Shown in pieces: positions 1-64,000 of a DNA stretch of 64,000 nt. Position numbers and translations under genes: made by a program. How positions within the stretch are numbered: the first letter of the stretch is position 1; the number at the start of each line of letters is the position of its first letter. The stretch covers positions 143,105 to 207,104 of the forward strand of contig QBZD01000001.1 in NCBI GenBank assembly GCA_003282485.1, in the 5' to 3' direction. The notes under the pieces were generated by a model. It saw only the letters and a list, made by a program, of their open reading frames with translations. It was not told where the DNA came from and ran no database searches. Source of the DNA: Pelagibacteraceae bacterium AG-333-C14 (GTDB lineage Bacteria; Pseudomonadota; Alphaproteobacteria; Pelagibacterales; AG-422-B15).

Positions 1-2147
1 CTGTTGGATGCCTCACAAACGATGTGACCGGAGTTGAGGAAAGACAAAAACAATACAACTGTGACATTACGTATGGAACAAATAACGAATTTGGTTTTGA
101 TTATTTAAGGGATAACCTAAGAGTGCTTAAAAAAAATATGGTACAGAGATCTCATAATTTCTGCATTGTTGACGAGGTTGATAGCATTCTTATAGATGAA
201 TCACGAACACCCTTAGTAATTTCGGGAGCTGTTGAAGATAAAACAACACTCTATAATTCTGTAAACAAGATTATTCCTTTCCTAGACTCAGAAGATTACG
301 AAATTGATGAAAAGACAAAAACAGGGACACTTACAGATAAAGGAAATGATAAGGCAGAAAAAATTTTAAAGGAAAAAAATATTATAACTGAGGGTACGCT
401 TTATGACGTATCAAATGTTTCAGTGGTTCACCATATTAATCAAGCATTGAGGGCAAATAAATTATTTGAAAAAGATAGAGATTATATTGTTAAATCTGGA
501 AGTGTCATCATTGTTGATGAGTTCACGGGTAGAACAATGGAAGGAAGAAGGTATGGCGATGGTTTGCATCAAGCAATAGAAGCAAAAGAAAATGTTAAGG
601 TACAAAATGAGAGCCAGACCCTAGCCTCTATAACATATCAAAACTATTTTAGACTTTATAAAAAAATATCAGGGATGACTGGAACTGCTCTTACTGAAGC
701 AGAAGAATTTGCAGATATATATAATTTGCCAGTTTTTGCGGTCCCTACAAATACACCTATTGTAAGAAAAGATAATGAAGATGAAATCTACCGTACCTCG
801 GAAGAAAAATATGATGCAATCATAAAACAAGTTGTTGAATGTAGTCAGAAAAATCAGCCTGTTCTGATTGGAACAACTAGTATTGATAAGTCAGAAAAAA
901 TATCAAAAAAATTAAAAAATGCCAAAATTAATCACGAAGTTCTTAATGCAAAGCAACATGAGTCAGAGGCAAAAATAATTGCTAATGCTGGAGAGCCAGG
1001 TGCAGTGACCATAGCAACAAATATGGCTGGAAGAGGGACAGATATTCAACTGGGTGGAAACTTTGAATTTAATAAAAAGCAAATGAAAGATCATGAAGGT
1101 TCTGATGAATTAAAAAATAAAATTTCCTTGCAAAATAAAAGTGTGATTAACGCTGGTGGTTTATATGTGATTGGAAGTGAAAGGCACGAAAGTAGAAGAA
1201 TAGACAATCAACTTAGAGGCAGATCTGGAAGACAAGGAGATCCAGGTGAAACTAAATTTTTTATTAGTTTAGAAGATGACTTGATGAGAATTTTTGGTTC
1301 TGAACGAATTGACAGTGTTCTAAAAAGTCTGGGTCTTAAAGAAGGTGAGTCAATCCAACATGCGTGGATATCAAAAGCTCTTGAAAGAGCGCAAAAAAAA
1401 GTTGAGGGTCGTAATTTTGATATTAGGAAAACATTATTGAAATTTGATGACGTTTTAAATGATCAAAGAAAAACAATATTTGATCAAAGGCTGGAATTGA
1501 TGAATGCTGATGATATATCTGAAATTGCAAAAGACATGCAATACGATGTCGCTGATGATATTATAAATCAATACGCTCCTGAAAAAGCATACATAGATCA
1601 ATGGAATATCGATGAATTAAGTAAGGAAATTAATCAGTATTTCTCTCAAGATTTTAATCTAAAGAAAATAATAGAAGAGGAAGAGATCGATCATCAAGGA
1701 TTAAAAGATAAGATTTATAAAATTATAGATGATATTTCAATCGCCAGAGCTCAAAATCATTCAAAGGAAAAAATTAATGCTGCGGAGAAGATGGTTCTTC
1801 TTAAAATCCTAGATGATAAATGGAAGGATCATATAAATAATTTAGAGCAATTACGATCAACAATAGGTCTTAGAGGATATGGGCAAAGAGACCCCCTTAA
1901 TGAATATAAGAATGAAGCTTTTAGTTTATTTGAAGGATTAATCAATAGTCTGAAAACAGATGTAACAAAGATTTTCTCTCGGATGCGAATACGTGAGAAT
2001 ACTAATCTCAATATTGACAATGATAATGACGAAGTTGAACAATCATCAAGTGAACCTATCAAAAAAGACAAAAAAATATCAAGGAACTCTCCTTGTCCAT
2101 GTGGATCTGGAAAAAAATATAAACACTGTCACGGAAATATTAGCTAA
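1..2147 (+). CDS. secA: Preprotein translocase ATPase SecA, 5'-truncated by window edge (frame open from nt 3)
   Basis: Frame upstream of the ORF start reads VGCLTNDVTGVEERQ; TNMAGRGTDIQLGGN and GRSGRQGDPG motifs; C-terminal SPCPCGSGKKYKHCHG zinc motif. Confidence 0.97.
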   Translation, partial: VGCLTNDVTGVEERQKQYNCDITYGTNNEFGFDYLRDNLRVLKKNMVQRSHNFCIVDEVDSILIDESRTPLVISGAVEDKTTLYNSVNKIIPFLDSEDYEIDEKTKTGTLTDKGNDKAEKILKEKNIITEGTLYDVSNVSVVHHINQALRANKLFEKDRDYIVKSGSVIIVDEFTGRTMEGRRYGDGLHQAIEAKENVKVQNESQTLASITYQNYFRLYKKISGMTGTALTEAEEFADIYNLPVFAVPTNTPIVRKDNEDEIYRTSEEKYDAIIKQVVECSQKNQPVLIGTTSIDKSEKISKKLKNAKINHEVLNAKQHESEAKIIANAGEPGAVTIATNMAGRGTDIQLGGNFEFNKKQMKDHEGSDELKNKISLQNKSVINAGGLYVIGSERHESRRIDNQLRGRSGRQGDPGETKFFISLEDDLMRIFGSERIDSVLKSLGLKEGESIQHAWISKALERAQKKVEGRNFDIRKTLLKFDDVLNDQRKTIFDQRLELMNADDISEIAKDMQYDVADDIINQYAPEKAYIDQWNIDELSKEINQYFSQDFNLKKIIEEEEIDHQGLKDKIYKIIDDISIARAQNHSKEKINAAEKMVLLKILDDKWKDHINNLEQLRSTIGLRGYGQRDPLNEYKNEAFSLFEGLINSLKTDVTKIFSRMRIRENTNLNIDNDNDEVEQSSSEPIKKDKKISRNSPCPCGSGKKYKHCHGNIS

Positions 2148-3252
2148 ATAAGTAGTAAGCTAATCCTACTGAAAAAATAGTAATTGCAAAAGCAGCAATT
2201 GCTCTGAAAAAAGTAATATTTTTGAATTTTTTCCTATCACTCGCCTTTCCATACTTTTCATCAAGCACAGAATTTGCTGTAGTAAGTGTATCGCTAAATA
2301 GCCCTGATCGCCCAATCTGCAAATATCTTTCTTGTCTTGCGTGTTTTAGATCATTTCCATGCTGGTTTGATAAAATATTAAGATACTCTTCTATTTGATC
2401 GCCAACATTGTTCATTGCGATGAGCCGATTCCTATGGGCTCCACCTGAAGGTTCCTGAATTATTTTGTCAATCACATCTATTTTCAACATATCATTAGCG
2501 GTAAGTTTAAGTGCTGATGCAGCCTCAACAGTTTTTGAGTTATCCTTCCATAAAATTGAGGAACAGCCTTCAGGTGAGATTACAGAATATATTGAATTTT
2601 CAAGCATCAAAACGGTATTGCCCGTTCCTATTGCAACCGCTCCTCCAGAACCTCCTTCTCCTATAATTACCGCTACAATAGGCACTCCTAGTGATAAGCA
2701 GCATTCTGTAGTTTTCGCAATTGCTTCAGACTGTCCGCGTTGTTCTGCTCCCACTCCTGGATAAGCGCCAGGTGTATCCACAAATGAAATAACAGGAATA
2801 CCAAACTCTTCAGCAAGTTTCATTAAACGTTGGGCTTTTCTATAACCTTCAGGTCTTGGCATGCCAAAATTATGCTCTATACGAGAAGTCGTATCATGAC
2901 CCTTTTCATGACCAATAACCAAAACCGATTTTCCCCTGAATTTTCCAAATCCACCTATAATCGCCTTGTCATCTGAAAATGCTCTATCACCTGATAAAGG
3001 AAAAAAATCTTCAATTAAGTGTTCTATGTACTGCTTTGTTTTTGGCCTATCTGGATGCCTGGCAACAAGTGTTCTTTGCCACGGACTTATATTTGAGAAT
3101 ATTTTTTTATAAGTATCACTAATCTCTAACTCAACTTTAGAGATCTTGTCTAGCATATCCTCAGATGGAGCGCTGTCATTCAGACTTTTTAATTCAACTA
3201 TCTTACTATCGAGTACCTCAATTGGTTTTTCAAACTCAAGATAAGTGGTCAT
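2140..3252 (-). CDS. accA: Acetyl-CoA carboxylase carboxyltransferase subunit alpha with a C-terminal extension ending in a predicted TM helix
   Basis: HPDRPKTKQYIEHLIEDFFPLSGDRAFSDD, GHEKGHDT, GEGGSGGAVAIGTGN motifs; about 60 extra C-terminal residues ending ITFFRAIAAFAITIFSVGLAYYLFS. Confidence 0.93.
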   Translation of the reverse strand: MTTYLEFEKPIEVLDSKIVELKSLNDSAPSEDMLDKISKVELEISDTYKKIFSNISPWQRTLVARHPDRPKTKQYIEHLIEDFFPLSGDRAFSDDKAIIGGFGKFRGKSVLVIGHEKGHDTTSRIEHNFGMPRPEGYRKAQRLMKLAEEFGIPVISFVDTPGAYPGVGAEQRGQSEAIAKTTECCLSLGVPIVAVIIGEGGSGGAVAIGTGNTVLMLENSIYSVISPEGCSSILWKDNSKTVEAASALKLTANDMLKIDVIDKIIQEPSGGAHRNRLIAMNNVGDQIEEYLNILSNQHGNDLKHARQERYLQIGRSGLFSDTLTTANSVLDEKYGKASDRKKFKNITFFRAIAAFAITIFSVGLAYYLFS

Positions 3253-3267
3253 TAAATATAAATTATA

Positions 3268-4245
3268 TTAACTTAAAGTTTCAATTAATTTAGTTTGTTC
3301 AATGATTTGCTCAGCCTGTCTAATGGATGCAGCATCTATAAGTCTACCATTGAGAGTGGCTGCCCCTGCCCCAGACTCTTGAGCTTCTCTCATTGCCTTA
3401 ATAATATCTTTGGCTTTTTGGACTTCGCTGTCAGGTAACGTAAAGACTTCATTGGCTAAGTCTACTTGACTAGGGTGAATCGCCCATTTGCCCTCACATC
3501 CGAGTATTGCAGTTCTTCTTGCATGCGATTTAAATCCATCTGGATCTGAAAAATCACCGAAAGGTCCATCAATAATTCTCATGCCGTGAGCCCTGCCAAT
3601 AGTTGTCATTTTAGAAATAGGATAGTGCCACATGTCATTCCAGTGAATATTTCTCTCTCCATTAATTTCGTCTGTTAAAATGGAATAATCTGAATTCGAC
3701 CCACCTATATTAGTAGTCCTCATTCTGACTGATGCAGCATAGTCAGCATAACCAAAATGAAGAGACTCAATTCTTTTGCTGCCAGTTAAAATACTATCTA
3801 AGTTGGTGATGCCCATTGAAATTTCAATAATTAATTCAAAACCAATTTTTTTGCTTCTATTTATTTTGTCTTCTATTTGAGTAACCATCATGTCAATGGC
3901 ATAGACATCAGCCGCAACTCCAACTTTTGGTATCATTATCAAGTCAAGTCGTTCACCACCTTGCTCCATTAAATCAACTACATCACGGTAGCAATAATGA
4001 GTATCGAGGCCATTTATTCTGACAGAAATAGTTTTTTTTCCAAAATCAAGTTCATTTAGAGCTTTAATAACATTTTCTTTTGCTTGCTCTTTGTCTTGTG
4101 GAGCCACCGCGTCCTCTAAATCTAAACAAATAATGTCAGCATTACTCTTGCATGCTTTATCAAATAATTCGGGTTTAGAGCCTGGGACAAATAACTGGGA
4201 ACGATTTAGTCTCGTTGGTTTTGTTGGTACGGATGTGAAACTCAT
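3268..4245 (-). CDS. mcl: L-malyl-CoA/beta-methylmalyl-CoA lyase (CitE/HpcH family)
   Basis: RSQLFVPGSKPELFDKA, CLDLEDAVAP, GKWAIHPSQVDLANEVF motifs; long Mcl1-like protein rather than short CitE. Confidence 0.85.
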   Translation of the reverse strand: MSFTSVPTKPTRLNRSQLFVPGSKPELFDKACKSNADIICLDLEDAVAPQDKEQAKENVIKALNELDFGKKTISVRINGLDTHYCYRDVVDLMEQGGERLDLIMIPKVGVAADVYAIDMMVTQIEDKINRSKKIGFELIIEISMGITNLDSILTGSKRIESLHFGYADYAASVRMRTTNIGGSNSDYSILTDEINGERNIHWNDMWHYPISKMTTIGRAHGMRIIDGPFGDFSDPDGFKSHARRTAILGCEGKWAIHPSQVDLANEVFTLPDSEVQKAKDIIKAMREAQESGAGAATLNGRLIDAASIRQAEQIIEQTKLIETLS

Positions 4246-4301
4246 ATTGTTTTTTCTATCACTATAAAATTATCTTTTCAAGGCCTTCTTCAGATACGAA
4301 T

Positions 4302-5222
4302 TTATTTGTTGTAAATTTTTGAGAGTGGGTGGTTATCTTTAACAGTCTTTTTCAATCTATCATTTAAAATATGAGTATAAATTTGAGTTGTAGAAATATC
4401 TGCGTGACCCAGCAATATTTGTAAGGATCTCAGGTCGAGACCGTTTGCAAGCAGGTGTGATGCAAAGGCATGACGTAATTTATGAGGACTAACAAATTTC
4501 TCTTCTATGCCTACTTTTATCGTAAGTTCTTTTAAGAGCTGATTGAATCTCTGTCTGCTTATATGTCCCAATTTAGAATTTTTTGAAGGAAATAACCATT
4601 TTTGATCATTTTTATTTTTTATAAATAATTCTCTTATTTTTAAATAGTTTTCGATTGTGCCTAATGTATTTTTGTCAATCGGAACAAGCCTTTCTTTATT
4701 TCCCTTCCCGTGAATGAGTAAAAAATTTTTTTTCTCATAAAGTGCTGAAATCCGTAAGTTAATTAGTTCTGTTATCCTTATGCCTGTTGAATAAAGTATC
4801 TCAAGCATCACTAAAAATCGAATACCTCCATTAGACTTATCTTCTCGGGCAGCTTTTAAAAGTCGATCAATTTGCATATTTGTTAGGAAAATAGGTAACT
4901 TTGAACTTTTCTTTGGAATATTTATTTTTTTTATTGGATTTGATTCTAGAATTTCCTCTTCGACTAAAAAATTAAAAAAGTGCCCTAACGCTGAGATTTT
5001 TCTAAGCACAGTGGATCGCTCAAAACCCTTAGCATTCAATGAAGCAACATATTTTTCAATATCTAAATTTAAATTTTTTGATGAAATTTTATCTATATTA
5101 AGTTTGGTTATTTTTAAACACTGCTTGATGTCAAGGCTATATGATTGAATAGTATTCTTACTAAGTCCTTTTTCAGACGCAAGAGACTCTAAAAAATTTT
5201 CGATTAGTGATGCATTGGCCAT
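4302..5222 (-). CDS. xerD: Tyrosine site-specific recombinase XerC/XerD
   Basis: ILYSTGIRITELINL, SPHKLRHAFASHLLANGLDLRSLQILLGHADISTTQIYTH catalytic motifs. Confidence 0.9.
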   Translation of the reverse strand: MANASLIENFLESLASEKGLSKNTIQSYSLDIKQCLKITKLNIDKISSKNLNLDIEKYVASLNAKGFERSTVLRKISALGHFFNFLVEEEILESNPIKKINIPKKSSKLPIFLTNMQIDRLLKAAREDKSNGGIRFLVMLEILYSTGIRITELINLRISALYEKKNFLLIHGKGNKERLVPIDKNTLGTIENYLKIRELFIKNKNDQKWLFPSKNSKLGHISRQRFNQLLKELTIKVGIEEKFVSPHKLRHAFASHLLANGLDLRSLQILLGHADISTTQIYTHILNDRLKKTVKDNHPLSKIYNK

Positions 5223-5227
5223 TTAAT

Positions 5228-6949
5228 CTAAAGTGTATCTTTTGTGAGGTATTCAAATACGTATTGATTTGCATATACAGAGTCTATGTTAATAAGTCCC
5301 TCTATGATCATAAATATTGTAGTTTCATGAAGATTTATGAACTTTTGATCACCGTGAATGAGATTTAAAAGCAAGATCATTTCTCCAACCTGATTATCTA
5401 GTGATTTTAAGTATTCATCAAGCTTCACATTTGTAATTACAGATGAAACCCTGTTTAAATCATTTGGCGTTTTCCAATAATTACTTATTTTCTCATCTGT
5501 CATTAACTCATAATATTTGACAATAATATTTTTCTGTTTTGAGCTAAGTTTTTTATCTTCAAGTAAAATTTCAAGCTCATCTAAAGAGAAAGAGATATCG
5601 GAATTGAGGAATAAATAAAACTTAATCTTCGCCATTAATATTTTGTAATCATCTTTATAATTAATTACATTTAACCATTCCTTACATTTATCTAAATCTT
5701 TGTTAAGTATAAGAATTAAACAAACATCTAGACTTTCTGCTACTAAATTTTGTTTTGGAGTAATTACTTTAACCTTATCATAAATAAGAGTTGAAGCTTT
5801 ATTAAGCAAGCCTTGCTTACTAAATATATCAATAAATTTTGGAATAAGCTTTACAATTTTTTCTTGAGATGCAGTTTTTCTAATTTCTTGATAAATTGAA
5901 ATCCTATTCTCTAATGTTATATTTTTTTCATTATCATTATCAAACTTATAATCTTTATAAAAATCTGCTAAGTAGGACAGGTCAAGTAGCCCCAGTTCTA
6001 GCAATGTTTCAGTGATGTTTATTTTTTTTAAGTTACTATCTTGACTAGATAAAACATAAAATAATTTATATTCAATATCTGCATCTTCTTTAATCAAGTT
6101 ATCGTAATTTATCTTTTCATTCTTTAGCAGATTTAATTTAATGAGACTTATGTCTCCAATTTCATTAGTATTAATAAGTTCATCATTTAATAAAGAAATC
6201 AAAAGTTCAATATATTCTTTTTCGTGCTTAGTCTCTTCACGCATAAGAGAAATATTTAAATCCAAAGCCAACAAGTTTGAGTTCATTGCATTACAAAATG
6301 ATGTGTAATATAAATCATTAAAGTAATCAGAAAAATAAGTTACATCTCTATTGCAAATTCTCTTATAATTTCCACTAATAAGAAAATATTTTTCAATATT
6401 CCCTAATATCTGTTCATTGATTTCATCTTCATTCATTAGAGTGGATAATAAATAAATTTCTTCAAAATACCCTTTGGAGGCCAGAAAATTAATTTTTAAA
6501 TCTAAATAACTTTGGGTACTTTCTAAATTATATTTTGGAGGAGTAGCTATAGTAAGGAGTGAATTAACCAACAACTCTCTTAGTGTTGAACTATAGGATA
6601 CTTCAGGTAAGGAATTAATCAAATACTCTATATCAGAGTAACTTGATCCGTTCCATAAAGTTGTATCAAACCCACCATTTGAGATATCGATCAATCCAAG
6701 TGAGTCTTTTCTAGAATAAGAAAAATCAGACTCTTTTACTGCAGACTTTGACTCTGTATTTTCATCAATTTTCACATCCTCTTCTGTGTCATTTTCATTA
6801 ATTGGCACCAAACTATCTTCAGCCCAAATATCAAATGGTTCTTTCGTGTCTGTTTGTTCGGCATTTGCTGAGAAAATTATAAAAATTATACTTACGAGAT
6901 AAATAGTTATAATATATAGTAGATATACAAAAATGCTTCTTTTCGTCAT
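5228..6949 (-). CDS. Hypothetical exported or membrane-anchored helical-repeat protein
   Basis: 573-aa ORF with N-terminal hydrophobic signal (VYLLYIITIYLVSIIFIIFSANA); no recognised family. Confidence 0.6.
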   Translation of the reverse strand: MTKRSIFVYLLYIITIYLVSIIFIIFSANAEQTDTKEPFDIWAEDSLVPINENDTEEDVKIDENTESKSAVKESDFSYSRKDSLGLIDISNGGFDTTLWNGSSYSDIEYLINSLPEVSYSSTLRELLVNSLLTIATPPKYNLESTQSYLDLKINFLASKGYFEEIYLLSTLMNEDEINEQILGNIEKYFLISGNYKRICNRDVTYFSDYFNDLYYTSFCNAMNSNLLALDLNISLMREETKHEKEYIELLISLLNDELINTNEIGDISLIKLNLLKNEKINYDNLIKEDADIEYKLFYVLSSQDSNLKKINITETLLELGLLDLSYLADFYKDYKFDNDNEKNITLENRISIYQEIRKTASQEKIVKLIPKFIDIFSKQGLLNKASTLIYDKVKVITPKQNLVAESLDVCLILILNKDLDKCKEWLNVINYKDDYKILMAKIKFYLFLNSDISFSLDELEILLEDKKLSSKQKNIIVKYYELMTDEKISNYWKTPNDLNRVSSVITNVKLDEYLKSLDNQVGEMILLLNLIHGDQKFINLHETTIFMIIEGLINIDSVYANQYVFEYLTKDTL

Positions 6950-7001
6950 AACAATTTCTTTTAACAGATTAATCTGAAACTGTGAAATTTATTCACATCT
7001 A

Positions 7002-7541
7002 ATGATGTCAAAATTAAGACTTTCTAATAGTAATAACAGTATTGTTCTTGTGGGTCACATGGGATCAGGAAAATCAACAATAGGCAAAAACCTCTCAAAG
7101 AAGTTGGGTATTGATTTTTTTGATTCTGATAAAGAAATTGAGTTAAGAGAAAAAATAAAAATTAGTAATATCTTTAGTTTACATGGAGAAAAATATTTCA
7201 GAAACCTTGAGGAAAAAATTAATCTTAAACTTCTTAAATATAAGAATGTAGTTCTTGCTCTTGGTGGTGGAGCATTTCAAAATCCTTCTGTAAGAAAAGT
7301 AGCATTAGAAAAATGTAATTGTATTTGGCTAAAATGTAGCTTAAATCTATTAGAACAAAGGTGTAATTTTAAAAAAAATAGACCTTTACTTGAAAATAAA
7401 AATATTAAATCAGAACTGGTAAAGTTAGATAAAATTCGAAGAAAAAATTATTCTAAAGCCCACTTATCAATAAATGTGGGGGGGAAAACGAAATATCAGG
7501 TTACAAAGGAATTACTAAACCAAATTAAACTTAATGATTAA
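7002..7541 (+). CDS. aroK: Shikimate kinase
   Basis: VGHMGSGKSTIGKNLSKKLGIDFFDSDKEIE, ALGGGAF; upstream of aroB. Confidence 0.93.
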   Translation: MMSKLRLSNSNNSIVLVGHMGSGKSTIGKNLSKKLGIDFFDSDKEIELREKIKISNIFSLHGEKYFRNLEEKINLKLLKYKNVVLALGGGAFQNPSVRKVALEKCNCIWLKCSLNLLEQRCNFKKNRPLLENKNIKSELVKLDKIRRKNYSKAHLSINVGGKTKYQVTKELLNQIKLND

Positions 7542-8640
7542 AACTCTCAAGGTTACAACTCCTCTTAAGAAATATAATATAATTATTGGCAATAATATTA
7601 TAGCCAGCTCTGGAAAATATTCTAAAAAATATCTAAAGAGTGATAGGGTATTCATTGTTACAAATAAGCTTCTTAAATCCTTGTATTTAAAAAAAATAAA
7701 GAACTCATTTGTTAAGCATGGAATAACTGTCAGCGAAATAATCATTAACGACAGTGAAAGTAAAAAAAATCTTGATTCAGCAAAAATCTTAACTAGCCAT
7801 TTATTAAAAAATAAAGTTGATAGAAATGATACTCTGATTGCTCTTGGGGGAGGTGTAATAGGTGATCTTGTTGGATTTGTAGCAAGTATAACACTAAGAG
7901 GTATTAACTTTATTCAAATTCCTACAACTTTACTTTCACAGGTAGACTCATCAGTTGGCGGGAAAACAGGAGTAAACACGCCACTTGGAAAAAATTTAAT
8001 CGGTTCTTTTTATCAGCCTGCCCTTGTTATTTCTGACGTAGGCATATTGAAGAGCTTAAATAAAAGAGAGGTATTGTCAGGATATGCAGAAGTAATCAAG
8101 TATGGCATCATAATGGACAAAGCGTTTTTTAATTGGCTATTAAAGAATGATAAACATTTTTTGAGTCAAGATGCTAATTACCTAATAGAGATAGTATATA
8201 AATCATGCAAAAATAAAGCAAAAATAGTAAATAAAGATGAGAAGGAAAAAAATATCAGAGCCTTATTAAACCTTGGCCATACTTTTGGACACGCTATTGA
8301 AGCACTTAATAATTATAAAAAAACAGTTGTGCATGGTGAAGCTGTTGCGATAGGAATAATAATGGCATTAGAGCTATCTTTCTTAGAAGGAAAAATATCA
8401 AAAGACATTATAAATAAAATAGAAGCACATTTTGATAAAATAGGTATTAAAAGAAAAATACCAAAACAATTAAAACGGCATTTAAACACTTCACAGTTTA
8501 TAGAGGCAATGTCTTCTGATAAAAAAGTAAAAAACAAAAAAATAAATTTAATACTATGTAAAAGTATTGGTGAAGCTTACATCACTGATACTTTCAAACA
8601 TAAGAACATGAAAAAGGTAATAAAAGATTTTTTAAACTAA
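7534..8640 (+). CDS. aroB: 3-dehydroquinate synthase
   Basis: ALGGGVIGDLVGFVAS, LLSQVDSSVGGKTGVN, GHTFGHAIE motifs. Confidence 0.96.
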   Translation: MIKTLKVTTPLKKYNIIIGNNIIASSGKYSKKYLKSDRVFIVTNKLLKSLYLKKIKNSFVKHGITVSEIIINDSESKKNLDSAKILTSHLLKNKVDRNDTLIALGGGVIGDLVGFVASITLRGINFIQIPTTLLSQVDSSVGGKTGVNTPLGKNLIGSFYQPALVISDVGILKSLNKREVLSGYAEVIKYGIIMDKAFFNWLLKNDKHFLSQDANYLIEIVYKSCKNKAKIVNKDEKEKNIRALLNLGHTFGHAIEALNNYKKTVVHGEAVAIGIIMALELSFLEGKISKDIINKIEAHFDKIGIKRKIPKQLKRHLNTSQFIEAMSSDKKVKNKKINLILCKSIGEAYITDTFKHKNMKKVIKDFLN

Positions 8641-9909
8641 ATGTTATTTGAGATAATTATTTTATTTTTTGCTATTATTATACTACTTGTATTATCTGCA
8701 TTCTTCTCAGGATCAGAAACTGGATTGACAGCCAGTACAAGAAGTCGACTTACAGGTTTGCGAATGAAAGGGAGTAAAAATGCTGATGTTGCTCTTCAAT
8801 TGCTAAATAAAAAAGAGTCATTAATCGGTGCGATATTATTAGGTAATAATCTCGTAAATATTCTTGCCTCCGCATTGGCTACAAGCCTACTCATTAAAGT
8901 ATTTGGAAACTCAGGTGTAGCTTACGCAGTAATAATCATGACAGCATTAATTGTGATCTTCGCTGAAATTCTTCCTAAAAGCTATGCAATTGCGAATGCG
9001 GAGAAATTAGCGTTGATTGTTAGTCCATTATTAAAACCACTGGTTACTGTACTGGCGCCTGTTACATGGATTATGGAAAAAATAGTTTTTTATATTCTGG
9101 GAATTATAGGAATTAAACATGATCAAAATTCTCGCAGTATATCTGTTGCCGATGAAATAAGAGGAACGGTAGACCTACACCATAAAGAAGGTCGACTATT
9201 TAAAATTGACAAGGACATGGTTACTGGAATTTTAGATTTATCTGAAATTGCAGTTGAAGATATTATGGTACATAGAAGCAACGTGTTTATGCTAAATATT
9301 GATGATGATCCTGAAAATATTGTTAATCAGGTAATAGAAAGCCCATATACAAGAGTCCCCATTTGGAAAGATAATAATGAAAACATAATAGGTCTAATAC
9401 ATGCTAAAAATTTACTGAAATTACTTAGAGAAAAACAAACTCTTTCAATTACACGGGAAGATATAAAGGATTCACTTATTAAAACATGGTTTGTTCCAGA
9501 AACAACTTCTCTGAAAGATCAGCTTCAAATGCACCTCAATAGAAAAATTAAATTGGCTATGGTTGTAGATGAGTACGGAGTACTGAGCGGAATGATTAGT
9601 CTAGAAGACATTATAGAGGAAATCGTTGGCGAGATAAGTGATGAGCATGATATTGAGCTTTCTGACATAAAGAGGAATCAAGATGGTTCAGTAAAAGTAA
9701 AGGGTTCGACAGAAATAAGAAATATAAATAGAAGTTTTGGATGGGATTTGCCTGATGAAGAAGCAAATACGATTTCAGGGCTGATAATAAATGAGTCAAG
9801 ATCATTTCCTAAGACTGGTCAGATTTTTCAATATTATGGTTTTAAGTTTGAAATATTAGGAACAAATAAAAATATTATTACTCAAGTAAAAATATCTTCA
9901 CTTAATTAG
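8641..9909 (+). CDS. CNNM/CBS-domain transporter-associated protein (HlyC/CorC family)
   Basis: N-terminal CNNM TM domain (FFSGSETGLTASTRSRL), paired CBS domains, CorC_HlyC C-terminus (DEYGVLSGMISLEDIIEEIVGEI). Confidence 0.92.
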   Translation: MLFEIIILFFAIIILLVLSAFFSGSETGLTASTRSRLTGLRMKGSKNADVALQLLNKKESLIGAILLGNNLVNILASALATSLLIKVFGNSGVAYAVIIMTALIVIFAEILPKSYAIANAEKLALIVSPLLKPLVTVLAPVTWIMEKIVFYILGIIGIKHDQNSRSISVADEIRGTVDLHHKEGRLFKIDKDMVTGILDLSEIAVEDIMVHRSNVFMLNIDDDPENIVNQVIESPYTRVPIWKDNNENIIGLIHAKNLLKLLREKQTLSITREDIKDSLIKTWFVPETTSLKDQLQMHLNRKIKLAMVVDEYGVLSGMISLEDIIEEIVGEISDEHDIELSDIKRNQDGSVKVKGSTEIRNINRSFGWDLPDEEANTISGLIINESRSFPKTGQIFQYYGFKFEILGTNKNIITQVKISSLN

Positions 9910-10179
9910 AGAATATTCTGCTTCAGTATGCAGCTTTAGTCTAATTGAATGAATATCATCTAAAATTTCCTGTTCGAGTACTTTATGCACTTTTCTCTCT
10001 CTATCAATTCGTGATAAGTTTAGAAATTCTTCAGAAACTATAATAAGTTTTATATGGGAAGTATCTTTATTTTCCCCAGAATAATGGTTTTTGTGTTGGT
10101 CAGAAAAATTTATTATTTTGAAAAATGATGGTTTAAAAAAATCATTAATCTTCCTATTTATATTTTTTTCAAGACTCAT
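9898..10179 (-). CDS. bolA: BolA-family protein
   Basis: 93 aa; LIIVSEEFLNLSRIDRERKVHKVLEQEI; downstream neighbour of HlyC/CorC gene. Confidence 0.85.
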   Translation of the reverse strand: MSLEKNINRKINDFFKPSFFKIINFSDQHKNHYSGENKDTSHIKLIIVSEEFLNLSRIDRERKVHKVLEQEILDDIHSIRLKLHTEAEYSLIK

Positions 10180-10215
10180 ATATAATCATATATACTTAAC
10201 ATAATTAATTGCGAT

Positions 10216-10755
10216 ATGGATAACAGAAAATGCTCTTTTGAAAATTGCCCAAATGATGGAGAATTTAAAGCACCTTCATCGCCAAAAGAGCTTAAAAGGT
10301 ATGTATGGTTCTGTTTGAAGCATATTAGAGAATATAATAAAAAATGGAATTATTTCTCTGATATGTCAGCTGACGAAATTGAAGAATTTATTGAAAACGA
10401 CATCATTGGCCACAGAAAAACCAAAAAAATAGGCACGAACGATGTGAATTACTTCGAAAAAATATCAAAAATCTCCGAACAGATGTTTTCTGGTATGAAT
10501 AATCTTGAAAACCTTAATATGCACCCTAGTTTTTATAGTTCTAAATATCTAAATGCCCTGGCAACTTTAGGTATGGACAAAAAAGAAAGTTCATTAGAGG
10601 ATATTAAATCTAAATTCAAAAAGATTGTAAAAGAACTTCACCCTGATACAGTTGGACTGAATGAAGAAAACAAAGAAAAACTTACTAAGGTTCTAGAAGC
10701 CTACAAAATAATAAAGGATCAACATGACAGCAACAGAAAACCTAATTCAAAATAA
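10216..10755 (+). CDS. J-domain protein with Cys-rich N-terminus
   Basis: C-terminal J domain with HPD (KFKKIVKELHPDTVGLNEENKEKLTKVLEAYKII); N-terminal CSFENC...CLKH zinc-like motif. Confidence 0.88.
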   Translation: MDNRKCSFENCPNDGEFKAPSSPKELKRYVWFCLKHIREYNKKWNYFSDMSADEIEEFIENDIIGHRKTKKIGTNDVNYFEKISKISEQMFSGMNNLENLNMHPSFYSSKYLNALATLGMDKKESSLEDIKSKFKKIVKELHPDTVGLNEENKEKLTKVLEAYKIIKDQHDSNRKPNSK

Positions 10756-11713
10756 GCCTGACATTTCTATTTCAGTAAATCAGGCCTTTGGCATTGATAC
10801 AGATTTACACGTTGAAGGGTTTTCAAAGAAGTCTGAATATGTTCCAGATATCGATAGCAGCTATTGTTTTGATAAAGCAACAACAATGGCAGTTTTATCA
10901 GGTTTTAAATATAATAGAAGGGTAATGGTCCAGGGATTACATGGTACTGGAAAATCTACCCATATCGAACAAATTGCTGCGCGGCTTAATTGGCCTTGTA
11001 TTAGAGTTAACCTTGACAGTCATATAAGCCGAATTGATTTAATAGGTAAAGATGCGATCGTATTGAAAGAAGGCAAGCAAGTAACAGAATTTCAGGATGG
11101 AATTCTTCCTTGGTCATTACAAAATCCAACAGCATTAGTTTTTGATGAATACGATGCAGGTAGGCCTGATGTTATGTTTGTAATACAAAGAGTCTTGGAA
11201 GCAGATGGCAAATTTACACTTCTAGATAAAAATAGAGTTTTAAAACCAAATCCTTATTTTAGAATGTTTGCAACAACAAACACAGTTGGCTTAGGTGATA
11301 CCACGGGCTTATATCACGGAACGCAACAGATTAACCAGGGTCAAATGGATAGGTGGAATATTGTGACCACACTCAATTATCTTAATTTTGAGCAAGAAAA
11401 ACAAATCATGCTCTCAAAAGTTCCTTCTTTTAACACACAAGAAAAGCAAGAAATCATTGAACTTATGATTAAAGTAGCAGACCTGTCCAGAAAAGGGCTA
11501 TCAAATGGAGATATATCAACGGTTATGAGTCCACGAACAGTTTTAACCTGGGCTCAAAATGCTGAGATATTTGACTTTAATTATGCAATGGCATTCAAAC
11601 TTACTTTTTTAAATAAATGTGATGAGAGTGAAAGACAGATTATATCTGAATATTATCAACGCTGTTTTGGTGACGATCTCTCATTAGAAAAGAATGAGTT
11701 TAACTTAATATAG
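10724..11713 (+). CDS. cobS: CobS-like AAA+ ATPase (cobaltochelatase subunit family)
   Basis: [23 protein letters not shown] Walker [22 protein letters not shown]; overlaps J-domain gene. Confidence 0.88.
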
Positions 11714-13548
11714 TGAAAGAAGATATTCTAGAAGATATCAAAAGGGCTATCTCATCTGCTACAAGGGCTATCGCTGAAAACAAAGAGCTTGAAGTTGTGT
11801 TCGAAGATACCGGTTCTTCATCTGAAAATAAAATTGTTTTACCCCAAATAAAGTTAGATGTTAATTCTGAATCGCTTAGCCAGCTTAGAGGGAATGCTGA
11901 TAATCAAGCCCTAAGATATAAATACCACAATCAAGACACTTTCAAAGAATACGAGCCCTCTGGAGAAAAAAATAGAAAGATTTATGAAATACTTGAAGAT
12001 ACTCGCATACAACTAATAGGCAGTAAATTGATGAGAGGTGTTAAAAATAATTTACATTCTCTCTATGAAGATAAATTTAAAGACAAAAATATTTCTGAAA
12101 TCTCTAAACAATCTGATATTGATATTGAAGATGCTATTGATTTATATTTTAGAAATAAAGTCAGTCCTGAATATCTACCTAAAGATTCTGATAAAGCAAT
12201 AAGCGTATGGAAGAAATGGCTTCAAAGTAGAATTGGCGACTCTTCCAATTCACTCTTAGAGAATATTTATGATCAAAAAGTTTTTGCTGAAAATGTAAAT
12301 AAATTAATAAATGACTTAGACTATTATGATGACCAAAATACTAATGATGAAAAGAATGATGAGGAAAAAAATCAAAACACAGAGCAGCTCGAAAATAATG
12401 AATTAGATGAGATGGAGAATCAGTCATCATTTAGTGATGATGAGGCCTCACAGTCAGAAGAGGAAGTGGGGTATGAAGAAACAGAGATGAATATTGACCA
12501 GCAAGAGGATGATGAACTTTCAGAGTTTGATGAAGGAAATAGTGAAAATGCAACACCTCAGTATAGAGCTGAGAATTCAAGTGAACAAATACTAAATGAG
12601 TATGGAATATACACTGAGGAATTTGATGAGATAATTACTGCTTCAAATATATGCGAAGATGAAGAATTAAATCGCCTTCGCGCTTACTTAGACCAGCAAC
12701 TAAAGTCATATCAAACAATTATTTCTAGATTGGCTAATCGATTACAAAGGAAATTGCTTGCTAAGCAAAACCGAAGCTGGGATTTTGATCTAGAAGAGGG
12801 ATTACTAGATACATCAAGATTAACCAGGATTATAATGGACCCATATCACTCATTATCTTTCAAAAAAGAAAAGGATACTGACTTCAAGGATACAGTAGTT
12901 TCACTTTTAATTGATAATTCTGGATCAATGAGAGGAAGGCCCATTACTGTAGCTGCCATGAGCGCTGATATTCTTGCCAGAACACTCGAGAGATGTGGTG
13001 TTAAGGTTGAGATACTTGGCTTTACAACAAAAGCTTGGAAAGGTGGTAAAAGTAGAGAGCATTGGATGCAGAATAAGAAAATTCCAGCACCAGGAAGATT
13101 GAATGATTTAAGACACATTATTTATAAAGCTGCGGATGAACCATGGCGTAGATCAAAAAAAAATTTAGGCCTTATGATGCGTGAGGGACTATTGAAAGAG
13201 AATATTGATGGAGAAGCACTTTTATGGGCACATAAAAGGTTGCAAGTCAGATATGAAGCAAGAAAAATATTAATGGTTATATCCGATGGAGCTCCTGTAG
13301 ATGATAGTACTTTATCTGTAAATACAGGAAATTATCTTGAAAAACATTTAAGAGGTGTAATCGAATGGATAGAATCGAAATCTGCCATTCAACTGTTGGC
13401 CGTAGGAATAGGTCATGATGTTACTCGATACTACAAAAGAGCTGTTACCATAGTAGATGCTGAACAGTTAGCAGACGTTATGACAGAGCAGTTGGTTGAT
13501 TTATTTGAAGAGAGTGAGAAAAAAAGTAAAAGTCAGCTTGCTAACTAA
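11713..13548 (+). CDS. cobT: CobT-like VWA-domain protein (cobaltochelatase subunit family)
   Basis: Acidic central region, MIDAS motif [12 protein letters not shown]-terminal VWA; GTG start overlapping cobS stop. Confidence 0.88.
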
Positions 13549-13831
13549 CTTTACTCGCAGCTATGCCCATTGCGCGTTGTAATCTCTTGGCTTTAAGCGA
13601 TAATTTCTTACTTTTTGTTTTTGTTAAGAATTCATCTATACCACCAAATTTTGAGACTGTTCGAATTGACGATGTAGCCACTGATAACTTTATTTTTTTA
13701 TTTAACAATTCACTTTTAAAAGTTACCGCTTGAAGATTAACGTTGAATTTTCTTCTAGTTTTGTTATTGGCTTTACTTACGTTATTTCCAAACTGAACTT
13801 TTTTGCCAGATAAATCACATGCTTTTGTCAT
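13541..13831 (-). CDS. rpmB: 50S ribosomal protein L28
   Basis: [34 protein letters not shown]. Confidence 0.95.
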
Positions 13832-13874
13832 AATTTGTGTTAGTTAAAGATAATAATAAATATTGTCAATATGA

Positions 13875-14840
13875 TTATTTATTCTGCAAATTCTGAGTAA
13901 TAGCTTCAATTGCTTCAAACATTTGAATCTTACCATCCATTACTTTTTGTGACAATTGACTAATACTACCGTCTGCTTTGATTTTCTTTTGAATATTAAA
14001 TTGGATTATTTCTTTAACCTCTTCTTCTATCCAATAAGTAAACTGTTTAGCGCGCCTTTCATCAAAATTTTTATTTTTCTTATTTTGTGAAACTATATTT
14101 TGTATAGTTTCTATTACTTTTTCCATACCAGTTTGTTCAATGGCCGAGACGAGCAAGACTTCCTTATCAGCAGTATTATTTGATTTTTTATAATAACTTA
14201 TTGCTGATTTGTAATCAGAAGCAGTTTTAGAGGCTTCAGATTTTAGGTCACCGTCATTTTTATTAACTATAAATATATCAGCATATTCTGTTATCCCTTT
14301 TTTTATACCCTGTAGCTCGTCTCCAGACCCTGGTCCTACAATTAAAGAAAATATATCTACTAAATTAGTTGCCATAGTTTCTGACTGACCTACACCAACA
14401 GTTTCAATAAAAATAAAATCATATCCCGCTGCATCCAATATGATTGATGCTTCTCTGGTTCCAACTGAAATGCCTCCTAACGAACCTCTTGAGGGAGTAG
14501 ACCTTATGAATGTATTGGGATTTTTAGAAATTTCTATCATCCTAGTTTTGTCACCCAGTATCGACCCTCCTGTAATCTGTGAAGATGGATCAATAGCTAA
14601 AATGCCAAGCTTATAATTTTTTTCTACCAGGTAACGACCAAATGATTCGATAAATGTTGATTTGCCAACACCAGGCGGTCCTGAAAATCCAACACGAATT
14701 GATTTGCCTGGCTTATTTAATAGCTCTGAAATTAGTTTTCTGCTTTCTTTTTTATCATTTTCCCTAGAGGACTCAACTAATGTGATAGCTTTAGCAATTG
14801 CAGCTCTTTCACCTTTAATAATTTTTTCGACAAGCTGCAT
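13875..14840 (-). CDS. meaB: MeaB/ArgK-type G-protein chaperone of methylmalonyl-CoA mutase
   Basis: GFSGPPGVGKSTFIE, LAIDPSSQITGGSILGDKTRM, ETVGVGQSE; directly downstream of the mutase gene. Confidence 0.93.
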   Translation of the reverse strand: MQLVEKIIKGERAAIAKAITLVESSRENDKKESRKLISELLNKPGKSIRVGFSGPPGVGKSTFIESFGRYLVEKNYKLGILAIDPSSQITGGSILGDKTRMIEISKNPNTFIRSTPSRGSLGGISVGTREASIILDAAGYDFIFIETVGVGQSETMATNLVDIFSLIVGPGSGDELQGIKKGITEYADIFIVNKNDGDLKSEASKTASDYKSAISYYKKSNNTADKEVLLVSAIEQTGMEKVIETIQNIVSQNKKNKNFDERRAKQFTYWIEEEVKEIIQFNIQKKIKADGSISQLSQKVMDGKIQMFEAIEAITQNLQNK

Positions 14841-16997
14841 TTAATTATGTTTGTGAATTTTATCTGATATCAAATCAATGACCTTTTCTGCTGATTCAAT
14901 AATATTTGAACCTGGACCAAAGATAGCTGAAATATTATTTTCATATAAAAAATCGTAGTCTTGCTCAGGTATAACTCCGCCAACAAAAACAATTATTTTT
15001 GACTTGGAATCTATTTCTTTAAGGCTTTTCATGAGCTCTGGTACAAGTGTTTTGTGACCTGCCGCAAGTGTTGAGACACCTATTGCGTGCACATCATTCT
15101 CGATTGCATCTTTTGCTACATCTTTTGGAGACTGAAATAAAGGACCCATATCAACATCGAATCCCATATCTGCAAATGACGTAGCAACAATCTTTGCTCC
15201 TCTATCATGACCATCTTGACCCATCTTAACTACCAAAACTCTAGGTCTTCGACCATTTTCCACCTCAAAAATATTTACTTTTTTTGTTACATTCATAAAA
15301 TCCTCATCACCCTCAAAATGTTTTCCATATACCCCTGAGACACTTAAAGATGTTGCAAAATGTCTTCCGTATACTTGCTCTAACGCTTTTGAAACTTCCC
15401 CAACTGTTGCTCTATTTTTTATAGCATCAATTGAACATGCTAACAAATTACTGTCCTCTTTGGCTGCAGTCACTAATTTAGCTAGAGACTCATCAACAGC
15501 CTTTTGATCCCTAGAGGCTTTTATATCATTTATTTTTTTTATTTGATCATCTCTCACTCTATTATTATCAATTACCCTAACATCTACCTTTGGCTCTTTG
15601 GGGTTTTTAAACTTATTTACTCCAACAACAACTCTTGACCCACTATCTACTTTTGCTTGTTTTTTAGTGGCCGACTCCTCAATTTTTAATTTTGGCACAC
15701 CCGCTTTTACAGCTTTTGTCATCCCTCCAAGGGATTCTATCTCTTCTATAATATCCCAAGCTTTTTTTGATAATTCGTCAGTAAGACTTTCTATAAAATA
15801 TGATCCTGCTAATGGATCTACAGTATTCGTTACGCCAGTTTCATTTTGAAGAATAAGCTGGGTATTTCTAGCTATTCGAGCAGATTCATCAGTAGGAAGA
15901 GCAATTGCTTCATCAAATGAATTGGTGTGTAAACTCTGAGTTCCGCCTAGTATAGCGGACAGTGCCTCATAAGATGTCCTAATGATATTATTATATGGAT
16001 CCTTTTCAGTAAGTGATACTCCAGAAGTCTGACAGTGTGTTCTGAGTATCAAGGACTTTTCATTTTTTGCTCCAAAATCTTTCATTATTTTATACCATAA
16101 TGTTCTAGCTGCTCTGAGTTTTGCAATCTCCATGAAGAAATCAGTTCCAATAGCAAAAAAGAATGAAAGACGTGGAGCGAAGTCATCAATATCTAGCCCT
16201 TTTGAGAGAGCTGCTCTTACATATTCCATGCCGTCAGCAAGTGTGTAGGCAAGTTCAAGCACATTATCTGCACCTGCTTCTTGCATATGATAGCCAGAGA
16301 TTGAAATTGAATTAAACTTTGGCATTTCCTTAGATGTAAATTCAATTATGTCAGCAACGATTTTCATAGATGGATCAGGAGGATAAATGTATGTATTTCT
16401 AACCATGAATTCTTTTAAAATGTCATTTTGTATAGTTCCAGATAGTAGATTTTTATTAACATTTTGCTCTTCCCCGGCAACAATGAATGAGGATAAGACA
16501 GGAAGCACTGCCCCATTCATCGTCATTGATACAGACATCTGATCAAGTGGAATGTCATTGAATAGAATTTTCATGTCTTCAACAGTATCAATGGCAACAC
16601 CGGCCTTGCCAACATCTCCCATTACTAAATCATCATCAGAGTCATAACCTCTATGAGTCGGCAGATCAAAAGCAACTGAGAGACCTTTTTGACCAGATTT
16701 TAAATTTTTCTTATAAAAATCATTTGACTCCTCTGCTGTAGAAAACCCAGCATACTGCCTTATCGTCCAAGGTCTATTTGTATACATTGAAGCTTTTGGG
16801 CCCCTTGTATATGGCAACTGACCAGGGAGTGAGTCATTATCTACAAAAGAAAGATTCTCAATGTCAGCTTTTGTATAAACTGGCTTTATTTCAATACCTT
16901 CATCTGTTTCAGAAGACGCTTCGTTGAGATCAATCTTTGTTTCTCGTTCAAAGCTTTTCTGCCACTTTGTATAATTATCACTATTTTTTGTTTTCAT
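14841..16997 (-). CDS. mcm: Methylmalonyl-CoA mutase, single chain with B12-binding domain
   Basis: [60 protein letters not shown] (DxHxxG B12 motif). Confidence 0.96.
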
Positions 16998-17179
16998 ATT
17001 TAATTAAGAAACTTTTAAATTTAGATTATGTGATGTATATAATTATTTGATTATAAAAAAAAATAGAATATTTAAAGAACATAGCTTGTTAGTGATTCGG
17101 ACACATAATCTACCTGTTTTGTTCTATATTATAAACAATATGTTGTGTCAGTTAATGGTTAATATACAAAAATAATTTT

Positions 17180-17617
17180 ATGTTTGAAAAATTTACATCA
17201 TTGTTTGAAAAGACTGAAACTAAAGAAGATAACGAATTTGATGCAACGCAGTTAGCCGTTGCCTCGCTAATGATTACGACAGCAAAACACGATGGCATAT
17301 TTGATGAAATTGAAAAGGAAGAAATTCTTAAGTTGCTTAATAATTACTACAAGTTGACAAATGAAAGCTTAATCAATTTGTTTGAAATATCTGACTCTAT
17401 GGTTGATAACGCTAGTGATATTCATCAGTTTACTTCAAAAATAAATTCTTCCTTAGATGATGAAGAAAAACTAGCAATAATTGAAATGCTTTGGAAGATA
17501 ATCATTGCTGATGGGCGAATTGATGATTACGAAAATGCTCTTGTGAGAAAACTATCAGGACTGCTTTATATTGATGATTTTAAAGTTGGTGAAATCAAAA
17601 AAAGACTTACAGGTTAA
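17180..17617 (+). CDS. TerB-family protein
   Basis: LMITTAKHDGIFDEIEKEEILKLL...IADGRIDDYENALVRKLSGLL acidic helical motif. Confidence 0.8.
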   Translation: MFEKFTSLFEKTETKEDNEFDATQLAVASLMITTAKHDGIFDEIEKEEILKLLNNYYKLTNESLINLFEISDSMVDNASDIHQFTSKINSSLDDEEKLAIIEMLWKIIIADGRIDDYENALVRKLSGLLYIDDFKVGEIKKRLTG

Positions 17618-17623
17618 TCCTCT

Positions 17624-17956
17624 ATGACATACGTAGTAAATGAGAATTGCATTAAATGCAAATTCACTGACTGTGTGGAAGTTTGTCCAGTTGATTGTTT
17701 CTATGAAGGTGAAAACATGCTAGTAATCAATCCAGAGGAATGTATTGATTGTGGTGTTTGTGAGCCAGAATGTCCGGTAGATGCAATAATCTCTGATACT
17801 GAAGATAAAGATGGAAAATGGTTGAAAATTAATACGGAGTTTTCTAATGAGTGGCCGAATATTACATTAAAAAAAGATCCGCCAGTTGATGCGGAAAAAT
17901 ATGAGAATGAAGATGATAAGTATAACAAATTTTTTTCAAAAAAACCTGGGGGATAA
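17624..17956 (+). CDS. fdxA: 7Fe/8Fe ferredoxin, FdxA-like
   Basis: [55 protein letters not shown]. Confidence 0.95.
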
Positions 17957-17965
17957 GTCAATTAT

Positions 17966-18787
17966 ATGAAAAAAAATAAGAAATCCATAAAGAAGAAAAA
18001 GAAAATTGTTAAAAAAGTTCTTAAGAAAAAGAAAGCTATTAAAAAAGTTCTTAAGAAAAAGAGAGTAGTAAAAAAAACTATAAAAAAAAAGAAGGTTGCC
18101 TCAAAAAAAAAGGTAGAAGCAAAAAAAACTGTAAAAAAGTTTGTAGCTCCAAAAATGCCTCAACAATCTAATAAAAAAGTTAATAATAGAATAATTAATC
18201 CATCCCACTATCAAGCAAAAAAAGTAAAAAAATTTTTAGAAATAAAAACAATCAAAGAAAAAAAAGTTAAAAAAATATTTGAGACTAAAGACCATGTTGT
18301 TTATCCAACTCATGGTGTTGGGCAAGTTATCGATATAGAAAAAAGAGAGGTAGTTGGTCAAAAGCTTGAAATGTACGTCATTGAATTTGTAAAGGATAAA
18401 TTAATACTGAGAGTGCCAGTTGATAAAGCAAAGAAACTCAGTTTAAGAAAAGTTTCAAAGCCATCAAAAATCCAAAATGTTTTGAAAATTCTCTCTCAGA
18501 AAGCCAAAATTAAAAGAACTATGTGGAGTCGACGCGCGCAGGAATATGATTTAAAAATTAACTCTGGGGAAATTGAGCAAATTGCTGAAGTAGTTAGAGA
18601 TTTAAATAGGGCAAACAACCAAATAGAGCAATCTTATAGTGAACGCCAACTGTTTGAATTATCTTACGATCGTTTTTTACGCGAAGTTATTGCAAGCCTT
18701 AAAATCACTGAAGAAAATGCAATCAAAAAAATAGACAAAATTCTTGGTAGAGACAAATTAAAAAACGCCCCTAGTCTATTAAACTAA
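17966..18787 (+). CDS. carD: CarD-family transcriptional regulator with long Lys-rich N-terminal tail
   Basis: CarD domain DHVVYPTHGVGQVIDIEKREVVGQKLEMYVIEF; first ~100 residues dominated by K/V/I-rich repeats. Confidence 0.9.
   Translation: MKKNKKSIKKKKKIVKKVLKKKKAIKKVLKKKRVVKKTIKKKKVASKKKVEAKKTVKKFVAPKMPQQSNKKVNNRIINPSHYQAKKVKKFLEIKTIKEKKVKKIFETKDHVVYPTHGVGQVIDIEKREVVGQKLEMYVIEFVKDKLILRVPVDKAKKLSLRKVSKPSKIQNVLKILSQKAKIKRTMWSRRAQEYDLKINSGEIEQIAEVVRDLNRANNQIEQSYSERQLFELSYDRFLREVIASLKITEENAIKKIDKILGRDKLKNAPSLLN
18008..18097 (+). repeat. Three tandem 30-bp units inside carD encoding VKKVLKKKKA / IKKVLKKKRV / VKKTIKKKKV
   Basis: Units at 18008-18037, 18038-18067 and 18068-18097; first two share aaaaaagttcttaagaaaaaga, the third is diverged. 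Confidence 0.8.
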
Positions 18788-18792
18788 GGGCG
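18766..18792. terminator. Hairpin CGCCCcTAGT-loop-ACTAaGGGCG overlapping the 3' end of carD; on the minus strand it is followed by a T-run
   Basis: 9 paired positions with one mismatch, 7-nt loop; A-run at 18759-18765 reads as T on the minus strand. Confidence 0.55.
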
Positions 18793-18801
18793 CAAAAAAA
18801 A

Positions 18802-18821
18802 AGCATTGATTAATCAATGCT
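18802..18821. terminator. Perfect 20-nt palindrome AGCATTGATTAATCAATGCT, likely (bi)directional terminator between convergent genes
   Basis: A9 tract on its left (T9 on minus strand); pyrimidine-rich TATCTTTTCTTTTTTT on its right. Confidence 0.7.
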
Positions 18822-18823
18822 AT

Positions 18824-18946
18824 TTATCTTTTCTTTTTTTTCTTTTTAGCTGGCTTCCTTTTAGCGGCTTTTTTCTTCTTTTTAGGAGCTGCTTTTTTCT
18901 TAGCTTTTTTCTTTGCCTTCGCAAAGATTACTTTAAGTTCCTCCAT
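18824..18946 (-). CDS. Small Lys/Ala/Pro-rich histone-H1-like basic protein, 40 aa (below the cutoff of the supplied ORF track)
   Basis: Manual translation MEELKVIFAKAKKKAKKKAAPKKKKKAAKRKPAKKKKKKR*; minus-strand GGGGGGAGATAATT-ATG gives a strong Shine-Dalgarno. Confidence 0.75.
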   Translation of the reverse strand: MEELKVIFAKAKKKAKKKAAPKKKKKAAKRKPAKKKKKKR

Positions 18947-19237
18947 AATTATCTCCCCCCATTTGGGTTTAGTTAGAGGTTAATTAATGAATCAAAAGTT
19001 TGATTCGTTATGTTCAATGATTAAACTTTTATTGAAAACTGTCAATTTCTCAATCTTTTCAAAGATTAACAGTAAAAATGTTAGAAAATTAAATTTATTT
19101 TAAATTATTAGTTTATTTATTTAAATACTTATACTCATTGAATTTTTTTTAATAAAAAAAACTTATTCTTTAAAATTTATAATTTTAAAACAAAAAAAGA
19201 AAAAAAAATTTGTTATAAGTTTATTTCTGATTAACGT

Positions 19238-19314
19238 GCGCTCGTAGCTCAGTAGGATAGAGCACAGGATTCCTAATCCTGGGGTCGGATGTTCGAATCA
19301 TCTCGAGCGCGCCA
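19238..19314 (+). tRNA. tRNA-Arg (anticodon CCT), CCA encoded
   Basis: Acceptor GCGCTCG/CGAGCGC, anticodon arm CAGGA-TTCCTAA-TCCTG, T-loop GTTCGAATC, terminal GCCA. Confidence 0.95.
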
Positions 19315-19326
19315 ACAAAAATTTAT

Positions 19327-19680
19327 CTAGGCTATTTCAGAACCATTATCTACTAATTGACGCGGTTCCAAAAGTATCACTTCTTCCTTTTTATTTATGG
19401 CACCTAATACTAACACTTCTGACTCGACGCCTGCAATATTCCTATTTTCAAAATTGCAAACTGCAACAATTTGCCTATTAATTAACTCATCTATTGAATA
19501 ATTAGTGATTTGAGCAGAGCTGATTTTTATTCCTAATTCTGGACCAAAATCAATTGATAAAACATATGCTGGTTTTCTTGCTTTTATATTAATCTCAGCA
19601 GATTTAATGGTACCTGTCAAAATTTGTATTTTTTGAAAATCATCATATTTTACAATGCTTTTTTTATCTATGAGAGCCAT
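19327..19680 (-). CDS. csaA: CsaA-like tRNA-binding domain protein
   Basis: DFQKIQILTGTIKSAEINIKARKPAYVLSIDFG, KISSAQITNYS, VCNFENRNIAGVESEVLVLGA. Confidence 0.9.
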   Translation of the reverse strand: MALIDKKSIVKYDDFQKIQILTGTIKSAEINIKARKPAYVLSIDFGPELGIKISSAQITNYSIDELINRQIVAVCNFENRNIAGVESEVLVLGAINKKEEVILLEPRQLVDNGSEIA

Positions 19681-19752
19681 ATTGGCAGTTGTTTATAGCC
19701 TTTATTGTTTGATTCAATTTGTAATTATTAATTCAATTTGTATTTTAGCAAC

Positions 19753-20619
19753 ATGTCAAGTTTTGATGATACAAATGAAATGAAAGCTTTTACTAAAAAA
19801 GCCATGTCAATTCCTCTTTTAGCTGAAGAACACGAAAAAGTTTTAGCTAAAAAGTGGATTGAAAAGAAGGATGAGAGTGCTCTTCACGAACTTACACAAT
19901 CTCATATAAGATTAGTAATTGCTTTTGCAGTAAAATATAAAAATTATGGATTAAACCTCAGTGACCTAATTCAAGAAGGTAACATAGGATTAATGAAAGC
20001 CGCTGAAAGGTTTCAGCTCGATAAAGAAGTTAGATTTTCTACTTATGCAGGTTGGTGGATAAGGGCTTCAATTCAGGATTTTGTTCTTAAGAATTGGTCA
20101 TTGGTAAGAATAGCTACCACATCAAAGCAAAAAAGCCTTTTTTTCAATCTAAGAAAGTTAAAACATAAAATTCATCAAACTGAGCATGGATCAATTGACT
20201 TTAGAACAGCTCAAGGAATTGCAAGTGATTTAAATATATCCACGTCTGACGTGATTAAGATGGACAGCCGAATAAGCCAGAACGATAGCTCTTTAAACCA
20301 TAAAATTAATGATGAAAGCCAAAGTGAATTTATGGAATTAATTGAAGATGAGGAAGCACGACCTGATGATAAGGTTTTCGAAAAGGATCAAGTAAATTTC
20401 AAAAAGGAATTAATTAAACGCTCCCTTGAGATACTAGATGACAGGGAAACTAGAATTATTAAAGATCGTCACTTAATTGAAGATACTAAAACTCTAGATA
20501 TACTAGGAAAAGAACTTAAGATTTCAAAAGAAAGAGTTAGACAGATAGAAAAAGGTGCGATGATGAAGTTAAAATCATATATTGCGAATTCTCAAAGCAA
20601 AGATCTTCTTTTCAGCTAA
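19753..20619 (+). CDS. rpoH: RNA polymerase sigma-32 factor RpoH (start re-assigned to the internal ATG)
   Basis: LAKKWIEKKDESALHELTQSHIRLVIAFAVKYKNYGLNLSDLIQEGNIGLMKAAERF; QKSLFFNLRKLK RpoH box. Confidence 0.94.
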   Translation: MSSFDDTNEMKAFTKKAMSIPLLAEEHEKVLAKKWIEKKDESALHELTQSHIRLVIAFAVKYKNYGLNLSDLIQEGNIGLMKAAERFQLDKEVRFSTYAGWWIRASIQDFVLKNWSLVRIATTSKQKSLFFNLRKLKHKIHQTEHGSIDFRTAQGIASDLNISTSDVIKMDSRISQNDSSLNHKINDESQSEFMELIEDEEARPDDKVFEKDQVNFKKELIKRSLEILDDRETRIIKDRHLIEDTKTLDILGKELKISKERVRQIEKGAMMKLKSYIANSQSKDLLFS

Positions 20620-21718
20620 CTAATTCAACAATATGTTCTCCCAAGACTAAAGAAGAAGTTAAACCAGGAGACTCAATTCCAAAAAGATTTATTAAATTTT
20701 TAATATTGTGAATTTCTTCACCTTGTATTATGAAATCACTCTTACCTTCTCCACGATTTTTCAACTTTGGCCTTACTCCCGAATAGCCTTTTTTTAATAA
20801 GCCCTTATCAAAAGTAGGTATATATTTTCGGATATCATTATAAAAAGATTCAAGTCTATTCTCATCTACATCATAATTTATTTCATCAATCCATTCTACA
20901 TCTGGACCAAATCGTACTTGCATACCAATATCTAAACCTAAATGTAAGCCAAGACTTGCTTCATTTGGTATAGGATAAATTAAGTGCCTAATATTTAAAT
21001 CTTTACTGGTCTCGAAATAATTTCCCTTAGCGAAGTATGTCTTTGGAATTAGTGTTTTATCCATGGAGGATATTGATTTGGCAACATCTTCAGCATAAAG
21101 ACCCGCTGCATTGATTAAAATTGAAGACTCAATTTTAATTTCATTATCTTCGTTAAGAACTGTTGAGACATGGAAATTATTCTTTAGCTCAGATTTAATA
21201 AATTTACTATTGTAGGCAATGCTTCCTGATAACTCTAACTCTCCTAGATATGATCTCATTAATGATGCTTGGTCAACAATGCCTGAAGATGGAACAAACA
21301 ATGCTTCCTCACATTCTACTAGCGATTCCACCTGAGAAACATAATCTCCAGTCACTCTCTTTATTCCTTCAACACCATTATCCCCTGCTTTTTCATATAT
21401 CTCATCAAGCTTTGGGATTTCGTCTTTTGAACAAGCCACAATAAATTTACCTGTATTGAAGTGTGGGATCCTAAATTTATTACAGTATTCATAAATACGT
21501 TTATTTCCAGGAGCGCAAAATTTTGCTTTTAATGAATTCTGATCGTAATAGACACCAGCGTGAATTACACCACTGTTTCTTGAACTTGTTACTGAACCAA
21601 AAGTATTCTCTCTTTCAACGACTAGTACGTCCCTTCTTCCAGCAGCAAAAGTCTTAGCAATTGCCAACCCAACAACTCCTCCTCCTATAACTAATACGTC
21701 TACAAAATTATTACTCAT
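20612..21718 (-). CDS. lhgO: FAD-dependent L-2-hydroxyglutarate oxidase/dehydrogenase-like protein
   Basis: DVLVIGGGVVGLAIAKTFAAGRRDVLVVERENTFGSVTSSRNSGVIHAGVYY; C-terminal FGIESPGLTSSL. Confidence 0.85.
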   Translation of the reverse strand: MSNNFVDVLVIGGGVVGLAIAKTFAAGRRDVLVVERENTFGSVTSSRNSGVIHAGVYYDQNSLKAKFCAPGNKRIYEYCNKFRIPHFNTGKFIVACSKDEIPKLDEIYEKAGDNGVEGIKRVTGDYVSQVESLVECEEALFVPSSGIVDQASLMRSYLGELELSGSIAYNSKFIKSELKNNFHVSTVLNEDNEIKIESSILINAAGLYAEDVAKSISSMDKTLIPKTYFAKGNYFETSKDLNIRHLIYPIPNEASLGLHLGLDIGMQVRFGPDVEWIDEINYDVDENRLESFYNDIRKYIPTFDKGLLKKGYSGVRPKLKNRGEGKSDFIIQGEEIHNIKNLINLFGIESPGLTSSLVLGEHIVELVS

Positions 21719-22203
21719 ATAATTTTCTTTATCATTAATGATACTTTCTTTGTTTCATTTTCTGTAAGCTGATATCCAACATTTTCATAGTTGAGGCTTT
21801 CATGAAATTTTTTTGATATAGGGTTTGGTGGCTCAATATTAAATTCACATGCGATTAATTCATACTCACTAATGTATTTTTCTAAGTCTAGATATAGACT
21901 TTTTCCAATACCGTTTTTCTTAAACTCATCCACAATTACAATTCTATCGATATAAGCAAACTTTTCATACCTTCCACTAAACCATTTATAGTTTAAGCTT
22001 TTATAATCAAGTCCTGATGGCAAAACTAATAAAAAACCAGAAATGGCGCCGTGAGAATTCTCAGCTATTTTGAAATATAGTTTTCTATTAAGAAACCACT
22101 CAAATTCATTATAGGATACATAATTGACTGCTGGAATTGCAGACTCATTAATTCGTACAATCTTATCTATATCAGAATGTTCAGCATCTCTTAACGTAAA
22201 CAT
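21715..22203 (-). CDS. GNAT-family N-acetyltransferase
   Basis: RDAEHSDIDKIVRINE; IDRIVIVDEFKKNGIGKSLYLDLEKY acetyl-CoA loop. Confidence 0.85.
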   Translation of the reverse strand: MFTLRDAEHSDIDKIVRINESAIPAVNYVSYNEFEWFLNRKLYFKIAENSHGAISGFLLVLPSGLDYKSLNYKWFSGRYEKFAYIDRIVIVDEFKKNGIGKSLYLDLEKYISEYELIACEFNIEPPNPISKKFHESLNYENVGYQLTENETKKVSLMIKKII

Positions 22204-22204
22204 T

Positions 22205-22642
22205 TTAACAAGTTACATTATAATTTTCGACAAAGAGCTTTGGCATCCTTACTGGCTTAAAATTATTGAGACTTATGCAAGCGTAATCAACAAAAGAGGT
22301 GAAAATTGTTTGATCTTTAGCTATGTTAATAACTTGAAAAAATCTACTTAATCTAATTTTTTTATCAGTTGAAATAATCCAAGTTGAAATAGCCACTTGG
22401 TCTCCTTCAAACAAAGATCCTGTAAAACTATTTTCACTTTTTATTACAACACAAGCACATTTCAAATCTTCATATACCTTTGGAGTAATACCTAATCTTG
22501 CTGAGTGTTTCCAGCTTACAATTTCACACCAATTTAAATAAACTTTATTGTTAACGTGGCCAAGGATATCAATATCTTCTTTTGTAACAGTAAATTCTTC
22601 AATAAACGGATTTTTATATTTCCAATTTAAATTTTCTAACAT
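22205..22642 (-). CDS. Hotdog-fold acyl-CoA thioesterase (YbgC/FadM-like)
   Basis: FTVTKEDIDILGHVNNKVYLNWCEIVSWKHSARLGI. Confidence 0.85.
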   Translation of the reverse strand: MLENLNWKYKNPFIEEFTVTKEDIDILGHVNNKVYLNWCEIVSWKHSARLGITPKVYEDLKCACVVIKSENSFTGSLFEGDQVAISTWIISTDKKIRLSRFFQVINIAKDQTIFTSFVDYACISLNNFKPVRMPKLFVENYNVTC

Positions 22643-22644
22643 TA

Positions 22645-23595
22645 TTAATTTCTGACTTCCTTAGGAAGTTTAAATTGAACATCTTCCTCACCAAGTGAAA
22701 CATTCTCAATGTCTAATGAATAGTTTTTTTGAAATTTTGAAATTATATTTTCTACTAAAATTTCTGGTACCGATGCTCCTGACGATATTCCAATAATATT
22801 ACTTGAAGAATAATTACTTAAATTAAGACTTTCTGCATTTTCTAACAAATGAGAGTTAATACAGCCTGCTTTTTTTGCTACCTCGACGAGTCTGTTCGAA
22901 TTAGATGAATTCTTAGACCCAACTACAATAAATGCATCACACTTATCAGCATATTCTTTAATGGCCTTTTGCCTATTTGAAGTAGCATAACATATGTCTT
23001 CTTTTGGGGATGACTCAATATTTGGAAATTTTTTACGTAATTCGTTGATAATGTTTTGGGTATCATCAATAGACAAGGTAGTTTGAGTTAAGTAAGCAAT
23101 TTTATCATTTCCAGAAAAATTAAGTTCATCTATATCATTTATAGTTTCTACTAAGTAAATAGCATCTTGAGGCAATTGACCCATAGTTCCTTCTACTTCG
23201 GGATGGTTCTTATGTCCTATTAAAATAATTTTGAAGCCTAATTTATAAAACTTGTCTGCCTGCACGTGCACCTTTGTGACCAGTGGACAAGTAGCGTCTA
23301 TAATAGTTTTATTATTATCTTTTGCATAATTAGTAATCTTTTTTGAGACTCCATGTGCTGAAAATATAATTGGTCTATCTTTTGGAGCATCTTCAATATT
23401 CTTTAAAAACACTGCTCCTTTTTTAGTTAAATCGTCGATCACATGCTTATTGTGAACAATTTCGTGATTTACATATACTGGTGATCCATATTTTTTAAGT
23501 GTTTCTAATACAACATCAATAGCTCTAGTAACTCCTGCACAAAAGCCTCTTGGCGAAACTAAAATTATTTTCTTACTATTATTCATACTAGTCAA
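22645..23595 (-). CDS. ispH: 4-hydroxy-3-methylbut-2-enyl diphosphate reductase
   Basis: SPRGFCAGVTRAIDVVLETL, FSAHGVSK, DATCPLVTKVH, GISSGASVPE. Confidence 0.97.
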   Translation of the reverse strand: MTSMNNSKKIILVSPRGFCAGVTRAIDVVLETLKKYGSPVYVNHEIVHNKHVIDDLTKKGAVFLKNIEDAPKDRPIIFSAHGVSKKITNYAKDNNKTIIDATCPLVTKVHVQADKFYKLGFKIILIGHKNHPEVEGTMGQLPQDAIYLVETINDIDELNFSGNDKIAYLTQTTLSIDDTQNIINELRKKFPNIESSPKEDICYATSNRQKAIKEYADKCDAFIVVGSKNSSNSNRLVEVAKKAGCINSHLLENAESLNLSNYSSSNIIGISSGASVPEILVENIISKFQKNYSLDIENVSLGEEDVQFKLPKEVRN

Positions 23596-23626
23596 ATTTA
23601 CAAATTTCTTTATATAGTATTTCTAT

Positions 23627-25918
23627 ATGAATATAGAAAATATAGTTGAAAAATTTACTAGTGTCATAATATCCCATAAAATTAAAACTATTACGTTAGC
23701 AATAGTGCTTGTTTTACTTGCTACTTCTGGTGTGCGTTTTTTAGAAACTCCTGCTGGTTACAGATCTTTTGTTGAAAATGATCAGCAGAATTACCAAGAT
23801 ATACTTAATATAGAAGAAAAGTACGGCACGATTGATACGCTTACTTTTGTGATAAAGCCCAAAAGTGGTGAAATTTTTCAGAAAAATGTTCTTAAAGTCA
23901 TAGATGAATTGACGGAATTATCATGGAAAGCTCCATACTCATCAAGAGTTAGTTCATTGACGAATTATCAATATACAACCGTTGATGGTGACGACATAAA
24001 CATTAGTGACTTCATAAGTGACATAGACTCACTTACTGATAATGAATTATTAGATTTAAAAAACCTAGCGTTAAAAGAAAAAAATGTAGTAAACTTTATA
24101 TTATCGAAAAGTTCAAAAGTAAGCTTTGTAAATATTACACTTGATGTACCTATTGGGATTGACTTCATTGAACCAATAGCATTTGCAGAAGAACAAAAAA
24201 AATTATTTAATGAAAAAAATCCTGACATCTTTGTAACTGTAGCAGGCTCAGCTAGATTTTCTCAGAACTTTCAAGAAACAGCTCAAAGTGATGCTACTAA
24301 TATGTACCCTGCATTCCTAGTTCTTATAATCATACTCTCATATATACTTTTAAGGTCAGTGTCTGCATCGCTACTATCACTTATTGTTATTTTTCTATCA
24401 ATTCTACCTTCAATGGGCTCTGCTGGATGGCTAGAGTATCAAGTTTTACCTCCTTTAATTATTGCACCTATAATTATACTTACTATTGCTTTAGCTCATG
24501 CTATTCACATTCTTTCAATAGCACTTTCTAATATGAATGAAGGAATGCAAAAGGATAAGGCAATTATAGAAAGTATGAAAATTAACTTTATGCCAGTATT
24601 CTTAACAAGTTTTACAACTGCTGTGGGTGTTGCTGGAGTAAATTTTGGAAATATTCCGGCATTTAGTCAAATGGCAAATGCTGTTGTATTTGGTGCTGCC
24701 TACAGCTTTGTATTATCTGTTACAGTATTGCCAGCATTATTTATGATGATGCCGATAAAGTCTGATGGTAAGAATAATATTATTTTGCCTGCCTTGCATG
24801 CATTGGGCAATTTTATTTTTAAATTTAAATATTATGTAATCACTTTTATATCTCTGATCACAATTTATTTAATTTCACTGATACCAACGCTATATTTTGA
24901 TGATGACTTTGATGCTTACTTTGATCGCGTTGATGACTGGGTTGAAGTTAAGAATATTGTTAACGATGAATTTGGTAGTTCGTTTTTTATTTTTGCTAAT
25001 ATGGATTCAGGAGAAGTAGATGGCATTACTGATCCAAATTATTTAAAAAAACTTGACGATTTTGCAAGTTGGCTTGAGAGTCAAGATGAGGTTGTTACAG
25101 TTGCTACAGTTGCGGATGTTATAAAAACCCTGAATAAAAATATGAACGAAGGGTTAGAGGAGTTTTATTCAATACCAGATAATAAATCATTAAATGCACA
25201 ATATTTCTTAATGTATGAATTTTCAGTACCTTATGGAATGGATCTAAAAGATCAAATGACTGCCAACAAGTCAGAATCACGTTTACTTATAAGACTTAAT
25301 AACTTTACCTCTATTCAATCTAGAGATTTTCATCAAAGGACCAAAGAGTGGATAAAAAATAATCTTGGCTCCTATCAATCTGATGGAATTGTTGGCATAC
25401 CTGTGATGTTCCCATACGTATATCAAGAAAATACGAACGGACTTCTAAGGGGACTTATTTTTTCTTTTGGAATAATAATTGTTGTAATTGGCATTACACT
25501 CAGAAGCATTAGGTTCGGACTAATTAGTGTGGTTCCTAATGTTGTTCCCTTTGTTCTTGCCTATGGTGTACTGTCACTTTTTACCAAAATAGTAACTTTC
25601 AGTCATACTGTTGCCATTTTAATTGCCATTGGTCTTGTGGTAGATGCAACAATTCATTTCTTAACAAAATTTAAAAAAGCAAACGTGATGAATTTGTCAT
25701 CATACGACGCAATCCAATATTGCTATAAATATGTTGGCTACCCAATCATTGTTGCATCAGTTTGCCTTTTTTGTGGATTTCTATTCTTACTTCAGTCAAG
25801 CTTTCAGACGAATTACGTGTTAGGTGGAATGTGTGCATTAATAATTTTACTTGCACTGATAATCGACCTATTATTGCTGCCATCACTGTTATTAATCTTC
25901 GGAAATAAATCAAAATGA
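23627..25918 (+). CDS. RND-superfamily MMPL-type transporter
   Basis: 763 aa with two repeated 6-TM halves; TIALAHAIHILSIALSNMNEGMQKDKAI and IGLVVDATIHFLTKFKKA. Confidence 0.9.
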   Translation: MNIENIVEKFTSVIISHKIKTITLAIVLVLLATSGVRFLETPAGYRSFVENDQQNYQDILNIEEKYGTIDTLTFVIKPKSGEIFQKNVLKVIDELTELSWKAPYSSRVSSLTNYQYTTVDGDDINISDFISDIDSLTDNELLDLKNLALKEKNVVNFILSKSSKVSFVNITLDVPIGIDFIEPIAFAEEQKKLFNEKNPDIFVTVAGSARFSQNFQETAQSDATNMYPAFLVLIIILSYILLRSVSASLLSLIVIFLSILPSMGSAGWLEYQVLPPLIIAPIIILTIALAHAIHILSIALSNMNEGMQKDKAIIESMKINFMPVFLTSFTTAVGVAGVNFGNIPAFSQMANAVVFGAAYSFVLSVTVLPALFMMMPIKSDGKNNIILPALHALGNFIFKFKYYVITFISLITIYLISLIPTLYFDDDFDAYFDRVDDWVEVKNIVNDEFGSSFFIFANMDSGEVDGITDPNYLKKLDDFASWLESQDEVVTVATVADVIKTLNKNMNEGLEEFYSIPDNKSLNAQYFLMYEFSVPYGMDLKDQMTANKSESRLLIRLNNFTSIQSRDFHQRTKEWIKNNLGSYQSDGIVGIPVMFPYVYQENTNGLLRGLIFSFGIIIVVIGITLRSIRFGLISVVPNVVPFVLAYGVLSLFTKIVTFSHTVAILIAIGLVVDATIHFLTKFKKANVMNLSSYDAIQYCYKYVGYPIIVASVCLFCGFLFLLQSSFQTNYVLGGMCALIILLALIIDLLLLPSLLLIFGNKSK

Positions 25919-26703
25919 AAATTTATTCTTTCTTATTTATACTAATTCTAACATTTAATTTTTCTTCGTTTGCGGAAACAGATGAAGAAATAGGTTTGAA
26001 AATAGCAAAAGAAGCTTATGAAAGTACACGAGGATATATAGATAGTACATCAGAGCAATTAATGATTCTAATTGATCCAAAAGGTAATGAGGTCATTCGA
26101 GAAATTTCAGGTAAAAATTTAGAAAACATGGACCCAGATGATGGTGATAAATCATTAATTTTCTTTAATAAACCTAAAGATGTCGAAGGCACAGTAATGC
26201 TTTCACATACACATGTGAATGATGATGATGATCAATGGCTTTATCTTCCCGCCTTAGGCAGAGTAAAAAGAATTTCGTCTAGCAATAAATCAGGGGCGTT
26301 TATGGGAAGCGAAATTTCATTTGAAGACTTTTCAGGTTTAGATTACAGAAAATACGACTGGAAATATTTAGGTGAAGAAAACTATGAAGGTGAGGTGTGC
26401 TATAAACTTGAGTCTTATCCTAAGTATGAAAATTCTGGGTACACAAAGAGAATTGGTCTTACAGACGAGTTGTTAAGAGCTCGAAAAATTGAGTATTATG
26501 ATAGAAAAGGCGATCTCCTAAAGACTATATATTTTGAGGATCATAAATTATACAACGATGCTATCTGGTTTGCAGATACTTTTCGTGTTGTAAATCATCA
26601 AAATGACAACTCAACTATTTATAAATGGGAAAATCGTCAATTAAATATAGGACTAAATAAAAAGGACTTTGAGAAATCCAGTTTGATGCGTTTAGCTGAT
26701 TAA
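25915..26703 (+). CDS. LolA-like outer membrane lipoprotein-sorting protein, exported
   Basis: Signal peptide; DDDDQWLYLPALGRVKRISSSNKSGAFMGSEISFEDFSG; KRIGLTDELLRARKIEYYDRKGDLLKT. Confidence 0.88.
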   Translation: MKIYSFLFILILTFNFSSFAETDEEIGLKIAKEAYESTRGYIDSTSEQLMILIDPKGNEVIREISGKNLENMDPDDGDKSLIFFNKPKDVEGTVMLSHTHVNDDDDQWLYLPALGRVKRISSSNKSGAFMGSEISFEDFSGLDYRKYDWKYLGEENYEGEVCYKLESYPKYENSGYTKRIGLTDELLRARKIEYYDRKGDLLKTIYFEDHKLYNDAIWFADTFRVVNHQNDNSTIYKWENRQLNIGLNKKDFEKSSLMRLAD

Positions 26704-26705
26704 TT

Positions 26706-27899
26706 GTGATTGAATATCTTTTCAAACGAAAAATACTTATTTTCTTTTTAGTTTTATTATTTCATACATCTCATATTAATGCATTAGACTTTAAAGCTTA
26801 CGGTTTCATTCAACCAGAATCATCTATTTACATAAATGGGGACGGAAAACACAATCAGGATAATTACAATACTTCTTTGTTTGGAAAAGGAACCTTTATA
26901 TCATACTTGCAAGAAGGTGATGCGAAATTTACCATTAGTGCAATTGGTCGTTATGACCAGAATGATGATGAACTTAGCTACTTAGATTTTCAAAAGTTTA
27001 AATATGAATATTATTTTGACGATATAGCACTAAAAGTTGGGAATGAAATAGTTTTTTGGGGCGTCAATGAAACGTTTAATATTGTAGACATTATCAATCA
27101 ATCAAATTTAGCAGAAGATATAGCTGGAACAAAGAAACTTGGTCAGCCTATGGCTTCAATTTCATACAGTCAAGATTACGGGATATTTGATATCTACTTA
27201 ATGCCATATTTTAGAGAGAGGCCATTTTCTGGCAAAGAAGGTCGTCCGAGACTTTTATTTGAAGTCGATAAGAATTCTATTACCTATGAGTCTTCAGCAA
27301 AGAAACGTAAAATGGATTTTGCGTTAAGATACTCTGCAGTTATCGAGGATTTAGATATTGGTTTATCTCACTTCTACGGAAACAACAGAACACCTGTCTT
27401 AAGCCCTAATCCATCAACTTTAAAGTTTGACTCTCATTACCCTATATTATCTCAAACAGGAGTTGATATTCAAGCTACTAAAGGTCCTTGGCTTTACAAG
27501 CTTGAGTCTGTAAGCGCTAAAGATGGAAGTGAAAGACATTTGAGCGCTGCGGGTGGAATCGAATATACATATTATGGTATTCGTAATACGCAAAGTGATC
27601 TTGGTGTAATTGTAGAATATGTCTTTGATGATAGGAACGATAATCCTTTTAATAACGAAGGTGTGATTGGTTTAAGATGGAGCTTAAATGATATTAAATC
27701 TTCTAGTCTACTAGCAGGCTATTTATTTGATATGAGAGGTAACTCAAATCGCTTTCAAGCAGAGTTTGAACAAAGAGTAAATGACGACTTAAAACTTTTT
27801 TTTGATATATCATTAAATGGAAGCATTGATAACGCTGATTTTACTTATCAATTTAAGGAAGATTCAAGTTTAACTATAAAACTTGCTAAATATTTTTAG
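26706..27899 (+). CDS. Predicted outer-membrane beta-barrel, DUF1302-like
   Basis: Signal peptide, alternating beta pattern, C-terminal aromatic (SSLTIKLAKYF); translationally linked to LolA-like gene. Confidence 0.72.
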   Translation: MIEYLFKRKILIFFLVLLFHTSHINALDFKAYGFIQPESSIYINGDGKHNQDNYNTSLFGKGTFISYLQEGDAKFTISAIGRYDQNDDELSYLDFQKFKYEYYFDDIALKVGNEIVFWGVNETFNIVDIINQSNLAEDIAGTKKLGQPMASISYSQDYGIFDIYLMPYFRERPFSGKEGRPRLLFEVDKNSITYESSAKKRKMDFALRYSAVIEDLDIGLSHFYGNNRTPVLSPNPSTLKFDSHYPILSQTGVDIQATKGPWLYKLESVSAKDGSERHLSAAGGIEYTYYGIRNTQSDLGVIVEYVFDDRNDNPFNNEGVIGLRWSLNDIKSSSLLAGYLFDMRGNSNRFQAEFEQRVNDDLKLFFDISLNGSIDNADFTYQFKEDSSLTIKLAKYF

Positions 27900-29692
27900 A
27901 TTCTAACTTCTGAACTATAAATTTTATCAAATATATTTTGATCTAAATCTATATATGTTGAATCGGGTCCTGATGCAAAATAGAGTGGATCTTGAATTTT
28001 ATTAGGATTAAATCCTTCTTCGACCAGATCTGTTTTTTTATATTTAAATGTTCCAGTCTTTTCTATCTCAGGACTTATACGAATAAAAACAGGCACACTA
28101 TAAGCTGGCAATTGTTCGGATAAATATTGATATAGCTCGTCTAATTTAAATTCACTATTTACAACAAGAGATGCCATACCCGCTCTACCATCTTGATTGG
28201 GAACCTCTACACCATAAACATTAACTTCATCGATTCCTCTAAATGATGAAATTGCCTCGCTCACTTCATTAGTTGATACATTTTCAGATTTCCACCTAAA
28301 GGTATCCCCAATGCGATCTACAAAATAAAAATAACCTTGCTTGTCTTTCTTTAATAAATCACCTGTAGAAAACCAACGATCACCTTTTTCAAAAACATCC
28401 TCAAGAATTTTTTTCTTTGTAGCTTCTTTATCTGTATACCCTTCAAATTTTCCAGTAAATTTATCATCATTTGGAATGAAGCCAATTGCTTCACCAGCCT
28501 CATCATTTTCACATTCGATACAGAAACCATCTTCATTTCTAATTACAACTTCATTTTCAACATCAAATTTAACAATTTTGGTCGGTAAAATACCCTTTAA
28601 ATATGGAGGAATTCTTCCAATTGAACCGAACTCACTGTCCACATTTGTTAAAGATACATTTCCCTCCGAGGAACCGTAAAACTCTATAATTCTATTAATA
28701 CCAAACCTTTCTTGCACTACTTTCCAGACCTCCGGCCTTAATCCATTTCCATATATTCCTCTGATCTTATGTTTTTTTTCATAATCGTTTTCTTTTCCAG
28801 CCACTAAATATCTGAATAGTTCACCAATGTAAGTGATTACTGTAACTTCATACTTTACACAATCCTCCCAGAACTTCTCGACAGAGAACTTCTTTCTAAG
28901 CACAACAGTACCACCTGTACAAAATGTTGAACCTATGCCAACTACACCTCCAGTTGCATGATACAATGGAAGAACCATATACGTTTTATCTGTAGGTTTC
29001 ATTTGAAGTGAAAACATTTGTAACCCGCATCCAACTAAAAACTTTTGATGGCTAAAATTTGATGCTTTAGGCATGCCTGTCGTACCACTTGTATAAATGT
29101 AGAAAAGAGATTGGCTATTTGATAAATTTTCTCTTACAGAATTATCTGGTCTAATTTTTCCTTCCTCATTAAAGCTATTAGACAGTGACTCATAGCCTTG
29201 AACTTCTTTACCAGCTACGTAAACATCTAAATCATCCTCGATATAGCTTTGCGCTGATGAAAGATTTTCCATCAAGTCAGAACTTATAATAAGACTTTTA
29301 CTTTCAGATTTTTTAATACAATGAGCTAAAGACTTACTTTTAATATTGTTGTTTAAACAAGCAACAGTAACCCCAATTTTTGCTAAGCCAAACCAAGTAA
29401 AAATATACTCTGGCTTATTTTCCATTAATAAAGAAATTGCATCACCAGTCTTGTATCCTTTGCTAATTGCCCAGTTAGCAATTTGATTAGCCTCATCATC
29501 CATCTGGCGGTACGTATATTTTTTTTCCTCAAATTCTATTGCAACGCTATCTGGAGATTTATCTACCTGCTCCTCCATGATATCTGCCACGGTTGTTGAT
29601 TTTTTTTTATCAAACTTTCTAGAACGTCCAACAAGTTGTAAGAAAAATTTAAAATAACTATACTCTCTAGATACTGTATTGAAAATGCCCAT
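27896..29692 (-). CDS. Long/very-long-chain acyl-CoA synthetase, FATP-like
   Basis: SLFYIYTSGTTGMPKASNFSH AMP-binding motif; EFYGSSEGN; DRIGDTFRWKSENVSTNEV. Confidence 0.9.
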   Translation of the reverse strand: MGIFNTVSREYSYFKFFLQLVGRSRKFDKKKSTTVADIMEEQVDKSPDSVAIEFEEKKYTYRQMDDEANQIANWAISKGYKTGDAISLLMENKPEYIFTWFGLAKIGVTVACLNNNIKSKSLAHCIKKSESKSLIISSDLMENLSSAQSYIEDDLDVYVAGKEVQGYESLSNSFNEEGKIRPDNSVRENLSNSQSLFYIYTSGTTGMPKASNFSHQKFLVGCGLQMFSLQMKPTDKTYMVLPLYHATGGVVGIGSTFCTGGTVVLRKKFSVEKFWEDCVKYEVTVITYIGELFRYLVAGKENDYEKKHKIRGIYGNGLRPEVWKVVQERFGINRIIEFYGSSEGNVSLTNVDSEFGSIGRIPPYLKGILPTKIVKFDVENEVVIRNEDGFCIECENDEAGEAIGFIPNDDKFTGKFEGYTDKEATKKKILEDVFEKGDRWFSTGDLLKKDKQGYFYFVDRIGDTFRWKSENVSTNEVSEAISSFRGIDEVNVYGVEVPNQDGRAGMASLVVNSEFKLDELYQYLSEQLPAYSVPVFIRISPEIEKTGTFKYKKTDLVEEGFNPNKIQDPLYFASGPDSTYIDLDQNIFDKIYSSEVRI

Positions 29693-30514
29693 TTAAATTC
29701 CTAAACTTTCTGAATATTTCATTATTGTTTTTGTTTTTGGCCCAAAATCAAATGAAATTTTATCAATTTTGGTTACCGGTCTTACCCCAAGAATACTATT
29801 TGTTAAGAATACTTCACTTATTCTTTTTAGATTATTCAATGATATGCTCTTTACTGCAACCTTTTTCTTTTTCAAAAGCAGCTTTCTGACAGTGCCATCT
29901 AGAGCTCCGTCTTTTAGGGGAGGTGTAAAAATTTTGTTATTTTCAACAAAATAGATGTTTGAACTAGAACAGCAGCATATTTTATTTTTTTCATTTAAGA
30001 ATAATGCATCATCAAATTTTTCTTTTTTTGAAATATGTTTTGCAACAATATTTTCAAAATAATTGCTCGTCTTATTTTGTGACAATATTGAATTACTTAA
30101 GCGTTTTATATCTGAAGTTTTAATTCTTATCTTTGGTATAGTCTTGTTGGTGGCTAGTTTTGAAAGAGTAATTAGAAAAGTGCACGCATGATCATTATTA
30201 AAATCAAGCCCTCGAGCCTTCGATACTCCCCTTGAAAGCGTTAATCTAATGGCTACACGCTTTGTGTCTATTTTATTTCTTTTTACTAATTTATAAATTA
30301 TATCTTCAAGCTTTTTTTTTGAGATGGAGAAATTGAAGTAATTTTTTTTGATTGATTTTATGAATCTTTCATAATGGTAGTTAAATAAAATGATTTTTTG
30401 ATTATTAAAAAGAATTGTTTCAAATATAGCATCTCCTAAAAGGAAGCCTCTATCCCTAACATCTATTAGAATATTTTTATTGTTTGAAAATTTATTATTA
30501 AAGTAAATTATCAT
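29693..30514 (-). CDS. pabC: Branched-chain-aminotransferase-fold class IV PLP enzyme, likely aminodeoxychorismate lyase
   Basis: DRGFLLGDAIFETILF; LTLSRGVSKARGLDF; LTNSILGVRPV; adjacent to pabB. Confidence 0.82.
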   Translation of the reverse strand: MIIYFNNKFSNNKNILIDVRDRGFLLGDAIFETILFNNQKIILFNYHYERFIKSIKKNYFNFSISKKKLEDIIYKLVKRNKIDTKRVAIRLTLSRGVSKARGLDFNNDHACTFLITLSKLATNKTIPKIRIKTSDIKRLSNSILSQNKTSNYFENIVAKHISKKEKFDDALFLNEKNKICCCSSSNIYFVENNKIFTPPLKDGALDGTVRKLLLKKKKVAVKSISLNNLKRISEVFLTNSILGVRPVTKIDKISFDFGPKTKTIMKYSESLGI

Positions 30515-31923
30515 TCTACATGTTGTGCTTTATGTGACGCGTTGTTTCTTGCTGTTCTATTTATATTAACTAGGTTTTCTACTTTTTCATTTAGCTCTAT
30601 AAATTCGTTTAGTGGATCTGAATCAGAGACAATTCCTCCTCCAGAATTAAGGTAAGCTCTTTTTTTATTTACAGTTACTGTTCTTATAGGAATATTAAAA
30701 TCAGAATAACCAGAGAATGATGCATATCCAATAGCACCACAATAGACGCCTCTATTACTATCTTCTAGTTCAGAAATTATCTGCATTGCTCTAATTTTTG
30801 GAGCTCCTGTAACTGATCCTCCAGGCATACAAAAATTCAAAATATCAAATATATCACTTCCCTTTTTTATATTTCCTTCAATATCTGAGACTAAATGATG
30901 AACATTATTGTAGGTTTCTACTTCTGCAAGTCTCGTAACTTTTACTGAACCTGGTTTACAAGCTTGAGAAATATCATTTCTTAATACATCAACAATCATA
31001 AGATTTTCTGCATTATCTTTTTCACTTGCTTTTAAAGTGGCAACCAATTTTCTGTCTTCTAATTCACTTTGTCCCCTTTTAATTGTGCCCTTGATTGGCG
31101 ACACCTTGATTTTGTTACCCTCAAGTCTTAGAAATCTTTCTGGCGAATAAGATAATATTGTAAAATTTGAATTTTTAATAAAACAGGAAAAAGGTGTTTC
31201 TGTATTTTCTCTGTACTTTAAATAATATTGAACGGATTTAAAATCATTAGGTATTTTTGACAAAAATCTTTGTGTTATATTAGCTTGGAAGATGTCTCCA
31301 TCTTTAATGTATTTAAGAACTTTTTTTATTTTTGAAATATATTTTTTCTTTGTAAAATCTTTCTTCCAATTAAATCCTTTTAATTTTACTTTAGCGTTAT
31401 TTAATCTTGGAATTGAATATAAATTTTTAGCTTTTTGTAAGCGTACTTCATGATTTACTTTATTTTTAATCTCATTATTAAGATTGCACGAAAATAAAAA
31501 TGCTTTCTTAAATTTATTATCAAAGGCAAAAACAATATCAAATAATCCTAAATTGATATTAGGAACAATCTTTTCATTTTTTTTATTATTTCTTATTTTT
31601 TCATTAATTAAACCAGACTCATACGATACATATCCGGCATAACCACATTGAAAATGCGGTAAGCTTCTTATTTTTTTAAAACTGACTTTTGATAATATAT
31701 TTCTTGCTTTTATAAATTCTTTCGATGAGAAATTTATATTTTTCTTATTTATTTTAATGGAGTCTATCGGATCAAACGCAATATATGAATATCTATTATT
31801 TTTTGAAATAGTATTGTTCGCACTGTCTAAAAAAATAAGATTATTCTGATCTTGAAATCTTAATAGTGCATCCTGAGGATTTATGTAATCAAGTTTTTCT
31901 GTTTTAATTTTAATTCTTTTCAT
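30511..31923 (-). CDS. pabB: Aminodeoxychorismate synthase component I
   Basis: KYIKDGDIFQANITQRF, SPERFLRLEGNKIKVSPIKGTIKRG, FCMPGGSVTGAPKIRAMQIISELE. Confidence 0.92.
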   Translation of the reverse strand: MKRIKIKTEKLDYINPQDALLRFQDQNNLIFLDSANNTISKNNRYSYIAFDPIDSIKINKKNINFSSKEFIKARNILSKVSFKKIRSLPHFQCGYAGYVSYESGLINEKIRNNKKNEKIVPNINLGLFDIVFAFDNKFKKAFLFSCNLNNEIKNKVNHEVRLQKAKNLYSIPRLNNAKVKLKGFNWKKDFTKKKYISKIKKVLKYIKDGDIFQANITQRFLSKIPNDFKSVQYYLKYRENTETPFSCFIKNSNFTILSYSPERFLRLEGNKIKVSPIKGTIKRGQSELEDRKLVATLKASEKDNAENLMIVDVLRNDISQACKPGSVKVTRLAEVETYNNVHHLVSDIEGNIKKGSDIFDILNFCMPGGSVTGAPKIRAMQIISELEDSNRGVYCGAIGYASFSGYSDFNIPIRTVTVNKKRAYLNSGGGIVSDSDPLNEFIELNEKVENLVNINRTARNNASHKAQHVE

Positions 31924-31933
31924 AGTTTTTGTT

Positions 31934-32018
31934 TGGTAGGGATATCCGGAGTCGAACCGGAACGCCCGAAGGCACCAGATTTTGAGTCTGGCGCGTCTAC
32001 CAATTCCGCCATATCCCC
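31934..32018 (-). tRNA. tRNA-Leu (anticodon CAA), CCA encoded
   Basis: Reverse complement GGGGATATGGCGGAATTGGTAGACGCGCCAGACTCAAAATCTGG...GGTTCGACTCCGGATATCCCTACCA. Confidence 0.95.
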
Positions 32019-32107
32019 ATTTTACAAATTATTCTTTAAACCATTATTATAATCAATAAGAGCCTAAAATTATTATGTATGCTAATATATGTATATTACC
32101 ATAAATT

Positions 32108-32707
32108 ATGTTAAACTCTATTTATCAAAAATTTAAGCTATATTTCGTCTCTAAAACTTTACAGTTCTCTAACAGTCCGTTCGCGTATCCTTTTCTATTT
32201 GTAATTTGCTTAGCAGAAGCAATTATATTTCCATTACCTCAAGAAATTATTATGATTCCAATGATGGCAGTCAATAAAGCCAGGGTTTATATGATTGCAT
32301 TCATTTGCCTTACTGGCTCTTTAGCGGGTGCTGTTATTGCTTATTTCATAGGACTGTTTCTATTTGAAAGCATTGGGATACTTATACTTGAAACCCTATA
32401 CATGAATGACGCTTTCTATAATTTTGTGAACGATATTGAACAATATGGGTTTTTATATGTATTTATTGGGGGCTTTACTCCTTTACCTTTTAAAGTTGTA
32501 ACTTTATCAAGCGGCTTTCTAAATATTAATTTTTTAATATTTATTCTCGCTTGTGTTTTATCAAGGTCAATAAGGTTTTTTTTAATTGGTTTCTTAATTA
32601 AGACGTACGGTGAGCAAGTTATGCGTGAATTTGAGAAAAGATTAACTCTTTATTCAATTTTTTTTATAATAATAATATTATTAATTTTATTTTATATAAG
32701 TGCTTGA
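32108..32707 (+). CDS. DedA/VTT-family membrane protein
   Basis: EAIIFPLPQEIIMIPMMAVNKAR; GSLAGAVIAYFIG; FIGGFTPLPFKVVTLSSG. Confidence 0.87.
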   Translation: MLNSIYQKFKLYFVSKTLQFSNSPFAYPFLFVICLAEAIIFPLPQEIIMIPMMAVNKARVYMIAFICLTGSLAGAVIAYFIGLFLFESIGILILETLYMNDAFYNFVNDIEQYGFLYVFIGGFTPLPFKVVTLSSGFLNINFLIFILACVLSRSIRFFLIGFLIKTYGEQVMREFEKRLTLYSIFFIIIILLILFYISA

Positions 32708-32714
32708 TTAAATT

Positions 32715-33185
32715 ATGAACTCTATAAATATAAACCTATCCATCTCATTAATTGTATTGATTATAGTTTTTATTCTTGAATATATTTTCAAATTAATTCC
32801 GTGTGATATGTGCTTAGTCGAAAGATACCCTTACTACGCTCTTATTTTTTTAAGTATTATCGCGTTGTATTTAGTAAGAATAGAAAAAGCAAAATTAAGA
32901 AAAATAATTGATTATGTCTCAATCTCGACAATTTTGTTTGGCTTCATTTACACTCTAAGGCATGTTGGCGTTGAAAGAGGCATTATTAAACTAAGTACTG
33001 AATGCTCAGGTGCGCTAATTAATACGTCAGATAAGTCAGCATTGCTTGAGGAATTGAATCAGGCTGCATTAGTAAGATGTGATGAGGCAACTTATTTATT
33101 TAATTTTATATCAATTGCAGAATCTAACTTGATTTTGATGACTTTTCTCTTATTTATAAATATATATTTTTTGGTAAAAAAGTGA
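32715..33185 (+). CDS. dsbB: DsbB-family disulfide bond formation protein
   Basis: FKLIPCDMCLVERYPYYALIF (CxxC between TMs), four TM segments. Confidence 0.82.
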   Translation: MNSININLSISLIVLIIVFILEYIFKLIPCDMCLVERYPYYALIFLSIIALYLVRIEKAKLRKIIDYVSISTILFGFIYTLRHVGVERGIIKLSTECSGALINTSDKSALLEELNQAALVRCDEATYLFNFISIAESNLILMTFLLFINIYFLVKK

Positions 33186-33712
33186 TGAATGCAAAAAGAA
33201 AAATTTTAGAGAAAATTGTTAGAGTTGATCAAGCCGGTGAGGTAGGTGCTCAACAAATTTATGAAGGCCAAAAATTAGTATTTAAGATTTTAAAAAATAA
33301 AAAAGATTATGATCAAGTTTCTCATATGGCTATAGAAGAACAGGAACATCTTGACTATTTTAATGAGCTTGCAAAAAAAGAGTCAATAAAATCAACTAAA
33401 ATGTCAAATATATTTGGTATTGGTGCTTATGCTATGGGCATTGGTACGGCCCTATTGGGACGAAAAGCTGCATATGTTTGTACTGAGGCAGTAGAAGAAG
33501 TTATTGAGGCTCATTATCAAAAACAAATAGATGAGCTAGATGGTATTCATGATGACGTGAGAAGGAAAATAATAAAATTCCAAGAAGATGAGGTGAACCA
33601 TAAAAATACAGCTATTAATGAGGGGTCTCAACAAGCATTTGGTTATAGCATTTTGAGAAAAACAATTAACGAGACTACTAAGCTTGCAATCTTTATGGCA
33701 GAGAGATATTAG
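33182..33712 (+). CDS. coq7: Demethoxyubiquinone hydroxylase COQ7
   Basis: KIVRVDQAGEVGAQQIYEGQ, EEQEHLDYFNEL, EDEVNHKNTA diiron motifs. Confidence 0.95.
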   Translation: MMNAKRKILEKIVRVDQAGEVGAQQIYEGQKLVFKILKNKKDYDQVSHMAIEEQEHLDYFNELAKKESIKSTKMSNIFGIGAYAMGIGTALLGRKAAYVCTEAVEEVIEAHYQKQIDELDGIHDDVRRKIIKFQEDEVNHKNTAINEGSQQAFGYSILRKTINETTKLAIFMAERY

Positions 33713-34270
33713 TTATTTTTCTAGCTGTATATCCCAGTATAGAAAATCCATCCAACTTTCATGAAGAAAATTTGGTGGGAATGATCTTCCACATTTGTCT
33801 AAATCAGCCATTGTTGGAATCTTCGGATAATTCTTCGGCTTCATGCCCGAGTGTTTGAGAAGTTTACCACCTTTTTTTACGTTACACATTGAACATGCAG
33901 TTACAATATTTTCCCATGTTGTTTCTCCCCCATGCGCTCTAGGCAATAAATGATCGAATGTTAAATCTTTTTTTGAACCACAGTACTGGCAACTAAATTT
34001 GTCTCTTAAAAAAACATTAAATCTAGAAAAAATAGGATTTCGAGTTGGCTTAATATAAGTCTTTAAACTTATGACACTTGGCAAATACATCTGGAAGCTT
34101 GGACTGCTAATTTCACGGGTGTAATTAGAAACAATATTTACTCTTCCTAAAATTACTGCTTTTACACTATCTTGCCAACACCACAGGGAGAGAGGATAAT
34201 GACTTAATGGACGAAAGTCAGAATTCAATACTAGAGCAGGACATTTTTCTAATGGCACACGAACAGTCAT
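33713..34270 (-). CDS. HNH endonuclease domain protein (start re-assigned to MTVRVPLEKCP)
   Basis: CQYCGSKKDLTFDHLLPRAHGGETTWENIVTACSMCNVKKGG. Confidence 0.9.
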   Translation of the reverse strand: MTVRVPLEKCPALVLNSDFRPLSHYPLSLWCWQDSVKAVILGRVNIVSNYTREISSPSFQMYLPSVISLKTYIKPTRNPIFSRFNVFLRDKFSCQYCGSKKDLTFDHLLPRAHGGETTWENIVTACSMCNVKKGGKLLKHSGMKPKNYPKIPTMADLDKCGRSFPPNFLHESWMDFLYWDIQLEK

Positions 34271-34323
34271 ACAAATATAATATATGCATATGCATCTAAA
34301 ATTCAAAAAAATTTTGTGTGAAA

Positions 34324-34977
34324 TTAATTTGAAAATTTTTCAGTTATGAAGTCTATGGCAATTGAAAGTCCGTCTTGGGCAATTGAATGTGGAGTATTTG
34401 GTGAAATGTGGGCTTTTACATCTAAACCAAGCCCATTTAATTTTTTTTCAGCTTCAATTGTATCTTGGTAAGGCACCATTGGGTCAGCGTCGCCATGTAT
34501 GAGATAAATGGGAGGCTTAGACTTTAACTCTTTATCCAACAATTCTGGTGCAATTAATCTACCTGAAAATCCTACAATTGCCCTTATTGGCTTTGGTCTC
34601 CTTAGACCAACGTGAAGGCTCATCATAGTTCCCTGACTAAAGCCAACAAGGGCTAAATCTTGATCAGTTAGATCGTAATGCTCAAGTTGCTCATCAATAA
34701 ACTTATTAAGTGTATCGGCAGCGGTTAAAACACCTTTCCAAATTGTAGCAGGATCTCCCGATTGAAAATCAAACCACTGATAACCCATAGGATTCATGCC
34801 GCAATTCTCTGGTGCATTAGGAGATAAGAAAACTGCATCTGGGAGCGTTGGTTGAAAATAATTAGCTAAGCTAATTAAATCATTTCCATCTGCACCATAT
34901 CCATGACAAAAGATCACAATTTTTTTTGGGTTCTGTGAGTTAGCTGCTTCAATAACAGGGCCATTAAGAATTGACAT
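34324..34977 (-). CDS. Phospholipase/carboxylesterase (alpha/beta hydrolase)
   Basis: FCHGYGADGNDLISLANYF; ALVGFSQGTMMSLHVGLRR; IHGDADPMVPY. Confidence 0.9.
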   Translation of the reverse strand: MSILNGPVIEAANSQNPKKIVIFCHGYGADGNDLISLANYFQPTLPDAVFLSPNAPENCGMNPMGYQWFDFQSGDPATIWKGVLTAADTLNKFIDEQLEHYDLTDQDLALVGFSQGTMMSLHVGLRRPKPIRAIVGFSGRLIAPELLDKELKSKPPIYLIHGDADPMVPYQDTIEAEKKLNGLGLDVKAHISPNTPHSIAQDGLSIAIDFITEKFSN

Positions 34978-36932
34978 TAGGAAACTCTTTTCTCAACAAT
35001 TCCGACAATATCACTCATAATATCTTTGAGCTGATAGTTTTTTGGTGTGTATACAGCTTCAACTCCATTCTTGATTAATAGCTTTTCATCTTCGGTCGGG
35101 ATGATCCCTCCAACAATTACTGGTATGTCATCTATTTTATTTTTTTTCATTTCATTCATAATTTCTCCCACAAGTTGGACATGTGACCCGGAAAGAATAG
35201 ATAGACCGATAATATGAACGTCTTCTTCAACTGATGATTTAACTATTTGTTCAGGCGTGAGCCTTATTCCTTCATATAAAACATCCATACCACAATCACT
35301 GGCACTCACAGCTATTTGTTCAGCGCCACTCGAGTGACCATCAAGGCCTGGCTTGCCAACGAGGAACTTAATGCGTCTGCCGATTTTATCTGATATGTCC
35401 TCAACTCTTTTTCTAATTGCACTGTAATCGTCATTGTTGGTTGGCTGTATATTGCTTATACCTGTTGGTGCTTTAAACTCTCCAAAAACATCTCTTAATA
35501 CCGCAGACCATTCACCTGTTGTAACTCCAGCTTTGGCAGCAGCTATGGATGGTTCCATCATATTGCTTCCATTATTTGCCGCATCAATCAGATCTTTTAA
35601 TGCTTTATCTGCGGCCCCCTGGTCTCTATTTTTTCGCCATTGTTGAATAGCATTCACTTGTTCACTTTCAATTTTGGGGTCTATTGTCTCTATTCCTCCA
35701 TCAGAAGAAGTCAAAGGTGACTCTTCCGTTTCTATAAAATCATTAACACCAACAACAATTTGTTCTTTGCTATTTATTTTTCTCAATCTTTCTTTTTGTG
35801 AATTAACAAGTTCTTGTTTCAAATAACCACTTTCAACTGCTTTAACAGCACCTCCTATCGACAATATATGATTAAATTCTTCATATGCCGCTTCCTCAAG
35901 TGCTTTAACTTTTTCATCTACAACTTTTGAGCCATTAAATATATCTTCAAAATGCAGCAAGTCTGTTTCAAAGGCTACAATTTGCTGAAGCCTCAAAGAC
36001 CACTGTTGATCCCATGGCCTTGGCAAACCCATTGCTTCATTCCATGCTGGCAATTGAACAGCCCTAGCTCTTGCATCTTTTGACAGAACAACGCCAAGCA
36101 TTTCGATCAAAATTCTATAAACATTATTTTCTGGTTGCTGCTCGGTTAATCCGAGACTATTAACTTGCATACCGTATCTGAATCTTCTGTTTTTTGCGTC
36201 TTTAACTTTATATCGTTCCTTAGTAATTCGATCCCATAAAGAAACAAAAGCCCTCATCTTACACATTTCAGTAATAAACTTAATTCCAGAGTTAACAAAA
36301 AAACTTATCCTACCGACAACATTCTCAAATTCTTCATCGGTTAATGTTTTAGAAGACTGCACTTTATCAAGATATGCAACTGCAATTGAAAGTCCAAAAG
36401 CAAGCTCCTGCTCAGGTGTTGCTCCTACTTCAACTAGATGATAGGGACAAACGTTAATTGGATTCCAGTTAGGCATTTCTTTAAATGTAAAAGTAATGAC
36501 ATCAGAAATAATTCTTAAACTAGGGTCTGGAGGAAGGATATAAGTACCTCTCGATAAATATTCTTTTAGTACATCATTTTGAGTTGTGCCCCTAAGCTTG
36601 CTTCTTTCAATGCCTTGCTCATCAGCTACCGCTATATACAAACTAAGTAACCATGCAGCAGTCGCATTGATAGTCATTGAAGTGTTCATCTTATCTAAAG
36701 GGATTTGATTAAACAAAGACCTCATATCCCCAATGTGTGAAATTGGAACTCCTACCTTGCCTACTTCGCCTTTTGATAATATATGATCGCTATCATAGCC
36801 AGTTTGTGTTGGCAGATCAAAAGCTACAGATATGCCAGTTTGACCCTTTGAAAGGTTCTTCAGATATAGTTCATTTGACTTTTTGGCAGACGAATGTCCT
36901 GCATAAGTTCGTATAAGCCAAGGTTTATCCAT
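34977..36932 (-). CDS. ecm: Ethylmalonyl-CoA mutase
   Basis: Mutase MDKPWLIRTYAGHSSAKKSNELYLKNLSKGQTG plus B12 motif GKPGLDGHSSGAEQIAVSASDCGMDVLY; divergent from ccr. Confidence 0.93.
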   Translation of the reverse strand: MDKPWLIRTYAGHSSAKKSNELYLKNLSKGQTGISVAFDLPTQTGYDSDHILSKGEVGKVGVPISHIGDMRSLFNQIPLDKMNTSMTINATAAWLLSLYIAVADEQGIERSKLRGTTQNDVLKEYLSRGTYILPPDPSLRIISDVITFTFKEMPNWNPINVCPYHLVEVGATPEQELAFGLSIAVAYLDKVQSSKTLTDEEFENVVGRISFFVNSGIKFITEMCKMRAFVSLWDRITKERYKVKDAKNRRFRYGMQVNSLGLTEQQPENNVYRILIEMLGVVLSKDARARAVQLPAWNEAMGLPRPWDQQWSLRLQQIVAFETDLLHFEDIFNGSKVVDEKVKALEEAAYEEFNHILSIGGAVKAVESGYLKQELVNSQKERLRKINSKEQIVVGVNDFIETEESPLTSSDGGIETIDPKIESEQVNAIQQWRKNRDQGAADKALKDLIDAANNGSNMMEPSIAAAKAGVTTGEWSAVLRDVFGEFKAPTGISNIQPTNNDDYSAIRKRVEDISDKIGRRIKFLVGKPGLDGHSSGAEQIAVSASDCGMDVLYEGIRLTPEQIVKSSVEEDVHIIGLSILSGSHVQLVGEIMNEMKKNKIDDIPVIVGGIIPTEDEKLLIKNGVEAVYTPKNYQLKDIMSDIVGIVEKRVS

Positions 36933-37066
36933 TGTTTTTTAACGTTTTTTTTGTGAATAATTAAATCGTTTTCACTAAAATGTATATACTAATCTATTTT
37001 AAATGGCTATAAACCTAGAAAAAAGAAACATTAGATTTATATAATTTACACTACAGGAGCTAATTT

Positions 37067-38302
37067 ATGACTACTGAAGAAAAAGATATTTATGCAATCG
37101 GTGAGGTTCCGCCTCTTGGATACATCCCAAAAAAAATGCACGCATGGGTTATTAGAAGAGACCGTCATGGCAATCCCATGAAGTCATTTCAGGAAGAAGA
37201 ATTTGATATACCTGAAGTTGGATCGAACGATGTATTAATTTTCGTTATGGCAGCTGGTGTTAATTATAATGGAGTTTGGGCAGGTTTAGGTAAACCTGTA
37301 TCTACTTTAGACATGACTAAAAAAGATTATCACATTGCAGGTTCAGATTGTTCAGGAATAGTTTGGAAAGTTGGATCTGGAGTCAAAAAGTGGAAAGTAG
37401 GAGATGAAGTAATTATTCATGGAATGCAATGGGATCACGAAGATGCTGAAGTTAACGGTGGTGAACCAATGGTTTCAAAAACAAACAAAGTGTTTGGTTA
37501 CGAAACGGCCGACGGGACTTTTGCACAATTTACATCTGTTCAAGCTCATCAGGTCTTACGTAAACCACCAAACCTGTCTTGGGAAGAAAGTGGTTGTTAC
37601 ATGTTAACGCTTGCTACAGCGTATAGAATGCTTTTTGGTCATGCGCCTAACGAATTAAAACCTGGAGAGTTTGTTTTAATATGGGGGGCGTCAGGTGGTC
37701 TTGGAAGTATGGCGGTTCAACTTGCAAAAATTGTTGGAGCAAAACCTATTGGTATTATCTCGGACAACTCAAAAATTGATTATGTAAAAAGTCTTGGAGC
37801 TGTGGGAGTACTAAATAGAAAAGACTTTAATTGTTGGGGTGAACACCCAGATATTGATGATGCTGAAACATATGGAAATTATATGAAAGAAGTAAGAAAA
37901 TTTGGAAAGGCTCTATGGGAGTTCACAGGAAAAGGCAACAATGTGGACATGGTCTTTGAGCACCCAGGAGAAACAACAGTTCCTGTCTCTTGCTTTGTAG
38001 TAAAACCCGGTGGAATGGTTGTTATTTGTGCTGGTACAACTGGCTACAATTTAACTTTAGATGCAAGATATCTATGGATGCAAAGTAAAAGGCTTCAGGG
38101 CTCACACTTTGGAAACTCAAAACAAGCTAACGCAGCAAATGAACTTGTTATTGATGGAACTTTAGATCCTTGTATGTCTGAGTTATTTGCATGGAAAAAT
38201 ATTCCAGATGCGCATGAGAAAATGCTAAATAATGAACATAAAGGTGGCAATATGTCTGTTCTCGTTGGTGCGGCAAATGAAGGGCAAAAATCTCTTAACT
38301 AA
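37067..38302 (+). CDS. ccr: Crotonyl-CoA carboxylase/reductase
   Basis: YIPKKMHAWVIRRDRHGNPMKSFQEE; GSDCSGIVWKVGSGVKKWKVGDEVIIH; LIWGASGGLGSMAVQLAKIVGA. Confidence 0.96.
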   Translation: MTTEEKDIYAIGEVPPLGYIPKKMHAWVIRRDRHGNPMKSFQEEEFDIPEVGSNDVLIFVMAAGVNYNGVWAGLGKPVSTLDMTKKDYHIAGSDCSGIVWKVGSGVKKWKVGDEVIIHGMQWDHEDAEVNGGEPMVSKTNKVFGYETADGTFAQFTSVQAHQVLRKPPNLSWEESGCYMLTLATAYRMLFGHAPNELKPGEFVLIWGASGGLGSMAVQLAKIVGAKPIGIISDNSKIDYVKSLGAVGVLNRKDFNCWGEHPDIDDAETYGNYMKEVRKFGKALWEFTGKGNNVDMVFEHPGETTVPVSCFVVKPGGMVVICAGTTGYNLTLDARYLWMQSKRLQGSHFGNSKQANAANELVIDGTLDPCMSELFAWKNIPDAHEKMLNNEHKGGNMSVLVGAANEGQKSLN

Positions 38303-38311
38303 ATTTATAAT

Positions 38312-39967
38312 ATGAACCAATTAATTTCAAAATGTCAGAAAGCCCTTATTACAGTTGATAAGTATTACGACGCAGCTTTGCAACATGTAAGAAGCGAACT
38401 TATAATTGATGGAAAATTATCAAGAGATAATCTTGATAAAGAGCAGCATGCAGCACATGGGCTTTCATGGATTGCAGCTTATAGGGCTACTCTTAAAGAG
38501 ATGGTAAATTGGGCAGAAAGTTTAGATAAGGATTCTGCTTTCAATGAGACGGAGCAGCTTATGCTTCAAATCATATTCTCAGAATATTGTGCGCAGATAA
38601 AATCAGGTATTCCAATGTCACAACTCGAGTATGTGCGACCACAAGACCTAGGGCTTAAAAATGGTTTATTTCAAGAGAATGGAACTGAAGAATTTAATGA
38701 TCTAATTCTAAATGGCAACAGTGCTGATGATAGAATGAAACTTGCACAGTTATTAAAAGATGGTTTCAGCAGCAAAAACTTTGGAAACAGTGATCTTGAC
38801 GAGACGACATCTATTATCAGAGACCAGTTTAGAAAGTTTGTTGAGGACGATGTGACGCCACATGCTCATGAATGGCATTTGAAAGATGAGTTAATACCAA
38901 TGCAAATTATTGAGAAGATGTCAGAGATGGGAGTTTTTGGTCTCACAATCCCTGAAGAATATGGCGGCCTAGGAATGTCTCGTTTTGTAGACTGTGTTGT
39001 GACAGAAGAACTCGCTAGAGGATATATTGGCATTGGATCATTGGGAACACGTGGTGATATTGCCGCTGAGCTTCTAATAACAGGTGGAACTGAAGATCAA
39101 AAATTAAAATTCCTTCCCAAAATTGCATCAGGTGAAACTTTACCATGTGCAGTACTCACAGAACCTCATTCAGGTTCTGATATGGGCTCCTTCAAAACAA
39201 GAGCAGTAGCAAATGGTGAGCATTACACAATTACTGGAAATAAAACTTGGGTGACACATGGTGCACGTAGTGACGTGATGATGCTCCTTGCTCGAACCAA
39301 TCCTGAGGAAAAGGGTTATAAAGGGTTATCAATGTTTTTAGCTGAAAAGCAAAGAGGTGACGATGATAATATGTTTCCTGATGATGGCATTAGCGGTGGT
39401 GAAATTGAAGTCTTGGGATATAGAGGGATGAAAGAATATGAGATGGCATTCGATGGATTTAAAGTAAAGAAAGAAAATCTATTAGGTGAAGAAGAAGGTA
39501 ATGGATTTAAACAGATGATGGAAACTTTTGAGTCAGCGAGGATACAAACTGCTGCAAGGGCTTTAGGTGTTGCTCAATCAGCTTTTGAAACATCGATGCA
39601 ATATGCTATTGATAGATTGAATGTTACCGGCCAATCACTTTATGATAAGCCAAGAAATGCCTCTAAAATTGTATCAATGGCTACTGAAATAATGGCGGCA
39701 AGGCAATTAACTTATTACGCGGCTAGAGAAAAAGATAAAGGTCACAGATGTGATCTTGAAGCAGGTATGGCTAAAATGCTTGCCGCAAGAGTTGCTTGGG
39801 CTTGTGCTGATAATGGCTTGCAAATACATGGCGGTAATGGTTTTGCACTTGAATACCCAATCAGTAGAATACTATGTGACTCAAGAATATTGAATATATT
39901 CGAAGGCACAGCAGAGATACAGGCAGACATTGTCACTCGTAGATTAGTGTCAACAAACCCATCTTAA
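38312..39967 (+). CDS. mcd: Acyl-CoA dehydrogenase, probable (2S)-methylsuccinyl-CoA dehydrogenase
   Basis: ACAD motifs (GLTIPEEYGGLGMSRFV, CAVLTEPHSGSDMGS, QIHGGNGFALEYPISR) plus ~140-aa N-terminal extension; downstream of ccr. Confidence 0.88.
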   Translation: MNQLISKCQKALITVDKYYDAALQHVRSELIIDGKLSRDNLDKEQHAAHGLSWIAAYRATLKEMVNWAESLDKDSAFNETEQLMLQIIFSEYCAQIKSGIPMSQLEYVRPQDLGLKNGLFQENGTEEFNDLILNGNSADDRMKLAQLLKDGFSSKNFGNSDLDETTSIIRDQFRKFVEDDVTPHAHEWHLKDELIPMQIIEKMSEMGVFGLTIPEEYGGLGMSRFVDCVVTEELARGYIGIGSLGTRGDIAAELLITGGTEDQKLKFLPKIASGETLPCAVLTEPHSGSDMGSFKTRAVANGEHYTITGNKTWVTHGARSDVMMLLARTNPEEKGYKGLSMFLAEKQRGDDDNMFPDDGISGGEIEVLGYRGMKEYEMAFDGFKVKKENLLGEEEGNGFKQMMETFESARIQTAARALGVAQSAFETSMQYAIDRLNVTGQSLYDKPRNASKIVSMATEIMAARQLTYYAAREKDKGHRCDLEAGMAKMLAARVAWACADNGLQIHGGNGFALEYPISRILCDSRILNIFEGTAEIQADIVTRRLVSTNPS

Positions 39968-39968
39968 A

Positions 39969-40172
39969 ATGCCAGGTTTTTTATATTATCTATTAATTCC
40001 CATTTCTTTACTAGCAGTGCTAGCCGTATTGGGTACAGGAATATATGCTATGTTTAAGGGTGGAGACTTTAATAAAAAATACGCAAATAAATTAATGCGG
40101 TTAAGAATTACACTTCAGTTTGTCGCTATTGTCATTATCATGAGCGCATTGTACTTCTCTACTAATAGTTAA
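39969..40172 (+). CDS. Small two-TM protein, HIG1-domain/twin-transmembrane family
   Basis: 67 aa, two TM helices flanking FKGGDFNKKYANKLMRLRITLQF. Confidence 0.8.
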   Translation: MPGFLYYLLIPISLLAVLAVLGTGIYAMFKGGDFNKKYANKLMRLRITLQFVAIVIIMSALYFSTNS

Positions 40173-40735
40173 TGGTAAAACTCAATAAAATTTATACCAA
40201 GGCGGGTGATAAGGGTAAGACTGGTTTAGTTAATGGTAAAAGAATCTTCAAAGACAACATTCGCATCAAAGCATACGGAACAGTAGATGAGCTAAATTCA
40301 ATACTAGGTATTGTTAACCTTTATACGAGGTCAAGCGTAAAAAAAATAACTTCAGAAATTCAAAATGATCTTTTTGACTTAGGAGCAGATCTTGCAACGC
40401 CAATAGAAGCAAAACCTAAGTATAAGCCGCTTCGAATTACCAGCAATCAAGTTGATAGAATAGAAAAGATTATTGATAAGTATAATAAAAAATTAAAACC
40501 CCTAGGTTCTTTTGTATTGCCTGGAGGAAGTAAAGCTGCGTCATTTTTTCACAACGCACGAACTGTAGCAAGAAGAGCTGAAACTTTAATTGTAACTTTA
40601 TCAAAAAAAGAAAATATAAATGAGCAGGCCCTTAAGTATATCAATCGTTTATCAGATTTGTTTTTTGTACTATCACGTGTAGAAAATGATAATGGAAAAA
40701 AAGATATTCTTTGGAAGCCTGGCAAGAATGTATAA
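40172..40735 (+). CDS. pduO: PduO-type cob(I)alamin adenosyltransferase
   Basis: IYTKAGDKGKTGLVNGKRIFKDNIRIKAYGTVDELNSILG; FVLPGGSKAASFFHNARTVARRAE. Confidence 0.93.
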   Translation: MVKLNKIYTKAGDKGKTGLVNGKRIFKDNIRIKAYGTVDELNSILGIVNLYTRSSVKKITSEIQNDLFDLGADLATPIEAKPKYKPLRITSNQVDRIEKIIDKYNKKLKPLGSFVLPGGSKAASFFHNARTVARRAETLIVTLSKKENINEQALKYINRLSDLFFVLSRVENDNGKKDILWKPGKNV

Positions 40736-40774
40736 ATATGTTTACTCAAATAAAAAAGGTATTATAAATCAATT

Positions 40775-41524
40775 ATGAAAATTTTAGTCCCAGTAAAACG
40801 TGTTATCGACCCTTACGTAAATATTAGAGTTAAATCTGATCAATCTGGTGTCGAAACTGAAAATGTAAAAATGTCAATGAACCCTTTCTGTGAAATTGCA
40901 GTTGAAGAAGCGATTAGGTTGAAAGAAGCTGGAAAAGCTGAAGAAATAATTGCTGTTTCAATAGGAAATCAGTCCTGCCAAGAAACCATAAGAACGGCAT
41001 TAGCAATGGGTGCGGATAGAGGAATACATGTTTTAACTGAAGAGAAAATTGAACCAATATCTATAGCAAAAATCTTATCGAAAATTTGTGAACAGGAATC
41101 TCCAGGACTAGTTATTTCCGGTAAGCAAGCTATTGATGGTGACAATAATCAAACAGGCCAAATGTTGGCAGCTTTAACTGACATGCCTCAAGGTACCTTT
41201 GCTTCTAAAATTGAGATAGATTCAGATAAAGTAAAAGTTACTCGAGAAATTGATGGTGGTTTACAGACAGTAAGTTTAAATATGCCGGCTATTATCACAA
41301 CTGACTTAAGACTAAATGAACCTCGATATGCTTCTCTTCCAAATATAATGAAAGCAAAGAAAAAACCTATAGATCAAAAGTCGCCTGAAGATTATGGAAT
41401 TGATGTTACACCTCGAGTAAATATCCTTAAAGTAATTGAACCTCCTAAGAGAGAAGCTGGTATTAAAGTAGAAAATATTTCAGAATTAGTGGAGAAACTT
41501 AAAAATGAGGCAGGTGTTATATGA
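40775..41524 (+). CDS. etfB: Electron transfer flavoprotein subunit beta
   Basis: [50 protein letters not shown]. Confidence 0.96.
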
Positions 41525-42450
41525 CAACGTTATTTTTTATTGAACATGCAAACGGGCAATTAAGTGATCAGAGTTTAAAGGCAATCACAGCCACATCTCA
41601 AATTGATGGTGATGTTCATGGGCTAATTGTCGGATCAAATATAGATTCTGCTGTTGCTGAAGCTTCAAAGATAGAGGGACTAACTAAGCTCATTCATGTG
41701 GATGACGATAACTTTAATAATATAATGGCTGAGAATCTGACCCAGTTAATACTGAATATATCTGAAGATTACGAGTACTTTCTAGCTGCTGCAACCACAA
41801 CTGGTAAAAATGTAATGCCTAGACTTGCAGCAAAGTTAGATGTTTCTCAGATCTCTGAAATTATTGCAATTGAAGGACCTGATACTTTCATTAGAACAAT
41901 CTATGCTGGCAATGCGATAGCTACAGTTCAAACTAGTGATCCAAAAAAGGTACTCACTGTAAGACCTACAGCATTTAAAGCTGCAGCAATGGGATCTTCT
42001 GAATGCGAAATATCAAAAATAGATGCTGAGAACATGCCATCGATTTCTGAGTTCATTGGGGAAGAATTAACCAAATCAGATAGACCTGAGTTAACTTCAG
42101 CAAAAACTATTATTTCTGGTGGTCGTGGGATGCAAAACGGTGAAAATTTTGAGCTCTTGGATAAGGTTGCAGAGAAACTTGGCGCTGCTGTTGGGGCATC
42201 CAGAGCTGCGGTCGATGCAGGTTTCGTTCCAAACGATTATCAAGTTGGACAAACAGGAAAAGTAGTTGCCCCAGAATTGTATATCGCTGTTGGAATTTCA
42301 GGAGCTATACAACACCTTGCTGGGATGAAAGACTCGAAAGTTATTGTCGCAATCAATAAAGATGAAGAGGCTCCAATTTTTGATGTTGCTGATTATGGAT
42401 TAGTAGCCGACTTGTTCCAGGTTCTGCCAGAATTAGAACAAGCCCTTTAA
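41521..42450 (+). CDS. etfA: Electron transfer flavoprotein subunit alpha
   Basis: [63 protein letters not shown]. Confidence 0.96.
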
Positions 42451-42987
42451 TTAATCTAAATTTTCTCTAATAAAGTTTACAAAGTAGTCACTATCCCATT
42501 CTGCTGGGCCAATTAGTTTAGCAATCTCATTACCATCCTTGTCGACAAAGATTGAATGAGGCAATCCAGCTGCTCTTGCCTCTCTCGGGATATTGTTCTT
42601 ATCATCAAAAAAAATATCTAGTTCTTTGATGTTATAGTCATTAAAAAAATTAATCGAATTTTTTTTGGGTCCTCGATCTAAGCTAATAGGAAGAATTTGA
42701 AAAATATTTTTTTCAAATTTTTTTTGCAATCTATCTAGGGAAGGCATTTCCTCTTTACAAGGTTCACACCATGTTGCCCAAAGATTGACTAAAATTAGTT
42801 TTCCCTCAAAATTTTTAAGGTCTAATTCCTTACTATTTATATCTTGAAATTTGCTAGAAAAACCTTGCTTTTCATAAATGATAAGTTCATTAGCACTTAA
42901 ATCAGTATTATATAAAATGTTGCAAAACAAGAGAATTATGGCATATACCATCAAAATTAATTTAGACCTAAAGTTTTTAAGCAACAT
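42451..42987 (-). CDS. tlpA: TlpA/ResA-like thioredoxin-fold protein
   Basis: LILVNLWATWCEPCKEEMPSLDRLQ; N-terminal signal anchor. Confidence 0.88.
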   Translation of the reverse strand: MLLKNFRSKLILMVYAIILLFCNILYNTDLSANELIIYEKQGFSSKFQDINSKELDLKNFEGKLILVNLWATWCEPCKEEMPSLDRLQKKFEKNIFQILPISLDRGPKKNSINFFNDYNIKELDIFFDDKNNIPREARAAGLPHSIFVDKDGNEIAKLIGPAEWDSDYFVNFIRENLD

Positions 42988-43015
42988 AAATTGGAAAGTA
43001 TAATCTTAAAGTAAA

Positions 43016-44413
43016 ATGTCTATAAAAAAAAATAAATTAAGAAATAGGTTTAAAAAACCAGTAAGTGCAGCCTTTGAAAAAATCAATTCTTCCATTGAGT
43101 TTGATAAGTTTTTATTTAATGAAGATATTGATGCATCTATTGCTCATGCCTCCATGCTTGGTTCACAAAAAATTATTTCAGCCAGCGAGTCAAAGAAAAT
43201 AATATATGGATTAAAAAAGATTAGATCAGAAATAAAAAATGGAAATTTTAAGTTTGATAATCAATTAGAAGACATACACATGAATATCGAACACAGATTA
43301 ACGGAAGTCATAGGTGATGTGGCTGGAAAGCTTCATACTGCACGTTCGAGAAATGACCAAGTAATTACAGATCTGAAGCTGTGGATGAAGAAGGATAATA
43401 TTTCTATTTCAAAAAAAATAAAAAAATTAAAGAGCTCTTTAGTGCAATCTGCAAATAAAAATATTGAAATATTACTACCGGGCCTTACTCACTTTCAATC
43501 TGCGCAGCCTATATCTGCTGGTCATTATTTCATGGCTTACTATGAAATGTTTTCAAGGGATAGTATTAGGTTTGTCGATTCCTTTAAAAGACTTGATGAA
43601 AATCCATTAGGTGTCGGCGCACTCGCAGGAACTAACTTTTCAATAAATCGAAGCAAGACTACAAAAGCCCTAGGCTTCAAAAAGCCAACAAGAAACTCTC
43701 TAGATACGGTATCAGACAGAGATTTTGTTATTGATTTTTTATCAAGTGCTTCCCTTCTCTCCGTGCACCTATCGAGAATTGCCGAGGAAGTTGCACTCTA
43801 TTCTTCAGATCTGATTAATTTCTTCAAAATTGGTGATCAGTTGATGTCCAGCTCATCTATAATGCCTCAAAAAAGAAATCCTGACGGAGCTGAGCTTATC
43901 AGGGCCAAAGCTTCCATAGCAATAGGTAATCTATCGTCGATGCTCAATCTCATGAAGTCTCTGCCTCTGACTTACAGTAAAGATCTTCAAGAGGATAAGT
44001 TATTAGTTACCTCAACAAGTGAGACATTACATCTTTGTCTAGATTGTATGATTGAAATCATTACTTCATTAGAAGTTAATAAAAAATCTGCAGAAACAAT
44101 AATTAACAAAACATACATTAATGCTACTGAACTTGCAGATTGGCTGGTAATTAAGCTTAATTATACTTTTAGAGATGCTCATAGTCTTACTGGAAAAATT
44201 GTAAATTTTGCTGAGAAAAAGAAATTATTCTTAAAAGATATTACACTTCGTGATTATAAATCATTTGATCAAAATATTGACAAATCTTTATATGATTTCC
44301 TTAGTATAAAAAAAAGTGTTAATAATAAACAGAGTTACGGTGGTACTGCTATAAGTCAAATAAGAAAAATGATTGCTATTGCACGCAAGGAGATCAAAAA
44401 TGAGAAGTATTAG
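43016..44413 (+). CDS. argH: Argininosuccinate lyase
   Basis: GKLHTARSRNDQVITDLKLW; SSSIMPQKRNPDGAELIRAK. Confidence 0.96.
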   Translation: MSIKKNKLRNRFKKPVSAAFEKINSSIEFDKFLFNEDIDASIAHASMLGSQKIISASESKKIIYGLKKIRSEIKNGNFKFDNQLEDIHMNIEHRLTEVIGDVAGKLHTARSRNDQVITDLKLWMKKDNISISKKIKKLKSSLVQSANKNIEILLPGLTHFQSAQPISAGHYFMAYYEMFSRDSIRFVDSFKRLDENPLGVGALAGTNFSINRSKTTKALGFKKPTRNSLDTVSDRDFVIDFLSSASLLSVHLSRIAEEVALYSSDLINFFKIGDQLMSSSSIMPQKRNPDGAELIRAKASIAIGNLSSMLNLMKSLPLTYSKDLQEDKLLVTSTSETLHLCLDCMIEIITSLEVNKKSAETIINKTYINATELADWLVIKLNYTFRDAHSLTGKIVNFAEKKKLFLKDITLRDYKSFDQNIDKSLYDFLSIKKSVNNKQSYGGTAISQIRKMIAIARKEIKNEKY

Positions 44414-44522
44414 TATTTTGGTATTATTAATTTGTATATATGGCTGTGGCAAGAAAGGTTCACTTGAATACCCTCCAATTGAGACAGGACAATCACAACA
44501 ATTTTCAACCGTCATAGTCTAG
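44400..44522 (+). CDS. Small lipoprotein, LptM-like, 40 aa (below the cutoff of the supplied ORF track)
   Basis: Manual translation MRSISILVLLICIYGCGKKGSLEYPPIETGQSQQFSTVIV*; lipobox-like IYGC; overlaps argH end, 2 nt before lysA. Confidence 0.82.
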   Translation: MRSISILVLLICIYGCGKKGSLEYPPIETGQSQQFSTVIV

Positions 44523-44524
44523 AT

Positions 44525-45757
44525 ATGTCACAGCTAAAATATGAAAATAATATTCTTAGATTTGAGAATATTGATATTGATGAAATTGCTAAAACGCATC
44601 AAACACCATTTTATTGTTACAGTAAAAACATGCTTACTAATAACTTTAATAATTTTAATAATGTATTTTTAGATCTTAATTATAAGATTTGCTTTTCTTT
44701 AAAATCAAACTCTAATCTAACACTACTAAGAATCTTGGCTTCATTAGGCGCTGGTGCTGATGTGGTGTCCGAATGGGAATTCAAAAAGGCAATTGAAGCC
44801 GGAATACCAGCTGAGAAAATAGTATTTTCTGGTATTGGGAAAAACGAAAATGAAATCAGGTATGCAATTGCTAATAATTGCTTTCAAATTAATGTAGAGT
44901 CTTTAGCGGAGTTAAAAAAAATTAATCAGATAGCTAAAGATTTAGGTAAAGTTCAAAATATTGGGATTAGAATAAATCCTGATGTACAGTCTGATACACA
45001 CGAAAAAATAACAACCGGGAGTCTAGAAAATAAATTTGGAATATCTGTAAATGAAACTTTAGATATATTTAACAGAATAAATGAATTTTCCTCTCTTTCA
45101 ATTACATCAATTGCATTTCACATTGGCAGCAATATAAAAGACTTAAACCCATTTAAACATTCTTTTGAAGTTGCAAAACATTTAATTGATAAAATACAAT
45201 TGAATTATGAGACCCTGAAAACTATAGATGTTGGAGGAGGTATCAGTCCCGAAGATAGAAATTTTACCTTCGAGGATTATTATAACTTATTGATTACATA
45301 TTTTGGTAAAGATAAATTTAATTTTATATTTGAACCTGGAAGATTGATTGCCGCTGATGCAGGAATACTTGTATCAAAAGTTCTTTATAACAAAATAACT
45401 GAAGGTAAAAAGTTTATTATCATTGATGCTGGTATGAATGATATGATGAGGCCTGCTTTATACGATGCAGAACATGAAATTTTAACTTCTAAATTAAATA
45501 ATTCTGATCACAACATTGAAACAGAAATAGTTGGCCCAATATGTGAAACTTCTGACAAATTTATAAAAACTGACAAATTTGCTAATATAGAAGATGGAGA
45601 TTATGTAGTTATAAAAAATGTCGGGGCTTATGGATCAACAATGAGCTCAAATTATAATGCTAGACCATTTATTGAAGAATTATTAATTGATAAAGAGGAA
45701 ATTCAAATAATAAGAAAAAAACAATCATTTGGTGACTTTATAAAGAATGAACTTTAA
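44525..45757 (+). CDS. lysA: Diaminopimelate decarboxylase
   Basis: FYCYSKNMLTNNFNNFN, YKICFSLKSNSNLTLLRILASLGAGADVVSEWEF, DAGMNDMMRPALYDA. Confidence 0.95.
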   Translation: MSQLKYENNILRFENIDIDEIAKTHQTPFYCYSKNMLTNNFNNFNNVFLDLNYKICFSLKSNSNLTLLRILASLGAGADVVSEWEFKKAIEAGIPAEKIVFSGIGKNENEIRYAIANNCFQINVESLAELKKINQIAKDLGKVQNIGIRINPDVQSDTHEKITTGSLENKFGISVNETLDIFNRINEFSSLSITSIAFHIGSNIKDLNPFKHSFEVAKHLIDKIQLNYETLKTIDVGGGISPEDRNFTFEDYYNLLITYFGKDKFNFIFEPGRLIAADAGILVSKVLYNKITEGKKFIIIDAGMNDMMRPALYDAEHEILTSKLNNSDHNIETEIVGPICETSDKFIKTDKFANIEDGDYVVIKNVGAYGSTMSSNYNARPFIEELLIDKEEIQIIRKKQSFGDFIKNEL

Positions 45758-46140
45758 TTATTAAATAATTCAGCTATTTGATTTACTGCCATCCCAATAA
45801 AGTTATTTATTGATTGACTTACGGCAAAAGCATCAATTTCGATATTATCAATTATCAAATTCCCAAAGATAAATATAACGGGCAAAATCAAAACCAAAAA
45901 TGGAAGCGGTATATTTTTCTGTTTTTTGTAGACAACCGGTAGGTTCTGATCTGAAAGACTCTCTCTTATAATTTTTTCATTACTAATCTCATTTATTAGT
46001 AGTTTCTTCTCAGCTTCATATGCCTTATTTTCAAAATACCATGAATGATTGCACCTAGTGCATTTAACTTGTCGACCATGACCGACGTCATCGATATTTA
46101 CTACATAACGAGCTGAACACGAGGGGCATGAAATAATCAT
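45754..46140 (-). CDS. MJ0042-type zinc-ribbon membrane protein
   Basis: MIISCPSCSARYVVNIDDVGHGRQVKCTRCNHSWYF; one TM helix. Confidence 0.87.
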   Translation of the reverse strand: MIISCPSCSARYVVNIDDVGHGRQVKCTRCNHSWYFENKAYEAEKKLLINEISNEKIIRESLSDQNLPVVYKKQKNIPLPFLVLILPVIFIFGNLIIDNIEIDAFAVSQSINNFIGMAVNQIAELFNN

Positions 46141-46195
46141 AAAATATGTTAGTTTGTATTTATATTTAAAATATTATTAGTGTAACTTATTTAAC

Positions 46196-46777
46196 ATGTT
46201 AAATGTACAAAAATTGTATTACTTTTTCTTGTTCGTATTGTCTTTATTAATACTAGTTTTAATCCATTTTAATATTTTCTTCTCCAAAGTTAAAAATTCA
46301 AATATTGAAAATCACATTAAAACCAAGATCGATAGTGTTGTTGTTTTAACAGGTGACAAATTCAGAATTGTTAAAGGTTTAGAGTTATTAAGTCAAAATC
46401 CTGACAGCAAACTTCTTCTTTCTGGCGTTAATAAAGATATTCCTCCTGTAGAAATAGAAAATGCTTTTCCTAAATACAAAAAACTATTTGTCTGCTGTAT
46501 TGAGATTGAATCAATCTCAGAGAATACCTTTGAAAATATAAGAGAAACCTTCCTATGGATTAGAAATAATGGATACCGAAATACTACTATTGTTACATCA
46601 GATTACCACTTGCCTCGGGTAAAACTGGAGTCAAAAAGACTTATAAATAGTGAGAATATCTATTATGTACCTACAAAAAATGTCAGTGAAGAGCGATTTA
46701 GTCGAATGAAAAAATTAGTGATAGAATATATCAAATATTTAAGAACTTATATAAGTTTAAGTATAGGACTTTATTAA
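46196..46777 (+). CDS. YdcF/ElyC/SanA-family (DUF218) membrane protein
   Basis: VVVLTGDKFRIVKGLELL...LLLSGV; SENTFENIRETFLWIRNNGYRNTTIVTSDYHLPRV. Confidence 0.87.
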   Translation: MLNVQKLYYFFLFVLSLLILVLIHFNIFFSKVKNSNIENHIKTKIDSVVVLTGDKFRIVKGLELLSQNPDSKLLLSGVNKDIPPVEIENAFPKYKKLFVCCIEIESISENTFENIRETFLWIRNNGYRNTTIVTSDYHLPRVKLESKRLINSENIYYVPTKNVSEERFSRMKKLVIEYIKYLRTYISLSIGLY

Positions 46778-47511
46778 TGATCTACATAAATTCTTTTTTA
46801 GCTAACCTTGCTTTCTATATCGTGTTGATTGCATGCTGCCTATTCGCACCAATACTTTATTTTCTACCCAAAAAACATATGTTGGGAATAATCCACTTTC
46901 AATCAATTCACACGCGACTAAGTTTAAAAATATTTGCTAATCTTGAAATTGAATATCGAGGTCTTGAAAACGTACCCAAAGAAAGAAAATATTTAATTGC
47001 CGCCAAACATCAATCATTAGCCGAAGCAATATTTTTAAATGATGCGATTAAAACTCCTTCTATAATTGCAAAAAAACAGCTTTTATTTATTCCAATTGTC
47101 GGACTATGTTTCAAAAAAGCCAATTTTATATATGTGGATAGGCGAAAAGGGGAAACAAATATTCAAGCAATGGTAAATTCTGCAAAAAGAAGCATGGATA
47201 CTGACCCGCGACCACTTTTAATTTTTCCTGAAGGGACAAGAACTCCAGTAGGAGTAAAGCGACCCTATAAGTATGGTGTTACGGCACTTTACGATGGCTT
47301 AAATATTCCTTGTCTTCCAGTTGCAATAAATTGTGGTTACTTTTGGTCACGAAGAAGATTTCTTAGATATCCTGGAAAAATGGTCATTGAGTTTCTAAAA
47401 CCAATTGAACCAGGGTTAGAAAAAGAGGTATTCACTAAAAAACTGTATGACGTAATAGAAGATAAATCAGACGCGTTGCTGTCTGAAGCTGAGATTAATT
47501 TTCCCAAATGA
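46777..47511 (+). CDS. plsC: 1-acyl-sn-glycerol-3-phosphate acyltransferase
   Basis: IAAKHQSLAEAIFL (HX4E variant), FIYVDRRKGE, LIFPEGTRTPVG. Confidence 0.92.
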   Translation: MIYINSFLANLAFYIVLIACCLFAPILYFLPKKHMLGIIHFQSIHTRLSLKIFANLEIEYRGLENVPKERKYLIAAKHQSLAEAIFLNDAIKTPSIIAKKQLLFIPIVGLCFKKANFIYVDRRKGETNIQAMVNSAKRSMDTDPRPLLIFPEGTRTPVGVKRPYKYGVTALYDGLNIPCLPVAINCGYFWSRRRFLRYPGKMVIEFLKPIEPGLEKEVFTKKLYDVIEDKSDALLSEAEINFPK

Positions 47512-48245
47512 AGAGTGTCTATTTTAAGAGAATAATCTTCTTTATTTTTGCTGTTTTGCTGATCTACTCAGCATATTGGCTTTTCATATCATTTCAATTT
47601 AAAACCCAAATAAAAAATAACTTAGACTATATAAATAGTAATTACAGCAACATAAAAGTATCAGGTTACCCATATAGAATGAGTGCTCTGATCAATGACC
47701 TCAGCTTAAGTAATTTCGAAAATAATTTTTTATCAAATATTAATTTTTATGACGTCAGAATTGATATGAACCCATTTCAAATAGATACTTTATATTTAAG
47801 AAGTAATCAGGTTCAAGGTTTAGAAGGAGCCAATAGCACAGAAAGTCTTTTTAATTTTAAAAACCTTCAGGGAAAGATAGTTTTAAGTGAAGGTATGATT
47901 ATAAAACTTTTATTAATATCTGATTACCTAGATTTGAATTATCATGAATATAATATTGGCAAAATCAGCCAAACTGTTATGAAAATAAATTTAGACAACC
48001 AGTCAATTTATCAAATTAATTTTTCAGCTATTGCAAACGATCTCCTTAACTCATATTTAGGAAAAACCAAGATAAGTCTTAATGGTGAGATTTCGTCGAT
48101 TACGAATGATGGAGTTTTACAGATCGATATTATAGAAAATGAGAATCAAAATAAATTATTTAGCGCACCATTAACTATTAATAATGGGAAAGTGTCATTG
48201 TTGTTTGTGCCTTTATTAGATTTGAAGGACTTATCTTTTTTTTGA
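47508..48245 (+). CDS. DUF2125-like envelope protein
   Basis: Signal anchor, SYPYRMSAL-type motif VSGYPYRMSALINDLSL, position between plsC and tyrA. Confidence 0.65.
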   Translation: MKSVYFKRIIFFIFAVLLIYSAYWLFISFQFKTQIKNNLDYINSNYSNIKVSGYPYRMSALINDLSLSNFENNFLSNINFYDVRIDMNPFQIDTLYLRSNQVQGLEGANSTESLFNFKNLQGKIVLSEGMIIKLLLISDYLDLNYHEYNIGKISQTVMKINLDNQSIYQINFSAIANDLLNSYLGKTKISLNGEISSITNDGVLQIDIIENENQNKLFSAPLTINNGKVSLLFVPLLDLKDLSFF

Positions 48246-49157
48246 CCTACCAAAATCGGCATCTACCGTATCTTGTCCTGCTGATATTATTTTATCACGA
48301 ACTTTTCTTGTTTTTGAAAAGAGCTTGTGTAAACTTTTACCGTCTTCCCAGCGAATTGATTTTTGCAAAGCGCTTAAATCCTCTGTAAATCTACTAATCA
48401 TCTCCAATACAGCTTCCTTGTTATTAAGAAATATATCTCTCCACATCGTTGGATCAGATGACGCAATTCTAGTAAAATCTCTGAAACCACTTGCACTGTA
48501 CTTTATAATATCAGACTTTGTTACACTCTCGAGATCTGCAGCGGTGGATACAATATTGTAAGCAATTAAGTGAGGTAAATGAGAAGTGATTGCCATTACT
48601 CTATCATGTCTTTGAGGAGACATTATCTCAACATTGCTTCCTAATGATTTCCAAAGATTTTTAACTTTATTAATATGACTTTTTTTATTGTTTTTGAGTG
48701 GAGTAATTATACACCACCTGTCATTAAATAATTCTGCAAACCCAGCACTTGGACCACTTTTTTCTGTTCCCGCTATGGGGTGAGCAGGTATAAATATATC
48801 ATCATTAATTAAGAGAGGAATAATTTCATTAATAGTTTTTTCTTTTGCAGAACCAACATCTGAAATAATCGTGCCTTTTGATATGTGAGGTATAATTTTT
48901 TTTATTATATTTGCGTAACTACTTAAAGGAGTGCAAACTATAATTAGATCTGACCCTCTTACAGAGTCTTCTAATTTATTGCTCACCTTATCAACTAACT
49001 TGAGTCTTTTAGATGTATTTCTGGTTTTATGCGATCTAGAGTAGCCTACTGTTCTTGACGAGATTTTACTTTTCCTAATAGACAATGCCAATGATGAACC
49101 AATCAAGCCTAACCCAATGATAGAAATTTGGTTAAATAGTTTTTTATTATTTGTCAT
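48231..49157 (-). CDS. tyrA: Prephenate/cyclohexadienyl dehydrogenase
   Basis: SIIGLGLIGSSLALSIRKSKISSRTVGYSRS; IPAHPIAGTEKSGPSAGFAELF. Confidence 0.93.
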   Translation of the reverse strand: MTNNKKLFNQISIIGLGLIGSSLALSIRKSKISSRTVGYSRSHKTRNTSKRLKLVDKVSNKLEDSVRGSDLIIVCTPLSSYANIIKKIIPHISKGTIISDVGSAKEKTINEIIPLLINDDIFIPAHPIAGTEKSGPSAGFAELFNDRWCIITPLKNNKKSHINKVKNLWKSLGSNVEIMSPQRHDRVMAITSHLPHLIAYNIVSTAADLESVTKSDIIKYSASGFRDFTRIASSDPTMWRDIFLNNKEAVLEMISRFTEDLSALQKSIRWEDGKSLHKLFSKTRKVRDKIISAGQDTVDADFGRSKKR

Positions 49158-50212
49158 TTATAAAAATCTTTAAATGCCTTAAGGACTTTTTTATTTTCGT
49201 TTGCAGTACCAATTGAAACCCTTATACAAGTTGGTAAATTATATTTTTCCATTAACCTAATAATGATTGATTTGGATAAAAGATACTTATTTAGCTTAAA
49301 TACTGAATTTCCTACATCTATAAGTAAAAAATTAGCTCTACTGTCATAAACTTTTATAGGTAGTTTACTTAATTCTTTATTCATAGTTTTAAGCCATGAC
49401 ATATTATGTTTTTTTGAATTATTTGTATATTTTCTATCCTTCAATGCTTGAATTCCTGCAGCTTGTGCCAAATGATTCACATTAAATGGCCCTCTGACTT
49501 TGTTCATAGAACTAATAATATTACTGTGAGCATAACACCAGCCTAGTCTAAGGGAAGCTAGTCCATATATTTTAGAAAACGTACGTGTAACAATTACATT
49601 CTTGTTTTTTTTTGCAAACTCAAGGCCATTTGAGTAATCATTATCAGTCATATACTCGGCGTACGCTGCATCAATTATAATCATTACTTTTTTTGGAACT
49701 TTATTGATAAGTGTTGTGAGATCTTTTTTTGACAAATAAAAACCCGTTGGATTATTAGGCTGAGCAATAAAAATAATCTTTGTTTTTTTTGTAATTGATT
49801 TTAATAAACTTTCTAAATCTACTCGAAGATTTTTTGTTGCTGATCTTTTAATAACTCCACCACTTATTTTGGAATAGATTTCAAACATTAAAAAGCTATG
49901 CTTTGGAATAATAACCTCATCACCTTTGTTTAAAAATAGCTGACACGCAATACCAAGTATCTCATCTGAACCGTTTCCAACAAAAAGATTGCTATTCTTT
50001 AATTTAAAACTTTTAGAGATAGCTTCCTTTAACTCGATACAATTACCGTCAGGATACTTATTTGTCCTAAGTCGGCTTTCTGAAATAGCTTTCTTTACTT
50101 TAATACTGGGTCCAAAAGGTGACTCATTAGAAGACACTTTAACTACATTTTTTTTACCTGGAATTGATGAAATTCCACCTTCATAGATATTAATATTTTT
50201 TAAATTTTTCAT
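49154..50212 (-). CDS. hisC: Histidinol-phosphate aminotransferase
   Basis: KVSSNESPFGPS, LFVGNGSDEILGIACQLFL, FIAQPNNPTGFYLS, TRTFSKIYGLASLRLGWCYA. Confidence 0.93.
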   Translation of the reverse strand: MKNLKNINIYEGGISSIPGKKNVVKVSSNESPFGPSIKVKKAISESRLRTNKYPDGNCIELKEAISKSFKLKNSNLFVGNGSDEILGIACQLFLNKGDEVIIPKHSFLMFEIYSKISGGVIKRSATKNLRVDLESLLKSITKKTKIIFIAQPNNPTGFYLSKKDLTTLINKVPKKVMIIIDAAYAEYMTDNDYSNGLEFAKKNKNVIVTRTFSKIYGLASLRLGWCYAHSNIISSMNKVRGPFNVNHLAQAAGIQALKDRKYTNNSKKHNMSWLKTMNKELSKLPIKVYDSRANFLLIDVGNSVFKLNKYLLSKSIIIRLMEKYNLPTCIRVSIGTANENKKVLKAFKDFYK

Positions 50213-50285
50213 ATAATAATTGGGTATAAATAGGTGAATATTGTTTATTTTGAAAGAAAATCTTTGAAATATTTAATCTTCTAAT

Positions 50286-50314
50286 TTGACATTACTGATT
50301 TGAATATATAATAC
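50286..50314 (+). promoter_or_regulatory. Sigma70-type promoter TTGACA-N17-TAATAC for metX
   Basis: TTGACA 50286-50291, TAATAC 50309-50314; predicted TSS near the first riboswitch base. Confidence 0.8.
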
Positions 50315-50320
50315 AGTGAC

Positions 50321-50372
50321 TGCGCCGATTTGAGCACAGCTTGCGGGCGCTGTAAAAATGCAGCTAAAGAGG
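50321..50372 (+). ncRNA. SAM-II-class S-adenosylmethionine riboswitch
   Basis: P1 GCGCC(50322-50326)/GGCGC(50346-50350); GATTTGA; 3' AATGCAGCTAAAGAGG; pseudoknot AGCUuGC(50338-50344) with GCAGCU(50360-50365); upstream of metX. Confidence 0.9.
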
Positions 50373-50380
50373 TATATAAA

Positions 50381-50413
50381 CCACCAAACTTAGTTGTTAG
50401 GTGGTTTTTTTTT
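50381..50413 (+). terminator. Rho-independent terminator/attenuator between riboswitch and metX
   Basis: CCACC...AAC/GTT...GGTGG stem directly followed by TTTTTTTTT. Confidence 0.8.
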
Positions 50414-50425
50414 GGATTAAACAAA

Positions 50426-51541
50426 ATGAATGAAAATAAAATAGTAGATTTAGCAACAGAACAGGCCCTTGTACTGGATTGTGGTAAATCACTGAAAAGC
50501 TTTAAAACAGCTTATACAACATACGGCAAATTAAATGATGCCAAAGATAATGCTATTTTGATTTGCCATGCTCTTACTGGTGATCAGTATGTTGCGAGCA
50601 ATCACCCAATTACAAAAAAAGAAGGATGGTGGTCATATATTGTTGGTCCTGAAAAGCCTATTGATACAAATAAATTTTTTGTAGTCTGTCCAAATGTCAT
50701 TGGTGGCTGCATGGGGTCAACTGGTCCAAAAGAAATAAATTCAGAAACTGGTAAAGTATATGGTACAGATTTTCCAGTTATTACAATTGCTGATATGGTG
50801 AGAGCTCAAAAGCTCCTTATTGACTATTTAGGTATTGAAAAAATTTTTTGTGTGACTGGTGGTTCGATGGGGGGAATGCTAGTTCTTGAATGGCTATCAA
50901 AATTTCCTGAGATGGTTCATTCTGCTATTCCGATCGCAACCGCAACAAACCATTCAGCACAAAATATTGCATTAAATGAACTTGCTAGACAATCTATTAT
51001 GGCTGATCCAAATTGGAATTCAGGTAACTATTATAATTCTGACAATAAACCTCTAAAGGGTCTTTCAGTTGCGAGAATGGCCGCACACATCTCGTATCTG
51101 TCTAAAGACGCTTTGCACAGTAAGTTTGGAAGAAATCTGCAAGATAAGAGTAGTTTAGATTATTCTTTTGATGCCGATTTCCAAATTGAAAGTTATTTAA
51201 GGCACCAAGGATTTACATTTGTAGACCGCTTCGACGCCAATAGTTATTTATATATAACTCGTGCAATGGATTATTTTGATGTTTCGTCAAGTAATGATGG
51301 ATCGCTAATTGAATCATTCAAAAATACTGTCTCAAAAGTTCTATGTATTTCTTTTACAAGCGATTGGCTTTACCCAACCTCAGAGAATAAAAAAATTGTA
51401 AAAGTATTTAATACTCTAGGAATAAATGTAAGTTTTATTGAGATTGAAACTGATGGTGGACATGATTCATTCCTACTTGAAGAACCAAAGCTTTTTGAAG
51501 CTATGCAAGGATTTATTAAATCAACTTATGAAAATTTATGA
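50426..51541 (+). CDS. metX: Homoserine O-acetyltransferase (start re-assigned to ATG at 50426)
   Basis: [39 protein letters not shown]; upstream part of the supplied ORF lies in the riboswitch and terminator. Confidence 0.95.
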
Positions 51542-52155
51542 GCTTAATTAATGAAAAAAAAGACTTCAAGATTATTGCTGATCTAATACCAGCTAAGTCA
51601 TCCGTAATTGATGTGGGCTGTAACGATGGTTCGTTACTAGAATTCTTAAAAGAAGAAAAAGACATTAATGGTAGAGGAATGGAGATTGACCAACAAAAAG
51701 TTCAACTCTGCCTTTCGAAAGGAATTTCAGTAATTGAAGGTGATGCTGATTTAGACTTATATGATTATCCAGATAATTTGTTTGATTACTCAATACTTAC
51801 TTACACCTTACAAGCGACAAAGAGTCCAAAAAATGTTTTGTCAGAATTGGTTAGAATTTCTAGTAAGGCAATAATTTCATTTCCTAATTTTGGTCATTGG
51901 AAAATTGCTACAAGCCTATTAATTAACAGAAAAATGCCCATCAGTGAAAAATTAAGTTACTCGTGGCATGAAACTCCCAATCTTCACTTTTGTACAATTA
52001 ATGATTTTATTGATTTGTGCGAAGAGGCAGGAATTAGAATCGAAAAACAAGCAAATTTAAAAACAAACAGGCTAAATAAATTTTATGGAAAAAATCTCTT
52101 GAATAGTTATTTTAATGAGGTTGGTTTATTTTTAGTTTCAAAGATAAAAAATTAA
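51538..52155 (+). CDS. metW: Methionine biosynthesis protein MetW
   Basis: [52 protein letters not shown]. Confidence 0.93.
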
Positions 52156-52156
52156 T

Positions 52157-52915
52157 ATGTTTAAAACTCTAATTGTTAAGTGCCTATCTGATAATTATGC
52201 TTACGTATGCTACAATGAAAATAATGAAGCATTTGTAGTAGACCCATCTGAAGCTGGTCCTGTCATTGATTGCTTAGAAAAAAATAATTTAAAATTAAAA
52301 TATATTTTAAATACACATCACCATTTTGATCATGTTGGTGGAAATTATGAACTTAAAGAAAGATATAAATGTAATATTGTAGGCAGTGAAAAAGATAAAG
52401 ATAGAATTCCCGGAATCGATATTTTCCTTAAAGAGGGAGATAAGTGGCAGTTTGGCGATATAGAGTCTGAGATTTTTGAAATCTCAGGACACACAGTTGG
52501 TCATATTGCATTTTATTTTCATAGAGAGAAGTCTGTTTTTACCGGTGATACTCTATTTTCCCTTGGTTGTGGGAGACTTTTTGAGGGCACTCCTAAAATG
52601 ATGTGGGAGTCATTAAAAAAAATTAGGGATTTGCCAGATGAAACAAATATATATTGTGGACATGAATATACTTTAAGCAACGCCAAATTTATCTACTCAA
52701 TTATACCTAGCGAAGAGTTAAAGAGTAAAATTAATGAACTAGAAAACTTATATTCAAAAAATTTAGCTTCCATCCCCTCTACAATTCAGGAGGAAAAAAG
52801 ATTGAATATTTTTTTACAAGCTGACAATAATCAAATCAGCGAGGCTTTAGGTATTATAGAAGAGAGTCCTGAGAACGTATTTAGCCATATACGAAATCTT
52901 AAAGATAATTTTTAA
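52157..52915 (+). CDS. gloB: Hydroxyacylglutathione hydrolase
   Basis: LNTHHHFDHVGGN, SGHTVGHIAFYF, FTGDTLFSLGCGRLFEGTPKMMW, YCGHEYTLSNAKF. Confidence 0.95.
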   Translation: MFKTLIVKCLSDNYAYVCYNENNEAFVVDPSEAGPVIDCLEKNNLKLKYILNTHHHFDHVGGNYELKERYKCNIVGSEKDKDRIPGIDIFLKEGDKWQFGDIESEIFEISGHTVGHIAFYFHREKSVFTGDTLFSLGCGRLFEGTPKMMWESLKKIRDLPDETNIYCGHEYTLSNAKFIYSIIPSEELKSKINELENLYSKNLASIPSTIQEEKRLNIFLQADNNQISEALGIIEESPENVFSHIRNLKDNF

Positions 52916-53634
52916 GAGAAGTACTGGCCACCGTTTGCAGATATGGTCGAACCGGTTATAAATCCAGCATCATCGCTTGCAAGAAATGTCACAATTCTAG
53001 ACACTTCATCAACCGTGCCTAATCTACCAATTGGTATTTGTGCTAGAATTCCTTCCATTACTTTTTCTGGAGTGTCAGCAAGTAATTCAGTACTAATATA
53101 GCCTGGTGCAACAGCATTTACGGTTATGTTCTTTCTTGCTGTCTCCTGGGCAAGTGCTTTAGTAAAACCAATTACTCCTGCTTTTGCTGCACTATAATTC
53201 ACAACACCCATTTGACCCTTCTGCCCATTAATTGATGAGATTGAAATGATTCTTCCAAATCCTTTTTCTCTCATTCCATCTAATACGCATCTTGTCATAT
53301 AAAAAACTGAATCTAAATCAACTCTAATAACATCATCCCATTGCTCAATTGTCATTTTATGTGTCATTGCAGCTTTAGTAATGCCAGCATTGTTAACAAG
53401 AATGTCAACAGCTCCTAATTTTTCAACTACTTGTTTAACACCATCTTCACATGCAGCTGGGTCAGCTACATTCCATTTAAAGACCTCTACTCCATTTTCA
53501 GACGAAAATTTATCTGCAGCTTCAGAATTTGATCCATATGTTGCAGCAACTTTACATCCGCTGTTTTTTAGTGCTATGGATATTGCCGCACCAATTCCTC
53601 TTGTTCCGCCAGTTACTAATGCTACTTTTGTCAT
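52912..53634 (-). CDS. phaB: Acetoacetyl-CoA reductase
   Basis: ALVTGGTRGIGAAIS, VNNAGITKAAMTHKM, YSAAKAGVIGFTKALAQE. Confidence 0.93.
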   Translation of the reverse strand: MTKVALVTGGTRGIGAAISIALKNSGCKVAATYGSNSEAADKFSSENGVEVFKWNVADPAACEDGVKQVVEKLGAVDILVNNAGITKAAMTHKMTIEQWDDVIRVDLDSVFYMTRCVLDGMREKGFGRIISISSINGQKGQMGVVNYSAAKAGVIGFTKALAQETARKNITVNAVAPGYISTELLADTPEKVMEGILAQIPIGRLGTVDEVSRIVTFLASDDAGFITGSTISANGGQYFS

Positions 53635-53647
53635 AATTTTCTCCTAT

Positions 53648-54820
53648 TTACCTTTCAACGCATAAAGCGACACCCATGCCGCCGCCAATACATAGTGTTG
53701 CAAGGCCTTTTTTTGCGTCTTGTCTCTTCATTTGATTTAATAACGTCACTAGAATTCTAGCTCCAGAGGCACCTATTGGATGACCAATTGCAATAGCTCC
53801 ACCATTTACATTAACTTTAGAAGTATCCCAGCCCATTTCTTTATTTACTGCGCATGATTGGGCAGCAAAAGCTTCATTAGACTCAATCAAATCTAAGTCG
53901 CCAACATTCCATCCAGCTTTTTCTAATGCTTTTTTGCTCGCTGGTATTGGACCAGTACCCATTATTGAAGGATCAACTCCAGCACTTGCCCATGAAACAA
54001 TACGTGCGATAGGTTCTATATTTTTTTTCTTAACTTCATCTCCAGACATAACAGTCATTGCTGCAGCACCATCGTTAATTCCACTAGCATTGGCCGCTGT
54101 TACAGTACCTTCTTTTGAAAAGGCTGGTCTTAGAGTCGCAATTTTCTCTAACTGTACATTATCTTTTATGTATTCATCGTTATCAAAGACAACAGTTTCT
54201 TTTCTTGATTTTATTTCAACTCCAACAATTTCATCTTTAAATATACCATCAGATTTTGCCTTGCTTGCTCTCTTCTGAGATTCAACGGCAAATTCGTCTT
54301 GTTGATCACGAGTTATTTGCCATTGCTGAGCAACATTCTCAGCTGTTGTACCCATATGATAACCATTGAAAGCATCCCAGAGACCGTCTTTAATCATTGA
54401 ATCCACCATTTGGTTATCTCCCATTTTTGTTCCATTTCTTAAATGAGAACAATGAGGAGATTGACTCATAGACTCCTGGCCGCCAGCAACAATAATATTT
54501 GCATCATTGTTCATGATGGCTTGATACGATAAAGCTACGCTTCTTAGTCCTGATCCACAAACTTGATTTACAAGCCATGCTGGTGTTTCTTTTTTTAAAC
54601 CTGCATTTATTGCTGCTTGCCTTGCTGGATTCTGACCAGTCGCAGCGGTTAATACTTGACCTAGTATAACTTCCTCCACTTCAGAAGCCTCGACGTTAGA
54701 CCTAGCAATAGCTTCCTTAATTACAATTTTGCCCAAGTCATGAGCAGGCATGTTTGCTAATGATCCATTAAAAGAACCGACAGCTGTTCTAACAGCAGAT
54801 GTGATAAAAACTTCATTCAT
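53648..54820 (-). CDS. phaA: Acetyl-CoA C-acetyltransferase
   Basis: ITSAVRTAVGSFNGSL, VNQVCGSGLRSVALSYQAI, NVNGGAIAIGHPIGASGARILVTLL. Confidence 0.95.
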   Translation of the reverse strand: MNEVFITSAVRTAVGSFNGSLANMPAHDLGKIVIKEAIARSNVEASEVEEVILGQVLTAATGQNPARQAAINAGLKKETPAWLVNQVCGSGLRSVALSYQAIMNNDANIIVAGGQESMSQSPHCSHLRNGTKMGDNQMVDSMIKDGLWDAFNGYHMGTTAENVAQQWQITRDQQDEFAVESQKRASKAKSDGIFKDEIVGVEIKSRKETVVFDNDEYIKDNVQLEKIATLRPAFSKEGTVTAANASGINDGAAAMTVMSGDEVKKKNIEPIARIVSWASAGVDPSIMGTGPIPASKKALEKAGWNVGDLDLIESNEAFAAQSCAVNKEMGWDTSKVNVNGGAIAIGHPIGASGARILVTLLNQMKRQDAKKGLATLCIGGGMGVALCVER

Positions 54821-54832
54821 AAATATACCTCT

Positions 54833-55552
54833 TTAAGCGCCAATATCTGGCAAATTTTCTGATCTGAGGGCATCAAGATAACTTGCCGACTGTATTTTGC
54901 AACTATTATTTAAGGTTATCATTAGTGGGTTTCCTGTAGGAATTTCTAGGTTCACTATATCTTTGTCTGAAACAGAAAAAAGATATTTGCAAAGAGCACG
55001 CAAGCTGTTTCCATGTGCTGAAATAATAGTAGTATTTTTTAGTACTATTGGCTTTATGTTATTCTCCCAGTATGGGATTACTCTTTCATAAGTATCTGCT
55101 AAACATTCTGTTAAAGGCAAATTTGTAATTCCCTTGTATAAAGAATCAAGTTTCGGGTTCATCTCACTATCAGTATTTAACGCTGGTGGAGGAGTATTAT
55201 ATCCCCTGCGCCATTTCAGAAATTGCTCTTCTCCATACTTCTCTTTAACTTCATTTTTATTTAAACCTTGAAGAGCACCATAGTGCCTTTCATTTAATTC
55301 CCATGCATAATTCACTTCAATATCATGTAATTTTAAATTATTTAGTATTATGTTTAGTGTTTCTTGAGCTCTCTTTAAGTATGAAGTAAATGCTACTGTA
55401 GGATGAAGATTTACTTTTGAAATTAACTGAGCAGCCTTTAATGCTTCACTTGTTCCTTCAGAGTCTAAATCAACATCAACCCAGCCAGTAAATATATTTT
55501 TTTTATTCCAAACACTTTTACCGTGCCTGATTAGTATTAACTGATTAGACAC
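54833..55552 (-). CDS. gpmA: 2,3-bisphosphoglycerate-dependent phosphoglycerate mutase
   Basis: LIRHGKSVWNKKNIFTGWVDVDL, ELNERHYGALQGLNK, ISAHGNSLRALCKYL. Confidence 0.95.
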   Translation of the reverse strand: MSNQLILIRHGKSVWNKKNIFTGWVDVDLDSEGTSEALKAAQLISKVNLHPTVAFTSYLKRAQETLNIILNNLKLHDIEVNYAWELNERHYGALQGLNKNEVKEKYGEEQFLKWRRGYNTPPPALNTDSEMNPKLDSLYKGITNLPLTECLADTYERVIPYWENNIKPIVLKNTTIISAHGNSLRALCKYLFSVSDKDIVNLEIPTGNPLMITLNNSCKIQSASYLDALRSENLPDIGA

Positions 55553-56493
55553 TAAGAATTAACTTGATTAACAATTTTGTTGTTGAGGAGATAATCAGCT
55601 ATTTGTTCTGCTATCTGTACTGCAACTTTTTCTTGAGCTTCAGCTGTGCTTGCACCAATATGTGGCGTCATTACAACATTCTGCATTCCACTAAAAATAC
55701 TATCTGTTTGCGGCTCAGTTTCATAAACATCACAACCATATCCAGCTAGGTTTTCCGCATCTAAGGCTAATTTGAGGTCATGCTCATTTACAATGCCTCC
55801 TCTTGCACAATTAATAATAATTGCAGTTTTTTTCATTTTAGTAATTGACTGACTATTGACCATATATTTTGATTTATCTGATAATTTGTTGTGAAAAGTA
55901 ATGATGTCTGATTTTGCAATTAATTCATCAAAAGAAAGATTACTTAAACCATATTTACTTTCGTCACTAGATGAAAGTGAAGAACTATTTACAACAACAT
56001 TCATGCCATAAGCTTTTGAAATTTCACAAATCTTCTTTCCTATATTTCCAAATCCCACGATACCAATTGTCTTTCCTAACATTTCAGAGCCAATAAATTT
56101 CTTTTTTTCCCATTTTTTATTGTGCATTGATTGATTGGCATTTGTTATATTTCTCATTAATGCATGAATTATAGAAAATGTGAGCTCAGCAGTGGCTTGT
56201 ACATTTCCAAGTGGAGTGTTCATTACCACTATATTTTTCTTTGATGCTGCCTCAAGGTCAACGTTATCAACGCCAACTCCTGGTCGCCCAATTACTTTTA
56301 AATTTTGAGCATTTTCAATAATTTTTTCAGTGACTGTGACAGCTGATCTTATTACAAGACCTGAGTAATTTCCAATTTCAGCACAAATTTCGTCTTCACT
56401 CAATCCGACCTTTTGATCATATTCTATTTTATATTTATCAAAAACTCCAAATACAGCATTAGATACATTATCTGCAATTAGTACTTTATTCAT
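55552..56493 (-). CDS. serA: D-3-phosphoglycerate dehydrogenase, short form without a recognisable ACT domain (start re-assigned to MNKVLIADNVS)
   Basis: GRPGVGVDNVDLEAASKKNIVVMNTP, IGIVGFGNIGKKI, INCARGGIVNEHDL, TPHIGASTAEAQEKV. Confidence 0.9.
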   Translation of the reverse strand: MNKVLIADNVSNAVFGVFDKYKIEYDQKVGLSEDEICAEIGNYSGLVIRSAVTVTEKIIENAQNLKVIGRPGVGVDNVDLEAASKKNIVVMNTPLGNVQATAELTFSIIHALMRNITNANQSMHNKKWEKKKFIGSEMLGKTIGIVGFGNIGKKICEISKAYGMNVVVNSSSLSSSDESKYGLSNLSFDELIAKSDIITFHNKLSDKSKYMVNSQSITKMKKTAIIINCARGGIVNEHDLKLALDAENLAGYGCDVYETEPQTDSIFSGMQNVVMTPHIGASTAEAQEKVAVQIAEQIADYLLNNKIVNQVNS

Positions 56494-57650
56494 TTTTGGA
56501 AGTTTGATTTTGTAGATGAATACGCCCAATCAATCCATGGGAGAACTAACTCAACATTTTTATTTTCAACCGTAGAGCCTCCCCAAATTCTAATTCCTGG
56601 TGGCGCTGTTTTGTATGAGTTTAAATCGTAACCAGCTTCGTTAGTTTCTAATTGGGAGCATACTTCAGCCATAAACTTTTTCTGATCATCACTATTCAAA
56701 GATTTAAACCACTCATCTTTTGGTATGATACATATGGATGTACAAGACCTTGTTTCTGGATCCTTTGCCAAAAATTCAAAATTTTCACTTGTTTCAATCC
56801 AATCACTTACTATTTTTAAATTATTTTCAGATATTTCTATTAATTTTGAAATTCCACCAACTTCATTTGACCAATTAAGAGAATTTAAAACGTCCTCTAC
56901 ACTTATCATTGAGGGAGTATTAATTGTGGCTCCAGAAAAAATTCCAGATATTAATTTTTGATTTTGCGCTAATCTAAATACTTTTGGAACGGGCCATGGT
57001 GGCGTATAGCTTTCGAGTCGCTCTACAGCTCTAGGTGATAGAATTAGCATTCCATGAGCTGCTTCACTGCCTAAAACTTTTTGCCATGAATATGTAACTA
57101 CATCAAGTTTTGGCCAATCCATTTCCATTGAAAAAACCGCAGAGGTGGCATCACAAATAGTTAATCCCTTGCGATCATCACTTATCCAATCAGTATTTTT
57201 AATTCTTACTCCTGCAGTAGTTCCATTCCATGTAAATACTATATCATTATCCGGGTTACTCTTAGAAAAGTCCGGTATATCTCCATAATCAGCTTTAACT
57301 AGAATTTTATTATCAAGGGGCAGTTGTTCACCCGCATCAATATTCCAGTCATGTCCAAAATTTTCCCAAGAATACACCTCAACACCTCTCTGGCCCAGCA
57401 TGCACCACATAGCCATCTCCACTGCACCTGTATCTGAAGCAGGTACAATTCCTATTAAGTAGTCATCAGGTATTTGAAGTATTTCTCTCGACTTGTTAAT
57501 AACCTCTTGTAATTTTTTAACCGCTGCGCCAGAACGATGTGATCTTGACAACGCCGCATCTTTTAACTTGTCTAATGACCATCCTGGAGGCTTTGCACAT
57601 GGTCCAGATGAAAAGTAAGGGTAATGTGGTTTTGATGTTGGTTTTTCCAT
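56490..57650 (-). CDS. serC: Phosphoserine aminotransferase
   Basis: FSSGPCAKPPGWSLDKLKDAALSRSHRS; YSWQKVLGSEAAHGMLILSPRAVERL. Confidence 0.94.
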   Translation of the reverse strand: MEKPTSKPHYPYFSSGPCAKPPGWSLDKLKDAALSRSHRSGAAVKKLQEVINKSREILQIPDDYLIGIVPASDTGAVEMAMWCMLGQRGVEVYSWENFGHDWNIDAGEQLPLDNKILVKADYGDIPDFSKSNPDNDIVFTWNGTTAGVRIKNTDWISDDRKGLTICDATSAVFSMEMDWPKLDVVTYSWQKVLGSEAAHGMLILSPRAVERLESYTPPWPVPKVFRLAQNQKLISGIFSGATINTPSMISVEDVLNSLNWSNEVGGISKLIEISENNLKIVSDWIETSENFEFLAKDPETRSCTSICIIPKDEWFKSLNSDDQKKFMAEVCSQLETNEAGYDLNSYKTAPPGIRIWGGSTVENKNVELVLPWIDWAYSSTKSNFQK

Positions 57651-57651
57651 T

Positions 57652-58866
57652 TTATATATCCATTAATAAATTTACCAAGCCGTCTGCAGGCTTAGGGTCA
57701 AAGTAAGTAGATTTTTTAGGTACTATCTTACCTCTATCTGCTATGGACATTATCTTTTTCATCGGCATTGGGCAAATGAAAAATCCAATATCAGCTCTTC
57801 TTGAATCTACCTCTTTCATTAATTTTTTGTGGACGCTGAGTCCAGGTAGATTAATAACAGAGAGAAGGGAGTTGTTCTGTTTTTTATTAGCGATATTTTT
57901 TATAATTATTTTTTCAACTATATCTACATCAGTTTCATATTTTGAATATATTTTAGGATTTGATCTAAGCGAAGCGCTATACCAAAATTTATTCAAATAT
58001 ATCATCAGGTCACCAGGTTCAATAGGATTTTGAAACCTAGATTTTTTTGAGACTATGAATTTTCTACTTAATGTTTCTATAAATTTTTTTGAATTAAATT
58101 TATCGAACTTTGCTAATCGATGAAAACTTAGAATATTTACTGACTGCTCATCAAAAATTGCTGTTAAAAGATTTATTTTCTTTTTTTTCCTCGAGCCACT
58201 ATTTATTTTTTTGTCAAGGCTTTCAATTGCAGTGAATCGATGGTGCCCATCAGCAATATAATATTTTTTAATACTAGATAATTTTTTTGCTATTAACTTA
58301 ATGTCTTTAGTATTATCAACTTTCCATAATGAGCGAGTTGTGCCTCCAGCAGACTTAAATTTGTAAAGTGGCTTTTTAATTTTATATTTTGAAAAAATCA
58401 AATTCATATTAATTTTATCTTTGTATGAAAGATAAACGGGGCCAATTTGCATCTTAGTATGCTCTATTGTTTCTAGTATAGAATTTGAACGTGCCTTATA
58501 AATTGCTTCATGTTTTAAAATTCTTTTATTTCTTCTATCAAATTCAATTGAAGCTACTATACCGAACTGACTTTTATTATATTTATTTAGACAATATACG
58601 TAGAAAGATTCACTTTTTTCCTGAACAATGATTTTATTTTTAATCATTGCATCCAAATGATCATAAGCATGCTTTTTAGAATTTTTCCTAGATATATTCG
58701 GATAAAATGCTTTGGGACTTACAACGTTAAGGAAATTATACTCAGATTGGTTTAATATTTTTTTTAGTTGTTTATCTGTTAGATTATCAAATGTTGGCAA
58801 GACCACCTCTTCCACACGTCGCTTCAATGGCCTGTACGCCTTAAATGGTTTTACCAAAAATGCCAT
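57652..58866 (-). CDS. DUF1015-family protein
   Basis: VKPFKAYRPLK; YYIADGHHRFTAIESL; first gene of a run with serC/serA. Confidence 0.87.
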   Translation of the reverse strand: MAFLVKPFKAYRPLKRRVEEVVLPTFDNLTDKQLKKILNQSEYNFLNVVSPKAFYPNISRKNSKKHAYDHLDAMIKNKIIVQEKSESFYVYCLNKYNKSQFGIVASIEFDRRNKRILKHEAIYKARSNSILETIEHTKMQIGPVYLSYKDKINMNLIFSKYKIKKPLYKFKSAGGTTRSLWKVDNTKDIKLIAKKLSSIKKYYIADGHHRFTAIESLDKKINSGSRKKKKINLLTAIFDEQSVNILSFHRLAKFDKFNSKKFIETLSRKFIVSKKSRFQNPIEPGDLMIYLNKFWYSASLRSNPKIYSKYETDVDIVEKIIIKNIANKKQNNSLLSVINLPGLSVHKKLMKEVDSRRADIGFFICPMPMKKIMSIADRGKIVPKKSTYFDPKPADGLVNLLMDI

Positions 58867-58967
58867 AATCGGATAAATTAATTAAAATAGAACTAGCAAG
58901 ATATATATACGTATATTTTATGCTTAAAAACCATTGATTTTAAGTTTTTTTAACAGAATTATGGCTA

Positions 58968-58995
58968 TTGACAGCTGAAAAGTGGGGTATATATT
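58968..58995 (+). promoter_or_regulatory. Sigma70-type promoter TTGACA-N16-TATATT upstream of rplU
   Basis: TTGACA 58968-58973 and TATATT 58990-58995, 35 bp before the rplU ATG. Confidence 0.75.
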
Positions 58996-59029
58996 CAGCC
59001 AGACTTAAAAAATCAAAATCAAGATTATT

Positions 59030-59464
59030 ATGTTTGCAATTATCTCAACTGGTGGGAAACAATATAAAGTAAGCCAGGACACCATTCTAACAGTTAACAA
59101 GCTTGAAGGTAAAGACGGTGACAAAATAACAATAGATGACGTTTTGTTTGCTTGTGACGGCGACAAGTTTTCTATTGGCTCTCCTCAAATTGACGGAGCC
59201 AAAATTAATGCTGAGATAGTAAAGCAAGACCGAGATAGAAAAATATTGGTTTTTAAGAAGAAGAGAAGAAAAAATTATAGAAGACTTAATGGACATAGGC
59301 AGGATATTACTTTCTTAAAAGTTAATTCATTAGATATTCCTGGGTTTGCTGCAGAAAAAGCAGCCAAGAAAGTTTCTGCAAAAGAGGAAACTAAAAGCGA
59401 AGACGTTGCTGTGAAAAAAAAGGCAGTAGCAAAGAAAAAGACAACAAAGAAAAAGGGTGAATAA
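59030..59464 (+). CDS. rplU: 50S ribosomal protein L21 with Lys/Ala-rich C-terminal tail
   Basis: [50 protein letters not shown]. Confidence 0.97.
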
Positions 59465-59466
59465 GA

Positions 59467-59724
59467 ATGGCTACTAAAAAAGCTGGTGGTTCGTCGAGAA
59501 ATGGAAGAGATTCTGCAGGCCGAAGATTAGGAATCAAGAAGTATGGTGGTGAACAGGTTATACCTGGCAATATTATAGCGAGACAAAGAGGCACTAAATG
59601 GCACCCAGGTGATAATGTTGGCTTGGGTAAAGATCATACAATTTTTTCACTTGTTGATGGAATAGTGAGATTTGGAAAAAAGAAAAATGGCAGAACATTC
59701 ATTTCTGTTGATCCCAAAAAATAA
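59467..59724 (+). CDS. rpmA: 50S ribosomal protein L27
   Basis: [48 protein letters not shown]. Confidence 0.98.
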
Positions 59725-61843
<2,119 letters not shown>

Positions 61844-61847
<4 letters not shown>

Positions 61848-63100
61848 AAATTGAAAATGAATTAGATATTTTAGGTAAAGAAAGCGTTATTGCCTCTCAA
61901 GAAATCAAATCTTTAGGCAAGAAAGAAAAGAATGAACTTTTAAATGCAATCATAGAAACACTTAAAAATGATAAAGATCAAATTTTAGAAGCTAATAAAT
62001 TAGATATAGAAGTATCTCAAGATAAATTGTCTAACGCAATGCTTGACCGCTTGATGCTGGATGATGAAAGGTTTGAAAGTATTATTGAATCAGTAAAAAA
62101 TGTAATTACTCTAGAGGACCCCACTGGCAATATTTTATTTACTAATGAAAGACCGAACGGAATGATTGTTGAAAGAGTATCTGTCCCTCTTGGAGTAATT
62201 GGAATTATATATGAAAGCAGACCAAATGTAACAATTGATGCTACTGTATTGTGCCTTAAAGCAGGAAACAGTGTAATACTCAGAGGTGGGTCTGAGTGTT
62301 TCAATACAAATACAGCCATGGTCAATTCAATGCAAAAAGCTATTCAATCAAAATCTGTGAGTAAAAATATAGTTCAGTATGTAAATACAACCGACAGAGT
62401 TGCAGTAGATTACATGCTGTCCAAAATGGAAAAATATATTGATGTAATAGTTCCTCGAGGAGGCAAAGGTCTTGTTAAGAAAGTTCAGGATACTGCAAAA
62501 ATTCCAGTTATTGGTCACCTTGATGGCATATGTCATCTTTATGTTGATGAAACATCGGATCCTGATCTTGCAAGTAAAATTGTAGAAAATGCAAAATTAA
62601 GAAGGACTGGTATTTGCGGTGCTGCTGAAACAGTTCTTATAGATGAAAAGTGTATTGATAGTCATTTAGGTAAAATAATAGAAACTCTCATTAAAGGTGG
62701 TTGCGAAGTTAGAGGTGATAGCATATGTATGAAATTTTCCGATAAAGTGAATGCAGCAAATGAAATTGATTGGGAAACTGAGTATCTTGATGCAATTATA
62801 TCAATTAAAATTGTTAAGGATGTTGATGAAGCAATTGATCATATAGCTAAATATGGATCGGGGCATACCGAAAGTATTATTTCTGAAAATAAAAATAATG
62901 TTGAAAAATTTTTAAATTCAGTAGGCAGTGCAATTGTGATGCATAATGCATCTACTCAGTTTGCTGATGGTGGAGAATTTGGGCTTGGTGCAGAAATTGG
63001 AATAGCAACAGGCAAGCTACATGCAAGAGGTCCTGTGGGTCTTGAAGGTTTGACAACCTACAAATATATTGTTCGTGGAAGTGGGCAGGTAAGACCATAA
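61844..63100 (+). CDS. proA: Glutamate-5-semialdehyde dehydrogenase
   Basis: RVSVPLGVIGIIYESRPNVTIDATVLCLKAGNSVILRGGSE; FADGGEFGLGAEIGIATGKLHARGPVGLEGLTTYKYI. Confidence 0.97.
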
Positions 63101-63661
63101 ATGAAGATAGGAATTCTAGGAAGCTCATTCAATCCTCCACACAAAGGTCATTTAGAAATATCAAATCGAGCACTGACGACTTTTAGTTTGAATGAAGTTT
63201 GGTGGCTGATAACCAAAGTTAATCCATTAAAAAACTCTTCTGATTATATTCCGTTGAATGAGCGAAAAAATAAAATTGATGAAATCACTGAAAATAAGAA
63301 TATTAAATTCAAATATTATGAAGAAGAAACAAATTCTAACTACCTTATAGATAATCTAAAATATATAAAAGAAAAATTTTCAAAAGATACTTTCATTTTT
63401 CTTATGGGAAGCGACTCACTTAATGAGATGCATGAATGGAAAGAATACGAGAGTATATTTAGGCAAATACCTATTGCAGTATTCAATCGACAAGATAGTG
63501 AATATCAATCATTAAACTCAAAAGCAGCCAAAGCATTTGAAAAATACCGTATAGATGATCTATCAAAGAGCTCAATATTTAAGGAAGGTCCCAGCTGGAC
63601 ATTTATTCAAGATTTTGATGAAAATATATCTTCTACAGAAATAAGGTCTAAAATTGACTAA
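63101..63661 (+). CDS. nadD: Nicotinate-nucleotide adenylyltransferase
   Basis: KIGILGSSFNPPHKGHLEISNRAL; FLMGSDSLNEMHEWKEYESIF; ISSTEIRSKID. Confidence 0.94.
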   Translation: MKIGILGSSFNPPHKGHLEISNRALTTFSLNEVWWLITKVNPLKNSSDYIPLNERKNKIDEITENKNIKFKYYEEETNSNYLIDNLKYIKEKFSKDTFIFLMGSDSLNEMHEWKEYESIFRQIPIAVFNRQDSEYQSLNSKAAKAFEKYRIDDLSKSSIFKEGPSWTFIQDFDENISSTEIRSKID

Positions 63662-63977
63662 TATCCTTGAAAATATCCTGACAGAATTGGAGGACAGCAA
63701 AGCTTCAGATATAGTTTCAATTAATATTTCAAAAAAAACATCGCTAGCTGATTATCTAGTATTTGCAACGGGGACCTCCAATCGACACATCAATTCTATT
63801 TCACAGTCAGTACATAAAAAGTTAAAGAAATTAAATATCAAAACCCCTTCTATTGAGGGAAGTAATGATAGTGGATGGATCGTTATTGATAGTGGAGATG
63901 TAATAGTGCATTTATTTAAAGATGAGATTAGGAAGTTTTACAACCTTGAAAATATGTGGTCAACCGAAATAGAATAA
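63654..63977 (+). CDS. rsfS: Ribosome silencing factor RsfS
   Basis: TSLADYLVFATGTSNRHINSISQSV; GSNDSGWIVIDSGDVIVHLFKDEIRKFYNLENMW. Confidence 0.95.
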   Translation: MTNILENILTELEDSKASDIVSINISKKTSLADYLVFATGTSNRHINSISQSVHKKLKKLNIKTPSIEGSNDSGWIVIDSGDVIVHLFKDEIRKFYNLENMWSTEIE

Positions 63978-64000
63978 TAGATTTAATATCATGGACATTG

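Follow-up and report, generated by a model that had tools for sequence, protein, structure and literature searches.

A Lys-rich microprotein gene convergent with carD in Pelagibacterales as a candidate H1-tail-like nucleic acid-binding protein

The question raised by this locus is whether a very short, Lys- and Ala-rich open reading frame that converges on carD encodes a protein and, if it does, what so small a polycation might do beside a CarD that itself carries a Lys-rich extension. The locus lies in a 64-kb stretch of DNA, referred to here as the window, from a SAR11 (Pelagibacterales) genome of the GTDB genus AG-422-B15. Translation of 18824-18946(-) gives MEELKVIFAKAKKKAKKKAAPKKKKKAAKRKPAKKKKKKR*, a 40-aa product identical to the Lys/Ala-rich minus-strand protein of the original prediction, and this is the sole ATG ORF of at least 20 aa in the window with at least 50% K+R; 40 Markov-1 simulated windows of matched composition contained no ORF of at least 30 aa with such K+R content. 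The features of the locus are as follows.

17966..18787 (+): carD, CdnL type (RID and CarD_C domains), extended at the N terminus by a Lys-rich segment; the convergent neighbor
18765..18793 (-): terminator-like hairpin 2 (GCGCCC..GGGGCG) and T run, 3' of the small gene's stop
18802..18821 (-): terminator-like hairpin 1 and T run, 3' of the small gene's stop
18824..18946 (-): Lys/Ala/Arg-rich small protein gene, 40 codons here and typically 76-85 in the genus
18953..18960 (-): Shine-Dalgarno GGGGGGAG, 6 nt 5' of the ATG
18989..19007 (-): 5' leader stem-loop CGAATCAAACTTTTGATTC, kept across Pelagibacterales
19017..19045 (-): sigma70-like promoter TTGACA-17-AATCAT, with the -35 hexamer kept in relatives

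The strong Shine-Dalgarno and the terminator just past the stop that had been predicted are both in place, the latter as two hairpins with T runs. There is also a possible short hairpin, CCC-AAAT-GGG at ~18953-18966(-), that overlaps the Shine-Dalgarno, and its L068 version is CGC-AAAT-GCG, a compensatory change.

Elsewhere in the window, 37067-38302(+) encodes a crotonyl-CoA carboxylase/reductase (TIGR01751, over cut-off), and the remaining loci of a putative ethylmalonyl-CoA set, together with the normal methylmalonyl-CoA mutase, are at 34977-36932(-), 3268-4245(-), and 14841-16997(-). A second protein resembling methylmalonyl-CoA mutase scores under the equivalog cut-off and is possibly an ethylmalonyl-CoA mutase, and a CitE/malyl-CoA-lyase-like gene is also in the window. 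This gene content suggests an ethylmalonyl-CoA pathway in SAR11 genus AG-422-B15 alongside the normal mutase.

Distribution and coding capacity of the convergent ORF

A Lys/Arg-rich ORF of 21-99 aa is convergent with carD in 61 of 61 Pelagibacterales genomes, from two families and ten genera, a count that takes in only genomes whose contig runs on beyond carD (36 from the window's own family, f1, and 25 from the Pelagibacteraceae, f2). The 3' side of carD was inspected in both families, and each convergent ORF has its own Shine-Dalgarno; the ORF is kept in frame, so that reading-frame conservation and synteny with carD, which were proposed as checks on the original prediction, both came out in its favor. 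Apparent absences in G018, G035, G061, G074, and G017 were rejected as cases of gene loss, since carD is present in each and the contigs stop within or just after it. In other alphaproteobacterial families, a convergent Lys-rich small ORF was found at 0 of 60 carD loci, and when the 85-aa form was used as query in a class-wide sequence search (241 genomes), only the window's own gene was returned, although low complexity limits the sensitivity of that search, which missed the Pelagibacteraceae orthologs too. Because sequence search misses these orthologs, the orthology of the f1 and f2 genes is based on position and leader rather than on residue identity.

Selection on the codons was assessed with 30 distinct DNA versions of the small gene from f1 relatives. 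For codons 1-23, pN/pS comes to 0.087 in the ORF's own frame, compared with 1.63 and 1.88 when the DNA is read in either of the others, and third positions account for 14 of the 20 variable columns; this is the dN/dS-type comparison of orthologs that had been suggested, and the small gene's codons are under purifying selection. The contrast is weaker over the first 12 codons in f2 (0.44 in frame versus 0.84 and 0.95). The tail, pooled across f1 relatives, consists of 55.5% K, 10.2% R, 25.8% A, and 8.0% P, with no D or E in 1,932 codons, whereas the two out-of-frame readings of this purine-rich DNA contain 3.9% and 17.9% Glu, and one of them has 16% stops. The A/G-rich, low-complexity DNA and the structured leader and terminator would also suit a non-coding RNA, or a chance purine tract whose ORF is untranslated, but the in-frame purifying selection, the length changes that preserve the frame, the conserved start codon and Shine-Dalgarno, the absence of acidic residues, and the finding of no Rfam family above gathering score at the locus, tRNA excepted, make that explanation very improbable. 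Judged from these sequence comparisons, 18824-18946(-) is a real protein-coding gene.

The f1 proteins are 40-99 aa long and begin with MEELKVIFAKAKKKAKKKAAPKK or a close variant, and those of the window's genus are usually 76-85 aa, while those of f2 range from 21 to 50 aa (21-35 aa among the Pelagibacter-like genera), for example MAKRRKKAKKKAKKKAKKRRRRR. The repeat unit is ~17-20 aa, AAPKKKKKAAKRKPAKKK, corresponding to ~60 nt in the DNA, and the 40-aa form, which occurs in six genomes including that of the window, contains exactly one unit. In G059 and G032, the CarD core is identical to that of the window and the small protein is 79 or 80 aa, and the contigs of others in the group of the 40-aa form are broken at the small gene. 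These longer proteins in relatives with an identical CarD core, together with contigs ending at this spot, suggest the possibility that the 40-aa length is an assembly collapse of the 60-nt repeats, though a natural contraction fits too.

The leaders of the relatives that were compared contain TTGACA (in a few, TTGACT) followed by a stem-loop opening with (A)CGAATC, and the strong Shine-Dalgarno is likewise kept among Pelagibacterales leaders. This leader segment folds as a hairpin in 53 of 53 distinct sequences, with z scores of -1.7 to -7.0 against mononucleotide shuffles. Stem and loop lengths differ, as in CGAATCA-CTT-TGATTCG, CACTTAGAA..TTCTAAGTG, and CACATAATT..AATTATGTG, and some of the 3' arms pair via G-U. 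A strict form of the pattern is present in six of ten genomes, at one site each except for two in G068, the two G041 rows being one palindrome counted on both strands. A transcription factor operator was considered for this dyad and is not our first choice, since neither the spacing of the arms nor the length of the stem is constant, G-U pairs are tolerated, and the strict pattern mostly has a single site per genome. The variation in stem and loop and the G-U pairs are better fitted by an RNA hairpin than by a protein-binding dyad, and, lying near the predicted transcript start, the 5' stem-loop probably stabilizes the mRNA.

Relationship of the microprotein to CarD

The small gene does adjoin carD, as originally described, but the basic region of the window's CarD proves to be an N-terminal extension of ~104 aa rather than a C-terminal tail, and its composition is unlike that of the small protein (K with V/I/L/T/A in the extension, K/A/P(R) in the small protein). 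Every complete Pelagibacterales CarD carries a Lys-rich N-terminal extension, of 46-144 aa, and Lys/Ala-rich CarD extensions recur in several other alphaproteobacterial families (L111, L137, L143, L148, L152, and L167), in which no such small gene was seen next to carD. Ribosomal protein L21, at 59030-59464(+), has a Lys-rich C-terminal tail and is another example of a Lys-rich appendage in this genome. The proposal that the two basic modules share ancestry is unsupported, because their compositions differ and extensions occur elsewhere with no small gene nearby, and because low-complexity sequence cannot show homology.

A functional rather than ancestral connection would cast the microprotein as a CarD partner encoded apart from it, a free-standing basic module that joins CarD and RNA polymerase at promoters and complements the Lys-rich extension. 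Adjacency to carD is order-wide, all complete CarDs are extended, and the genera with the shortest extensions (46-62 aa) also have the shortest microproteins (21-24 aa), a relation of lengths that is confounded by phylogeny. There is precedent in Myxococcus, where basic disordered domains are exchangeable on CarD (PMC4374960); its HMGA-like or H1-like tails resemble the SAR11 case in associating a basic disordered module with a CarD-family protein, but the Myxococcus module is fused to CarD, whereas in SAR11 the microprotein has a separate convergent gene to itself, alongside a CarD that is already extended at its N terminus. Convergence means that the small gene and carD are not co-transcribed as one operon, and this, together with the A/P versus V/I/L compositions and the extended CarDs elsewhere that have no such gene nearby, leaves a CarD partner decidedly unlikely.

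A predicted H1-tail-like polycation

The proteins have a net charge of +17 to +53, and AlphaFold predicts a helix at residues 2-19 (pLDDT ~82-87) with low confidence for the remainder. In Pfam and NCBIfam, the 40-aa and 85-aa forms had no match save a non-significant one to a fungal PH domain, and these searches and that of the PDB gave no name or meaningful match for the small protein. The resemblance to H1-like tails that was first noted is borne out in a small, basic gene product with a low-complexity tail that is rich in K, A, and P and free of D and E, and H1-tail-like here denotes a kind of protein, not a family. Such a polycationic mini-protein probably coats DNA or RNA. We lean toward the reading that the Pelagibacterales gene encodes an H1-tail-like polycation that would bind nucleic acid electrostatically as a nucleoid accessory to HU, which we regard as somewhat probable. 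A highly expressed, weakly helical or disordered polycation would bind nucleic acids through their phosphate backbone, whatever the sequence, as the histone H1 tail does, and, as a small accessory much like a counter-ion, would neutralize the nucleoid and make it more compact. If function depends on charge and composition and not on the precise sequence, repeat number would be free to vary. HU is encoded by 2-3 copies in each of the genomes searched, so the microprotein would be one nucleoid protein among others, in an accessory role.

Some considerations count against a nucleoid role. A polycation would equally bind RNA, ribosomes, and acidic proteins, a dimerization domain of the Hc1 kind is absent, and 21-50 aa, as in the Pelagibacteraceae, is short for a DNA-compacting protein. 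The 21-35-aa length and Lys/Arg composition in many Pelagibacteraceae would be in keeping with a small ribosome- or RNA-associated basic protein, like bTHX or the basic ribosomal microproteins; the 5' stem-loop and strong Shine-Dalgarno resemble the leader of a highly expressed gene, and the sole match in a PDB sequence search was ribosomal L29, a non-significant one (E 0.52). Beyond charge, however, there is no fixed residue pattern, a defined ribosomal pocket could scarcely accommodate free repeat variation from 40 to 99 aa within one family, and ribosomal genes are not adjacent, so that we consider this alternative rather unlikely.

In its physical properties, the favored nucleoid accessory matches the H1-tail-like DNA-binding bacterial proteins Hc1/Hc2 (PMC2848022), AlgP (PMC9239181), and ScvA/Hq1 (PMC4766238). 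Chlamydia Hc2 (HctB) and Bordetella BpH1 share with the SAR11 protein Lys/Ala-rich repeats and a length that differs among strains as repeats are gained or lost in frame (PMC2848022), but Hc2 has 165-237 aa, with 36-aa elements that are pentamer-based, and BpH1 has 182-206 aa (PMC2848022), whereas the SAR11 protein is 21-99 aa, has the repeat AAPKKKKKAAKRKP, and shows order-wide carD synteny. The Hc2 profile (PF07382) was unmatched, the ~17-20-aa unit taking the place of pentamer-based repeats. Chlamydia Hc1 (HctA) has a similar Lys-rich DNA-binding-type tail, but it also has a conserved N-terminal dimerization domain (PMC2848022), in place of which the SAR11 protein has a non-repeat N-terminus of only about 12-18 residues with no Pfam match; neither the 40-aa nor the 85-aa form matched the Hc1 profile (PF07432). 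Pseudomonas AlgP (AlgR3) is similar in its K/P/A repeats and histone H1 C-terminal-tail composition and differs in its separate N-terminal domain and KPAA repeats (PMC9239181). The association of this KPAA-rich protein with polyphosphate granules (PMC9239181) and the similar composition raise the idea of polyphosphate binding in SAR11, yet ppk1 was found in two and ppk2 in none of ten Pelagibacterales genomes searched, among them the single-contig, 1,308,759-bp G041, while the microprotein is universal; with most of these genomes devoid of both genes, a polyphosphate role has a very slim chance of being correct. The SAR11 protein is too small for the AlgP domain and has a different repeat, and it does not fit the AlgP pattern.

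Coxiella ScvA comes from another clade, is ~30 aa long and tied to a developmental form, and differs in composition from the SAR11 protein. It too is a small basic DNA-binding protein (PMC4766238).

Significance for SAR11

We found no paper describing a Lys-rich small protein in SAR11, and the main text of the HTCC1062 iron- and sulfur-limitation papers is silent on histones, nucleoid proteins, and CarD; the ORF may already be recorded in the supplement of the HTCC1062 RNA-motif paper, among its conserved intergenic coding sequences (PMC2704228). At 21-40 codons, such genes are small enough to escape automatic annotation. SAR11 genomes are streamlined, and a gene that all of the genomes checked have retained is therefore likely to be useful to the cell; it also provides an additional genetic landmark for Pelagibacterales. 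More tentatively, and with somewhat less than even expectation, we suggest an order-wide SAR11 chromatin micro-protein, of 21-35 residues in many Pelagibacteraceae, that would serve as a polyamine-like encoded counter-ion functionally tied to the histone-like-extended CarD. SAR11 cells rank among the most abundant on Earth. Should the microprotein prove to bind DNA, few order-wide nucleoid proteins would be smaller, and it would offer a test of how small a protein can be and still package DNA.
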